Of a stretch of DNA of 46,228 nt, positions 1 to 46,228 are shown piece by piece. Position 1 is the first letter of the stretch. Each line of letters starts with the position of its first letter. The notes under the pieces were generated by a model. It did not search any database and was not told where the DNA came from. It worked only from the letters and a program-made list of their open reading frames with translations. The stretch is from an uncultured Bacteroidia bacterium (lineage in GTDB: Bacteria; Bacteroidota; Bacteroidia; Bacteroidales; UBA932), in assembly GCA_902779785.1 (NCBI GenBank), contig CACZDC010000008.1, forward strand, positions 1-46,228, in the 5' to 3' direction. The position numbers were made by a program, and so were the translations under genes.

Positions 1-1
1 T

Positions 2-226
2 TCGCATCAATTCCGGCATTCAATGGCAACTCATCTCCTGGAAGATGGTATGAATATCTATCAGATTAGCAAGTTTCTCGGACACGAAAGCGTGCAAACG
101 ACAATGATCTATCTTGGATTTACGATCAATATGCGAAACAATTCTATCAGACAAGTTGAATCTACTGCAGCCAGCGTGATTAAACCAAGGTGGAATGCAA
201 ATATAAAGCTTCGGGATCTATTCTGA
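2..226 (+). CDS. Tyrosine recombinase, C-terminal end only (cut by window edge)
   Basis: The gene enters from the left edge, and 74 codons are visible before a TGA stop. They hold the C-terminal catalytic half of a tyrosine recombinase/integrase: HQFRHS supplies the H-x-x-R pair, LGHES the second histidine and TMIYLGF the nucleophilic tyrosine. About 35 residues follow the tyrosine and have no recognisable motif. The internal ATG at 23 lies inside the HxxR motif and cannot be the true start. The wording around the motifs resembles mobile-element integrases as much as housekeeping XerC/XerD, and the N-terminal part needed to decide is outside the window. Two Xer/dif-like sites lie 45-290 bp downstream, which makes a role in local recombination plausible but unproven. 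Confidence 0.85.
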
Positions 227-270
227 AATGTCCATTAGACGCAGCTGTAGGGCAGTTCTATACACAATAT

Positions 271-298
271 GGTTAACATAATATAAATTGTATAACCG
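271..298 (-). repeat. Xer/dif-like recombination site, copy 1 (minus orientation)
   Basis: Read on the minus strand, this 28-bp stretch has an 11-bp arm beginning CGGTTATACAA, a 6-bp spacer TTTATA and an 11-bp arm TTATGTTAACC. The second arm matches the highly conserved XerD-binding half of bacterial dif sites (TTATGTTAA), and 11+6+11 is the dif architecture. It shares 17 identical bases with the site at 485-512, in opposite orientation. The identification rests on motif resemblance; no recombination is shown. Confidence 0.55.
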
Positions 299-484
299 AA
301 TTTACAAGGAGGGGAGTCACCGCTATAAGCCTGAAACTTCTTTGGATTTTGGAAAAGAAATAGGAACTTTTTTACAGGGATATATCGAATATTTCGTAAA
401 TTTACAACATCAGAACGCTGGTTATAAGAATACTGATCAAATTGAGTTCCTATTTCCTTTTGGTTCCGATAATAATCTAAATAA

Positions 485-512
485 GAACGTTCCGATTTAT
501 ATTATGTTAACT
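485..512 (+). repeat. Xer/dif-like recombination site, copy 2 (plus orientation)
   Basis: The layout is GAACGTTCCGA, then spacer TTTATA, then TTATGTTAACT. The spacer and the XerD-type arm are essentially identical to those of copy 1, while the XerC-type arm differs. Equal spacers are what Xer strand exchange requires. The site ends 18 bp before the stop codon of the convergent lipoate ligase gene, so it may mark the border between mobile DNA and the conserved chromosome. Confidence 0.5.
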
Positions 513-529
513 AATAGATTCGAAAAACA

Positions 530-1492
530 CTACCCTAGCAAGAATGAAACAAATTCAGAGGCGGAAACGCCGTCAAAATACTCCCCGATCAGTTGGCTAA
601 CTATATCATACAGAGCGTCTTCTGAAAAACTGGATGCAATAAGTGAACGCTCAAGTCCGGACACTTCTTTGTCTCCGATAAAATCGCCTGTGAAGCGAAT
701 ATCTTTGATAATTCCGTGAGATACTGAAATATCTGCGCGGATATTTCCGCAGTTGAAATGCTTTTCCCGTACAATTCCGCTTAAGGGAGATCGACCGTAA
801 ATCCACTCTTCACGCCGGAAACGCTTGTCGGCCAAATCGTTGATTTCAGCCCAGGAGGCCTCTTCAAGCATAATCTTACCGTCTCTTCCAGACAAAATAT
901 CTTCTAGACCAGCCTTGAAACTGTCTATCGTAGTCCCGGACGGAAGGAAATCCTTCAAATTCGCCACACGGCTTCGCACAGAATCCACTCCCTTTGAAGA
1001 AAGCTTACTCCCCTGCGCTGAAAGAACATTTATAAGTACCTGAATATCAACGTTAAACATTAAAGTTCCGTGAATCAGTACCCTGTCTTTCCACAAGCGT
1101 TTGGCATAGCCGGAGCATTTACGACCGTCGACCAAAATGTCGTTTCGCCCGCTGATATCCGCAGGAACGCCCATAGAACGAAGCGCAGCGGCAATCATAC
1201 CCACCGGATTGCAAAGACTTCCTCTCGGAAGCACGAAACTGTAGTTCAGGTTCTGGAGGTCGTGATATACTGCTCCCCCGCCGGTCAGGCGTCTTGCAAG
1301 CACAATTCCATTTTCTTTCAGATATCCAAGATTGACTTCGGTGAATGCGCTCTGGTTAAGGCCAATGATTACAGACGGGGCATTTCTCCAGAGATAGAAA
1401 AACGGCTCGTCAAAAGCACTTTTCTCAAGACAATACTGCTCGAAAGCCATATTGAATTGAGGATCGGTCGAAGTCTGACTCAAATACTTCAC
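530..1492 (-). CDS. lplA: Lipoate--protein ligase (LplA family)
   Basis: About 320 residues from a GTG start. The family attaches free lipoate, via lipoyl-AMP, to lysines of lipoyl domains such as GcvH and the E2 subunits. The biotin/lipoate ligase fold is recognisable: STDPQFNMAFEQY near the N-terminus, SVIIGLNQSAFTEVN, the RRLTGGGAVYHD nucleotide-binding loop and DGRKCSGYAKR containing the catalytic lysine region. An in-frame ATG 18 codons upstream (1546) would overlap the divergent rlmD start and the promoter. The GTG gives the usual family N-terminus and lies just 4 nt after a minus-strand TATATTTG box. It is a likely partner of the glycine cleavage genes at 28418-34000, whose GcvH needs lipoylation. 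Confidence 0.92.
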   Translation of the reverse strand: MKYLSQTSTDPQFNMAFEQYCLEKSAFDEPFFYLWRNAPSVIIGLNQSAFTEVNLGYLKENGIVLARRLTGGGAVYHDLQNLNYSFVLPRGSLCNPVGMIAAALRSMGVPADISGRNDILVDGRKCSGYAKRLWKDRVLIHGTLMFNVDIQVLINVLSAQGSKLSSKGVDSVRSRVANLKDFLPSGTTIDSFKAGLEDILSGRDGKIMLEEASWAEINDLADKRFRREEWIYGRSPLSGIVREKHFNCGNIRADISVSHGIIKDIRFTGDFIGDKEVSGLERSLIASSFSEDALYDIVSQLIGEYFDGVSASEFVSFLLG

Positions 1493-1496
1493 GAAG

Positions 1497-1504
1497 CAAA
1501 TATA
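1497..1504 (-). promoter_or_regulatory. -7 promoter element of lplA (TATATTTG)
   Basis: Exact match to the Bacteroidota -7 consensus TAnnTTTG, ending 4 nt before the GTG start. No clear TTTG -33 element is seen. Transcription would start at or next to the initiation codon. Confidence 0.6.
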
Positions 1505-1525
1505 CGAATTTCCGATTTTTTTGCG

Positions 1526-1533
1526 TAAATTTG
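1526..1533 (+). promoter_or_regulatory. -7 promoter element of rlmD-like gene (TAAATTTG)
   Basis: Exact TAnnTTTG match ending 6 nt before the ATG at 1540. Together with the lplA element it forms a divergent promoter region of only 47 bp between the two start codons. Confidence 0.6.
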
Positions 1534-1539
1534 TAGGAT

Positions 1540-2946
1540 ATGGCAAGGAAAAAAACAGATCTTCTGCTTGAAGGCGTTACCATCCAGGCCGTCGCCGCTG
1601 AAGGGAAAGCCCTTTCTCACGTCGACGGAATGGTTGTTTTTGTGGATTTCGCCGTTCCCGGCGACGTGGTCGACATACGCGTCTACAAGAAAAAGAAAAA
1701 CTATATGGAAGGTCGCGTAGAAAGACTGGTCAGTCCTTCTCCGGTCCGTGAAAAACCATTTTGCGAGCATTTCGGGATCTGCGGCGGATGTCGCTGGCAG
1801 CTTCTCCCCTACTCGATGCAGCTTGAAGCCAAACGTCAGCAGGTGGAAGACCAGCTAGTACGCATCGGCCACTTGAACGTTCCGGAAATACGGCCTACTC
1901 TCCCCTCCGAAAAGATTCGGGAGTACCGTAACAAATTGGAATACAGTGCTTCGGCCAAAAGATGGATTCTCAGCGGTGAGGATCCGGAGTCTGTAGCAGA
2001 AAACGACAGGATGGGTCTGGGTTTCCACGTCGGCAAGTTTTTCGACAAGGTCCTGGATATTAGACACTGTCACCTGCAGCGCGAGCCAAGCAATGCTATT
2101 CGCTTGTTTATCAAACAGTTCTGCGTCCAGCACGGCTATGAGTTCTACGATATACGTGAAAACAAGGGATATTTCCGCGGAGTTTTCGTGCGTACGAACG
2201 AAAATGGAGACGTAATGCTTATCGTCTGTCTCGGATATGAAGACAAAGAACGTAGAGAAGCCCTCCTGGAAGCGATTCTTGCCGAGTTCCCCAGCGTGGT
2301 TTCCCTCTATTATGTCATCAACCGCAAAGTGAACGACTCCATTTCTGACCAGGACTGCATCCTGTACAAAGGCTCGGGATTCATTACCGAGACTATGGAA
2401 GGCCTGCAATTCCGCATCGGTCCGAAGTCCTTCTACCAGACAAACTCCCCTCAGGCGTACAGGCTCTATTCAGTAGCCAGGGACTTTGCCTCCCTTAGCG
2501 GGAATGAAGTGGTCTACGACCTTTACACTGGCACCGGGACCATCGCCCAGTTCGTATCCTCCAAAGCAAAGAAGGTGATTGGCATTGAATATGTTCCGGA
2601 AGCGATAGCAGATGCTGAAGCCAATGCCGCCGCTAACGGTATAGACAATTGCTCCTTCTTTGCAGGAGATATGAAGGATGTGCTCAATGCCGCCTTCATC
2701 GAAGAACACGGCCGGCCGGATGTGATCATACTTGACCCTCCCCGCTCCGGCATCCATCCGGACGTTGCGAAGGTCATAATGGATGCAGCTCCGGAGCGTA
2801 TGGTCTATGTAAGCTGCAATCCGGCCTCCCAGGCCCGTGACCTCGCGATTTTCGCTCCTCTCTATGAAATCACCGCCGTGCAGCCTGTGGATATGTTCCC
2901 TCATACGATGCACGTTGAAAACGTCGTTGCTCTAAGGAAAAAATGA
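1540..2946 (+). CDS. rlmD: 23S rRNA (uracil-C5)-methyltransferase, RlmD/RumA type
   Basis: 468 residues, normal for the family, which uses SAM to methylate C5 of a uridine in 23S rRNA (U1939 in E. coli) and includes close paralogues acting on other uridines. The order is: TRAM RNA-binding domain (about 1-65), iron-sulfur cysteines C75, C81 and C84 in CEHFGICGGC, a SAM-binding loop YDLYTGTGT near 325, LDPPRSG, and the catalytic cysteine C426 in YVSCNPAS. The 4Fe-4S ligands and nucleophile are intact. Its stop overlaps the next start (ATGA), so it is probably co-transcribed with the antiporter. The exact target base cannot be read from sequence. Confidence 0.92.
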   Translation: MARKKTDLLLEGVTIQAVAAEGKALSHVDGMVVFVDFAVPGDVVDIRVYKKKKNYMEGRVERLVSPSPVREKPFCEHFGICGGCRWQLLPYSMQLEAKRQQVEDQLVRIGHLNVPEIRPTLPSEKIREYRNKLEYSASAKRWILSGEDPESVAENDRMGLGFHVGKFFDKVLDIRHCHLQREPSNAIRLFIKQFCVQHGYEFYDIRENKGYFRGVFVRTNENGDVMLIVCLGYEDKERREALLEAILAEFPSVVSLYYVINRKVNDSISDQDCILYKGSGFITETMEGLQFRIGPKSFYQTNSPQAYRLYSVARDFASLSGNEVVYDLYTGTGTIAQFVSSKAKKVIGIEYVPEAIADAEANAAANGIDNCSFFAGDMKDVLNAAFIEEHGRPDVIILDPPRSGIHPDVAKVIMDAAPERMVYVSCNPASQARDLAIFAPLYEITAVQPVDMFPHTMHVENVVALRKK

Positions 2947-3899
2947 CTCTTAGTATCTTGCTTTTGATTCTTGGGCTTGCCCTGGTGGTCTTCGGAGCCG
3001 ATTTTATGGTTGACGGAGCCACAAAGATTGCCCGCCGATGGGGCCTCAGTGAATTCCTCATAGGACTGACTGTCGTCGGAATAGGGACATCGGCTCCAGA
3101 GATGGCTGTCAGTTTCATAGGTGCGGCTCAAGGCAATGCCAGCGTTTCATTGGGTAATGTCATAGGTTCGAACATAATCAACGTGCTGCTCATCCTGGGT
3201 CTTACTGCAGTAATACTTCCGATGGCGATCACAAAGGATAATCGTAAACTTGATATCCCGATAAACATCATCGTTACTGCTCTGCTGGTTATTCTGGGAC
3301 TCAAACATACTTTATTCGGCTTAGGAAAAGACGAACTGTCATATTTGGAAGGCGCTCTGTTTCTGCTACTTTTCATTGCTTATATGATTTATTGCTTCAA
3401 GAGTGGGAAAAGTGAAGAAGTTGCGGAAGAAAAAACTGGGAAGGAGTCTGTTTTCCTCTCTTTGCTGATGGTCGTCGGAGGGATTGCCGGCCTGGTTTTC
3501 GGCGGACGATTGTTTGTGGACAATGCAACAGGTTTAGCACGCGAACTTGGAATCAGTGACAAATTCATAGCCATAACCATTCTCGCAGGAGGCACTTCCC
3601 TGCCGGAACTTGCCACTTGCGTAGCCGCTGCGGTCAAAAAGAAAGGGCAACTGGCACTAGGGAACATAATAGGCTCGAACCTTTTCAACATCCTGCTCAT
3701 CCTCGGAGGATCGGCGCTGATTTCTCCCCTCTCCTTCGAGGGCATCAGCTGGGTGGACATCAGCGTGCTGGGACTGTCGGCAGTGTATCTCCTGACCTGT
3801 AACTTTATGTGGAAGAAGAACATTCTGGACCGTTTTGACGGAGCTGCATTCCTTCTGACCTGGGCCGCCTATATGGTTTATCTTTTCATTAACTTGTAA
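2943..3899 (+). CDS. Calcium/sodium antiporter, YrbG-like (CaCA family)
   Basis: 318 residues forming an inner-membrane cation exchanger with ten predicted hydrophobic segments in two homologous halves. Each half carries the hallmark alpha repeat: GIGTSAPE at 46-53 followed by GNVIGSN at 71-77, and in the second half AGGTSLPE followed by GNIIGSN. These acidic and polar residues form the ion-binding site in the Na+/Ca2+ exchanger superfamily. A charged cytoplasmic loop (KSGKSEEVAEEKTGKE) separates the halves. Translation is probably coupled to rlmD by the ATGA overlap. Ion specificity is inferred from family only. Confidence 0.92.
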   Translation: MTLSILLLILGLALVVFGADFMVDGATKIARRWGLSEFLIGLTVVGIGTSAPEMAVSFIGAAQGNASVSLGNVIGSNIINVLLILGLTAVILPMAITKDNRKLDIPINIIVTALLVILGLKHTLFGLGKDELSYLEGALFLLLFIAYMIYCFKSGKSEEVAEEKTGKESVFLSLLMVVGGIAGLVFGGRLFVDNATGLARELGISDKFIAITILAGGTSLPELATCVAAAVKKKGQLALGNIIGSNLFNILLILGGSALISPLSFEGISWVDISVLGLSAVYLLTCNFMWKKNILDRFDGAAFLLTWAAYMVYLFINL

Positions 3900-3901
3900 T
3901 T

Positions 3902-4795
3902 ATGGACACTAATATCACCGATAGCCTGAAAACAGGCACACAGCATTTCGTGGATACAATCCGCACGACTCCCCCTGACGAATTGCTCTCCATCCTGGCA
4001 GACCAGGCGATCCATTTCGGACTCAAACTGCTTGCAGCCATTCTCATCTATATCATCGGAGCGTGGATAGTTAAGATCGTAAGAAGAGTTCTCAAGCGCA
4101 GTTTCGAGAAAAAGAAAACCGAACCGACCGTGGCGGGTTTCGTAAACTCATTGGTGACAATCCTCCTGTGGATTATAATCATAGTGCTTACAATCAGCAC
4201 CCTGGGTATCAACACCACCTCACTTGCGGCGCTTCTGGCCGCGGGCGGAGTGGCCATCGGAATGGCTATGAGCGGTACGGTGCAGAATTTCGCCGGTGGT
4301 ATTATGCTCCTGATTTTCAAGCCCTTCAAGGCTGGGGATTTCATCGAAGCTCTCAACTATTCCGGAGTAGTCAAAGAGGTTAACATAGTCTCTACGAAAC
4401 TGACCACAACGGATAACCGCGAGATCATTCTCCCTAACGGTGCTCTCTCCTCCGGGAACATAAACAATATCAGCCATAATCCCTTGAGAAGGGTAGATAT
4501 CACCGTAAGCGTAAAGTATGGCACTGACGCGGAGAAAGTCCGGGCCGCCCTTCTCGAAATCGCTTCAGACGATGTGCGGGTACTGCTCAGTACCACAAAA
4601 GGAGCCGCTGACCCCTTCGTAGGCCTGATTGCCCTGAAAGAAAGCAGCGTGGATTTCGTCCTGCGGGCCTGGGTGGAGACCAAGGATTACTGGCCGGTGT
4701 TCTTCTCGCTTAACGAAGCAATCTACACTCTCCTGCCTGAGAAATACGGAATTCAATTCCCCTTCCCTCAGTTGGATGTCCACATCCAGTCCTAA
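3902..4795 (+). CDS. Small-conductance mechanosensitive channel, MscS family
   Basis: 297 residues, close to E. coli MscS in length. Three transmembrane helices are visible. The pore-lining third helix is well preserved at about 107-140 (Gly/Ala-rich AALLAAGGVAIGMAMSG, then NFAGGIMLL). It is followed by KPFKAGDFIE at the start of the beta domain and by TTDNREIILPNG. The C-terminal cytoplasmic vestibule ends in FPFPQLDVHI, as in MscS. The channel opens under membrane tension to release solutes on hypo-osmotic shock. It lies 2 bp after yrbG and is probably the last gene of the rlmD transcript. Its stop codon interlocks with that of the convergent acyltransferase gene. Confidence 0.95.
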   Translation: MDTNITDSLKTGTQHFVDTIRTTPPDELLSILADQAIHFGLKLLAAILIYIIGAWIVKIVRRVLKRSFEKKKTEPTVAGFVNSLVTILLWIIIIVLTISTLGINTTSLAALLAAGGVAIGMAMSGTVQNFAGGIMLLIFKPFKAGDFIEALNYSGVVKEVNIVSTKLTTTDNREIILPNGALSSGNINNISHNPLRRVDITVSVKYGTDAEKVRAALLEIASDDVRVLLSTTKGAADPFVGLIALKESSVDFVLRAWVETKDYWPVFFSLNEAIYTLLPEKYGIQFPFPQLDVHIQS

Positions 4796-5946
4796 ACTTC
4801 TTCTTTTTCGAGGGAAAGGAAAGAGGCGACGGGGTTGCCGTAAATATGGAGGAAGATGTCCGCAAGGGCGGTCCTGTCAAGTTCCGGCTCAACCATCTGG
4901 AGCTGGCCTTTCATATAATCCTGGAAGGCATTGACTTCTTCCTGGGTATATTTATCGGCAAAAGCCGAAGTCCCGTTCATCAAGTCATAGGCTATATAAT
5001 TGGTCTTCCATAACTTATAGCCTTTTATGATGCGGCGGTCCAAGGCGTGGCGGATTTTCTGGTAACGGTCGTTCTTGTCACAGAGGGAGGCCTCGATTAT
5101 TTCTTCTTCGGTGAGAGGGTCGCCGAAATTCAGATGGACATTGCCCTTGGGCTGCTTGATGCCGAGCATTATGCTCTGCAGGTCCTCGTTCTCGGTCTTG
5201 ACATATTTCTGCGTACGAGAAATCAGCACTTCCCTCGCCTTGAGGATGTCGCAGGGCTCGTATTCGTAGGATATACTGAGCGGTAAGATATTGAGTTCCA
5301 AAAAGTTCTGGACAAAATCCTTGGTGCCGCTCATATCGAACATCTTCAATAGTCCCTGCTCTGTCATATCCAGCCCGTCCTTGGTACGGCCCTGCCTCTG
5401 GGCAATCCAGACAGAACTCGTCCCGGAAGTGATGCTCTGCCGGATGTATTCCGAGAGATGAAGAGACGAAAGGTAGAGTTCACGTGCAGAGATGCCACGG
5501 ATGACCTTGATCATACGGTTTGAACGGATCAGGAGTTCGACGCTTTTTTGCTTGAGCAGATTGTCCCCGACGCAAATCTGAGTCATCGGCAGATTGTTCC
5601 AGTGAAGTATGATCTGCAGGAAAGCCGGGTCCAGGATGATATCACGGTGATTCGACATAGCCAGATACTTCCCGTTGACGGCCTCCAGCTTACTAAGCCC
5701 GTCATAAGAGAAATTATGGACGGTATTCTTGATCACCCATTCGATAGCATAGGACATCACTGCCTTCTGGAATTCATCTACCGTATGGATCTGACGGAGT
5801 ATGTCCCTCAGATAAGTCTCAGGACGGTTGCGGAAAATGAATTTTGAAATCCAGGGAACATTCGGATGGTTGGCAAGCCGGGCAAGAGCGGCAGCAGCTT
5901 CCTCGTCTGAGAAAGGGGCTATATCATTGTAATTATCAATATCCAT
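4792..5946 (-). CDS. PlsC/PlsB-like glycerolipid acyltransferase
   Basis: 384 residues. The central region has the acyltransferase signature SNHRDIILDP with H100 and D106, as in the NHxxxxxD block of glycerol-phosphate acyltransferases. It is followed by a basic stretch around SNRMIKVIRG and VWIAQRQGRTKDG, which resembles the block that binds the phosphate of the acceptor. There is no clear transmembrane helix or signal peptide, so a soluble or peripheral membrane enzyme is likely. The substrate could be glycerol-3-phosphate or a lysolipid; sequence alone does not decide. A consensus promoter sits immediately upstream, overlapping the end of queA. Confidence 0.75.
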   Translation of the reverse strand: MDIDNYNDIAPFSDEEAAAALARLANHPNVPWISKFIFRNRPETYLRDILRQIHTVDEFQKAVMSYAIEWVIKNTVHNFSYDGLSKLEAVNGKYLAMSNHRDIILDPAFLQIILHWNNLPMTQICVGDNLLKQKSVELLIRSNRMIKVIRGISARELYLSSLHLSEYIRQSITSGTSSVWIAQRQGRTKDGLDMTEQGLLKMFDMSGTKDFVQNFLELNILPLSISYEYEPCDILKAREVLISRTQKYVKTENEDLQSIMLGIKQPKGNVHLNFGDPLTEEEIIEASLCDKNDRYQKIRHALDRRIIKGYKLWKTNYIAYDLMNGTSAFADKYTQEEVNAFQDYMKGQLQMVEPELDRTALADIFLHIYGNPVASFLSLEKEEV

Positions 5947-5967
5947 TACAAATCAAGTTAACATTCA

Positions 5968-5999
5968 CAAAAATACATTATTTCCCGGAGTAAAACAAA
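5968..5999 (-). promoter_or_regulatory. Promoter of the PlsC-like gene
   Basis: On the minus strand, TTTG (5996-5999) is followed after 20 bp by TATTTTTG (5968-5975), a good fit to the Bacteroidota consensus TTTG-N19-21-TAnnTTTG. A leader of about 15-20 nt remains before the ATG. Confidence 0.65.
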
Positions 6000-6001
6000 T
6001 C

Positions 6002-7207
6002 TCATCTCTCGAGAAGTGATGAATCCCCGTAGCTGAGGAAGCGGAAGTCCCTTTCCAGCGCGAAATCGTAAATCTTCCTCCAATCCCCTCCGACGAATGC
6101 CGAGACAAGAAGTATGAGCGTAGATTCCGGCTGATGGAAGTTGGTAACCATTCTGTCCACAATCCGGAACTCGAAGCCCGGAACGATGATAATCCTGGTT
6201 CCAAGTGTCAGACACTCCATATTCTCCCTGTCCATATAGTCTAAAAGGGCCTGAAGGGCTTCCTCGGTGGAATATGGATATGAACGGGTGTAGGGCGCCC
6301 ATTGTTCTATGTCCGCAGGAGCGCCGTTTTCCAGACAGCTGACGCCGGCATAATAGAGGGATTCCAGAGTGCGTACCGACGTTGTACCCACCGCTGTCAC
6401 GCTTACTCCTCCTGTCCTCAGTTTTTCAAGCAGAGGACGCTGAATCACAAATGGTTCCCTGTGCATCGGGTGCTCGGAAATACAAGAAGTCTTTACCGGC
6501 AGGAAAGTTCCGGCGCCGACGTGAAGGCAGAGTTTCTGAATGTCTATCCCCTTCCGGCGGATCTCGTCCAAGACCCTTTCAGTAAAATGAAGTCCGGCCG
6601 TGGGTGCGGCCACCGATCCTCTCTCACGGGCATAAAGCGTCTGATACCGCTCGGCGTCGATTGACTCTGACTCTCTTTTCAGGTATGGAGGGATAGGTAT
6701 GGTCCCACAGCGCTCAAGTACTGTCGAGAAAGGAGAAGAATCCTTCCAGGAAAATTCCACCGTGCCGGTCCTGTCTTCTCGTGAGACAAGCCTGGCGACA
6801 AGACCCATTGAAGCGATCCTTTCATCCCCATCGGGATTGTACAGGGACAGAAGATCGTCCTTCCAGCGCTTCGCATTGCCTATTACACACTTCCAGATAC
6901 ATTTTTTCGTAGCGGCAAAACTAAGATTGTATTCCGCCGGAGAAACCGGCTCGAGACAGAATACTTCGATGTGAGCTCCGCTGCTGCGAGTAAAATGCAG
7001 CCTGGCGGGGACCACTTTGGTCTCATTGAATACCATCAGGGAGTTCTGCGGAAGAAGCTGGGGCAGTTCCGTAAAGCAATGCTCTGAAACATTCCCATTC
7101 TTATAATGTAAGAGTTTCGATGCATCCCGCTCTTCGAGCGGGTATTTGGCTATCCTTTCTTCAGGAAGGGCGTAATTGTAATCTTCGATGTGAATCTCAG
7201 GAATCAT
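6002..7207 (-). CDS. queA: S-adenosylmethionine:tRNA ribosyltransferase-isomerase
   Basis: 401 residues, somewhat longer than the E. coli protein of about 356. QueA transfers and isomerises the ribosyl part of SAM onto 7-aminomethyl-7-deazaguanine at position 34 of GUN tRNAs, giving epoxyqueuosine. Diagnostic blocks are NETKVVPARL near the N-terminus, GSVAAPTAGLHFT near 200, LHVGAGTFLPVK, HPMHREPF, GTTSVRTLES and VTNFHQPESTL near the C-terminus. No other queuosine gene is nearby. The leader region upstream is AT-rich, with only a weak TAAATTCG-type -7 box. Confidence 0.96.
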   Translation of the reverse strand: MIPEIHIEDYNYALPEERIAKYPLEERDASKLLHYKNGNVSEHCFTELPQLLPQNSLMVFNETKVVPARLHFTRSSGAHIEVFCLEPVSPAEYNLSFAATKKCIWKCVIGNAKRWKDDLLSLYNPDGDERIASMGLVARLVSREDRTGTVEFSWKDSSPFSTVLERCGTIPIPPYLKRESESIDAERYQTLYARERGSVAAPTAGLHFTERVLDEIRRKGIDIQKLCLHVGAGTFLPVKTSCISEHPMHREPFVIQRPLLEKLRTGGVSVTAVGTTSVRTLESLYYAGVSCLENGAPADIEQWAPYTRSYPYSTEEALQALLDYMDRENMECLTLGTRIIIVPGFEFRIVDRMVTNFHQPESTLILLVSAFVGGDWRKIYDFALERDFRFLSYGDSSLLER

Positions 7208-7333
7208 ATCTAAAGTCCCGTATTTTCAATTTTTCCGCGAATTTAAGGAATTCCATCGAAATATGGAAATCTGAACGCTCCAAGGCAAAATTCGTTTTTT
7301 GAAATTCACATAATTATATTTGTTTACAAAAAA

Positions 7334-7345
7334 TTTGTATACAAA
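7334..7345. repeat. 12-bp palindrome with a near-direct copy upstream
   Basis: TTTGTATACAAA is self-complementary. A one-base variant TTTGTTTACAAA starts exactly 15 bp upstream. Flanking GTTTACA (7322-7328) and TGTAAAC (7346-7352) add inverted symmetry. The form is that of an operator for a dimeric repressor, but the regulator is unknown. Confidence 0.35.
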
Positions 7346-7659
7346 TGTAAACTTTTAACATCCCAACCGACAAGCTCCAGAGCATTGCCGAAAAGGACCC
7401 GAAAAGCATCTTAAAAGTTTTTATGAACTATATGTAAATATATTATAATCAAACGTTTAACATATCTAATATAATCTAAAGATAAAAGTTAAAGAATTAC
7501 TTTAATTGCAGCGCGTGGAAAATAGCCGGTATTGGCACCCTTTCAATTAACATATATCATTGATACCCAGTATTTTATTTTTGCAATCTAAACAAAAACT
7601 TCATATTAGATAAACTCGTATTCAAGCGACTTTCTTCCCCTAGAATAACAAAAATGAAC

Positions 7660-7690
7660 TTGCATAATAAAAAATATAGTGTTAGATTTG
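7660..7690 (+). promoter_or_regulatory. Promoter of the XRE regulator
   Basis: TTGC (7660-7663), 19 bp, then TAGATTTG (7683-7690), matching the phylum consensus. The leader to the ATG at 7710 is about 15 nt and A-rich. Confidence 0.6.
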
Positions 7691-7709
7691 TAAAACAAAA
7701 TTGCAATAA

Positions 7710-8027
7710 ATGAATAAGCGTCTTTCTCAGTTTTTGCAGGCCGAAAACATCTCGCAATCCCAGTTTGCCGACACTCTGGGTGTCGCGCGTGGAGGCGTAT
7801 CTCACATCCTCTCCGGCCGCAACCGCCCGGGCTATGATTTCCTGGAGACTCTACTGCTGCACTACCCCTCCCTTAATATAGACTGGGTGATTACAGGTAA
7901 GGGAAAAATGTACAAGGAAGACTCCTCGGATGCTCCGGGAGTCGCTTTTTCTGCCGGAAAAAGCAAAATTGTCTCGAAAATAACTGTTTTTTACGATGAC
8001 GGGACCTTCGAGGAGTTCCATCCTTAG
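7710..8027 (+). CDS. Small XRE-family helix-turn-helix regulator
   Basis: 105 residues. The N-terminal 60 residues are a Cro/CI-type helix-turn-helix: RLSQFLQAENISQSQFADTLGVARGGVSHILSGRNRPG, with the recognition helix around VARGGVSHIL. LNIDWVITGKG is the typical end of this subfamily. The C-terminal part (KIVSKITVFYDDGTFEEFHP) is short and strand-rich, and may serve in dimerisation. Targets are unknown. It stands 24 bp before cinA on the same strand, but cinA has its own -7 box, so co-regulation is uncertain. Confidence 0.88.
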   Translation: MNKRLSQFLQAENISQSQFADTLGVARGGVSHILSGRNRPGYDFLETLLLHYPSLNIDWVITGKGKMYKEDSSDAPGVAFSAGKSKIVSKITVFYDDGTFEEFHP

Positions 8028-8038
8028 AGATAATTCAC

Positions 8039-8046
8039 TATTTTTG
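8039..8046 (+). promoter_or_regulatory. -7 promoter element of cinA (TATTTTTG)
   Basis: TAnnTTTG match ending 5 nt before the cinA ATG at 8052, which leaves no room for a ribosome-binding site downstream of the transcription start. Confidence 0.55.
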
Positions 8047-8051
8047 CATAT

Positions 8052-9323
8052 ATGATTAACGCTTCTGTATGCACTATAGGTGACGAGATCCTGATAGGAC
8101 AAGTTATCGACACCAATTCAGCCGGTATTTCACGCTCTCTTGGAGAGGCCGGAATCCGCGTAAGGCGTATGCTCTCCATAGGCGACGACCGTGACGAGAT
8201 ATTTAACAATCTCCGTAATGAACTGAAACTGAATCCGATAGTTATAACTACCGGTGGCCTCGGACCTACGAAGGACGATATCACCAAAGCTGTCCTGGCG
8301 GAACTTTCCCACAGCTCGAAATACGTGGAAAACGCCGCCCAGATGGAAATAGTCTACAGGATTCTCCACAGTCGCGGCCTTGAAGTGCTCCCCAACAACA
8401 AAGCGCAGGCACTGGTCCCCGAAAATGCCGAAGTCATCCCCAATACGCTTGGAACGGCCCCGGTAATGGTCTTCCGCTTCAAGGAAGAAGAATATGGCCA
8501 TCCTGCCACGCTTTATGCCCTTCCGGGCGTTCCTTTTGAAGCAATGGGGATGCTTCCCGCCGTCCTGGACGACATCCGTGCCCACAACGAGCTCTGCGAC
8601 ATCCACCACCGTAACCTTATGGTCTATGGAATCGCTGAATCCGCTTTGTCACAGAAGATTGCCTCTTGGGAGGACGCTCTCCCCAAGGACATACACCTTG
8701 CATATCTGCCTAATCCCCTTACAGGCATCCGTCTGAGGCTGTCCATATATGGAGGCCATAAGGAGGAGGAAATGCTCCGTATCGAGTCAGAAGTGGCCAA
8801 ATTAAAGGGAATTCTCGGCAATCTGATCTATTCAGACGACGACGACTCCCTGGAAAATACGGTAGGACGTCTGCTTAAACAAAGCGGGAAGACTCTCAGT
8901 GCCGCGGAGAGTTGCACGGGTGGCGAAATATCACATCTTATTACTTCAATCCCAGGCTCTTCCGCCTATTATCTGGGATCGGTCACCTCGTATGCCGTGG
9001 AAGTGAAGGAAAAAGTACTCGGCGTACCTGCAGAAACCATAGAAAAATACGGCGTAGTCAGCAGCGAAGTCGCAGCCGCTATGGCAGATGGCGTCAGATG
9101 TCTTACAGGCAGTGATTATTCCGTGGCGACCACCGGTCTTGCCGGCCCCGGAGACGACGGAAAGAATCCTGTCGGGACAGTCTGGATCGCAGTCAGCGGA
9201 CCTGCCGGCACGAGGACTGTCTGCCGTAATTACAAGAATGACCGTAAACGCAATATTGAGCGTTTTGCGGCCTCCGCATTAGACTTTTTGAGGCTTTATT
9301 TGACTGAAACAAAAATGTTATAA
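8052..9323 (+). CDS. cinA: CinA family protein, two-domain (nucleotide pyrophosphatase / nicotinamide-nucleotide amidase)
   Basis: 423 residues, full length. The N-terminal molybdopterin-binding-like (COG1058) domain has GDEILIGQVIDTN and the TTGGLGPTKDD loop (67-76), associated with ADP-ribose or NMN-related pyrophosphatase activity. A linker leads to the C-terminal PncC domain (about 265-420) with AAESCTGG, whose serine and cysteine region belongs to the nicotinamide-mononucleotide deamidase active site, then TGLAGPGDDGKNPVGTV. The role is NAD salvage or pyridine nucleotide clean-up. The 'competence' name is historical, and no competence genes are nearby. Confidence 0.95.
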   Translation: MINASVCTIGDEILIGQVIDTNSAGISRSLGEAGIRVRRMLSIGDDRDEIFNNLRNELKLNPIVITTGGLGPTKDDITKAVLAELSHSSKYVENAAQMEIVYRILHSRGLEVLPNNKAQALVPENAEVIPNTLGTAPVMVFRFKEEEYGHPATLYALPGVPFEAMGMLPAVLDDIRAHNELCDIHHRNLMVYGIAESALSQKIASWEDALPKDIHLAYLPNPLTGIRLRLSIYGGHKEEEMLRIESEVAKLKGILGNLIYSDDDDSLENTVGRLLKQSGKTLSAAESCTGGEISHLITSIPGSSAYYLGSVTSYAVEVKEKVLGVPAETIEKYGVVSSEVAAAMADGVRCLTGSDYSVATTGLAGPGDDGKNPVGTVWIAVSGPAGTRTVCRNYKNDRKRNIERFAASALDFLRLYLTETKML

Positions 9324-9342
9324 CCCAAAACTATTTTGTTTC
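9306..9342. terminator. Possible bidirectional terminator between convergent cinA and dipeptidase
   Basis: GAAACAAAA (9306-9314) is perfectly complementary to TTTTGTTTC (9334-9342), with a 19-nt loop. The stem is AT-rich and the loop long, so the hairpin is weak. Its placement between the two convergent stop codons is the main support. Confidence 0.35.
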
Positions 9343-9348
9343 CCGTGC

Positions 9349-10305
9349 TTATTTAGAGCAACTTATAATCCTATCCATTACAGCAAGCAGATTTCCCCCT
9401 GAAATGAGGGAAATTTGCTCTTCGCTGTATCCGCGACGCCTCATTTCCTCGAAAACCTTAGGCAGACAACCCACGTTTTCCATCCCTTCCGGGGTAATTT
9501 CAATGCCGTCGTAGTCGCTTCCTATACCAACGTGTTCCACTCCGGCAAGGCGGACGGCGTGGTCGATATGGTCAACAATTTCTTTTACTCCGGGAGGTGT
9601 TTTCAGAGGATCTTCAACCAAAAAATATGGGTAGAAGTTTATGCCCACATAAGCGTCTTTGTCTTTCAGCGCACGAAGCATATCGTCAGTGAGATTGCGG
9701 CGGTGAGAGCAAAGCGCCCGGCAGCAGGAATGGGTTGCGACGACGGGAGCTTCGGAAAGTTCGATGCAGTCCCAGAAAGTACGGTCGGAAGCGTGGGAAA
9801 GGTCAATCATCATTCCGAGCTCATTCATCCTCTTTACCACTTTCTTTCCAAATGGACTCAGACCTCCCCACCTGCTTCCCTCTGCGGCGCTGTCCGCGAC
9901 TGAATTGTCTCCATTATGGGTCAGAGTGACATATCTGACACCTATCTTATGGAATGCCTCGAGAAGATCCAGTGATTCCTGAATCGGCGAAGCATTCTCC
10001 ATACCGAGAAAGAGTGAAATCTTTCCTTTAGCTTGATTTATGTAAAAGTCTGAAGGTGAATATGCACTGGCAAACTCCCCTTTTGACTCCCTGATGATTC
10101 TTTCCACTGCTCCTGCCATTTCCAGGGCGTGAGCGGTAGCTTCGTCCGGAGAGAGCTGAGCGGAACAATAGAGCGCAAAAAAAGCGGCACCGACCTCTCC
10201 CCTGCGCAGTTTCGGCAAATCTACCTGCTGAGCTGAGCCGTCAATAAAAATATCCCGGCCTCGCAGCAGCTCGGTCGGGGTATCCATATGTGAATCGAAA
10301 ACCAT
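9349..10305 (-). CDS. Membrane dipeptidase, peptidase family M19
   Basis: 318 residues of the renal-dipeptidase TIM-barrel family, which hydrolyses dipeptides including those with a D-residue. Zinc ligands are recognisable: H6 and D8 in FDSHMDTP, the bridging glutamate in FLGMENAS, LSHAS and VATHSCC, followed by GIGSDYDG. There is no signal peptide, so a cytoplasmic location is likely. It is the last gene of the valS run. Its ATG overlaps the stop of the GIN protein by one base (TAATG). Confidence 0.93.
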   Translation of the reverse strand: MVFDSHMDTPTELLRGRDIFIDGSAQQVDLPKLRRGEVGAAFFALYCSAQLSPDEATAHALEMAGAVERIIRESKGEFASAYSPSDFYINQAKGKISLFLGMENASPIQESLDLLEAFHKIGVRYVTLTHNGDNSVADSAAEGSRWGGLSPFGKKVVKRMNELGMMIDLSHASDRTFWDCIELSEAPVVATHSCCRALCSHRRNLTDDMLRALKDKDAYVGINFYPYFLVEDPLKTPPGVKEIVDHIDHAVRLAGVEHVGIGSDYDGIEITPEGMENVGCLPKVFEEMRRRGYSEEQISLISGGNLLAVMDRIISCSK

Positions 10306-11306
10306 TATCTGACAGATCCGTAAGGGGCCAGAGTTGACTTGACGATCTTTCCGATACGGAATTCAGGCGAGCCATTGTACAAGAGCTCACTGCCTCCGGT
10401 AAGAGTGACGTCAAGTACCTTCTCCACACTGATGACAGCGTCTGAACTGCCGGCCATCGAAGCCTCGATTTCTTCCACCTGGAAGGACAGGGCGTCCAGT
10501 TTTGAGTTCCGTGATGATTTCAAAGTCATCTTATCGGCCTCACCGGAAAGAGAAATCTTGGAATTCCCTTCCAGGCTGACGGATACCTTTTCACTCTTAG
10601 AGTATAAGGAAAGAAGAGATGAGGCTGATGATGAAATATTCAGGGACTTGCACTTGTCTGTAATGGAACTCTGGGAACTGCCGGCCGCCGAAACGGAAAA
10701 CTCTTCGGCTGTCAGGTTCAACTTCACATTGGCATTTCCGTCGACGGCGAGTTCGGCCTGACCTTCGACGTGCAGGTCGACTATTGCCTGAGAATTCTTC
10801 CTGGCACCGATATATGCGCTACGGGCATTGACACTGAGGTTTTTAACCATAGACTTGTCGCCTATGCTGAGGCTGAACTTGTCAGCATCGAACAATTCAG
10901 CGCCTGTCAGAGAGGCATTGTCGGCAAGGCTTATGCTTTCCAGCTGAGGAAGGAAAATGATTGCCCTGAATACGGGGGCCATAGCATTCCTGCCGCGATA
11001 CAGCTTTTTAATCTCCTTGGGAACCGACTTGGAGTCATAAGAGAGGTTCAAGGTGCGGGATTTGACATAAGTCTCGACATAGGGGGCAAGTTCTTTGTCC
11101 ACCGTAAGCTTAATTGCATAATTCCCCTTCACCAGAGTCACTTCGAAATTGTTCCCCACAGAGATGGAGCTGAATTCGGACAGGGGTATTTCCTTGTCGT
11201 CCAACTGGGCTGCCAAGGTTTGCGCAGAAGTTGAAAAGCAGAGACCAAATGCGAAGGCAGTCATTGCGATGAGAGCCTTCAAGGCTTTGATGCTGAATGT
11301 TTTCAT
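10305..11306 (-). CDS. Secreted GIN-domain (DUF2807) protein
   Basis: 333 residues from an ATG at 11306; an upstream in-frame ATG lies inside the ABC-F gene and would spoil the signal peptide. The N-terminus is a clear signal peptide (KALIAMTAFAFGLCFSTSAQ). The rest is a repetitive beta-helix-like protein with phrases such as FSSISVGNNFEVTLVKG, LSIGDKSMVKNLSVNA and ISLSGEADKMTLKSS, typical of the head GIN (putative auto-transporter adhesin) family. It probably sits in the periplasm or on the surface. Its function is unknown. It is placed 13 bp after ABC-F and overlaps the dipeptidase start. Confidence 0.85.
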   Translation of the reverse strand: MKTFSIKALKALIAMTAFAFGLCFSTSAQTLAAQLDDKEIPLSEFSSISVGNNFEVTLVKGNYAIKLTVDKELAPYVETYVKSRTLNLSYDSKSVPKEIKKLYRGRNAMAPVFRAIIFLPQLESISLADNASLTGAELFDADKFSLSIGDKSMVKNLSVNARSAYIGARKNSQAIVDLHVEGQAELAVDGNANVKLNLTAEEFSVSAAGSSQSSITDKCKSLNISSSASSLLSLYSKSEKVSVSLEGNSKISLSGEADKMTLKSSRNSKLDALSFQVEEIEASMAGSSDAVISVEKVLDVTLTGGSELLYNGSPEFRIGKIVKSTLAPYGSVR

Positions 11307-11319
11307 AATATATAATTTT

Positions 11320-13245
11320 TTATTGTTCAAGTTTTTCCGACAAGTCGCTCCATTCCTCCATAAAGCTGTCCCTGTCTCTTTGAGCCTCAAGGTATTCCCT
11401 TGTCAAGTCCAAAATATCGTCATTATTTCCGGGATTTGCAAGTTTTTTCTCTATTTCCGCCATTTGCGCCTCCCTTTTGGCTATCTCTTTCTCGAGGTAT
11501 TCCACACGGCTGCGAAGTTTTCTCAACTCCCTGGAATCAGCCTTTCTCGCTGCATATGCCTTCCTTGCCTCGGATTTTTCTTCCTCCACGGCCTTCACGG
11601 CCGGCTTGATAAACCTTTCAAGTTCCTGCAGGCTTTCCAGCTTACGTTTTTCAAGGAATTCCGACACGCCTCCAAGATGCTCTTTCACCCTGCCGTCCCG
11701 GAATTCGTACAGCTTGTCCACCAGGCCATCCAGGAAATCCCGGTCGTGAGATACAACAATCAACGTGCCATCAAAGGATTTGAGCGCCTGCTTCAAGACA
11801 TCCTTGGAGTGGATGTCCATATGGTTTGTAGGCTCGTCGAGGGCAAGTACATTGTATTTGTCCAGCATAAGTTTGGCCATTCCCAGCCTTGCCCTTTCTC
11901 CTCCGGAAAGGACCGCGACCTTCTTGTCTATGTCCTCTCCCTTGAAAAGGAATGCCCCGAGTACATCCCTCAGCTTTGTTCGTATCTCCCCCACTGCAAT
12001 CCGGTCGAGAGTGCTGAATACAGTTTCCTTCTTGTCAAGTATATCTTCCTGATTCTGAGCGTAATATCCTATATGGACATTGTGTCCGACGACGGCTTCT
12101 CCGGCAATGGGGGCCAGCTCCCCCATAATGACGCGCATAAGCGTGGTCTTACCCTCTCCGTTGCGTCCGACCAGAGCAATCTTTTCTCCGCGCTTTATCT
12201 CTATCGAGGCAGAAGAGAAAACTATCTTGCCCGGATACCCGGCAGTAAGGTCTACGGCCTTGAACACAACGTCTCCGGAACGCTCTGCCGGAGGGAAACT
12301 CAGATGCATCGCAGAACTGTCTGTTTCATCAATTTCAATGCGCTCAAGCCGCTCCAGGGCCTTTATCCTGGACTGGACCTGATTGGATTTAGTCGGCTTG
12401 TAGCGGAATTTGTTGATGAATTCCTCCGTTTTTTCAATCATCCTCTGCTGGTTCTGATAAGCGGCCGTCTGCTGGGCAATTCGTTCAGAGCGGAGAGACA
12501 GGTATTTGCTGTATGGAACTTTATAATCGTGGATATGGCCGAGGAGGATTTCGACGGTCCTGCCCGTCACGTTGTCCAGGAACTTGCGGTCGTGGGATAC
12601 GAGTAGAATGGCGCCCCTGAAGGCTTTGAGGTAGTCTTCGAGCCACTCTATGGATTCTATGTCCAGGTGATTGGTAGGCTCGTCAAGGAGCAGAATGTCA
12701 GGGCTGGACAGGAGGACTTTGGCCAGTTCGATGCGCATATTCCATCCCTGACTGAAGGTCTCGGTATTGCGGCCGAGTTCATCCTCCTTGAAGCCGAGCC
12801 CAAGGAGGGTCCTTTGCGCACGGACCTGCGGAGACTCCCCTCCTTCGAGACTGAGCGCATCGTTTAGCTCGTTTAGACGACTTATCAGTCTCTCATATTC
12901 AACTGACTCATAATCAGTTCTTTCTCCGAGCTCGACGCTGATCTTTTCCACTTCCTCCTCCATCTTATGGATCGATGCGAAAACACTCAAGACCTCGTCT
13001 ATGACGCTGCGCCCGCGATTGTGCTGCATAATCTGAGGGAGATAGCCGATCTTGACGTCGGGACTCATTTCTACAGAACCGGAAGACGGACTCTGCTCGC
13101 CGGTGATGAGTTTCATCAGGGTCGACTTCCCCGCCCCGTTTTTCCCGACGAGGCCTATATGGTCAGACTCGCTGATGTGGAGGTTGATATTGTCCAGAAG
13201 CGTGAATCCTCCGAATACGACGCTGAGATTATTGATCGATATCAT
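11320..13245 (-). CDS. ABC-F family ATPase (Uup/YdiF/EttA-like)
   Basis: 641 residues with two ATP-binding cassettes and no transmembrane segment, the hallmark of ribosome-associated ABC-F proteins. Cassette one has Walker A GKNGAGKST (34-42), a degenerate signature FSQGW and Walker B with LLDEPTNHLD. Cassette two has GRNGEGKTT, LSGGERARLG and ALDEPTNHMD. The linker between them (YQNQQRMIEKTEEFINKFRY) is long enough to reach the tRNA sites. A charged coiled coil occupies the last 110 residues, as in Uup. It probably acts in translation or ribosome rescue; which paralogue it is cannot be settled. Its start lies inside the end of tatC (17-bp overlap). Confidence 0.93.
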   Translation of the reverse strand: MISINNLSVVFGGFTLLDNINLHISESDHIGLVGKNGAGKSTLMKLITGEQSPSSGSVEMSPDVKIGYLPQIMQHNRGRSVIDEVLSVFASIHKMEEEVEKISVELGERTDYESVEYERLISRLNELNDALSLEGGESPQVRAQRTLLGLGFKEDELGRNTETFSQGWNMRIELAKVLLSSPDILLLDEPTNHLDIESIEWLEDYLKAFRGAILLVSHDRKFLDNVTGRTVEILLGHIHDYKVPYSKYLSLRSERIAQQTAAYQNQQRMIEKTEEFINKFRYKPTKSNQVQSRIKALERLERIEIDETDSSAMHLSFPPAERSGDVVFKAVDLTAGYPGKIVFSSASIEIKRGEKIALVGRNGEGKTTLMRVIMGELAPIAGEAVVGHNVHIGYYAQNQEDILDKKETVFSTLDRIAVGEIRTKLRDVLGAFLFKGEDIDKKVAVLSGGERARLGMAKLMLDKYNVLALDEPTNHMDIHSKDVLKQALKSFDGTLIVVSHDRDFLDGLVDKLYEFRDGRVKEHLGGVSEFLEKRKLESLQELERFIKPAVKAVEEEKSEARKAYAARKADSRELRKLRSRVEYLEKEIAKREAQMAEIEKKLANPGNNDDILDLTREYLEAQRDRDSFMEEWSDLSEKLEQ

Positions 13246-13981
13246 TGTCCTTGCATATCAGAATGGAGAATTCATACAGGAGATACAGCGGAATGGAAAG
13301 CACGAACATCGAAAAAGGATCGCTCGGGGTAATCAGGGCCGAGAGGACAAGTATTACCACGAAAGCGTGCTTGCGGTAGCTTCGGAGGGTCTTTTTACCT
13401 ATGATGCCCAGGCTTGAAAGAGCCAGGGCCACGGTCGGGAACTCGAATATGAGTCCGATCATAAAGACCATTGAAGTGAACAGGGAGATATAGGAGCTTA
13501 GCGAAATGGTATTCTGAACGCTGTCGCTTACCGAGTAGTTGACAAAGAACATCAGACAGACCGGAAGCACTATGGCATAACCGACTGCCACGCCAAGGTA
13601 GAAAAGGAAGGACGAGAGCGAAAAGGCCTTCCTGACGGCCAGTTTTTCATTCTCATAAAGGGCCGGCGCAATAAACTTCCAGAGCTCATATATGATATAT
13701 GGAAATGAAAGTATAACCCCGCAGAGAAAGGCCATCCTGAGGTGGACGAAAAACTGGGCGGTGACTTCGATGTTGACAAGTTGCATCCTGAAATCCAGGG
13801 ATAGCCACTTGTAAAGAGGGAAATCCTGCTCTGTAGGCCACAGGACTGCCTTGAAAAGCGTTTCCGGGATAAAAAGGAAAATTACCGACAGCAGGAAAAG
13901 CGCCAGCGCCGAGCGGAACAAGGTTCCCCTCAGCACCTCAAGATGGTCCCAGAAGGACATTTCGCCTTCCTTGTTTTCCAC
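13229..13981 (-). CDS. tatC: Sec-independent protein translocase TatC
   Basis: 250 residues, normal length, with six hydrophobic helices. The conserved N-terminal FWDHLEVLRGTLFR binds twin-arginine signal peptides, and SFPYIIYELWKFIAPALYENEK is the usual conserved loop. The GTG start directly follows the tatA stop. An ATG seven codons later (13960), preceded by AAGGAAGG, is an alternative start. With TatA it forms the twin-arginine pore that exports folded, often cofactor-bearing proteins. Confidence 0.95.
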   Translation of the reverse strand: MENKEGEMSFWDHLEVLRGTLFRSALALFLLSVIFLFIPETLFKAVLWPTEQDFPLYKWLSLDFRMQLVNIEVTAQFFVHLRMAFLCGVILSFPYIIYELWKFIAPALYENEKLAVRKAFSLSSFLFYLGVAVGYAIVLPVCLMFFVNYSVSDSVQNTISLSSYISLFTSMVFMIGLIFEFPTVALALSSLGIIGKKTLRSYRKHAFVVILVLSALITPSDPFSMFVLSIPLYLLYEFSILICKDNDIDQ

Positions 13982-14170
13982 TTACTCTGATTCAGGCTTG
14001 TTTTCTTCGTCCTTTATTTCCTTCTCCACTTCATTCATCCCCTGCTTGAAACTCTTGACGCCCTTGCCCAGGCCTTTCATAAGTTCGGGAATTTTTTTGC
14101 CGCCGAAAAGGAGCAGGACCACCAGTACGATGGCCACAATTTCCCAGGTGCCGAACATTAGAGGATACAT
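13982..14170 (-). CDS. tatA: Twin-arginine translocase subunit TatA/TatE
   Basis: 62 residues from the ATG at 14170 (an in-frame TTG lies two codons upstream). The protein has one N-terminal membrane helix ([18 protein letters not shown]), the hinge [15 protein letters not shown] and an amphipathic helix ([15 protein letters not shown]), followed by an acidic tail. This is the standard TatA architecture. No separate tatB is present next to tatC, so a TatA-TatC system with a bifunctional TatA is likely, as in many bacteria outside the Proteobacteria. Confidence 0.94.
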
Positions 14171-14182
14171 ATTCAATGAAAT

Positions 14183-14590
14183 TTAAGATTTATCTGTGAA
14201 CAATTCGTAGAGTTCTTCAGGACATCTGACGGGGCGGAAAGTATTCCTGTCTATGAAACCAAGCACCACCTCTCCTTCCGCGCAAAGTTCCCCGTCCTGG
14301 TTGACAACCGTCTGACGGACAATCAGTTTCGCAAGCGGAGGGCGCACAATCTCTGCTGTAGCGGTAAGGGTGTCGCCCATACGTGCAACCCTCTTGAAAT
14401 GACAGGTCACCGACACTATCGGGCAGAACACACCATACTTATCTTCCATCTTCTCCACCGGAAGCCCAAGGTCGAGCATCATCTGGCTGCGCGCATTCTC
14501 GAAATAACGGATGTAGTTCGAATGATGGACTACAGCCATCTTGTCGGTTTCGTAGTAGCGGACCGGGAAAGTTGTCTGAAACACTCTCAT
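14183..14590 (-). CDS. YbgC/4-hydroxybenzoyl-CoA thioesterase-like hot-dog protein
   Basis: 135 residues, one hot-dog domain. The signature YYETDKMAVVHHSNYIRYFENAR (13-35) carries the catalytic-type aspartate D16 and the histidine pair of the YbgC group. These enzymes hydrolyse short- or medium-chain acyl-CoA thioesters and in some bacteria associate with the Tol-Pal system; no tol genes are here. It overlaps the valS stop by one base and precedes tatA by 12 bp, so it is translationally linked to the operon. Confidence 0.88.
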   Translation of the reverse strand: MRVFQTTFPVRYYETDKMAVVHHSNYIRYFENARSQMMLDLGLPVEKMEDKYGVFCPIVSVTCHFKRVARMGDTLTATAEIVRPPLAKLIVRQTVVNQDGELCAEGEVVLGFIDRNTFRPVRCPEELYELFTDKS

Positions 14591-17250
14591 TAGCCTTTCA
14601 ATGCTTTAAGTTGTGACTGAATGCTCTCTATTCTGGAGAGGGCGTCCGCTTCTTTCTTTCTCTCGTTTTCAATTACCGCGGCAGGGGCATTGGTCACAAA
14701 GCGCTCGTTGGAAAGTTTGCGGCGCACTCCCTCGAGGAAGGATTGCTGATAAGCGAGATCCTTTTCGAGTTTGGCTATTTCTTCGTCGGCATTGACCAGA
14801 GAATTCAGGGCGACAAAGCCTTCAAAAGTCCTAACGATAAATGCAACGCCCTGAGTTTCAGGCATTTCATCCATTATCTCCACTTTAGAATTAGAAAGTT
14901 TTTCAACAAGCGGGAGAACGGAAGCCGGATAGCCAGACTTAAGATAGACGCTCAGAGTCTCTTTCGGTGCGATATTCTTCTGGGAACGGACTCCCCGGAT
15001 CAGGTTGACCGTCTCGGTCGCAATTGCGAAGTCGTCGAGGACCTTCTCGTCGAAAGCGGCGGAAACCGGGGCCTGGGCGTACATAATCGTTTCTCCTTCC
15101 TTACGCGGCTTGACGTCCTGCCAGAGTTCTTCGCTTATGAAAGGCATCACGGGATGGATAAGTTCCAGCAGCGCTTCGAAGTAATCCAGCGTCGCCTTGT
15201 AGGTTTCCGGATCTATGGGACTTGCCTTGCCATCGATGAAAGCGGGCTTGATGAGCTCCAGATACCAGGAGCAGTAGTCATCCCAGAAGAGTTTGTATAC
15301 AGTCATCAGAGCATCTGAGATGCGGAATTTGGAATAACAGTCCTCTATATAGGCGACTGCTTCGAGAAGCCTCTGGCCGAACCACTTGACCGCGGCTTTC
15401 GAAGCCTCGCTTTGAGGGACGGAAGCATCCACGGAAAAGCCCTTCACCAGGCGGTAGGAATTCCAGATCTTGTTGCAGAAAGCGGCTCCCTGCTTAATCT
15501 GGGCCTCATCATAGAAAATATCATTGCCGGCGGAAGAGCATAGCAGCATACCTATACGGACGGCATCGGCGCCGTAAGTGTTGATCAAGTCCAGCGGATT
15601 AGGCGAGTTGCCAAGGGTCTTGCTCATCTTCCGCCCGATCTTGTCACGGACGATACCTGTGAAATACACATTGGAGAACGGTTCCTTGCCCATAAACTCC
15701 TCTCCCGCCATTATCATCCTGGCCACCCAGAAGAAAATGATGTCCGGGCCAGTCACCAGGTCATTGGTCGGATAATAATAGGAAAGGTCTTTATTGGGCT
15801 TGTGTTCCGGATGGCCCGGAAGTTCAGGGTCGAAAACGGAAATTGGCCATAGCCAGGAACTGAACCAGGTATCCAGCACATCTTCGTCCTGGCGGAGATC
15901 CTCGGCCTTGATGCCGGGACAGATCGCCTGTGCGGCTGCAAGGGCGGCCTCGGCATTCTCCTCGACGACAAAACGTCCGTCAGGAAGATACCAGGCGGGA
16001 ATCCTCTGTCCCCACCAGAGCTGGCGGGAAATGCACCAGTCGCGGGCGTTCTCCATCCAGTGACGGTAGGTATTCACATATTTTTCAGGGATGAACCTGG
16101 TCCTGCCGCTCTCGACTGTCTCCAGGGCGACCTTCGCGAGAGTCTCCATCTTCAGGAACCACTGTGCGGACAGTTTAGGCTCGATGACAGCGTTCGTCCT
16201 CTCGGAATAACCGACCGGAGAAGTATACTCTTCCACCTTTTCAAGCTTGCCGGCCTCTTCCAGCAGCTTGACTATCTTCTTGCGTGCCACGAAGCGGTCC
16301 TCGCCGATGAGGATCTGCGCCTTCTCATTGAGTTTTCCGCGCTCGTCGATTATGTCTATCACCTCCAGATTGTGCCTGAGGCCGATTTCATAGTCGTGGA
16401 CATCGTGGGCGGGAGTGACTTTCAGACAGCCTGTCCCGAAATCCATCTCCACATATTCATCCTCGATGACAGGTATTTCACGGTCGATCAGAGGGATAAG
16501 CACCTTCTTGCCGCGGAGCCAGTGATAACGCTCGTCGTTGGGGTTGACGCAGATGGCGGCATCGGCCATTATGGTTTCCGGACGGGTTGTGGCAATGACT
16601 AGATACTTGTCGGTGGGATTGCCATTGCCGTCGGAAATATAGTAGCGCAGATGATAGAAATGGCTCTTCGTGTCCTTGTGGATGACCTCGTCGTCACTTA
16701 CGGCCGTAAGGGCCTCGGGGTCCCAGTTGACCATCCTGACGCCCTTGTAGATCCATCCTTTCTTATAAAAATAAACGAAAGTACTGATGACGGCGTCGCT
16801 GAGCGCAGGTTCCATCGTAAAGCGCGTACGGTCCCAGTCACAGGATGCCCCGAGCTTTCTAAGTTGCTGAAGGATAATGCCTCCGTGCTCTTCTTTCCAC
16901 TCCCAGGCGTGTGCAAGGAACTCTTCGCGAGTCAGGTCTTCCTTGGATATGCCCTGAGCCTTGAGTTTCGCTACGACCTTCGACTCGGTCGCGATGGACG
17001 CGTGGTCGGTTCCAGGCACCCAGCAGGCATTCTTCCCGTGCATACGGGCATTGCGGATAAGGACGTCGTTAAGGGTATTGTTGAGGACGTGGCCCATATG
17101 CAGGATACCCGTCACATTAGGCGGAGGTATGACTATGGTATATGGTTCTTTTTCATTAGGTTCGCTGTGGAAAAACTTATGTTCCAGCCAGTAGGCGTAC
17201 CATTTGTCCTCCACCTGCGCGGCATCGTACTTTGCGGCTAATTCCTTCAT
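14590..17250 (-). CDS. valS: Valyl-tRNA synthetase
   Basis: 886 residues, normal length. It charges tRNA-Val in the cytoplasm. Class I signatures are present: PPPNVTGILHMGH with the HIGH-type motif HMGH at 51-54, and KMSKT (541-545) where most homologues read KMSKS; the substitution is conservative. The editing (CP1) domain shows ATTRPETI and GTGCLKVTPAHD. The C-terminal 70 residues form the tRNA-binding coiled coil (EEIAKLEKDLAYQQSFLEGVRRKLSNERFV). It is the first gene of a seven-gene minus-strand run down to the dipeptidase. Confidence 0.97.
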   Translation of the reverse strand: MKELAAKYDAAQVEDKWYAYWLEHKFFHSEPNEKEPYTIVIPPPNVTGILHMGHVLNNTLNDVLIRNARMHGKNACWVPGTDHASIATESKVVAKLKAQGISKEDLTREEFLAHAWEWKEEHGGIILQQLRKLGASCDWDRTRFTMEPALSDAVISTFVYFYKKGWIYKGVRMVNWDPEALTAVSDDEVIHKDTKSHFYHLRYYISDGNGNPTDKYLVIATTRPETIMADAAICVNPNDERYHWLRGKKVLIPLIDREIPVIEDEYVEMDFGTGCLKVTPAHDVHDYEIGLRHNLEVIDIIDERGKLNEKAQILIGEDRFVARKKIVKLLEEAGKLEKVEEYTSPVGYSERTNAVIEPKLSAQWFLKMETLAKVALETVESGRTRFIPEKYVNTYRHWMENARDWCISRQLWWGQRIPAWYLPDGRFVVEENAEAALAAAQAICPGIKAEDLRQDEDVLDTWFSSWLWPISVFDPELPGHPEHKPNKDLSYYYPTNDLVTGPDIIFFWVARMIMAGEEFMGKEPFSNVYFTGIVRDKIGRKMSKTLGNSPNPLDLINTYGADAVRIGMLLCSSAGNDIFYDEAQIKQGAAFCNKIWNSYRLVKGFSVDASVPQSEASKAAVKWFGQRLLEAVAYIEDCYSKFRISDALMTVYKLFWDDYCSWYLELIKPAFIDGKASPIDPETYKATLDYFEALLELIHPVMPFISEELWQDVKPRKEGETIMYAQAPVSAAFDEKVLDDFAIATETVNLIRGVRSQKNIAPKETLSVYLKSGYPASVLPLVEKLSNSKVEIMDEMPETQGVAFIVRTFEGFVALNSLVNADEEIAKLEKDLAYQQSFLEGVRRKLSNERFVTNAPAAVIENERKKEADALSRIESIQSQLKALKG

Positions 17251-17283
17251 TTTCTCTTAAACTATATAACTTGTCTTAAAATA

Positions 17284-17291
17284 CAAAAATA
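17284..17291 (-). promoter_or_regulatory. -7 promoter element of the valS operon (TATTTTTG)
   Basis: TAnnTTTG match on the minus strand, 33 bp before the valS ATG. It lies 12 bp from the plus-strand element of the divergent DUF3467 gene, so the two promoters overlap. Confidence 0.5.
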
Positions 17292-17303
17292 CGGAAAAAT
17301 TCG

Positions 17304-17311
17304 TAAATTTG
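17304..17311 (+). promoter_or_regulatory. -7 promoter element of the DUF3467 gene (TAAATTTG)
   Basis: TAnnTTTG match, 18 bp before the ATG at 17330. The leader is A/G-rich (AAAAGAAATAAAGAA), as is usual for ribosome entry in this phylum. An in-frame TTG inside the box is not a credible start. Confidence 0.55.
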
Positions 17312-17329
17312 CAGAAAAGAAATAAAGAA

Positions 17330-17665
17330 ATGGACAATCAGCCTAAATCACCCCAACTGCAACTGGAACTCCGCCCCGAAGTGGCCCAGGGCTCATACTC
17401 AAATCTGGCAATAATTTCACATTCCCACAGCGAATTCATAATCGATTTCGCCACTTCCCTCCCCGGAATGCCTAAGGCCCAGATCGGCCAGAGAATTATT
17501 ATGACCCCGGAGCACGCGAAGCGTCTGATGAATGCTCTTTTCGACAACGTATCGAAGTATGAGGCCAGTTTCGGAGTAATCGACCTTGGCGGCGGCGCCC
17601 CGCCCAAACCTCAGGGCGGCTTCGACCTTGGCTCTTTCGGACCGTTCGGCGGAAGCAAATCATAA
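17330..17665 (+). CDS. DUF3467 domain protein
   Basis: 111 residues of the small DUF3467 family: LRPEVAQGSYSNLAIISHSHSEFIIDFA, then MTPEHAKRLMNALFDNVSKYEASFG. This is a compact beta-rich domain with a glycine/phenylalanine-rich tail (GGFDLGSFGPFGGSKS). Its function is not established. The gene is widespread in Bacteroidota, usually near housekeeping genes. It is followed after 1 bp by the KdsC-like gene, so the two are probably co-transcribed with maf. Confidence 0.85.
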   Translation: MDNQPKSPQLQLELRPEVAQGSYSNLAIISHSHSEFIIDFATSLPGMPKAQIGQRIIMTPEHAKRLMNALFDNVSKYEASFGVIDLGGGAPPKPQGGFDLGSFGPFGGSKS

Positions 17666-17666
17666 T

Positions 17667-18188
17667 ATGGATTTAAGCAAGATCAAGGCATTCGCCTTCG
17701 ACATAGACGGCGTCGCGACCGACGGCGGCATTCTGTGCAACTCAGATGGAGATTTCCTCAGGATTTACGATGCAAAAGACGGATTTGCCGTCAGGATGGC
17801 CTGTATGAACGCTTATGAGGTAGCCGTGATTACAGGAGGCCGCTCCGAGAGCATTATGGAGAGATTCAAAGCCAGCGGAGTGAAAGCGGAAAACATCTAC
17901 CTTCACAGCCGTGACAAGATGGACGATTTCGGAAAGTTTTGTGAGAAATATGCCTTGCAGCCCGATGAAGTGATGTATTTCGGAGACGATATCCCGGATG
18001 TCGAGCTTATGAAGGCGTGCGGTATCGGGGTCTGTCCTTCAGACGCGGTCCCGGAAGCAAAGGCGGCTGCGGATTTCATTTCTTCCCGTCCGGGCGGCAA
18101 AGGCTGCCTGAGGGAAGGGATAGAGATGGTGATGAGGGCCCAGGGACGATGGCTTTTCGAAGCATCGCTATATAAGAAAATGTTCTGA
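17667..18188 (+). CDS. KdsC-like HAD phosphatase (KDO-8-phosphate phosphatase family)
   Basis: 173 residues, the normal size for the capless HAD-IIIA/YrbI family. Motif I is FDIDGVATDG with D12 and D14, motif II is VITGGRSE and motif III/IV is GDDIPDVELM. The family removes phosphate from 3-deoxy-D-manno-octulosonate 8-phosphate on the way to lipopolysaccharide, though some members act on neuraminate-9-phosphate. No kdsA or kdsB is adjacent, so the assignment is by family. The start was chosen as the ATG just after the DUF3467 stop, because an upstream frame overlaps that gene. Confidence 0.88.
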   Translation: MDLSKIKAFAFDIDGVATDGGILCNSDGDFLRIYDAKDGFAVRMACMNAYEVAVITGGRSESIMERFKASGVKAENIYLHSRDKMDDFGKFCEKYALQPDEVMYFGDDIPDVELMKACGIGVCPSDAVPEAKAAADFISSRPGGKGCLREGIEMVMRAQGRWLFEASLYKKMF

Positions 18189-18784
18189 TGGACCTTAAAG
18201 GAAAGCGTGTAATCCTTGGCAGCAATTCTCCGAGAAGGCGTGAGTTGCTTAAAGGTCTTGACATTGATTTTGAAGTCGATGCAAATACTGACTTCAATGA
18301 ATACTTCAGCAGTGATATCCCCTTTGACGAAGTCCCTGCACTGATGGCGGAAGGCAAGAGCCTGCACTTCCACCGCCCGCTTGCAGATAATGAAATACTG
18401 ATTACTGCCGACACGATGGTCATACTTCCTCCTTCTGACGGGAAAGAAGGCGAAATACTCGGAAAGCCCCGGGACAGGGAGGATGCCCGCCGTATGCTCC
18501 GGGACCTCTCCGGCAGGAAGCATCACGTCACGACTGCGGTATTTCTCCGTTCCAATCAGCGCCGTGAGGCATTCTGCGACACTACGGAAGTATGGTTCAA
18601 AGAACTGAGTCAGAGTGAGATAGATTACTACATAGACCACTACAAGCCCTACGACAAGGCAGGGGCATACGCCATCCAGGAATGGATAGGTATGACCGGC
18701 ATCAGCCGGATTGACGGATCTTATTTCAACGTGGTCGGTTTCCCTATACAGAAGGTTTACGAAGCCCTGTTGAGAATGGTTTAA
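18188..18784 (+). CDS. maf: Maf-like nucleoside triphosphate pyrophosphatase
   Basis: 198 residues. Maf proteins hydrolyse non-canonical or excess NTPs (dTTP, UTP, m5UTP or pseudo-UTP) to monophosphates, sanitising the nucleotide pool. The N-terminal LGSNSPRRRELL motif, ITADTMVIL, LGKPRDREDARRML and the YDKAGAYAIQ block are all conserved. The start overlaps the kdsC stop (TGATG), and the stop codon interlocks with that of the convergent threonine dehydrogenase gene within TTAA. Confidence 0.95.
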   Translation: MDLKGKRVILGSNSPRRRELLKGLDIDFEVDANTDFNEYFSSDIPFDEVPALMAEGKSLHFHRPLADNEILITADTMVILPPSDGKEGEILGKPRDREDARRMLRDLSGRKHHVTTAVFLRSNQRREAFCDTTEVWFKELSQSEIDYYIDHYKPYDKAGAYAIQEWIGMTGISRIDGSYFNVVGFPIQKVYEALLRMV

Positions 18785-19734
18785 AGGAGTTTTTTCTTCA
18801 GGCAGGCTATCATATCCCTCGTCATCGAATCGAGGTCATAGGTCGGTTTCCAGTCCCATTCCGCCCTTGCGCAGGAATCGTCCATACTGTCCGGCCAGGA
18901 GTTGGCTATTGCCTGACGCACAGGATCTACCTCATAGCGTACCCTCAGGGAAGGGATGTACTCCCGTATCTTGGCGAAGAGAGTCTCCGGCTCGAAACTC
19001 ATCGAGGCGATATTGAAAGAATTGCGGTGTACGAGACGGGCAGGATCGGCTTCAAGCAGGTCCACGGCGGCCTGAAGGGCGTCCGGCATATACATCATAT
19101 CCATATATGTCCCCGGCGCAATCGGGCATACGAACTCCTCCCCCTTTACCGCAGAATAATAGACCTCAACGGCATAGTCGGTGGTTCCGCCGCCGGGCAG
19201 GGTCACATTTGAAATAAGTCCCGGGAACCGCACGGAACGCGTGTCTACGCCATATTTATGGTAATAATAATCACTCAGCAGCTCGGTAGCGACCTTAGTG
19301 ACGCCATACATCGAACGGGGACGCTGGATGGTGTCCTGCGGAGTCCCGACGTGGGGAGTTTCCGGTCCGAAGGAGCCGATTGAAGAGGGCGTGAAAACAG
19401 CGCATTTCTTTTCGCGGGCGACTTCCAGTATGTTCAGCAGGCCATTCATCTGGATATCCCAGGCCAGAAGCGGCTTTTTCTCTGCGACGGCCGATAGAAG
19501 GGCGGCGAGATTATATATGGTGTCGATTCTGTATCTGGCCACGATGTCGGCAAGTGCCGCGGCATCCCTCACGTCGGCGATTTCCGCCGGCCCGCTTTCA
19601 AGAAGTTCTCCCTTGGGTTCTGCACCGGGGATATAACCCGCTACAACGGTGCTCCCGGGGATTTCCCTGCGGATTTTCATCGTCAGTTCCGAGCCGATCT
19701 GGCCGGTGGAACCTATCACAAGTACGTTTTTCAT
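18781..19734 (-). CDS. L-threonine 3-dehydrogenase, short-chain (SDR) type
   Basis: 317 residues from the ATG at 19734. This is an extended SDR/NAD-dependent epimerase-like protein with GSTGQIGSEL (8-17) as the NAD loop, a catalytic Y-x3-K in MYGVTKVATE, and SSIGSFGPETP, which matches the TDH group rather than sugar epimerases. It oxidises threonine to 2-amino-3-ketobutyrate. The divergent neighbour is kbl, which completes the threonine-to-glycine route; that context strongly supports the call over the generic 'NAD-dependent epimerase'. A TAAATTTG box lies about 22 bp upstream. Confidence 0.9.
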   Translation of the reverse strand: MKNVLVIGSTGQIGSELTMKIRREIPGSTVVAGYIPGAEPKGELLESGPAEIADVRDAAALADIVARYRIDTIYNLAALLSAVAEKKPLLAWDIQMNGLLNILEVAREKKCAVFTPSSIGSFGPETPHVGTPQDTIQRPRSMYGVTKVATELLSDYYYHKYGVDTRSVRFPGLISNVTLPGGGTTDYAVEVYYSAVKGEEFVCPIAPGTYMDMMYMPDALQAAVDLLEADPARLVHRNSFNIASMSFEPETLFAKIREYIPSLRVRYEVDPVRQAIANSWPDSMDDSCARAEWDWKPTYDLDSMTRDMIACLKKKLL

Positions 19735-19756
19735 TCTTTTTTTAATTCCGAGCACG

Positions 19757-19764
19757 CAAATTTA
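19757..19764 (-). promoter_or_regulatory. -7 promoter element of the threonine dehydrogenase gene (TAAATTTG)
   Basis: Exact TAnnTTTG on the minus strand, 22 bp before the ATG. Together with the kbl element at 19777-19784 it forms a compact divergent promoter, suited to joint control of the two pathway genes. Confidence 0.55.
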
Positions 19765-19776
19765 AATCTTTTTCCA

Positions 19777-19784
19777 TAAATTTG
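19777..19784 (+). promoter_or_regulatory. -7 promoter element of kbl (TAAATTTG)
   Basis: Exact TAnnTTTG match, 32 bp before the kbl ATG at 19817 and 12 bp from the minus-strand element of the partner gene. Confidence 0.55.
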
Positions 19785-19816
19785 AAAGCGCAAACAACGA
19801 TAACACCACATATATT

Positions 19817-21007
19817 ATGTACGGAAAATTCAAAGACTATCTGAAAAATGAGCTCAAGGCCATAGATGAGGCCGGACTTTACAAGAGAGAAAGGATCATT
19901 GCGTCGCCCCAGGGAGCCGAAATCACCCTTTCGGACGGGAGCAAGGCACTCAACTTCTGCGCCAACAACTACCTTGGACTGGCCGACAATCCCCGCCTTG
20001 CCGCCGCAGCAGAAAAAGCGATGAAAGAACGTGGCTACGGGATGTCATCCGTCCGTTTCATCTGCGGAACCCAGGACCTTCACAAACAGCTGGAAAAAGC
20101 CATTGCAGAGTATTTCCACACGGATGACGCCATCCTTTATGCCGCCTGCTTCGACGCCAACGGCGGAGTCTTTGAGCCACTTCTCGGACCGGAGGACGCC
20201 ATCATTTCCGACTCCCTTAACCACGCCTCCATAATCGACGGAGTCAGGCTTTGCAAAGCCCAGCGCTTCCGTTACGCCAATGCGGATATGGCCGACCTGG
20301 AAGAAAAACTGAAGGAAGCCTCTTCGTGCCGCTTCCGGATCATAGTCACGGACGGAGTGTTCTCGATGGACGGAAATGTCGCCCCTATGGACAAGATCTG
20401 CGACCTGGCAGAAAAATATGACGCAATGGTGATGGTGGACGAGAGCCACAGCGCCGGAGTCGTCGGGCCCAGCGGCCACGGTGTCGCCGAGCAGTTCAAC
20501 TGCTATGGCAGGATTGATATCTTCACCGGGACGCTCGGGAAGGCATTCGGCGGCGCAGTGGGAGGTTTCACGACCGGAAGGCAGGAAATAATAGATATGC
20601 TCCGCCAGAGAAGCCGTCCGTACCTGTTCTCCAATTCCATACCTCCGGCAATTGCGGCCGCCGGAATAGAGACATTCAAAATACTGAAAGAGTCCGATGA
20701 ACTGCACAACCGCCTGACGGAGAATGTGAACTATTTCCGTGACAAGATGCTTGCCGCGGGATTCGACATCAAACCTACCCAGAGCGCCATCTGCGCCGTT
20801 ATGCTCTATGACGCGAAACTCTCGCAGGTCTTTGCCTCCAAGATGGCTGAAGAAGGTATCTTTGTCACCGGCTTCTACTACCCCGTGGTGCCGAAAGGAC
20901 AGGCCAGAATCCGCGTCCAATTGTCTGCCGCCCATAAGAAAGCCGACCTCGACAAGGCCATTTCCGCCTTTATCAAAGTAGGCAGGACATTAGGAGTTAT
21001 AAAATAA
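19817..21007 (+). CDS. kbl: Glycine C-acetyltransferase (2-amino-3-ketobutyrate CoA ligase)
   Basis: 396 residues of the PLP-dependent alpha-oxoamine synthase family, matching E. coli Kbl in length. It splits 2-amino-3-ketobutyrate with CoA into glycine and acetyl-CoA. Landmarks are FCANNYLGLADNPRL, GYGMSSVRFICGTQ, DESHSAGVVG and the PLP lysine K242 in GTLGKAFGGAVGG. The oxoamine synthases for serine palmitoyltransferase or heme synthesis look similar, but the N-terminal FCANNYLGL, RFICGTQ and the divergent threonine dehydrogenase favour Kbl. A strong terminator follows. Confidence 0.94.
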   Translation: MYGKFKDYLKNELKAIDEAGLYKRERIIASPQGAEITLSDGSKALNFCANNYLGLADNPRLAAAAEKAMKERGYGMSSVRFICGTQDLHKQLEKAIAEYFHTDDAILYAACFDANGGVFEPLLGPEDAIISDSLNHASIIDGVRLCKAQRFRYANADMADLEEKLKEASSCRFRIIVTDGVFSMDGNVAPMDKICDLAEKYDAMVMVDESHSAGVVGPSGHGVAEQFNCYGRIDIFTGTLGKAFGGAVGGFTTGRQEIIDMLRQRSRPYLFSNSIPPAIAAAGIETFKILKESDELHNRLTENVNYFRDKMLAAGFDIKPTQSAICAVMLYDAKLSQVFASKMAEEGIFVTGFYYPVVPKGQARIRVQLSAAHKKADLDKAISAFIKVGRTLGVIK

Positions 21008-21085
21008 TTGTCCATTATACTTACAATTTGTAAGCAATTCTGCATATAGGCCTTAATAATCTAAAATCAAGGGGCTGTTTTAACG

Positions 21086-21122
21086 TTGGGATTGGCAGGT
21101 GTTTGCCAATCCCAATTTTTTT
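21086..21122 (+). terminator. Rho-independent terminator of kbl
   Basis: A perfect 12-bp stem TTGGGATTGGCA (21086-21097) pairs with TGCCAATCCCAA (21104-21115) around a 6-nt loop and runs into seven T residues. It is the clearest intrinsic terminator in the window. Confidence 0.92.
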
Positions 21123-21197
21123 ACTAATATTTTTATCGCTGAAAATCAGCTACTTAGCATAAAATTAAAAAAAATTCAAAAAAAAGTTTTGAAAAAA

Positions 21198-21228
21198 TTT
21201 GCAAATCAAAATTTTTGTCGTACCTTTG
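21198..21228 (+). promoter_or_regulatory. Strong consensus promoter of the candidate small RNA
   Basis: TTTG (21198-21201), exactly 19 bp, then TACCTTTG (21221-21228). Upstream lies about 60 bp of A/T tracts that could act as an UP-like element. The pattern resembles promoters of highly expressed stable RNAs in Bacteroidota. Confidence 0.75.
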
Positions 21229-21231
21229 TAT

Positions 21232-21351
21232 CCGGATCGAGGCCGTGAAGGTTCTCTTTGAGGCCCGGTCTATTGGTTATTAGTTTTAGTGTTATTAATT
21301 ATGTGGTTATTAAGAGCGTCCGCCTGGGAAGGTCGACACTCTTTTTTTTTT
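21232..21351 (+). ncRNA. Candidate small non-coding RNA of about 120 nt
   Basis: The unit is complete: a consensus promoter, a structured 5' part, an AU-rich middle and a rho-independent terminator. The 5' hairpin pairs GGCC (21241-21244) with GGCC (21262-21265), an inner AAG with CTT and an outer CCG with CGG. The middle contains three GTTATTA copies at an exact 15-nt period (21275, 21290, 21305). The terminator stem is AAGAGcGTC / GACaCTCTT (21312-21343) followed by ten T. No protein frame is convincing. It does not fold as one long bulged hairpin, so 6S RNA is not obvious; it may belong to a described Bacteroidales RNA motif, which only a covariance-model search can tell. It could also be a leader of the GlsB-like gene. 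Confidence 0.65.
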
Positions 21352-21433
21352 GCATTTTCCGCCAAACAATTTGGATTATTCATTAACAAAATGAGAGATT
21401 TTGTGTAAATTCGCAGGTCAAAAAGAAGAGAAG

Positions 21434-22408
21434 ATGAAAGACATCATAGCCCCCGTGGACCGGAAACTTCTGAAAGCAGAGCTCACTGAAGATACTCTGC
21501 TGAGGCAGACCAACCGTGCGGGAAACGAACTGTATATAGTTGGCCCTGAGGCGGTTAATGTTATCCGTGAAATCGGAAGGCTCCGTGAAATCGCATTCCG
21601 TAATGACGGAGGCGGGACAGGAGAGGCCCTTGACATCGACAAGTTCGACACCGACCCGGCCTATGGCTACAAGCAGCTAGTGCTATGGGATCCTGAACTG
21701 GAAGAAATCATCGGAGGCTATCGCTTCTGTCTCTGCGATGAGGCGGTCTATGACAAGGATGGACAACCGATCCTGACCTCCTCCCATATGTTTCACTTCA
21801 GCAAGAAGTTCATCAAGAAATACTTGCCGCACACAATCGAACTGGGACGCAGTTTCGTGTCGGTGGAATATCAGAGTTCGAAAAGCGGAGCCAAGGGGCT
21901 CTACGCCTTGGACAATCTCTTTGACGGCCTTTGTTCCCTGGTCGTAGTCTATAAGCCCCGGGTCAAGTATTTCTTCGGGAAGATGACCATATATCCTTCC
22001 TATAATACGGACGCCAGGGAAATGATCCAGTACTTCCTTAGGAAGTATTTCGGGAAAGGCTCCCGTATGATCGACATCCGCAAAGAAGTCAAGATCAACA
22101 ATCCCCACCGCTTCCGCCACCTGTTCTCCGGAGACAATTTCAAAGAAGACTACCGTATCCTGAAATCCGAGGTCCAGAAACTCGGGACGAACATTCCTCC
22201 GCTGGTCAATTCATATATGAACCTCTCCCCTTCTATGATTTATTTCGGGACTGGAATCAACGATGAATTCGCCGATGTCTTCGATTCGGGCATACTGATT
22301 GATTTTGAAGAACTTTATCCCGAAAAAACTGCCAGGCACCTGGAATCATTCCTTAAGGAGGGGCTCCGTGCCATCCGTCAGAAGATAGCCAGATTCCGAA
22401 AAAAATAG
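21434..22408 (+). CDS. GlsB/OlsB-like N-acyltransferase (GNAT fold)
   Basis: 324 residues from the ATG at 21434, preceded by purine-rich AGAAGAGAAG; an upstream alternative start gives a non-conserved extension. The protein belongs to the acetyltransferase-5/'putative hemolysin' group that includes OlsB (ornithine lipids) and GlsB (glycine lipids of Bacteroides): YKQLVLWDPELEEIIGGYRFCLC and HTIELGRSFVSVEYQ. These enzymes move 3-hydroxyacyl groups from acyl carrier protein to the amino group of an amino acid. The GlsA-like O-acyltransferase two genes downstream matches the known glsB-glsA pairing, so glycine-lipid synthesis is the best inference. The C-terminal 150 residues are less conserved. 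Confidence 0.78.
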   Translation: MKDIIAPVDRKLLKAELTEDTLLRQTNRAGNELYIVGPEAVNVIREIGRLREIAFRNDGGGTGEALDIDKFDTDPAYGYKQLVLWDPELEEIIGGYRFCLCDEAVYDKDGQPILTSSHMFHFSKKFIKKYLPHTIELGRSFVSVEYQSSKSGAKGLYALDNLFDGLCSLVVVYKPRVKYFFGKMTIYPSYNTDAREMIQYFLRKYFGKGSRMIDIRKEVKINNPHRFRHLFSGDNFKEDYRILKSEVQKLGTNIPPLVNSYMNLSPSMIYFGTGINDEFADVFDSGILIDFEELYPEKTARHLESFLKEGLRAIRQKIARFRKK

Positions 22409-22428
22409 GCTTTCCGGATTATTTTTCG

Positions 22429-22436
22429 TATCTTTG
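22429..22436 (+). promoter_or_regulatory. -7 promoter element of the CDP-alcohol phosphatidyltransferase gene (TATCTTTG)
   Basis: TAnnTTTG match in the 50-bp gap after the GlsB-like gene, 22 bp before the ATG. No good -33 element is seen. The gene may therefore have its own promoter in addition to read-through. Confidence 0.45.
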
Positions 22437-22458
22437 AAAGCAATAAAAGCTTTTGAAG

Positions 22459-23163
22459 ATGGAAGAAAACAAACAGGCGGCAAGAATTCAAACCTCTATT
22501 CTGAATGCCGCGGAAAAGAAAATCCTCGTATGGATGGCCGAGAGAATGCCTTCGTGGGTAAGCTCTGATATGCTTACCTTCGTCGGTTTTATCGGCTCCT
22601 GCATAATCGCTGCCGGATACGCCCTGTCAAACCTTAATCTGCAGTGGCTCTGGCTCGCATCTTTCGGCCTTCTGGTCAACTGGTTCGGAGATTCGATGGA
22701 CGGATCCCTCGCCCGAGTCCGCAATGCCCAGCGCAAGACTTATGGCTTCTACATCGACCACAACGTGGACGTAATCAATGAAGTGATAATGTTCGTGGGC
22801 GTCGGAATGAGCCCGCTGGTGAACCTGAGTTTCGCGATGTTCGCCCTGGTCGGCTATTTTATGCTCAGCATCTATGTCTACATAGACTGCCACCTCAAGG
22901 GAGAAATGCGACTGACCTACGGAGGTCTCGGACCGACAGAGTTCCGCCTCCTTCTGATCCTAGTCAACACCTTGTTCATCTTCATCCCCTGGCTGAGCGA
23001 GTGGAAGGTTGAAAAAGTCATCTTCCACAATGTCTTCCAGGTCGGCATTATGGACTATATCGCCGTAGCGATCGCAGCCTTGCTTCTGATCTTCTATCTG
23101 GTCAGTTTCTTCAAGGACGCCCGCTATTTCTCGAAGATAGATCCGCCCAAGAATAAAAAGTAA
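22459..23163 (+). CDS. CDP-alcohol phosphatidyltransferase
   Basis: 234 residues from the ATG at 22459. This is a polytopic membrane protein with about six helices and the family catalytic signature at about 78-102: D-x2-DG-x2-AR-x9-G-x3-D-x3-D, read as GDSMDGSLAR followed by YGFYIDHNVD. All four aspartates are present. Members transfer a phosphatidyl group from CDP-diacylglycerol to an alcohol such as glycerol-phosphate, serine or inositol-phosphate; the acceptor cannot be read from sequence. It lies between the GlsB- and GlsA-like genes and overlaps the latter's start (TAATG), which suggests that phospholipid and aminolipid synthesis are coordinated. Confidence 0.88.
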   Translation: MEENKQAARIQTSILNAAEKKILVWMAERMPSWVSSDMLTFVGFIGSCIIAAGYALSNLNLQWLWLASFGLLVNWFGDSMDGSLARVRNAQRKTYGFYIDHNVDVINEVIMFVGVGMSPLVNLSFAMFALVGYFMLSIYVYIDCHLKGEMRLTYGGLGPTEFRLLLILVNTLFIFIPWLSEWKVEKVIFHNVFQVGIMDYIAVAIAALLLIFYLVSFFKDARYFSKIDPPKNKK

Positions 23164-24029
23164 TGTCCATCATCACGCCGGAAAAAGCCTGCGAACTGTC
23201 CCCCTTGTTCAAGGGGAGAATGGGCAGAGTGTTGTTCCGTGCAGCAATGTCAATCACGGGTTTGGCGAAGGCAAATGCCACTCACGAGCGTCTGGAAGCC
23301 ATTGATTGCCCGCCTGGTCCAGCCTTTGCCAAGGGCATAATGGATGACCTCGGAGTGGATTTCAGCATCGGAAATCCCGAGCGGCTGAAAACGCTGCCCG
23401 AAGGAGCGTTCATCACGGTTTCCAACCACAATTACGGCCATATCGACGGTATCTGCCTGGTAGACCTTATCGGACATGTAAGGCCGGAAACAAAAGTGAT
23501 GGTCAATGAATTCCTGATGTGGATATGGGGCCTGGCACCCAATTTCATCTCCGTCAGCCCCAAAACCAATGCCAGTACGGGAGTTTCATCCACAAGCATA
23601 AGCGGTATCAAGGCCGCCCTTTCCCAGATACGCGAAGGCGGCCCCCTGTCCCTCTTCCCCTCCGGCGCCGTAGCGGACCTCAAGCCACGCGAGCACTGGA
23701 TTATCCGGGAAAGAGACTGGCAGGACGCTGCCGTCCGGCTCATACAAAAGGCCCGAGTCCCGGTCGTCCCCATCCGTTTTTTCGACAGGAATTCCTGGTT
23801 ATACTATTCTCTGGGTCTGATTGACTACCGGATCCGTTTTGTCCGCCTTTTCCACGAGGCCTACAACAAAAAGGGCACACATCCCCGTCTGGGAATAGGC
23901 GAAACCATTTCCGTGGAGGAGCAGGCCGCCTGCCCGGACCTTCAGTCACTGAAGGCCCTTCTTCGCGGAAAAGTCGACGAAATGCTGCTTCCAGACAAGT
24001 TCACACTCCGTTCAGAGCTAGATATTTAA
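23163..24029 (+). CDS. GlsA/PlsC-like O-acyltransferase
   Basis: 288 residues of the 1-acylglycerol-3-phosphate acyltransferase fold. The catalytic block is SNHNYGHIDG (His and Asp as in the NHPFGGIDG form of OlsA/GlsA-like enzymes, with NYGH instead of PFGG). The acceptor block is LFPSGAVADL, where many relatives read FPAGE or FPEGT. The enzyme would esterify the hydroxyl of an N-acyl glycine or a lyso-phospholipid. A peripheral membrane location is likely. The start overlaps the previous stop. The gene order with the GlsB-like protein is the main support for a glycine-lipid role. Confidence 0.78.
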   Translation: MSIITPEKACELSPLFKGRMGRVLFRAAMSITGLAKANATHERLEAIDCPPGPAFAKGIMDDLGVDFSIGNPERLKTLPEGAFITVSNHNYGHIDGICLVDLIGHVRPETKVMVNEFLMWIWGLAPNFISVSPKTNASTGVSSTSISGIKAALSQIREGGPLSLFPSGAVADLKPREHWIIRERDWQDAAVRLIQKARVPVVPIRFFDRNSWLYYSLGLIDYRIRFVRLFHEAYNKKGTHPRLGIGETISVEEQAACPDLQSLKALLRGKVDEMLLPDKFTLRSELDI

Positions 24030-24039
24030 AATAATATCT

Positions 24040-24047
24040 TATCTTTG
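24040..24047 (+). promoter_or_regulatory. -7 promoter element of the DUF5686 gene (TATCTTTG)
   Basis: TAnnTTTG ends 4 nt before the ATG at 24052. The bases between (AGGG) look like a ribosome-binding site, but they would lie upstream of or at the transcription start. Confidence 0.55.
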
Positions 24048-24051
24048 AGGG

Positions 24052-26517
24052 ATGAAAAGACTGTGGGGCATATTGATGCTGTTTGTCTGTGTCGGAGTCG
24101 CGGCTCAGTCAACCCGTATAAAGGGCAAGGTTCTGGACGCCGATACACTCGAGCCGCTGCCTTTCGTGGGCGTTTATTTCGATGGGACGACAATCGGCAT
24201 TTCCACTGATCTCGAAGGCAATTTCGCCCTTGAAACCCGCTCCAGGGATGTCAGCACACTGACTGCCCACCTTCTCGGCTATGAAAGCCAGAGCATACAG
24301 ATTACTCCGGGCACTTTCTCCAATGTCACCTTCCGCCTCAGGCAGGACCTGAACCAGCTCAATGCCGCGACGGTAAAACCCGACGACCGCTATATCCGTT
24401 CCATACTTGACAGAATCGACAGGGCCCGGGACAGGCATAATCCCGAACGCGGCCCGGACTGGACGGCGGATCTTTACAGCCGTATGGAGGTCGATGCCAC
24501 AAATATGGAAGACATTGTCTCTCTGGGGATATTCAAGGATAAACTCAAGTTCGTCCTTGACTACAAAGACACATCCGCAATCACCGGCAAATCCTTCATT
24601 CCCATAATGATTTCCGAGAACCAGTCCAGGAAATACCACGTCGAGCCGGAGATCAACAAGGAAGTGATGATTTCCAGCCGTATCTCGGGAGTCCCGCAAG
24701 ACAATTTCCTCAGGCAGTTCACCGGATCGTACCTTCTGAGCACCAATTTCTACGATGCTACGATCCATATCTACAACCTCGATGTCCCCTCTCCTGCAGC
24801 ACGCTCAGGCAGGGCCTTCTACAACTATTTCCTGGTTGACAGTCTGATGGTTGACGGAAGGAAGACCTACACTCTCCGCTTCCATCCCAAGAAACTTGTG
24901 ACCTCCCCGGTAATGGACGGAGAACTGAGCATAGACGCCGAAGATTTCGCCATCCGTTCCGTCCACGCACAGCTCGCAAACCAAGCCAATGTCAACTGGG
25001 TCCGTCACATCAACGTAGACATTGAGAATGAGAGACTTCCCGACGGAAAATGGTTCTTCAAGGACGAGCGGCTGTTCCTGGATCTGGCCGTTAGCCTGAA
25101 CGACAATTCCAAGATAGTTTCTATGCTCGCCCGCCGCCAGCTGCACTATTCTAATCCGGATTTCAGCAAAGTAACGGAAAAGGAGATTCTTGCTGACAGC
25201 GATCCTGTAATAGTCAAGCACTCCGTGGAGAAGAGCCCGGAGGAATGGGAGCAGATCCGCCCCTTCGAACTGACCGAAAGGGAAAAGGGCGTGTTCGATA
25301 TGGTTGAACGCATCGAAGAAAGCAAGGCATTCAAATGGACATATTCCATTTCCGAAATGTTCGTGACCGGCTTCCTGGAGAACAAGAACATAGGCCTCGG
25401 CTATGGACCTTGGGCAAGGACCATCACTTTCAACGGGACTGAAGGACTGCGCCTGCAAGTCGGCGGCAAGACCTTGAAAGAATTCTCCAAATTCATCCGC
25501 CTGTACGGATACCTGGGCTACGGATTCAAGGACAAGAAATTCAAATGGGACTCTTCCGTCGAATTCATTTTCCGGCGAGACAAGACTCGCAAGCTGACGC
25601 TTTCCGCCCGCAACGACTGGGAGCAGCTGGGACGTGGAAGCGGCATTTTCGGAGAGGAAAACATTTTCAATTCCCTCTTTGCCCAAGGTAGCTACGACCG
25701 CCGTAGCCTGGCTCGCCAATACACTGTGAAGTACGAGCACGAGTGGACCACGCATTTCAATAACTATCTAAGTCTCAGGCATTTCCGGCTCCTGGCCAAC
25801 GAGGAGGTTCCTCTCATCAGACCTGACGGAAGTTATGCGGATTTCTTCACGGTGAATGAGCTTCACTACAATGCCCGCTTTTCCTGGGACGAGAGAGTCA
25901 ACCGCGGATTCTTCACCAAGATGGAGATATTCACGCGCTTCCCCATCATCACCCTCGATATTGCGGGAGCGATGAACGGAATATCTCCTGAAGACTACAA
26001 ATATCTCCGCAGCGAACTGACTTTCGACTGGCGGATTTCGGCCGGTGCCATTGGTTTTGGTATGGCCCACATTAACGGCGGAGCTATCTGGGGCTCAATT
26101 CCCTATCCTTTGCTGAAACTGCACGAAGGCAACCAGACCTACTTCCTTGACAAAGCGGCATTCTCCTGTATGGACTATTACGAGTTCGCCTCAGACCGCT
26201 GGGTTACAGCCTTTTACGAGCACAATTTCAACGGCTTCTTCCTTGGAAAAATCCCTCTGATCAAGAAACTGGACCTTCGTGAAATAGTCACTGCACGCGC
26301 TGCCTGGGGCACTCTAACGCCTCAGAACAGGGAGAATGCTCCATATCGGCTGATGGAAAACACTGACAGCCTTGAAAAGCCCTATTTTGAAGTGGGTGTA
26401 GGTATAGGCAACATTTTCAGGATGCTGCGCCTCGACTGTTTCTGGAGGCTCAATCACCTGTCGGACAATCCGAAACGCAATTTCGCCTTCAACATAGGCC
26501 TGGATATGGCCTTCTGA
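24052..26517 (+). CDS. DUF5686 outer-membrane protein with carboxypeptidase-like regulatory domain
   Basis: 821 residues. A signal peptide (MKRLWGILMLFVCVGVAAQ) is followed by a CarboxypepD_reg-like/CNA-B beta sandwich at about 22-105 (IKGKVLDADTLEPLPFVGVYF, then ISTDLEGNFAL). A long DUF5686 region follows, and the C-terminal 400 residues form many amphipathic strands ending in phenylalanine (GLDMAF), as in outer-membrane beta-barrels. Family function is unknown. It is a common, TonB-receptor-like but plugless protein of Bacteroidota. It lies 22 bp after the GlsA-like gene with its own -7 box, and its stop abuts the stop of the convergent gene with no gap. Confidence 0.87.
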   Translation: MKRLWGILMLFVCVGVAAQSTRIKGKVLDADTLEPLPFVGVYFDGTTIGISTDLEGNFALETRSRDVSTLTAHLLGYESQSIQITPGTFSNVTFRLRQDLNQLNAATVKPDDRYIRSILDRIDRARDRHNPERGPDWTADLYSRMEVDATNMEDIVSLGIFKDKLKFVLDYKDTSAITGKSFIPIMISENQSRKYHVEPEINKEVMISSRISGVPQDNFLRQFTGSYLLSTNFYDATIHIYNLDVPSPAARSGRAFYNYFLVDSLMVDGRKTYTLRFHPKKLVTSPVMDGELSIDAEDFAIRSVHAQLANQANVNWVRHINVDIENERLPDGKWFFKDERLFLDLAVSLNDNSKIVSMLARRQLHYSNPDFSKVTEKEILADSDPVIVKHSVEKSPEEWEQIRPFELTEREKGVFDMVERIEESKAFKWTYSISEMFVTGFLENKNIGLGYGPWARTITFNGTEGLRLQVGGKTLKEFSKFIRLYGYLGYGFKDKKFKWDSSVEFIFRRDKTRKLTLSARNDWEQLGRGSGIFGEENIFNSLFAQGSYDRRSLARQYTVKYEHEWTTHFNNYLSLRHFRLLANEEVPLIRPDGSYADFFTVNELHYNARFSWDERVNRGFFTKMEIFTRFPIITLDIAGAMNGISPEDYKYLRSELTFDWRISAGAIGFGMAHINGGAIWGSIPYPLLKLHEGNQTYFLDKAAFSCMDYYEFASDRWVTAFYEHNFNGFFLGKIPLIKKLDLREIVTARAAWGTLTPQNRENAPYRLMENTDSLEKPYFEVGVGIGNIFRMLRLDCFWRLNHLSDNPKRNFAFNIGLDMAF

Positions 26518-27150
26518 TCACTTGCCGATATAAGCTGCTATTTCATCTACGTTTTTGGAGATTCCAAGAGACGAATCCACCACAAGTATGGGCTTGCGGA
26601 AGCGTTTTGCCTTGCGATAAGCTTCAAGCGGATTGAAACCCGGCGAGACCAGGATCAGCCCGGCGAGTTTGTCCGGATTGTCAAATGCTGCAGCACAGGC
26701 AGCCGGGCAGCCGTTTCCTTCTGCAAGAAGATATGTCGCCTTCTTGTCTGTGAAGCGATGAGCACGAATCTTTTCAATCACTTTCTTTACCCTCGCAGCA
26801 CGTTCATTCTCCCCTTCTCCCAGATTGAAACAATAGGCTATATAGCCAAGGCCCGCCATCTCCCGGCACCAGCGGTCTCCGTGGGCGGTGTCCTGGCAAT
26901 AAATGACTGCAGGGCGGTTCCCCTCGACTCCTTCCGGACGATAGATGACGCCCTCGATTTTCCCTTCTCCATCGTGGAAAGATAGCGATTCAGTAACTAC
27001 TGCAGTTTTTGTAACAGAAGCCTTTACAGTACTCTGGGGACTGTTTTTCCTGACAAACCAAAGGGCGACGAAGGCAATGATTGCGAGTATTGCGGCCACC
27101 GTTGCTATCACGGCCAGACGGAGCAGGACTTTTTTAAAGAATTCGTTCAT
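26518..27150 (-). CDS. Membrane-anchored alpha/beta-hydrolase-like protein lacking the usual nucleophile
   Basis: 210 residues. One N-terminal transmembrane helix (AVIATVAAILAIIAFVALWFV) anchors an alpha/beta-hydrolase-like domain. It keeps the fold's phrases (GVIYRPEGVEGNRPAVIYCQDTAHG, and LAGLILVSPGF near the C-terminus), but the nucleophile elbow reads LAEGNGCPAA, where an active hydrolase has GxSxG. The serine position is thus glycine or asparagine, and the domain is short. It may be a degenerate, non-catalytic hydrolase or bind something instead. It is the last gene of the run that starts with the arginase-like gene, 12 bp after the SEC-C gene. Confidence 0.6.
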   Translation of the reverse strand: MNEFFKKVLLRLAVIATVAAILAIIAFVALWFVRKNSPQSTVKASVTKTAVVTESLSFHDGEGKIEGVIYRPEGVEGNRPAVIYCQDTAHGDRWCREMAGLGYIAYCFNLGEGENERAARVKKVIEKIRAHRFTDKKATYLLAEGNGCPAACAAAFDNPDKLAGLILVSPGFNPLEAYRKAKRFRKPILVVDSSLGISKNVDEIAAYIGK

Positions 27151-27162
27151 ATCTATTACAGG

Positions 27163-28413
27163 CTAATTCATATTCTTTCCGTGACAATGCATATAGCGAA
27201 GTCCGCTTCCGCAAGGGCAGGGATCGTTCGGGGCGACGTGGGGAATGGCCATCCCAAAGGGAAAGCCCTTTGGTAGGAGTGCGGAAAGCCTCTCAAGGGT
27301 CTCGTCTGCCTCAATCCGGTCGGAATAGCCCTCGGAAATGGTCGGACGCGGCATAGACCAGACAGGCTGGCCCTCGTCATAAGGCACATACGGTGGATCG
27401 AAGGCCGGGATTTCGACTTTAAGGACTCCGCACTGCTCCGCACTGTGGCCATACAGCGCCCAACGGGGAATACTGTTGGCATAGTTACGCAGGACCTTCA
27501 TAAACAAGTCGAAGGTATGAGGCTCGTGAAGCTGATATTCAGTCATATCCACAATCTCAAAGAGGGAATGCTCGTCCCTCGGAAGCTGCGACTCCATCCA
27601 GATGTCATACTCCGTCTGGATCAATTCGAAGCCATCGAAACCGAGACGTCTCAACATCTTGACCAGTTCCTTCCCTTCCTCCGACTTGAGACCTACTGTA
27701 AAGAAAGGAGCTCCGCTGCCGGCATCCAGCGCTTCTTCATAAGTGAATCGGGCATAGTTTTCCTCACTCATCAGCTCTGAACGCATCCTGAAAATCTCCT
27801 CGGCATCCATCACAAGCGGCGAACAGATATAGTCGCCGTATTCGTCGGTAAAACGGTTGCTCTTGACCAGGGACGAGTTCTTGAGTATTCTTGTAAGGCC
27901 CTCATAGTCAGAGGAATGCTCGATGTCATAATAATCCATCAAAAGGTCTACGAAACGGTCTGTCGGGAGTATGCCATATAGATTGAGGTAACCCAGGCCT
28001 ATCCTCTCAATCTGGAAACGACCGCTTTTTTCCCCGCTGCTGATTGCCTTCTCCACGTGCGGAGCGACAATATCATAGACCTCGGAGCGCAGCCAGACCT
28101 TATGGTACTGACTGTCGGAGTCGTCATAATCCACAAGGCCGACCAATTCGAGGATCGAAGGGTAGTCGGCATAATCGAGAAGCTGCACATTGTCCGCTCC
28201 GGCGTGGACGAGCTGACGGAGGAGGCGGATGTCCCTCTCCTGGAGATTTTCCAGCCAAAGCTGAGGTTTGTGGGCAAGATAAGTTGCGAGACTCTCAACC
28301 AACTCCTCCTTCCTCATACGGGAACGGACGGGGCCTCCGAGGAGAGACCCCAGATCCTCGAGCTCCACTTTCCGGAACCCCTCAAGTACTGTACGTATGG
28401 TCCTTTCTTTCAT
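27163..28413 (-). CDS. SEC-C motif protein of unknown function
   Basis: 416 residues. Only the last 20 are recognisable: NDPCPCGSGLRYMHCHG, the zinc-binding SEC-C motif (CPCGSG-x4-CHG) also found at the end of SecA, often involved in protein or ribosome contacts. The first 390 residues are a mostly helical, acidic region without a recognised motif; the N-terminal 70 residues (KVELEDLGSLLGGPVRSRMRKEELVESLATYL) resemble a SAP-like or helix-turn-helix fold. The gene starts 4 bp after the lpd stop, so it is co-transcribed with the glycine cleavage genes, though a functional link is not evident. Confidence 0.8.
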   Translation of the reverse strand: MKERTIRTVLEGFRKVELEDLGSLLGGPVRSRMRKEELVESLATYLAHKPQLWLENLQERDIRLLRQLVHAGADNVQLLDYADYPSILELVGLVDYDDSDSQYHKVWLRSEVYDIVAPHVEKAISSGEKSGRFQIERIGLGYLNLYGILPTDRFVDLLMDYYDIEHSSDYEGLTRILKNSSLVKSNRFTDEYGDYICSPLVMDAEEIFRMRSELMSEENYARFTYEEALDAGSGAPFFTVGLKSEEGKELVKMLRRLGFDGFELIQTEYDIWMESQLPRDEHSLFEIVDMTEYQLHEPHTFDLFMKVLRNYANSIPRWALYGHSAEQCGVLKVEIPAFDPPYVPYDEGQPVWSMPRPTISEGYSDRIEADETLERLSALLPKGFPFGMAIPHVAPNDPCPCGSGLRYMHCHGKNMN

Positions 28414-28417
28414 TCAA

Positions 28418-29755
28418 TCAAGCATTTGCAGCGGCCTGGATTATTTCTCCGAGCGTAGGATGGGAATGAATGGCAGAGCGCAGTTCATCAATCCCCGTGC
28501 CACAGGCAATCAGAGCGGAAACTTCCTGGACCAGATCGGCGCTGTGAGCGCCGAAAATATGGCAGCCAAGAATCTTCCCGGATTCCCGTTCAACTATCAG
28601 TTTGCACATCCCGTCTGTCTCACCCATTGCGACAGCCTTGCCGTTCGAACGATAAAAGGATTTCAGGCAGACAATGTCCATACCCTCGCAATCGGCCTCG
28701 GTCTTACCCGTCATAGCCGCCTCAGGGACGGTAAAAACGGCCGCCGGGACTGTTGAAAGGTCGATTTGGTCTACTTTTCCCGAAGCAGGCTGGCCGGCGA
28801 GAATATGGTTGAGGGCCCTGCGTCCCTGGAAGCTGGCGGCGTGGGCAAGCATCATACCTCCGGTCAGGTCGCCTACAGCATATACGGATGCCAACGAGGT
28901 TTGCATATATTCGTTGACACAGACACCGCGCGGAGTATATTCAATTCCGACCTCGTCCAGATTGAGCGAGGAAAGATTCGGCCTGCGGCCGACTGCCATA
29001 AGCACTAAATCAGCTTCTACGCTAAGTTCCTTATCTTTCTGGACATACTGCACGCAGAATCCGCCTTCTGTCTTTCTGACAGACTTTACGGCTGCTGAAG
29101 TTTCTATCGAGATTCCTCTCTTGGAAAGACTCTGTTTCAGCCGCTTGGCTATATCCTCGTCGAAGCGTGGCAGAATCGTCTTGCAAAATTCCAGGACGCT
29201 CACTTCAGAGCCGAAGCTACGGAATATGGAGGCAAATTCCAGCCCGATCACTCCGCCTCCGATGACAGCAAGTCGCCTTGGAACTTCTTTCAGAGACAGG
29301 ATGTCAGCTGAGTTGATGCAGAGCTCAGCCCCCTCGATAGGAAGCGAAGCCGAAACCGAACCCGTCGAGAGCAAAATATAATCTGAAACTATCTCTGTCC
29401 CGTTCACCACGACGGTATGGGCGTCTTTAAGTGAGGCTTTCCCGAAGATCACATTCACTTTCTTGAGCAGGAATTCAATCCCCTGCCTAAGCTGCTCCAG
29501 AACAGCATTTTTACGCTGCTGTACGGCGGAAAAGTCGAAATTGCATTCCGCTTTAATGCCAAACTCGCCGGCTCCGCGGATTTCATCCATAAGCGAGGCG
29601 GCCTTGCACAGAGCCTTGGTAGGTATGCAGCCTTCGTTCAGACAAGTCCCGCCAAGGGGACCGTCTGTAATCAAAGTGACATCAATCCCCTTCTTGACGG
29701 CCTCAATTGCGGTTTCATAACCGCCGGGACCTGCTCCTATGACAGTCAGTTTCAT
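28418..29755 (-). CDS. lpdA: Dihydrolipoyl dehydrogenase (L-protein of the glycine cleavage system)
   Basis: 445 residues, slightly shorter than the usual 460-475. This FAD enzyme reoxidises the dihydrolipoyl arm with NAD+. Landmarks are the FAD loop GAGPGGYE (7-14), the redox disulfide C38-C43 in GGTCLNEGCIPTK, the NAD loop VIGGGVIGLEFAS, GRRPNLSSLNLDEVG, AVGDLTGGMMLAHAA and the catalytic pair H432/E437 in HSHPTLGE. The position directly after gcvPB points to service in the glycine cleavage complex, though it may also serve 2-oxo acid dehydrogenases. Confidence 0.95.
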   Translation of the reverse strand: MKLTVIGAGPGGYETAIEAVKKGIDVTLITDGPLGGTCLNEGCIPTKALCKAASLMDEIRGAGEFGIKAECNFDFSAVQQRKNAVLEQLRQGIEFLLKKVNVIFGKASLKDAHTVVVNGTEIVSDYILLSTGSVSASLPIEGAELCINSADILSLKEVPRRLAVIGGGVIGLEFASIFRSFGSEVSVLEFCKTILPRFDEDIAKRLKQSLSKRGISIETSAAVKSVRKTEGGFCVQYVQKDKELSVEADLVLMAVGRRPNLSSLNLDEVGIEYTPRGVCVNEYMQTSLASVYAVGDLTGGMMLAHAASFQGRRALNHILAGQPASGKVDQIDLSTVPAAVFTVPEAAMTGKTEADCEGMDIVCLKSFYRSNGKAVAMGETDGMCKLIVERESGKILGCHIFGAHSADLVQEVSALIACGTGIDELRSAIHSHPTLGEIIQAAANA

Positions 29756-29758
29756 CTT

Positions 29759-31153
29759 TTAATTGTCCTGATATTTTAGAATGGGATTTCTTGCCGCAGT
29801 AGTTTCGTCGGGCCTGGAAATAGGTGTAGAGTGAGGCGCCTCCTGCAGGGTTGCAGGATTCTCCGCCGCTTCACGGGCTATCTCCCTCATAACATCAATA
29901 AAGGCATCGATTGTTTCCTTGGACTCTGTTTCAGTGGGCTCGATCATCAGTGCCTGGTGGAAAAGGAGAGGGAAATAAATCGTAGGAGCGTGGAAACCGA
30001 AGTCCAGAAGGCGCTTGGCCACATCCAGGGTAGTCGCACCGTGGACATCGTCGTGGGCGCCGTCATTCACAAGCCCGTCAAATACGAACTCGTGCTTGCA
30101 TACACCTTCGATCGGCAGACGGTATACATCCTTCAAGCTTTCCTTTATATAATTTGCCGAAAGTACCGAGTACTCACCCACTTTAGCTATATTCTCACGC
30201 CCCAGCATCAGGATATAGGCGTATGCGCGGAGAATCACACCGAAGTTTCCTCTCCAGCCCGACACTTTAATCCCTTCCATACACTCCTTCAGATGAGCGG
30301 CCACTCCAACCGGACCGCTTCCCGGACCGCCTCCGCCGTGCGGCGTGGAGAAGGTCTTGTGGAGGTTCAGGTGCATAATGTCGAAGCCCATATCCCCGGG
30401 ACGAACTACGCCCATCAGAGGGTTCATATTGGCTCCGTCATAATAGAGCAGGCCTCCGGCACCGTGGACCAGGGAAGCGATCTCATCTATCTGGGTCTCG
30501 AAGAGCCCCAGGGTATTGGGATTAGTCATCATAATTCCGGCGACGGTCTCATCCAGCAGCGGCTTCAAGGCTTCGACGTCAATCCTGCCGTTTGCAAGTG
30601 ACTTGACTTCAACTACTTCCAGTCCGCAGACCGCAGCGGATGCCGGATTGGTTCCGTGGGCGCTGTCAGGGACTATGACCTTGGTCCTGGCCAAATCTCC
30701 ACGACGGATATGGTACTGACGCATTATCATCAGTCCGGTCAGTTCTCCGTGGGCACCGGCACAGGGGGCGAAAGTAAAGGCCGCCATACCAGTGATCTCG
30801 GAAAGTGCTTTTTCCATTTCTCCATAGATTCTCTCTATCCCCTCGGCTTTCTGCAGCGGATGAACTCCGGCGAAGGCCGGCATCGACGCTATTTCCTCGT
30901 TGATTTTGGGATTATACTTCATCGTGCAGCTTCCGAGCGGATAGAAGCCCGTATCCACACCGAAGTTCATCTGTGAGAGAAGCGTATAGTGGCGCACCAC
31001 CTCAAGCTCGCTAAGTTCCGGCAACAGAGCATCTTCCGAACGTCGGAGAGAGTCCGGCACGGCTTCCGCGACAGGGAAATCATTTGCGGGAAGACTATAG
31101 CCTGTACGTCCTTTGCGAGAGAGTTCAAATACAAGTTTATCGTAGTATTTCAT
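29759..31153 (-). CDS. gcvPB: Glycine dehydrogenase (decarboxylating) subunit 2
   Basis: 464 residues forming the C-terminal half of the P-protein, here a separate polypeptide. The PLP lysine lies in [21 protein letters not shown]. Other conserved blocks are [40 protein letters not shown] and [13 protein letters not shown]. With GcvPA it decarboxylates glycine and passes the aminomethyl group to lipoyl-GcvH. Its start is 2 bp after the gcvPA stop. The last 25 residues ([20 protein letters not shown]) are a non-conserved extension. Confidence 0.96.
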
Positions 31154-31155
31154 AG

Positions 31156-32481
31156 CTAAGCCTCCTTGATTGCACTTACGAGCGCATCGACTTCTTCCTT
31201 ACTGCGCTTTTCCGTAACACAGAAACTGACATATCCTTCCTTGACCGGGACGGCGGCGAAAAATCCCGCCTTCTCGAGCTTTTCCTGCAAGCCATCTCCC
31301 ATCAATGGTTTCAGAACGAACTCTTTGAGGAAAGCCTTCCCCGGGAACGGATCCTCGAAAAGCCCCGTTTCAAGCAGTCTGGCTTTGAGATAATGCGCTC
31401 CGTCGTAGCAGATTTCATTTAGCTTTTTCATACCGCCCGGCCCCATAAGCGAAAGATAAACAGTCACCCAAAGTGCCATCAGCGACTCATTTGAGCAGAT
31501 GTTGGAGGTGGCTTTTTCGCGGCGGATATGCTGCTCGCGAGCCTGCAGGGTCAGGACGAAAGACCTGCGTCCCTGCTTGTCGACGGTCTGCCCGACTATT
31601 CTGCCGGGCATTTTTCTCATATAATCCCTCTTTACCGCCATAAAGCCCACATAAGGGCCACCGTAGCATAGAGGAATGCCAAGTGACTGACCGTCGCCGA
31701 CTGCGATGTCAGCCCCCCACTCCGCCGGAGTCTTCAGAACAGCCAGGGCGGACGGATCACAGTATTCGACCATTATTGCCCCGGCCCCGTGGATAGCATC
31801 GGCAAAGCCGGAATGGTCCTCAATCAGGCCGAAACGGTTGATATGGGGCAGGATTACGCCTGCGACATCCCCCGTGGAAAGTTCGGCTTCCAAGGCCTGA
31901 GAAGAACTAACGCCGTCTACGACAGGCAGTGTGCCCAGAGGGACAGCGTGAAAACGGGCGTATGTCTCCACAACGGCCCGGACATTGGGCAATAGGCCGT
32001 CGGAAAGCAGTACACGGCTCTTTTTGCGCGTGCAGGCAAGGCACATCTTCATTGCTTCGGCTGCGGCGGTAGGTCCGTCGTACAGAGAGGCATTCGAAAC
32101 ATCCAGCCCGGTCAGCGAACATATCAGGCTCTGATATTCAAATATATAGCGAAGAGTTCCCTGCGAAATCTCACACTGATAGGGAGTGTAGGCGGTAAGG
32201 AATTCAGAACGGGAGGTAATATAAGGTATCACGGCAGGGGTATAGTGGTCATAAGCCCCCTGACCGGCGAAAACCTTCAGCTGCGGCACCATCTTCCCAA
32301 GAGACTCGAAATAATCCCTCACCTGCTGCTCGGAAAGAGCAGAAGGCAGAGCGGGAATATGCTTCTTGAAGAACTCCCCGGGAACGTCGCTGTACAGATC
32401 ATCGAGACTTTTCGCACCGATTCTCTCCAGCATTGCGCTCACATCTTCCTCGGTATGAGGAAAATAAGGAAACTGACTCAT
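31156..32481 (-). CDS. gcvPA: Glycine dehydrogenase (decarboxylating) subunit 1
   Basis: 441 residues, the N-terminal-half P-protein subunit. Recognisable are [19 protein letters not shown] at the start, [67 protein letters not shown] and [17 protein letters not shown]. It carries no PLP lysine of its own and forms the active enzyme with GcvPB. The gene lies 1 bp after gcvH. Split P-proteins are common in Firmicutes, Thermotogae and archaea, whereas the P-proteins I know from Bacteroides are single chains. Confidence 0.96.
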
Positions 32482-32482
32482 C

Positions 32483-32863
32483 TTACTCTCCTATAAGGCT
32501 CCTGTAGGCTTCGGCGTCAAGCAAGGCATCCAACTCTGACGTGTCTGACATCTCAATCTTGATGATCCAGGCGGCGAAAGCATCCTCATTGACCTTTTCG
32601 GGAGCATTCTCCAGCTCCTCATTGACCTCTACCACTTTCCCCGAAACCGGGCAATAGAGTTCGCTTGAAGCCTTTACGCTCTCGAGGGCGCCGAAATCTT
32701 CGCCGGCTTCGAATTCATCGTCCACCTCAGGCACGTCGACATAGGTGATTTCGCCCATTTCCTTCTGTGCAAAATCGCTCACGCCGATAATGGCGATATC
32801 ACCTTCGACTTTGACCCATTCGTGGGATTCGGAATACTTGAGGCCTTCTACTATTTTACTCAT
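32483..32863 (-). CDS. gcvH: Glycine cleavage system H protein
   Basis: 126 residues, standard length. The lipoyl-bearing lysine is K64 in [12 protein letters not shown], with the surrounding [31 protein letters not shown] strands and the acidic C-terminal helix. It shuttles the aminomethyl group between P-, T- and L-proteins. Lipoylation could use the lipoate ligase at 530-1492. It follows gcvT by 21 bp. Confidence 0.97.
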
Positions 32864-32884
32864 AACTTTTTGATATTTAGTTGT

Positions 32885-34000
32885 TTACTTTTTATAATTC
32901 GTTTGATAAAAGCGCTTTTTGACAACCTTGCCGGGGAAAGTTTTCTTGCGGATTCTGATCCACAGAGGTGTATCCAGTGACGCATAGGCGCTATCCACAA
33001 GGGCGAAACAGATGCTCTTGTCCAGCGAGATGGAATGGTAACCCGTAGTAACGATTCCGACTTCCCTTTCATCCTCTGTCTCAACCATATAGCCGGCTCT
33101 CGGGATGGCCTTATCCTCTATTTCTATGCCCACAAGCTTCTTTGCCGTCCCTTCGGTCTTCTGCTTCAGGAGAGCCTCCCTGCCTATGAAGTCCTTGTCC
33201 AGTTTGCAGAACATCCCCAGACCGGCCATCACCGGGCTTATTTCGGGACTGAGTTCGTCCCCGTACAGAGGAAGACCCGCCTCGAAGCGGAGAGTGTCGC
33301 GGCAACCGAGTCCGCAGGGCTGGACGCCGGCGGAAAGGAACTTGTCCCACAACTCGACTATACCTTCCGGAGCGGTATAAAGTTCGAAACCATCCTCTCC
33401 GGTATAGCCTGTACGGCTCACTATCAAGCGTTTACCCCTATACTCTGAATCCAGGAAAGTATAGAAGGACAGATCTGCAACAGCCTTGTCTCCGAGAATA
33501 TCACATACATATTTCTCGGCCTCGGGCCCCTGGACAGCCACCTGGCCCCATTCATCGGAAGCATTTACGGCCCTGCAGTCAAAGCCCTTGATCTGCTCCT
33601 GTATCCAGGCATAGTCTTTAGCGATATTCGCCGCATTTACTACAAGGAGATAGTGATTATCCTCAAACTCCTTATAGACAAGGAGATCATCCACGACACC
33701 TCCGTCCGGATAGCACATCATTCCATAGAGAATCTTCCCTTTGTCCATACCCCTCACTTCATTGGTGAAGATATGGTTGACAAATGCCTCGGCTTCCGTT
33801 CCGGATACGAAGATTTCGCCCATATGTGAAACGTCGAAGATCCCGGCCTTTTCACGTACAGCAAGATGTTCAGTGATTATGGAGCCATACTGGATAGGCA
33901 TATCAAAGCCGGCAAAGGGACTCATCTTTGCGCCAAGCGCGATATGCTTCTGATGCAGACAAGTCTGCTGCAGTGGCTCATTTGATAAAATTTCAGACAT
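32885..34000 (-). CDS. gcvT: Aminomethyltransferase (T-protein)
   Basis: 371 residues. T-protein releases ammonia from the aminomethyl-lipoyl arm and forms 5,10-methylene-tetrahydrofolate. Recognised blocks are MSPFAGFDMPIQY, VSHMGEIFVSGTEAEAFVNHI, LVVNAANIAKDYAWI, SRTGYTGEDGFELY, CGLGCRDTLRFEAGLPLYG and the C-terminal RAGYMVETEDEREVGIVTTG. The start overlaps the end of the arginase-like gene by 8 bp, so the two are translationally linked. Confidence 0.96.
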   Translation of the reverse strand: MSEILSNEPLQQTCLHQKHIALGAKMSPFAGFDMPIQYGSIITEHLAVREKAGIFDVSHMGEIFVSGTEAEAFVNHIFTNEVRGMDKGKILYGMMCYPDGGVVDDLLVYKEFEDNHYLLVVNAANIAKDYAWIQEQIKGFDCRAVNASDEWGQVAVQGPEAEKYVCDILGDKAVADLSFYTFLDSEYRGKRLIVSRTGYTGEDGFELYTAPEGIVELWDKFLSAGVQPCGLGCRDTLRFEAGLPLYGDELSPEISPVMAGLGMFCKLDKDFIGREALLKQKTEGTAKKLVGIEIEDKAIPRAGYMVETEDEREVGIVTTGYHSISLDKSICFALVDSAYASLDTPLWIRIRKKTFPGKVVKKRFYQTNYKK

Positions 34001-34712
34001 AGCAATGGTTTAAGTAATCGCTTATAAGTTTTTGTAATTCAATGTTTGTCCTTAAGTTAATTTCATAATCTTCGGCTTTTGCACCTTTTGACTCCGTGAG
34101 TTCTCCACAGATGTCAATCCCAAGTATTTCGGCTCCGCTGCCCAGCACCTCGCGAATTATCTCCTTTACCTCATCCAGGCTTAAATTCCCCTGGCTCCAG
34201 TCCGTCCTGGCATAGTCCCGGCCCATCACATCCTTATCCAAAGAGATATATACACGCCTTGGCGCCACTTGGGCGAAAGCCTTCTTGAAATCCTCCGGCC
34301 CTTTCAACTCCCCTTCCGGCCCTACGGCAAGCAGTCCTTCCAAAGCCTTCGAGTTCTTGCGAAGTTCCTTCACCCATCCGCCGCAGCTCAGTATCTCACC
34401 GAATTCCGGCGCCTGGTCGTCCGGATGATTGTCCAGCAGCACCAGGGTAAAAGGATCTTCAATACTCTCCGCAAAGAGCAGCGACATATAGTGATAGTCT
34501 CCGCTGTCTATCCAACGCACCACTTCTTTCCTGCCGTCTGTCAAAGCCCTGATCTTCTTCTCGGCCTCCCCGTCGCAATAGCACTGAGCCCCTTCAACTC
34601 CTTTGAAATCGAGTACTTCAAAAGGGATTCCATCCCCCCGAAGCGCCTTTATAAAGCCCTCCTCCTCATAGACTCCGCTGAAATCGCATATCAAAAGGCC
34701 TTTGTTTCGCAC
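33993..34712 (-). CDS. Arginase/ureohydrolase-fold protein at the head of the gcv operon
   Basis: 239 residues from a GTG at 34712. Metal-binding motifs of the arginase/agmatinase/formiminoglutamase superfamily are visible: LLDNHPDDQ (D-x-H-x-D) and SLDKDVMGRD (S-x-D-x-D), then GIDICGE near the end. The protein is shorter than arginase (about 300) and lacks the usual N-terminal GG-DHS motif, so the substrate is unknown; a guanidino or formimino compound is likely from the fold. No ribosome-binding site is seen before the GTG, and the promoter is not clear. The 8-bp overlap with gcvT suggests a role related to glycine or one-carbon metabolism. Confidence 0.75.
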   Translation of the reverse strand: MRNKGLLICDFSGVYEEEGFIKALRGDGIPFEVLDFKGVEGAQCYCDGEAEKKIRALTDGRKEVVRWIDSGDYHYMSLLFAESIEDPFTLVLLDNHPDDQAPEFGEILSCGGWVKELRKNSKALEGLLAVGPEGELKGPEDFKKAFAQVAPRRVYISLDKDVMGRDYARTDWSQGNLSLDEVKEIIREVLGSGAEILGIDICGELTESKGAKAEDYEINLRTNIELQKLISDYLNHCYV

Positions 34713-34799
34713 CTATAACTATCTATCTTAAAATCAATGAATATAACAATATTGTTTACACTAATAACAAAAGTGTTAATATCGCAAATCAATAAACAA

Positions 34800-36569
34800 C
34801 TACAGCCACATCACAGGCCAGACAGGGAAATTAGCGTGGTTTTTAGAGGAATAATTAAACATTACTATATAAGTATTGGGATCGTCAGATTTTGGTGTCA
34901 ATCTCCAGTCTTCCATATAATAACCACTGTAAGCACCGTAGGCAGTGCAACAATAACGCGGCTTATTCTCAAAACACAAGGGATTGTCAAGGGACAGAGC
35001 GCAATACGGATCAGAAATGAATTCTATATCAGCCTTGCCGGGGATGAACCACTGGATGCCACGCTTGCCAGTCTGATGTGCCGAATTATAATTCTCCACT
35101 TCAGGAATCACTTCAATGCGTTTACTTACATAGTTTGCATTAGTGTTATAAACATCACGAAGTGCACAATAACGGGCATAACCAAACTTGTTACTGGAGA
35201 AGCCGGCATACCTGTCGGCAAGAAAAGCATCGGAAGCGCAAGCTTCATTATTCGGGCAGAAAGCAACTTTATTTGCACATTCGCCGGCCGCAAGTACAAG
35301 TCCGTGAATATGAGTTTTATTGCCGTTGACATAGCTGGCTCCGACAAGTGAAGACTCTGCAATCATTGAAGAAGTCTTGTAAATCTTGTTTCCGAGAAAA
35401 TCCTCCGAAGAAGCTGGCTTTCCTACGGTAGCGAGAACGCCTATGAACACTTCCCCGCTGTTGCTTGGACGCGCTTTCTTCGCTCCACCCTCGAAACGGT
35501 TCTGGCAGCGCCGGCCGCAGTCATAGAGAATAAACGGGCCGTTCGTTGTACTCTCATTCGCGGCTCTGTAATAGACATAATCGCCGGGCTTAGGCGTCAT
35601 ATCGTTGTAGTCGTTGATATAGAGCCGGACAGTCTTTTTCTTTGAACCGTCTATAGTCGCGACTTCAATGTCAAAAGGCTGAGGAGAAGACAACTTGGCC
35701 GTAATAACTACTTCCCTGGAATAATCACTGTTAGTAAGCTGGTTCCCGACGTAGGAAAAATACTGTTTGTAGTTAGTGGGAGGATTAAGCGTGATAACCT
35801 GGGAGGCCTCTGCGGGCTCCACCCGTACCTTGAAAGCGACTGCGCTGCCGGAAAGGACTTCGAGTTCTTTGTCGCCGGAAGAAATGACCAGATTCTCCGG
35901 AGCGTATGACACATTTACATTCACGCGGTCAAATATAGACGGCTTCTGGGCGATTTCGACCCGTACGACAGCACTTCCGCCTCCCTTGACGCCTTTCAGA
36001 AGGCCGTCAGAGGAAATGGAAACATACTCTGATCCGCTTTCCACCGACCACTTGACCGGGGTATTGACCGTCTGGCCTGAAGTGTTCTTTATCGTAGTTC
36101 CAAGTTGCAAGCTTTCGGCGCTGGACATATTTATGGTCTTGTCGCCACTTATCCTCGGGGAATTAATTGCGACAGAAGCTATGGCCGCACCTATCGTAAC
36201 AGTAAGCTTTTTTGAACTGCCCGGGCCGAATTTGGGCTTGAGCATAAATACTACAGTGCCCTTGCCCTTAGGTGCAAGGTGGATGGAATGAGCGTTTACG
36301 CTGTATTCCATAAGGGATTCTCCCTGCTCGACAATTACCCTGGCGTGCTCTGTCAGGCTCGCCTCGGCAGGGACAGTTTTCACCGGAATATCTACCGGGT
36401 CGCCATCCTCGATGATGGACATATCCTCCACGATAAACTCCGTAATCTCCACATCGGTGAGAGCAGTGTTTCCACCGCCTCCCGAAGGTGTATCGCTTTC
36501 ATTGACTTTGTCCTTTCCGCAGGAGAGGGCAACTGAAGCGAATAAAACCAATGTCAGAAACCTTTTCAT
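34800..36569 (-). CDS. Large lipoprotein with Ig-like repeats and a cysteine-rich C-terminal half
   Basis: 589 residues. Lipoprotein signal: hydrophobic segment then LSC, with the lipidated cysteine at 17, followed by a glycine-rich linker (SGGGGN). Residues 40-320 look like three bacterial Ig-like (BIG2-type) domains: KTVPAEASL, VKWSVESGSEYVSISSDGLLKGVKGGGSAVVRVE and VRVEPAEASQVITL. The C-terminal 260 residues begin KPGDYVYYRAANES and hold about ten cysteines, including CGRRC and RYCC, which suggests disulfide bonding outside the cytoplasm. I do not recognise this half. The gene's ATG overlaps the ammonia-lyase stop by 4 bp, so the two are co-translated; that pairing is unexplained. Confidence 0.75.
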   Translation of the reverse strand: MKRFLTLVLFASVALSCGKDKVNESDTPSGGGGNTALTDVEITEFIVEDMSIIEDGDPVDIPVKTVPAEASLTEHARVIVEQGESLMEYSVNAHSIHLAPKGKGTVVFMLKPKFGPGSSKKLTVTIGAAIASVAINSPRISGDKTINMSSAESLQLGTTIKNTSGQTVNTPVKWSVESGSEYVSISSDGLLKGVKGGGSAVVRVEIAQKPSIFDRVNVNVSYAPENLVISSGDKELEVLSGSAVAFKVRVEPAEASQVITLNPPTNYKQYFSYVGNQLTNSDYSREVVITAKLSSPQPFDIEVATIDGSKKKTVRLYINDYNDMTPKPGDYVYYRAANESTTNGPFILYDCGRRCQNRFEGGAKKARPSNSGEVFIGVLATVGKPASSEDFLGNKIYKTSSMIAESSLVGASYVNGNKTHIHGLVLAAGECANKVAFCPNNEACASDAFLADRYAGFSSNKFGYARYCALRDVYNTNANYVSKRIEVIPEVENYNSAHQTGKRGIQWFIPGKADIEFISDPYCALSLDNPLCFENKPRYCCTAYGAYSGYYMEDWRLTPKSDDPNTYIVMFNYSSKNHANFPVWPVMWL

Positions 36570-38080
36570 TTCAAGCAGAGCGGATTAGATTTAAGATAAT
36601 CTCCTACCCGGGATATCTCCTTATAGAAAGGAGTATCTTCGAGTATGACCGGCTGAATATCGCGCACTGCATCATAGACCTTGCGGGAAGTTTCTGACAA
36701 TGAGTCTTTTATACCGAGACAGTCCGTAGCCTGAGCGAGGGCGATATATTGAATAGAGAGTACCTGCCAGACGTTTTCAATCACCTGACGGCAAAGGAGG
36801 GCGGAATTTGTGCCCATAGACACAATGTCCTGATTATCATTATTGTTAGGGATACTGTGGACATAATTGGGCATTGACAGACTCTGGCACTCCGCAGTCG
36901 TAGATGTCGCAGTGAACTGGCAGGCCTGCATACCGTAATTAAGTCCCAGCCTGCCCATATTCAGGAAAGGCGGAAGGATGCCGTTGATACGGTCGTGGAA
37001 GAGGTAGTTGAGCTGACGCTCGGCCGTCATAGCAACACGCGTCATAACAATCTTGACCTTGTCCTCTTCTAGGGAGACATAGTCCCCGTGGAAATTGCCA
37101 CCGTGATAGACGTTTCCGCTTTCGGGGTCTACAATCGGATTGTCACACGCGGAATTTATCTCATTTTCAAGCACTTCCCGGGCTGCGTAGAGAGTGTCGG
37201 CGACAGGACCGAGTATCTGGGGGGCGCAGCGGAGCGAATAATAGGGCTGAACCTTATGGTCAAAGACCTTCTCACTGTGCTTCCCTTCGTAAAGCTCGTG
37301 CTCCCTCTGACGGAGGCACTTGCTTGAAGCGGAAAGCCTGCGCATACGCCCTGCAATCAGCTGCTGTCCCTTCTGGCGGCGGACCGAATTAAGCTCTTCG
37401 GCCATCAGATCGTCGTAGGAAGCGGCAATCTCGTTCATCCATACGGCCGCCAGCGTCGCCCAGTCAAGAATACGCTCCGCCTCGAACTGATTGACCATTG
37501 CTATCCCGGTCATCACGGAAGTGCCGTTCGTAGCGCTCAGGCCTTCGCGGATATGAATGGCCATAGGCTTGAGTCCCAATGACTTGAGAACTCCGGCTGA
37601 AGCCTGCCATTTACCCTTGTACAGGACTTCGCCCTCGCCTATCAGCGTCAGAGCGATATGGGCGAGCTGTACAAGGTCGCCGCTTGCTCCCACCGAACCG
37701 TGACGGGGAATGAAAGGAATTATATCATTGTTGATGAATTCCTTCAGAAGAAGGACCACGTCGGGATGGACTCCGGAGCGGCCTTGAAGGAAGGTGCCGA
37801 GTCTCGCAAGCATTGCAGCCTTGACGAGTGCAGGCTCAAGAGGCTCCCCCGCTCCGGTAGAATGGCTGCGGATGATATTGTACTGAAGATTCTTCAGATA
37901 TTCATCCTCCACCCTCCACTGGGCCATAGGCCCGAATCCGGTATTTATGCCGTAGATAATCTTGTCAGAAGAAAAGCGTTTCAAGAAATCATAACTCTTT
38001 CTGACAAGCCCCATCTGGCTGTCAGTCAACGTCAGCTTCTTCCCTTTGTAAAGAATTTCTTCAACTTGCTTAAGTGTCAT
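36566..38080 (-). CDS. Aromatic amino acid ammonia-lyase (MIO enzyme; tyrosine-lyase-like)
   Basis: 504 residues. The MIO prosthetic group forms from A132-S133-G134 in GSVGASGDLVQLAH, and the catalytic tyrosine is Y43 in YGINTGFGPMAQ. Automatic annotation would say histidine ammonia-lyase (HutH). However, where histidine lyases read NQEDHVSM, with the glutamate that holds the imidazole, this protein reads DNQDIVSMGT with Q417. The whole protein closely resembles, as I recall it, the Flavobacterium johnsoniae tyrosine ammonia-lyase (YGVNTGFGPMAQ, VHSIPNNNDNQDIVSM). Release of ammonia from tyrosine to give p-coumarate is thus the best guess. S72-H73 at the selectivity site is shared with that enzyme and with histidine lyases. 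No hutU, hutI or pigment genes are nearby. Confidence 0.82.
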   Translation of the reverse strand: MTLKQVEEILYKGKKLTLTDSQMGLVRKSYDFLKRFSSDKIIYGINTGFGPMAQWRVEDEYLKNLQYNIIRSHSTGAGEPLEPALVKAAMLARLGTFLQGRSGVHPDVVLLLKEFINNDIIPFIPRHGSVGASGDLVQLAHIALTLIGEGEVLYKGKWQASAGVLKSLGLKPMAIHIREGLSATNGTSVMTGIAMVNQFEAERILDWATLAAVWMNEIAASYDDLMAEELNSVRRQKGQQLIAGRMRRLSASSKCLRQREHELYEGKHSEKVFDHKVQPYYSLRCAPQILGPVADTLYAAREVLENEINSACDNPIVDPESGNVYHGGNFHGDYVSLEEDKVKIVMTRVAMTAERQLNYLFHDRINGILPPFLNMGRLGLNYGMQACQFTATSTTAECQSLSMPNYVHSIPNNNDNQDIVSMGTNSALLCRQVIENVWQVLSIQYIALAQATDCLGIKDSLSETSRKVYDAVRDIQPVILEDTPFYKEISRVGDYLKSNPLCLK

Positions 38081-38105
38081 CTCAATCTATAATTCAAAAT
38101 CCGAT

Positions 38106-39317
38106 TCAATTCTTCAGCAGTGAGTCCAGCCTGGCGGAACGGAGCCTGACAAGGCTGTCCAGCAGAGGCTTGTTTTCCGGACGCACCGGCTCTGAAGGCG
38201 GCGATTCCATTGTGAGCGGGTTTATCGGAGTACCGTTCTTCCATACACGGAAATCCAGGTGAGGTCCCGTAGCAGTCCCCGTCATACCCACATAGCCGAT
38301 TACCTGCCCCTGGCGGACGTGGCTCCCCACATTAATTCCGGAAGCATATTTGGAAAGGTGCAGGTAGGCAGTGGTATAGACGCTGTTATGCCTGACTTTC
38401 AAGGTGTTGCCTCCACCGCCTCCCCAGCCCTTGCTGATTACGGTACCGTCACCGATGCTCAACACCGGAGTCCCGGTGGGGGCGGCATAGTCCACCCCGG
38501 TATGGGGACGGACCACACCGTGGACGGGATGCTTGCGGTGATACGAAAAACCTGACGAGATACGGGTAAACTTGAGCGGAGCCTTGAGGAAGGCTTTCTG
38601 CATACTCTCCCCCTTCTCGTTCCAATAAGCGTTGCGGCCGTCTCCCTGGTCGAAATACACCGCCGGAAGGAGTGTTTCCCCACGGCTGAATACGGCATAT
38701 TCTATCCCGTCTATTCCGACGGACTCTCCCTCACAGTACTTTTCACGGTAAAGAACCCGGAAGCGGTCCCCCTGCTGAAGGCCGAAGAAATCTACGGTCC
38801 AGGCGTAAATGTCTGCAAGCTCGACTATCATCTGCGGCGACACCTCGGCATCTATCATATCGTTCCAAAGGGAAGAAGTAATCGTCACATCCGCTGTCTT
38901 TTCCTTGAGTATCACCTCTTTACGTACGGTATAGACCGAATCGCAGCAGCGGAATACGGTGGAAAGCACCTTATCGTTGTGGTAGACGACGTAACGAAGC
39001 GAAAGCGAATCTTCGTAATATGCGTCCCAGCGCTTTCCGGAGCGCATCTTTCGCACGTCGAAAACACTGTCACACTTCTGGACGAGGGAATATGAATCCA
39101 TGGCGGAAAGCCCGAGACGCGTCATCAATGCGGTGAAAGTCTCACCCTCCGCGATTACTCCGCTTTTTACGCTGAATGAATCAGTGCAGAATCCGAGAGG
39201 ATAGACCGTATCCTTCTGAATCTGAACGGGAGCGTTTTCTCCACCGCGTCCGCCCCGCAGACAGGAAGCGGCCGCGACGCAGGCGAGAACCAGTGCAATT
39301 TTTATCCTAAGTTTCAT
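38106..39317 (-). CDS. M23 (LytM-type) peptidoglycan peptidase lipoprotein
   Basis: 403 residues. Lipoprotein signal with cysteine 19 (AAASC). Residues 30-260 form an OapA/LysM-like region, and the last 140 residues are the M23 peptidase domain with RPHTGVDYAAPTGTPV (H-x3-D zinc ligands). The second motif reads GPHLDFRV: the usual HLHFE has lost its second histidine, a variant I associate with Bacteroidota homologues. It may cleave cross-bridges or, if zinc binding is altered, act as a regulator. A consensus-like promoter precedes it. The ammonia-lyase gene follows after 25 bp on the same strand. Confidence 0.87.
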   Translation of the reverse strand: MKLRIKIALVLACVAAASCLRGGRGGENAPVQIQKDTVYPLGFCTDSFSVKSGVIAEGETFTALMTRLGLSAMDSYSLVQKCDSVFDVRKMRSGKRWDAYYEDSLSLRYVVYHNDKVLSTVFRCCDSVYTVRKEVILKEKTADVTITSSLWNDMIDAEVSPQMIVELADIYAWTVDFFGLQQGDRFRVLYREKYCEGESVGIDGIEYAVFSRGETLLPAVYFDQGDGRNAYWNEKGESMQKAFLKAPLKFTRISSGFSYHRKHPVHGVVRPHTGVDYAAPTGTPVLSIGDGTVISKGWGGGGGNTLKVRHNSVYTTAYLHLSKYASGINVGSHVRQGQVIGYVGMTGTATGPHLDFRVWKNGTPINPLTMESPPSEPVRPENKPLLDSLVRLRSARLDSLLKN

Positions 39318-39326
39318 AAAACAGCA

Positions 39327-39358
39327 TAAAGGTAATAAATAGAATCTGAAGTATCAAA
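39327..39358 (-). promoter_or_regulatory. Promoter of the M23 lipoprotein gene
   Basis: On the minus strand, TTTG (39355-39358), 20 bp, then TACCTTTA (39327-39334), one base off the -7 consensus. The box lies 9 nt from the ATG. Confidence 0.5.
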
Positions 39359-39367
39359 TAAAATCCT

Positions 39368-39375
39368 TATCTTTG
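39368..39375 (+). promoter_or_regulatory. -7 promoter element of the ECF S-component gene (TATCTTTG)
   Basis: TAnnTTTG match, 25 bp before the ATG at 39401, divergent from the M23 promoter. Confidence 0.5.
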
Positions 39376-39400
39376 TGCGAATTGAAACCATAGCATAAGT

Positions 39401-39910
39401 ATGAACACTACGACAATTGCCCGGGAGAGATACAACTTTGCAAGTCTCCGTACCTATATAGCAGCGGCCATTTTCATCTGTGGAAACATCATAGTCCCGC
39501 AGCTGTGCCACCTTATCCCCAACGGAGGACTGATTTTCCTGCCCATATACTTCTTCACCCTGGTCGGGACCTTCAAATGCGGATGGAAAGTCGGTCTGAT
39601 GACCGCGATTCTCTCTCCGCTCGTCAATTGCGCTCTCTTTGGTATGCCCCCCGTGGCTTCGCTTCCTGCGATACTTATCAAGTCACTTGCATTAGTAGGC
39701 TCTATCGCATTGGTCAGCAAATATATGCGTTTCTCCATTTTGTCCGTCGCCATCGCCGTCATCGCCTACCAGCTTGTAGGAATGAGCGCTGAATTTCTGA
39801 TGGATTTCAACTTTATGCACGCGCTTCAGGACGTAAGGATCGGCTGGCCCGGAATTCTGATCCAGATTGTCGGCGGCTACCTGCTTCTCAAAGCAGTGGA
39901 AAAGTGGTGA
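39401..39910 (+). CDS. ECF transporter S component-like membrane protein
   Basis: 169 residues with five to six hydrophobic helices, the size and layout of the substrate-binding S components of energy-coupling-factor vitamin transporters. The central loop GLIFLPIYFFTLVGTFKCGWKVGLMTAILSPLVNCALFG is typical of the group. The substrate (a vitamin or precursor) cannot be inferred, and no ECF ATPase or T component is nearby, so it would share a module encoded elsewhere. Confidence 0.75.
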   Translation: MNTTTIARERYNFASLRTYIAAAIFICGNIIVPQLCHLIPNGGLIFLPIYFFTLVGTFKCGWKVGLMTAILSPLVNCALFGMPPVASLPAILIKSLALVGSIALVSKYMRFSILSVAIAVIAYQLVGMSAEFLMDFNFMHALQDVRIGWPGILIQIVGGYLLLKAVEKW

Positions 39911-39913
39911 GCA

Positions 39914-39944
39914 TTGCATAAATAGAAAATAATTCCTATTTTTG
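39914..39944 (+). promoter_or_regulatory. Promoter of the DUF1846 gene
   Basis: TTGC (39914-39917), 19 bp, then TATTTTTG (39937-39944), 29 bp before the ATG at 39974. Confidence 0.6.
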
Positions 39945-39973
39945 TATCCCGTATTTTTAAAAGACAATCGACT

Positions 39974-41455
39974 ATGAAATACGGGTTCGACAACGAGAAA
40001 TATCTCAAGATCCAATCGGAACACATAAAGGAGCGGATCGCCAAATTCGGCGACAAACTCTATATGGAATTCGGCGGCAAACTCTTCGACGACTACCACG
40101 CCAGCCGCGTCCTCCCCGGATTTGAGCCTGACAGCAAGCTGAAAATGCTTATGCAGCTCAAGGACGATGTGGAGATTATCATCGTCATAAGTGCCGTGGA
40201 CATAGAGAAGAACAAAGTCCGCAGCGACCTCGGCATTACCTATGATATGGATGTGCTCCGCCTGAGGGACGAATTTCTCGAGCGCGGACTGAGCGTCAAC
40301 AGCGTAGTCATAACCCACTGCAACGGACAGTCCAGCGCCGAAGCCTATCGCAAAAGGCTGGAAAAGATGGGGATAAAAGTCTATTATCACTATACCATCG
40401 AAGGTTATCCCAACAACGTCGCCCTGATCGATTCGGAAGAAGGCTTCGGCAAGAATGACTACGTCCAGACTAGCAAGCCCCTCGTCGTAGTGACGGCTCC
40501 GGGGCCCGGAAGCGGAAAAATGGCAGTCTGCCTGAGCCAGCTCTATCAGGAAAACCGCCGCGGCATCAAGGCCGGATATGCCAAATTCGAGACCTTCCCG
40601 ATATGGAACATCCCCCTATCCCACCCGCTGAACATAGCCTATGAGGCCGCTACCGCCGACCTTGACGACGTCAATATGATCGACCCCTTCCATCTCGACG
40701 CCTACGGTACCCTGGCCATAAACTACAACCGGGACATTGAAATCTTCCCGGTGATGAACGCCCTCTTCGACGACATCTACGGTTCTTCCCCATACAAGTC
40801 CCCGACCGATATGGGCGTAAATATGATCGGCTACTGCATCAGCGACGACGAAGTATGCTGCGAGGCTTCCAAACAGGAAATCATAAGACGCTATTACACA
40901 GCTCTTTGCAGCTTCGCCGACGGCAAGGCGACCGAGGCCGAAGTCAATAAGAACGCACTTCTTCTCAAACGCGCCAAAATAACGACCTCCGACCGCAAGT
41001 GCACCGTAGTGGCGAAAGAACGGCTCGAGAAATGCGGAGAAGCCACTGCGGCGATCGAACTGCCCGACGGCACTCTGATTTCCGCCCAGACCTCTCCCCT
41101 GCTCGGTCCCAGCGCCGCCCTTCTGCTGAACGCCCTCAAGCATCTTGCAGGAATAGCCCATAACGTCAAGCTGATCCCCAAACAGATGATAGCGCCCATA
41201 CAGAAGACCAAGGTAACCTATCTGCACGGGCACAATCCCCGGCTTCATACCGATGAGGTCCTGGTAGCCATCTCTATGATGACTCCAATCGACGAGAACT
41301 GCACCCTTGCACTCGACCAACTTCCCAATCTGAAAGGCGCCCAGGTCCATTCCACGGTAATGCTTAGCGAAGTCGACCGCAAGACCTTCTCCAAACTCGG
41401 AATCGGCCTCACCTGCGATCCGGTAAGGAAAATCAAGAAACAAGTGAAAGAATAA
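39974..41455 (+). CDS. DUF1846 (UPF0371) protein
   Basis: 493 residues, the usual family length. Conserved segments include GFDNEKYLKIQSEHIKERI, VVITHCNGQSSAEAYRKRLE, VVTAPGPGSGKMAVCLSQLY (a P-loop-like GPGSGKM near 180), AGYAKFETFPIWNIPLSHPLN and HDTD-like stretches. Structures exist for the family, but its reaction is not established; the glycine-rich loop suggests nucleotide binding. It has its own promoter and lies 2 bp before the GH3 lipoprotein gene, with which it is probably co-transcribed. Confidence 0.92.
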   Translation: MKYGFDNEKYLKIQSEHIKERIAKFGDKLYMEFGGKLFDDYHASRVLPGFEPDSKLKMLMQLKDDVEIIIVISAVDIEKNKVRSDLGITYDMDVLRLRDEFLERGLSVNSVVITHCNGQSSAEAYRKRLEKMGIKVYYHYTIEGYPNNVALIDSEEGFGKNDYVQTSKPLVVVTAPGPGSGKMAVCLSQLYQENRRGIKAGYAKFETFPIWNIPLSHPLNIAYEAATADLDDVNMIDPFHLDAYGTLAINYNRDIEIFPVMNALFDDIYGSSPYKSPTDMGVNMIGYCISDDEVCCEASKQEIIRRYYTALCSFADGKATEAEVNKNALLLKRAKITTSDRKCTVVAKERLEKCGEATAAIELPDGTLISAQTSPLLGPSAALLLNALKHLAGIAHNVKLIPKQMIAPIQKTKVTYLHGHNPRLHTDEVLVAISMMTPIDENCTLALDQLPNLKGAQVHSTVMLSEVDRKTFSKLGIGLTCDPVRKIKKQVKE

Positions 41456-41457
41456 AG

Positions 41458-42597
41458 ATGAGCTTCCGCCTGCCTATGTTAGCCGCAGCCCTGAGTGGGA
41501 TAGTATCCTGCCAAAGTGCCGATGAAATCATCTCTGAAAAGATAGCCGGGATGAGTCTCCGTGAAAAAGCCGGACAGCTCATTATAATCCGCGCCGAATG
41601 TCTCTCTCCCTCTATAAAATGGGAAGAGACTACGGAACTGCCTCAATATCAAGTGCGAAGACTAAGCGAAGAGATGAGTGAGACGGCCAGGGAATATCCC
41701 GTCGGCGGAGTGCTGCTCTATGGACACAACATAGACACTCCCGAGCAGCTGAAGGCTTTCTCAAAAGAAATACACTCGCTCCCCGGCGCTCCTTTCCTGT
41801 GCATTGACGAAGAAGGCGGCCGCGTTTCCAGGATCGGCGGGAATCCCAATTTCGACGTCCCCCGCTACAAGAGCATAGCTGAAATCGGCAGCAGCGGAAA
41901 AGCGGAAAAAGCTAAAGAATGCGCCGAAAACATCGCCACTTACCTTAGGGAATATGGCTTCGACATCGATTTTGCTCCCGTGGCGGATGTCAATACCAAT
42001 CCGGAGAACATAGTCATCGGCAACCGGGCTTTCAGCGACTCTCCCAAAGTCGCAGCAAAGATGGTCTCAGCCTATGTGGAGGGTATGAATTCCAAAGGAA
42101 TCGTCTCTTGCCTGAAGCATTTTCCCGGACACGGGGACACAAAGACCGATACTCACGAAGGCTATGCCGTGTCCTACAAAGACTGGAAGGAACTCTCTGA
42201 ATGTGAGATGATTCCGTTCAGAGCAGGAATAAAGGCCGGAGTACCGCTGGTTATGACCGCCCATATTTCCCTGCCGAAAGTCACCCACTCCGACAAGCCT
42301 GCCACACTCTCCTCCGTGGTCCTGAAGGATATCCTCCGCGGAAAACTCGGATTCAAGGGAATCATAATTACGGACGCAATAGAGATGGGAGCGATCAAGC
42401 AGCACTATTCCACCCGCAACGCCACCGTAATGGCCATCCTTGCCGGCGCCGACATAGTCCTCTGTCCACGCGACTACCGCGAGGCCGTTGATGCGATTAC
42501 GGACGCAGTCAACGACGGAACGCTCAGCGAGGAACGCCTGGACGAGAGCCTGCGCAGGATACTGAAGCTGAAATACGTAAGAGGGCTTATCAGATAA
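41458..42597 (+). CDS. Glycoside hydrolase family 3 lipoprotein (NagZ-like beta-N-acetylhexosaminidase)
   Basis: 379 residues. A short lipoprotein signal with cysteine 18 (GIVSC) precedes a single GH3 catalytic barrel. Diagnostic motifs are LLYGHNI, CIDEEGGRVSRIGG, the NagZ-type loop KHFPGHGDTKTDTH that carries the catalytic histidine-aspartate, and ITDAIEMGAI with the nucleophilic aspartate. There is no second GH3 domain, as in NagZ. It would remove N-acetylglucosamine from peptidoglycan or glycan fragments; as a lipoprotein it acts outside the cytoplasm, unlike E. coli NagZ. Its end overlaps the convergent phospholipase-D gene by 8 bp. Confidence 0.92.
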   Translation: MSFRLPMLAAALSGIVSCQSADEIISEKIAGMSLREKAGQLIIIRAECLSPSIKWEETTELPQYQVRRLSEEMSETAREYPVGGVLLYGHNIDTPEQLKAFSKEIHSLPGAPFLCIDEEGGRVSRIGGNPNFDVPRYKSIAEIGSSGKAEKAKECAENIATYLREYGFDIDFAPVADVNTNPENIVIGNRAFSDSPKVAAKMVSAYVEGMNSKGIVSCLKHFPGHGDTKTDTHEGYAVSYKDWKELSECEMIPFRAGIKAGVPLVMTAHISLPKVTHSDKPATLSSVVLKDILRGKLGFKGIIITDAIEMGAIKQHYSTRNATVMAILAGADIVLCPRDYREAVDAITDAVNDGTLSEERLDESLRRILKLKYVRGLIR

Positions 42598-43852
42598 GCC
42601 TTGCGAAAAGTCTTATCACCCAGCCGCTTACACGCTTGAAGAAGGGCCGTTTCCTGACCTCGTCCAGAGACACTTCCCTGCAATTTTCCAGTTCACGGAG
42701 ATACTCTTTCTTACGGCTTTCCGCCGCCTCGTCGTCATAGATGATGAGATTACTCTCGTAATTGGTATGGAAACTGCGGAAATCAAGGTTTGCCGAGCCG
42801 ACGCAATACAGATAGCCGTCAGCCAGGAACACCTTTTTGTGCAGGAAACCTCCGCCGATCAGATAGATCTTCACTCCGGCGGAAAGCAGTTCCTTGAAAT
42901 AAGTCCAGATAAGAGGCGGAATGAAAAACACATCCGAATCTTCAGGAACGATCAGACGCACGTCCACTCCCCTGAGGGCCGCCCTTTTCATTGCCTCCAA
43001 AGTCGAGCGCGGAGGAGCGAGATATGGAGTGACCATATAGAATTCCTTCTCGGCGTGGTCCAAAGTCCATTCGTATGAATACTGAATGGAATGGAAACGC
43101 TCTGCAGGACCGTCCAAAACCAGCTGGGCAGTCTTGCCGGTAAAGGCCCCGGGGAGAGTGTCCCTCACCGTCTTCACGACTTTTGCAGCGTCGTCCTTGC
43201 CTCCTGCGGTCTTCCAGTCGCGGGAAAAAGCATCCATTATGTCCCCTACTACAGGACCGGTGACGCGCACATCCTCGTCGTTCCACTCGGTAAAGTATTT
43301 GTCGGCGATATTGCGGCCTCCGATATAGCCAACATTTGCATCAACAAGAGTGAACTTACGGTGATTGCGCCTGTTGACCTCCCAGATATTCGAGAAAAAA
43401 TGTCCGCGAGGATGCCATTCTTCCACGCTGACTCCACTTTTGCGCATTTTCAGGTAGCGGGAGATGCTGCGAGTCATATGGGAGAAGCGTTCCGGAAGCA
43501 GCCTAACATCGAGGGAATCCCTGGCCTTCGCCTCCATTGCGTGGAAAAGGGTGTCCGAAACGGCACCGGGGTTGATCCTGAATAGTTCGACATAGACGGA
43601 CGAATCAGCCGCGGCGATGTCTTCCAGCATTAACTTCAGTTTGTCCCCTCCTTCATAAATCACCCTAAAATCATTGCCTTCCCGAGGAACATATCCGGTA
43701 TGGCGGGCAATGGAGTCGGCAAGCGGACGATACTCTTCCCTGACGGAAGAGAAAGCACTCTCGGGCGGCGGAGTAGACAAGGGTACAAGACGCTGGACCC
43801 CGCAGCTGTAAAGAGTTGCGAGTAAGGCGATTAACAAAAAATATCTTTTCAC
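42590..43852 (-). CDS. Phospholipase D/cardiolipin synthase-like lipoprotein
   Basis: 420 residues from the GTG at 43852, which begins a proper lipoprotein signal (KRYFLLIALLATLYSCG, cysteine 17); the longer frame overlaps the upstream gene. Two HKD motifs are intact: NHRKFTLVDANVGYIGGRN and LHKKVFLADGYLYCVGSANLD. The order and spacing match cardiolipin synthases and related phospholipase D enzymes, but the lack of two N-terminal membrane helices and the lipid anchor suggest a periplasmic or outer-membrane-facing enzyme. It starts 1 bp after the CNNM gene's stop, so coupling is likely. Confidence 0.87.
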   Translation of the reverse strand: MKRYFLLIALLATLYSCGVQRLVPLSTPPPESAFSSVREEYRPLADSIARHTGYVPREGNDFRVIYEGGDKLKLMLEDIAAADSSVYVELFRINPGAVSDTLFHAMEAKARDSLDVRLLPERFSHMTRSISRYLKMRKSGVSVEEWHPRGHFFSNIWEVNRRNHRKFTLVDANVGYIGGRNIADKYFTEWNDEDVRVTGPVVGDIMDAFSRDWKTAGGKDDAAKVVKTVRDTLPGAFTGKTAQLVLDGPAERFHSIQYSYEWTLDHAEKEFYMVTPYLAPPRSTLEAMKRAALRGVDVRLIVPEDSDVFFIPPLIWTYFKELLSAGVKIYLIGGGFLHKKVFLADGYLYCVGSANLDFRSFHTNYESNLIIYDDEAAESRKKEYLRELENCREVSLDEVRKRPFFKRVSGWVIRLFARLI

Positions 43853-43853
43853 C

Positions 43854-44915
43854 TTATTCCTCTTCTTCCTCCGGCAGGACAATCTGCTTGTACTGATTCT
43901 TGCGCTTGAGCCAGCGTTCACGCGCATATTGCTGCATATCAGTTACTGTGTCGCTCTCATCTATGATTTCCATCCCAAGGATGGTCTCGATTATGTCCTC
44001 AAGGGTAATGATCCCCTGGAAGCAGCCGTAGTCATCTATGATCAGGGCGATCTGATCCTTGGTCTTCAGCAGGCTTTCCCAGATGTCGCTGACCGAAGTC
44101 TCTTCGTGGAACGCGGCGATCTGGCGCTTGATCGTACCTAGCCGGACATCGAACTTGTCTTCGGCAAGCTGCTCCAGCACATCGTAGCGGAGGATATAGC
44201 CGGTGATGAACTCAGGCGACTCGGCATAGACAGGAATCCTGGAATTATGAGAGAGTTCGTCCTTTTTGTAGAAGGACTTGAGAGTCATAGATTCCGGGGC
44301 TATTGCCGCGACGACTCTAGGGGTCATCACATCATAGGCCTTGATGTCGTCAAGCTTGATGATATTCTGTATCACCTTGTTCTCGGAATTGTCGATAACC
44401 CCTTCTTCCTCACCCATATTCGCCATTGCGGACACTTCCTCGCGGGAAATGCCGGTGTCCGGCTCGTCATCGGAGATGGTCTTGCGGAGTTTTTCGACCA
44501 CCCAGACTATCGGGAAGAGCAAATAGACAAGTACGTTCATTATGGCCGAAAGCCAGAGCAGGCTCTTCCAGTGAGAGGTGCCGATGGTCTTCGGGACTAT
44601 TTCCGAGAAAACCAGGATAAGTATGGTCATCAGGGCACTCACTATCCCGAACACGTGGTCGCCGGAAAGCATCGAGGCCTGGTGACCGACGGCTGCCGCG
44701 CCAAGGGTGTTGGCAATGGTATTCAGCGACAGAATCGCGGTCAGGGGCCTGTCCGGAGCCGCCTTGAATCGGGCAAAACGGATTGCGTGCTTGTTGCCCT
44801 CCTCTTCGCGCATACTGATATAGGACATCGGCGTGGACATCAGGACCGATTCCAGCAGGGAGCACAGGAAGGACACCCCCATCGTCAGAAAAAGATATAG
44901 AAGAAGGAGAGACAT
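43854..44915 (-). CDS. CNNM/CorC-type transporter-associated protein with CBS pair
   Basis: 353 residues from the ATG at 44915. The N-terminal DUF21/CNNM membrane domain (about 1-150, three to four helices: LTAILSLNTIANTLGAAAVG and LVFSEIVPKTIG) is followed by two CBS domains (about 190-320: VMTPRVVAAIAPESM, then SVSDIWESLLKTKDQIALIIDDYGCFQGIITLEDIIETILGMEI). It ends in a short acidic tail without the full CorC_HlyC domain. Relatives mediate or regulate Mg2+/Co2+ efflux. The ATG overlaps the PCMD gene's stop (TGATG). Confidence 0.9.
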   Translation of the reverse strand: MSLLLLYLFLTMGVSFLCSLLESVLMSTPMSYISMREEEGNKHAIRFARFKAAPDRPLTAILSLNTIANTLGAAAVGHQASMLSGDHVFGIVSALMTILILVFSEIVPKTIGTSHWKSLLWLSAIMNVLVYLLFPIVWVVEKLRKTISDDEPDTGISREEVSAMANMGEEEGVIDNSENKVIQNIIKLDDIKAYDVMTPRVVAAIAPESMTLKSFYKKDELSHNSRIPVYAESPEFITGYILRYDVLEQLAEDKFDVRLGTIKRQIAAFHEETSVSDIWESLLKTKDQIALIIDDYGCFQGIITLEDIIETILGMEIIDESDTVTDMQQYARERWLKRKNQYKQIVLPEEEEE

Positions 44916-45670
44916 CAATAATTCAGCTTGAATTCGTCTATATAAAGGACAGACCCGACGGCGCCGGTGTAAAAGGCTCCATAGAAACTCGAAGCGGCGG
45001 CAAGTACGATATAGCCAGGAGTACGCTCATCCTTATACTTGAAGTCCAGCTTGAAATGGACATAGTCATCTGTCGCATTTACAATCTTCAGGCGGGCATA
45101 TCCGATAACTCTCGGATCGCCTTCTTCAGGGAGCATATCCTTGGTGGTGTCGATCACTAGCGGAGAGGTGATATCCAGCAGCAGGACTTCGATACGGCCG
45201 ATGTCCTGCTTGCCTTTCATAGAAAGATAAGGGGCCTTGGCGTGGTCTACCGTCTTGGGAATATAGTGATAGTAACCGGAAAGGGACTTCGGACGTCCGG
45301 TGAACGGCAGGCCGAAGTTGGACTCTATCCCCTTGAAATCGACAAGCCTGAGATACTTTCCGGTATATACATTGCCGGAAACCAGTGTCCACAATATTTT
45401 TTTCGACTCGATGCGGCAGGCTGCTTTTCCTTTGCCTTCCACGGCGACGTGGGCATATTCAGGCGTTGTAGTGCCTCCGATTCCGAGAAGGGATATCGCG
45501 CTGTTGGCACTGTCCCATACCCTTTCGCGCTCAGGGGCGTCAGAGCGGTACAGATTCCATACGCTCTTGGTCTTGGACCAGTTGTCGAAACTGAGATTGT
45601 ATATTTGTTCCTGCGCACTTACCCCGAAGGAGCATAACACGACAAGAAGACAAGTCAAGATTCTTTTCAT
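44915..45670 (-). CDS. Secreted PCMD-domain protein
   Basis: 251 residues from the ATG at 45670, which opens a clear signal peptide (MKRILTCLLVVLCSFGVSAQ). The rest resembles the PCMD family (putative carbohydrate metabolism domain) of Bacteroidota: YNLSFDNWSK at the N-terminus, YARLKIVNATDDYVHFKLDFKY and the final SVLYIDEFKLNY strand. It is a jelly-roll fold, possibly glycan-binding, and its role is unknown. The upstream in-frame extension covers the promoter and is rejected. It is the first gene of a three-gene run with CNNM and the phospholipase-D-like lipoprotein. Confidence 0.82.
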   Translation of the reverse strand: MKRILTCLLVVLCSFGVSAQEQIYNLSFDNWSKTKSVWNLYRSDAPERERVWDSANSAISLLGIGGTTTPEYAHVAVEGKGKAACRIESKKILWTLVSGNVYTGKYLRLVDFKGIESNFGLPFTGRPKSLSGYYHYIPKTVDHAKAPYLSMKGKQDIGRIEVLLLDITSPLVIDTTKDMLPEEGDPRVIGYARLKIVNATDDYVHFKLDFKYKDERTPGYIVLAAASSFYGAFYTGAVGSVLYIDEFKLNY

Positions 45671-45674
45671 TCTG

Positions 45675-45705
45675 CAAATATACAGCAAATTCCGCTCTTG
45701 GACAA
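45675..45705 (-). promoter_or_regulatory. Promoter of the PCMD gene
   Basis: On the minus strand, TTGT (45702-45705), 19 bp, then TATATTTG (45675-45682). Only 4 nt separate the -7 box from the ATG. Confidence 0.6.
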
Positions 45706-45725
45706 TAGTTTGGCCTCCATAAAAA

Positions 45726-45755
45726 CAGCCCCGGACGCTCACGCGTGCAGGGCTG
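45726..45755. terminator. Hairpin, possible terminator or attenuator upstream of the PCMD gene
   Basis: CAGCCC (45726-45731) pairs with GGGCTG (45750-45755), enclosing CACGCGTG symmetry. On the minus strand the stem is followed by GTTTTTA, a short T run, so it could stop transcription entering from the right before the PCMD promoter. Plus-strand read-out has no T tract. Confidence 0.4.
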
Positions 45756-45832
45756 CTTTATGCCAAACAGGCAAATAGTAATTATCTCGATGCAAAGTTC
45801 GCTCTTTTTTCAATCAAATTCTTTTCCGATTC

Positions 45833-45864
45833 TTGCAAATAATGTTCTATTTCTACTATCTTTG
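45833..45864 (+). promoter_or_regulatory. Promoter of the AraC-like gene
   Basis: TTGC (45833-45836), 20 bp, then TATCTTTG (45857-45864). Only 5 nt separate the -7 box from the ATG at 45870. Confidence 0.65.
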
Positions 45865-45869
45865 CACTT

Positions 45870-46228
45870 ATGAAAGCAAAAATAGACGCACTAACTATCC
45901 CGATTCTTCGCAAGATGTTCAAACTGAGCGAAGCAAACTATGTCGGCGAAGACTTTGTCCTGGCGATGGACAACCACGCCCTCGGACGGGAATGGTTTAC
46001 CGTAAACCAGCCCTATCTGCTTGCGGAGGGAGCGGTAATAAGGATAGTCGACGGACTTGCCGTCTACACGGTCAACCTGGACCGATATGAACTCCATCAG
46101 GGCGACATACTGGTATTCCCGGAAAATGCCGTTTTCACCATAAACTGGGTGACGGACGACCTGCGCGTACAGTTTATGACCTTTCACGACCTCCAGCTCT
46201 CGCATCCGATAAGGGAAACCAAAAGATA
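45870..46228 (+). CDS. Probable AraC-family regulator, N-terminal part (cut by window edge)
   Basis: An open frame of 119 codons from the ATG continues past the right edge. The visible part fits the N-terminal cupin sensor domain of AraC-type regulators: FVLAMDNHALGREWFTVNQPYLLAEGAVIRIVDG, then YELHQGDILVFPENAVFTINWVTDDLRVQFMTF. The beta-strand spacing and the 'GDILVFPENA' turn are typical of that domain. The DNA-binding helix-turn-helix region would lie outside the window, so the family call is inference. A consensus promoter sits directly before the ATG. Confidence 0.7.
   Translation, partial: MKAKIDALTIPILRKMFKLSEANYVGEDFVLAMDNHALGREWFTVNQPYLLAEGAVIRIVDGLAVYTVNLDRYELHQGDILVFPENAVFTINWVTDDLRVQFMTFHDLQLSHPIRETKR

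Follow-up and report, generated by a model that had tools for sequence, protein, structure and literature searches.

The left end of the DNA stretch analysed here (the window, 46,228 nucleotides from an uncultured Bacteroidia bacterium of the UBA932 lineage) holds two dif-like sequences in inverted orientation, next to the end of a tyrosine recombinase gene. A first-pass annotation had read this arrangement in two ways: as a 190-bp segment that is inverted by Xer-type recombination, or as the end of an element that uses the host XerCD, in which case the second site would be the former chromosomal dif or a target border. The question raised by this locus is what kind of element ends here, which recombinases are associated with it, and what role the dif copy inside it may have.

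Two unequal dif-like sites

The two sites share a perfect 17-nt inverted repeat with arms at 272-288 and 495-511, which are 206 nt apart. A perfect inverted repeat of at least 17 nt was observed in none of 1000 first-order Markov simulations (maximum 14), which were modelled on window 1-1500 with repeat starts up to 300 bp apart, and the 17-mer has just these two occurrences, at up to two mismatches, in the own genome (2.78 Mb, 126 contigs). Both this repeat, which is exact, and the identity of the TTTATA spacers had been reported in the first-pass annotation and are borne out. The dif geometry that it had assigned to both sites holds for site 1 but not for site 2.

Site 1 (271-298) has the 28-bp build of a dif, with an XerC arm, a 6-bp spacer and an XerD arm that fit the genus consensus TTGTTAYACAA TTTATA TTATGTTAACT, obtained from 60 loci with one dif found in each. 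Its score of 40.2 bits lies inside the native range of these 60 sites (34.9-49.2 bits). The dif prediction that had been suggested for this genome, carried out as a search of the own 126-contig draft at up to three mismatches, returned site 1 alone. Site 2 (485-512) scores -7.6 bits as a whole, and just its spacer and XerD arm fit. The XerD arm reaches 19.6 bits, a score that is found at 1.1e-6 of random positions; the stretch GAACGTTCCGA in the place of the XerC arm scores -37.8 bits, which is equalled by 45% of random positions, so that site 2 has no XerC arm. Judged by its letters, site 2 is half a dif and not a complete site. The host encodes a XerD, which scores 339.3 bits against a cut-off of 329.6, and a XerC-like protein that scores 228.9 bits, below its cut-off of 335.15.

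These results bear directly on the Xer-driven inversion switch of the 190-bp segment. The inverted XerD halves with equal spacers would be in line with such a switch, but an XerC arm is lacking at site 2, the segment has the same orientation in all three copies seen whole (G000, G371 and G317), and the segment resembles the terminus of a RIT element, as described below. An inversion switch is therefore considered highly improbable, and this part of the first-pass annotation was abandoned.

For the native situation, 60 dif loci of the genus were surveyed, which were hand-picked among the matches listed rather than drawn at random and from which RIT-bearing genomes were excluded. Because each locus was picked for holding a dif, the presence of dif in 60 of 60 carries no evidence by itself. 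The gene for an RNA (uracil-5-)-methyltransferase, which we take to be rlmD, lies on the XerD-arm side in 46 of the 60 loci (within 160 bp in 35 of the 60) and on the XerC-arm side in four, and was not seen in ten. The XerD half of site 2 faces lplA and rlmD, as the XerD arm faces rlmD in these 46 loci. Matches to ritA, ritB and ritC at E 1e-8 were found in none of the 60 loci. In the relative G120, the cumulative GC-skew maximum lies 39 kb from dif, in a 400-kb stretch in which the skew is weak; the own genome is a draft.

Several side observations concern the surroundings of dif in the genus. A strand-polarised TCCCC is present within 100 bp of dif on the XerC side in 15 and on the XerD side in 38 of the 60 surveyed loci (L178-L237), against 12% of background 100-bp windows, and its complement GGGGA in one and three loci, respectively (background 9%). 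In several genomes (L069, L151, L152, L202, L205, L280, L058, L066 and L088), genes for YefM-YoeB, HigBA and a barstar-like protein (toxin-antitoxin or immunity) were seen no more than about 2 kb from dif or from RIT ends, YefM/YoeB being present in two of the 60 surveyed loci. Another family of dif-like sites, which have the spacers TATGGA, TTCGGA and TTCCGA (L149, L150, L153, L154 and L155), has a common XerC-side flank ending GCGTC. In addition, palindromic sites made of two inverted XerD halves were observed at L157 (about 8117-8144) and L148 (about 10234-10261), with no rit match there.

A transferred block and its RIT-like end

When window 1-512 was compared with 400 genus genomes, near-complete copies were found in G371 (98%) and G317 (91%), and partial copies in G275, G191, G291, G014, G128, G292 and others. 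Positions 1-495 behave as a single unit of transfer: identity to G371 is 98.3% over window 19-495, whereas it is only 71.3% for rlmD, which points to a recent horizontal transfer. Among the eight named genomes, the contigs of seven end between window 1 and 453, and the contig of G275 ends 331 bp beyond window 1; such contig ends would be expected of an element that is present in several backgrounds. The features of the block and its chromosomal neighbours are collected in Table 1.

Table 1. Features at the left end of the window, with positions and strands as in the window.
Feature	Position	Strand	Remarks
3' end of ritC-like tyrosine recombinase gene	2..226	+	74 codons + stop; Pfam PF00589, E 1.2e-11
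Complete dif within the element (site 1); minus-strand parts: XerC arm CGGTTATACAA, spacer TTTATA, XerD arm TTATGTTAACC	271..298	-	dif match; 40.2 bits vs 60 genus dif sites
XerC-side flank of the carried dif, with GGAGGGGAG	299..330	.	Partial similarity to L068 and L088
Inner inverted repeat, left arm; right subterminal repeat of the RIT, AAAAGAAATAGGAACT	353..368	.	Similar layout after ritC in Prevotella RIT L089
RIT right terminal repeat GAGTTCCTATTTCCTTTTGGTTCCGATAATAATC	444..477	.	Includes the right arm of the inner repeat, 445-460
Imperfectly palindromic junction piece TAAATAAGAACGTTCCGA	478..495	.	Missing from the intact dif of G191
Native chromosomal dif remnant (site 2, right part), made up of the spacer TTTATA and the XerD arm TTATGTTAACT	496..512	+	XerD arm 19.6 bits
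lplA, lipoate-protein ligase, chromosomal neighbour	530..1546	-	Pfam PF21948, E 8.1e-56
RNA (uracil-5-)-methyltransferase, called rlmD	1540..2946	+	Pfam PF05958, E 1.7e-16; frequent dif neighbour in the genus

Contig C8 of the own assembly begins at window base 1, and for this reason just the last 74 codons of the recombinase are visible. The frame stops at 224-226 and matches Phage_integrase (E 1.2e-11), which confirms the recombinase gene that the first-pass annotation had placed upstream of the sites. Of the full length of this tyrosine recombinase, which it had suggested checking, C8 holds these last codons. The fragment is 52% identical, over 73 aa, to the third trio recombinase (RitC) of locus L068.

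RIT elements are defined by three such recombinase genes, which overlap by 4-8 bp (PMC3414803), with 34-bp terminal repeats (PMC10214605), as given in the available parts of these two sources. Locus L068, from the relative G206, contains three overlapping tyrosine recombinase genes encoding proteins of 425, 323 and 339 aa, followed by a dif-like site and a tail similar to that of the window. These proteins best match, in order, RitA, RitB and RitC of pHG1, of a Priestia megaterium plasmid, of a Bacteroides ovatus plasmid and of the Prevotella locus L089, and in a comparison with four other RITs each of them fell with its own family, in the order A, B, C. The genes overlap by 14 and 4 bp in the trios of L068 and L088; the window holds the end of ritC alone. 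As in the RIT elements of Cupriavidus metallidurans CH34 and pHG1, adjacent and overlapping RitA/RitB/RitC-related genes are thus found in this order in L068, L088 and L089. What sets the present element apart from these RIT elements is its location in dif and the dif that it carries behind ritC. No dif was found in the 500 bp that follow ritC in pHG1, B. ovatus and P. megaterium, save one weak XerD-arm-like match in the last, and none was found in the 90 bp of L089.

The likeness extends to the right terminus. Terminal inverted repeats are present in Prevotella L089, whose right end and inner inverted repeat resemble window 353-477. In the window, the arms of the inner inverted repeat (353-368 and 445-460) are 94% complementary; this repeat, absent from the first-pass annotation, belongs to the element terminus. 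The terminal repeat at 444-477 resembles its counterpart in L089 and the termini found at another 12 genus junctions, and the flank at 299-330 is 70.0% (L068) and 64.5% (L088) identical over about 30 nt. A perfect 32-bp palindrome abuts two of the three other RITs with visible flanks, but not that of B. ovatus; a test for perfect palindromes gave none at the junction of the window and none in B. ovatus.

On the left side, no RIT junction was seen in the 15 genomes from which terminal-repeat matches were re-read. The left terminal repeat was sought in these genomes at up to two mismatches, resulting in 37 matches, 30 of which were re-read as loci; outside the known right ends, none of the 30 resembled a RIT end or adjoined rit genes. 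In L068, L088 and L282, the sequence upstream of ritA shows no RIT terminal repeat, and L088 has no RIT right terminus. A close RitA was found in G206 only, among 17 junction-bearing or related genomes, and at E 1e-60 in none of 393 genomes of the order, a set without a positive control.

Other recombinase loci were noted along the way. L262 (G192) has a further trio-like set of recombinase-like frames, next to a sequence that by eye resembles a transposase, and L093, a Muribaculum contig of 4156 bp with a title coverage of 1074, has two recombinase-like frames. The RIT contig L088 is binned as Lachnospiraceae; it may be misbinned, because its RitC is 84% identical to the RitC of a Bacteroidales bin.

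A junction inside dif, probably the native site

The right-junction pattern was found at 17 sites in 16 of the 400 genus genomes, and the reversed control pattern at none. A RIT-like terminus is present at the junction in 13 of these 16 genomes; the remaining sites with the pattern, in G217 (both strands), G239 and G313, lack such a terminus and were dropped as RIT junctions. The spacer is TTTATA at nine of the 13 RIT-like junctions, and TTTGGA (G250 and G183), TTTAGA (G206) or TTTACA (G415) at the remaining four. These four junctions, together with the intact dif that G250 has on a separate contig, indicate that not every such end sits in a native dif.

To the right of the XerD arm the flank is host-specific, and to the left it is conserved. 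At 12 junctions examined for neighbours (G183 was left out), rlmD lies within 2 kb in six, at distances of 6 bp (G371), 14 bp (G292), 44 bp (G317), 343 bp (G128), 1028 bp (G000) and 1933 bp (G192). The gene rarA lies within 7 kb of the junction in G014, G291 and G415, and an acyltransferase gene 3.7 kb away in G191. All three genes also flank surveyed dif loci.

The comparison with relatives for an empty site, which had been proposed earlier, yielded a candidate. The bin G191 contains an occupied contig (C36) and an intact dif on contig C93, with an identical XerD flank of about 43 bp that reaches the end of C93. If C93 represents the empty site, the target is dif and positions 478-495 arrived with the element; the intact dif of C93 could also belong to a different strain within G191. 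The two contigs of G415 were rejected as an empty/occupied pair, as their common flank is only about 36 bp long and then diverges. In a dif search at up to three mismatches, 15 of 20 genomes gave any match. Five of the 12 junction genomes in this search had no dif match at all, and their contigs end inside the block or its tail. The right end of L068 meets an XerC-type half. A suspected group II intron beside the junction at L174 found no support from Rfam (13 sources, three tRNAs only).

The junction could also be read as the border of an element that has a pair of inverted dif-like att sites and relies on the host XerCD in the style of CTXphi or of Bacteroidales microviruses, possibly as a folded single strand, with the RIT genes as passengers. 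The dif-like pair is inverted, a Xer exchange would be consistent with a junction on the XerC side of the spacer, and the Bacteroidales microvirus proviruses BMV4-6 have an additional dif-like site, which is compared with CTXphi in the available part of PMC3091885. As single-stranded DNA, positions 227-530 fold better than their shuffled versions (z -2.99, equalled or bettered by none of 100), but 345-515 by itself shows no such advantage (equalled or bettered by 31 of 200). Also against this reading, site 2 is without an XerC arm, and relatives have RIT recombinases and RIT-like termini. A phage or plasmid origin was rejected, with no DNA similar to 227-512 in phage or plasmid records; the terminus pattern had no exact match in viral contigs, and viral scans with recombinase queries gave four loci, three loci and none, all of them distant. 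An XerCD-dependent att element therefore seems unlikely; insertion by the host XerCD is a possible route. Of the second alternative in the first-pass annotation, the element end is retained, with the second site as the old dif (a half-site of spacer and XerD arm) at the target border, whereas the use of the host XerCD is left as a possibility, given the three RIT-kind recombinases encoded by relatives.

The carried dif and a probable RIT element at dif

A 25-mer dif core is present behind ritC in five of the six copies with this region visible (G000, G371, G275, L068 and L088). Between G000 and L068 or L088, this core is identical at 22 and 23 of 25 positions, respectively, while the ritC end is 59-61% and the stretch from the stop codon to dif 48% identical. 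That the core was kept while its surroundings diverged suggests selection on dif. In G000, G371 and G275, the carried dif is the only complete dif found. Site 1 probably serves in chromosome dimer resolution. The carried dif could instead be an unused fossil that travels with the RIT element by accident. In agreement with this, G317 keeps the block while the XerD arm of its carried dif was lost in a deletion of about 34 bp, and a complete dif was not found elsewhere in the G317 assembly, where the search gave just one site with three mismatches and a different spacer; the carried dif of L068 and L088 has a changed spacer, TCTTTA. However, the conservation of the core across divergent ritC lineages and its standing as the only complete dif in three genomes argue against a fossil, which is considered quite improbable.

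IMEX, LME-1, the ISAjo2 group and Bacteroidales microviruses are earlier examples of elements that target dif. The sites of IMEX, which bring a dif mimic with them and to which LME-1 belongs, are in direct orientation. IMEX have no recombinase of their own and depend on the host Xer; here, a recombinase gene lies beside the site and a trio is present in L068. The dif modules of Acinetobacter have dif-like sites in inverted orientation. They resemble the present case in that genes, toxin-antitoxin genes included, are bounded by dif-like sites, but in the descriptions at hand they are known from plasmids and attributed to XerCD, with no recombinase trio. LME-1 sits at the chromosomal dif, brings a dif sequence with it and leaves one intact and one modified dif (PMC9765430). 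It is alike in its location and cargo, but in the available part of this source it is described as using the host XerL, whereas here a recombinase trio is found in relatives and the sites are in inverted orientation. The ISAjo2 group of the IS1202 family ('dif site hunters') consists of insertion sequences that share the preference for dif (PMC10132070). They differ in having a DDE transposase and in inserting 5 bp from the XerC arm with the site left unsplit, and no dif cargo is described for them in the sections available.

It is likely that window 1-495 is the right end of a RIT element that was inserted in the native dif and carries a replacement dif in the opposite orientation. At the level of sequence, the block transfer, the junction inside dif, the complete carried dif and the absence of an XerC arm from site 2 are established. 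Based on the RIT architecture and termini in relatives, the RIT recombinases would insert the element into the chromosomal dif, and ritA and ritB would lie upstream of window 1, as in L068. The right end of the element, with its imperfect palindrome, would in this way become joined to the dif spacer and XerD arm (496-512), where the XerC half would be gone. The complete dif at 271-298, between ritC and the right terminus and in the opposite orientation to the native remnant, would then act in chromosome dimer resolution. A more far-reaching proposal, which is put forward tentatively, is that a RIT lineage has specialised on dif. Its recombinases would recognise the XerD half, the host site would be destroyed, and the conserved carried dif would replace it in the opposite orientation and take over dimer resolution, allowing a low-cost residence in a near-essential site.

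RIT elements and dif-targeting elements are both already known. A RIT element at dif that carries a dif was not met in the literature searched, which was available in part and to which the main RIT survey (Ricker 2013) did not belong. The mobility of RIT elements, in the words of one source, 'remains to be experimentally demonstrated' (PMC3414803), and with this locus these elements would gain a candidate target with an empty/occupied comparison. If the proposed reading is true, a mobile element occupies dif via its own recombinases by replacing the site that it breaks, and whether the carried dif resolves chromosome dimers becomes testable.
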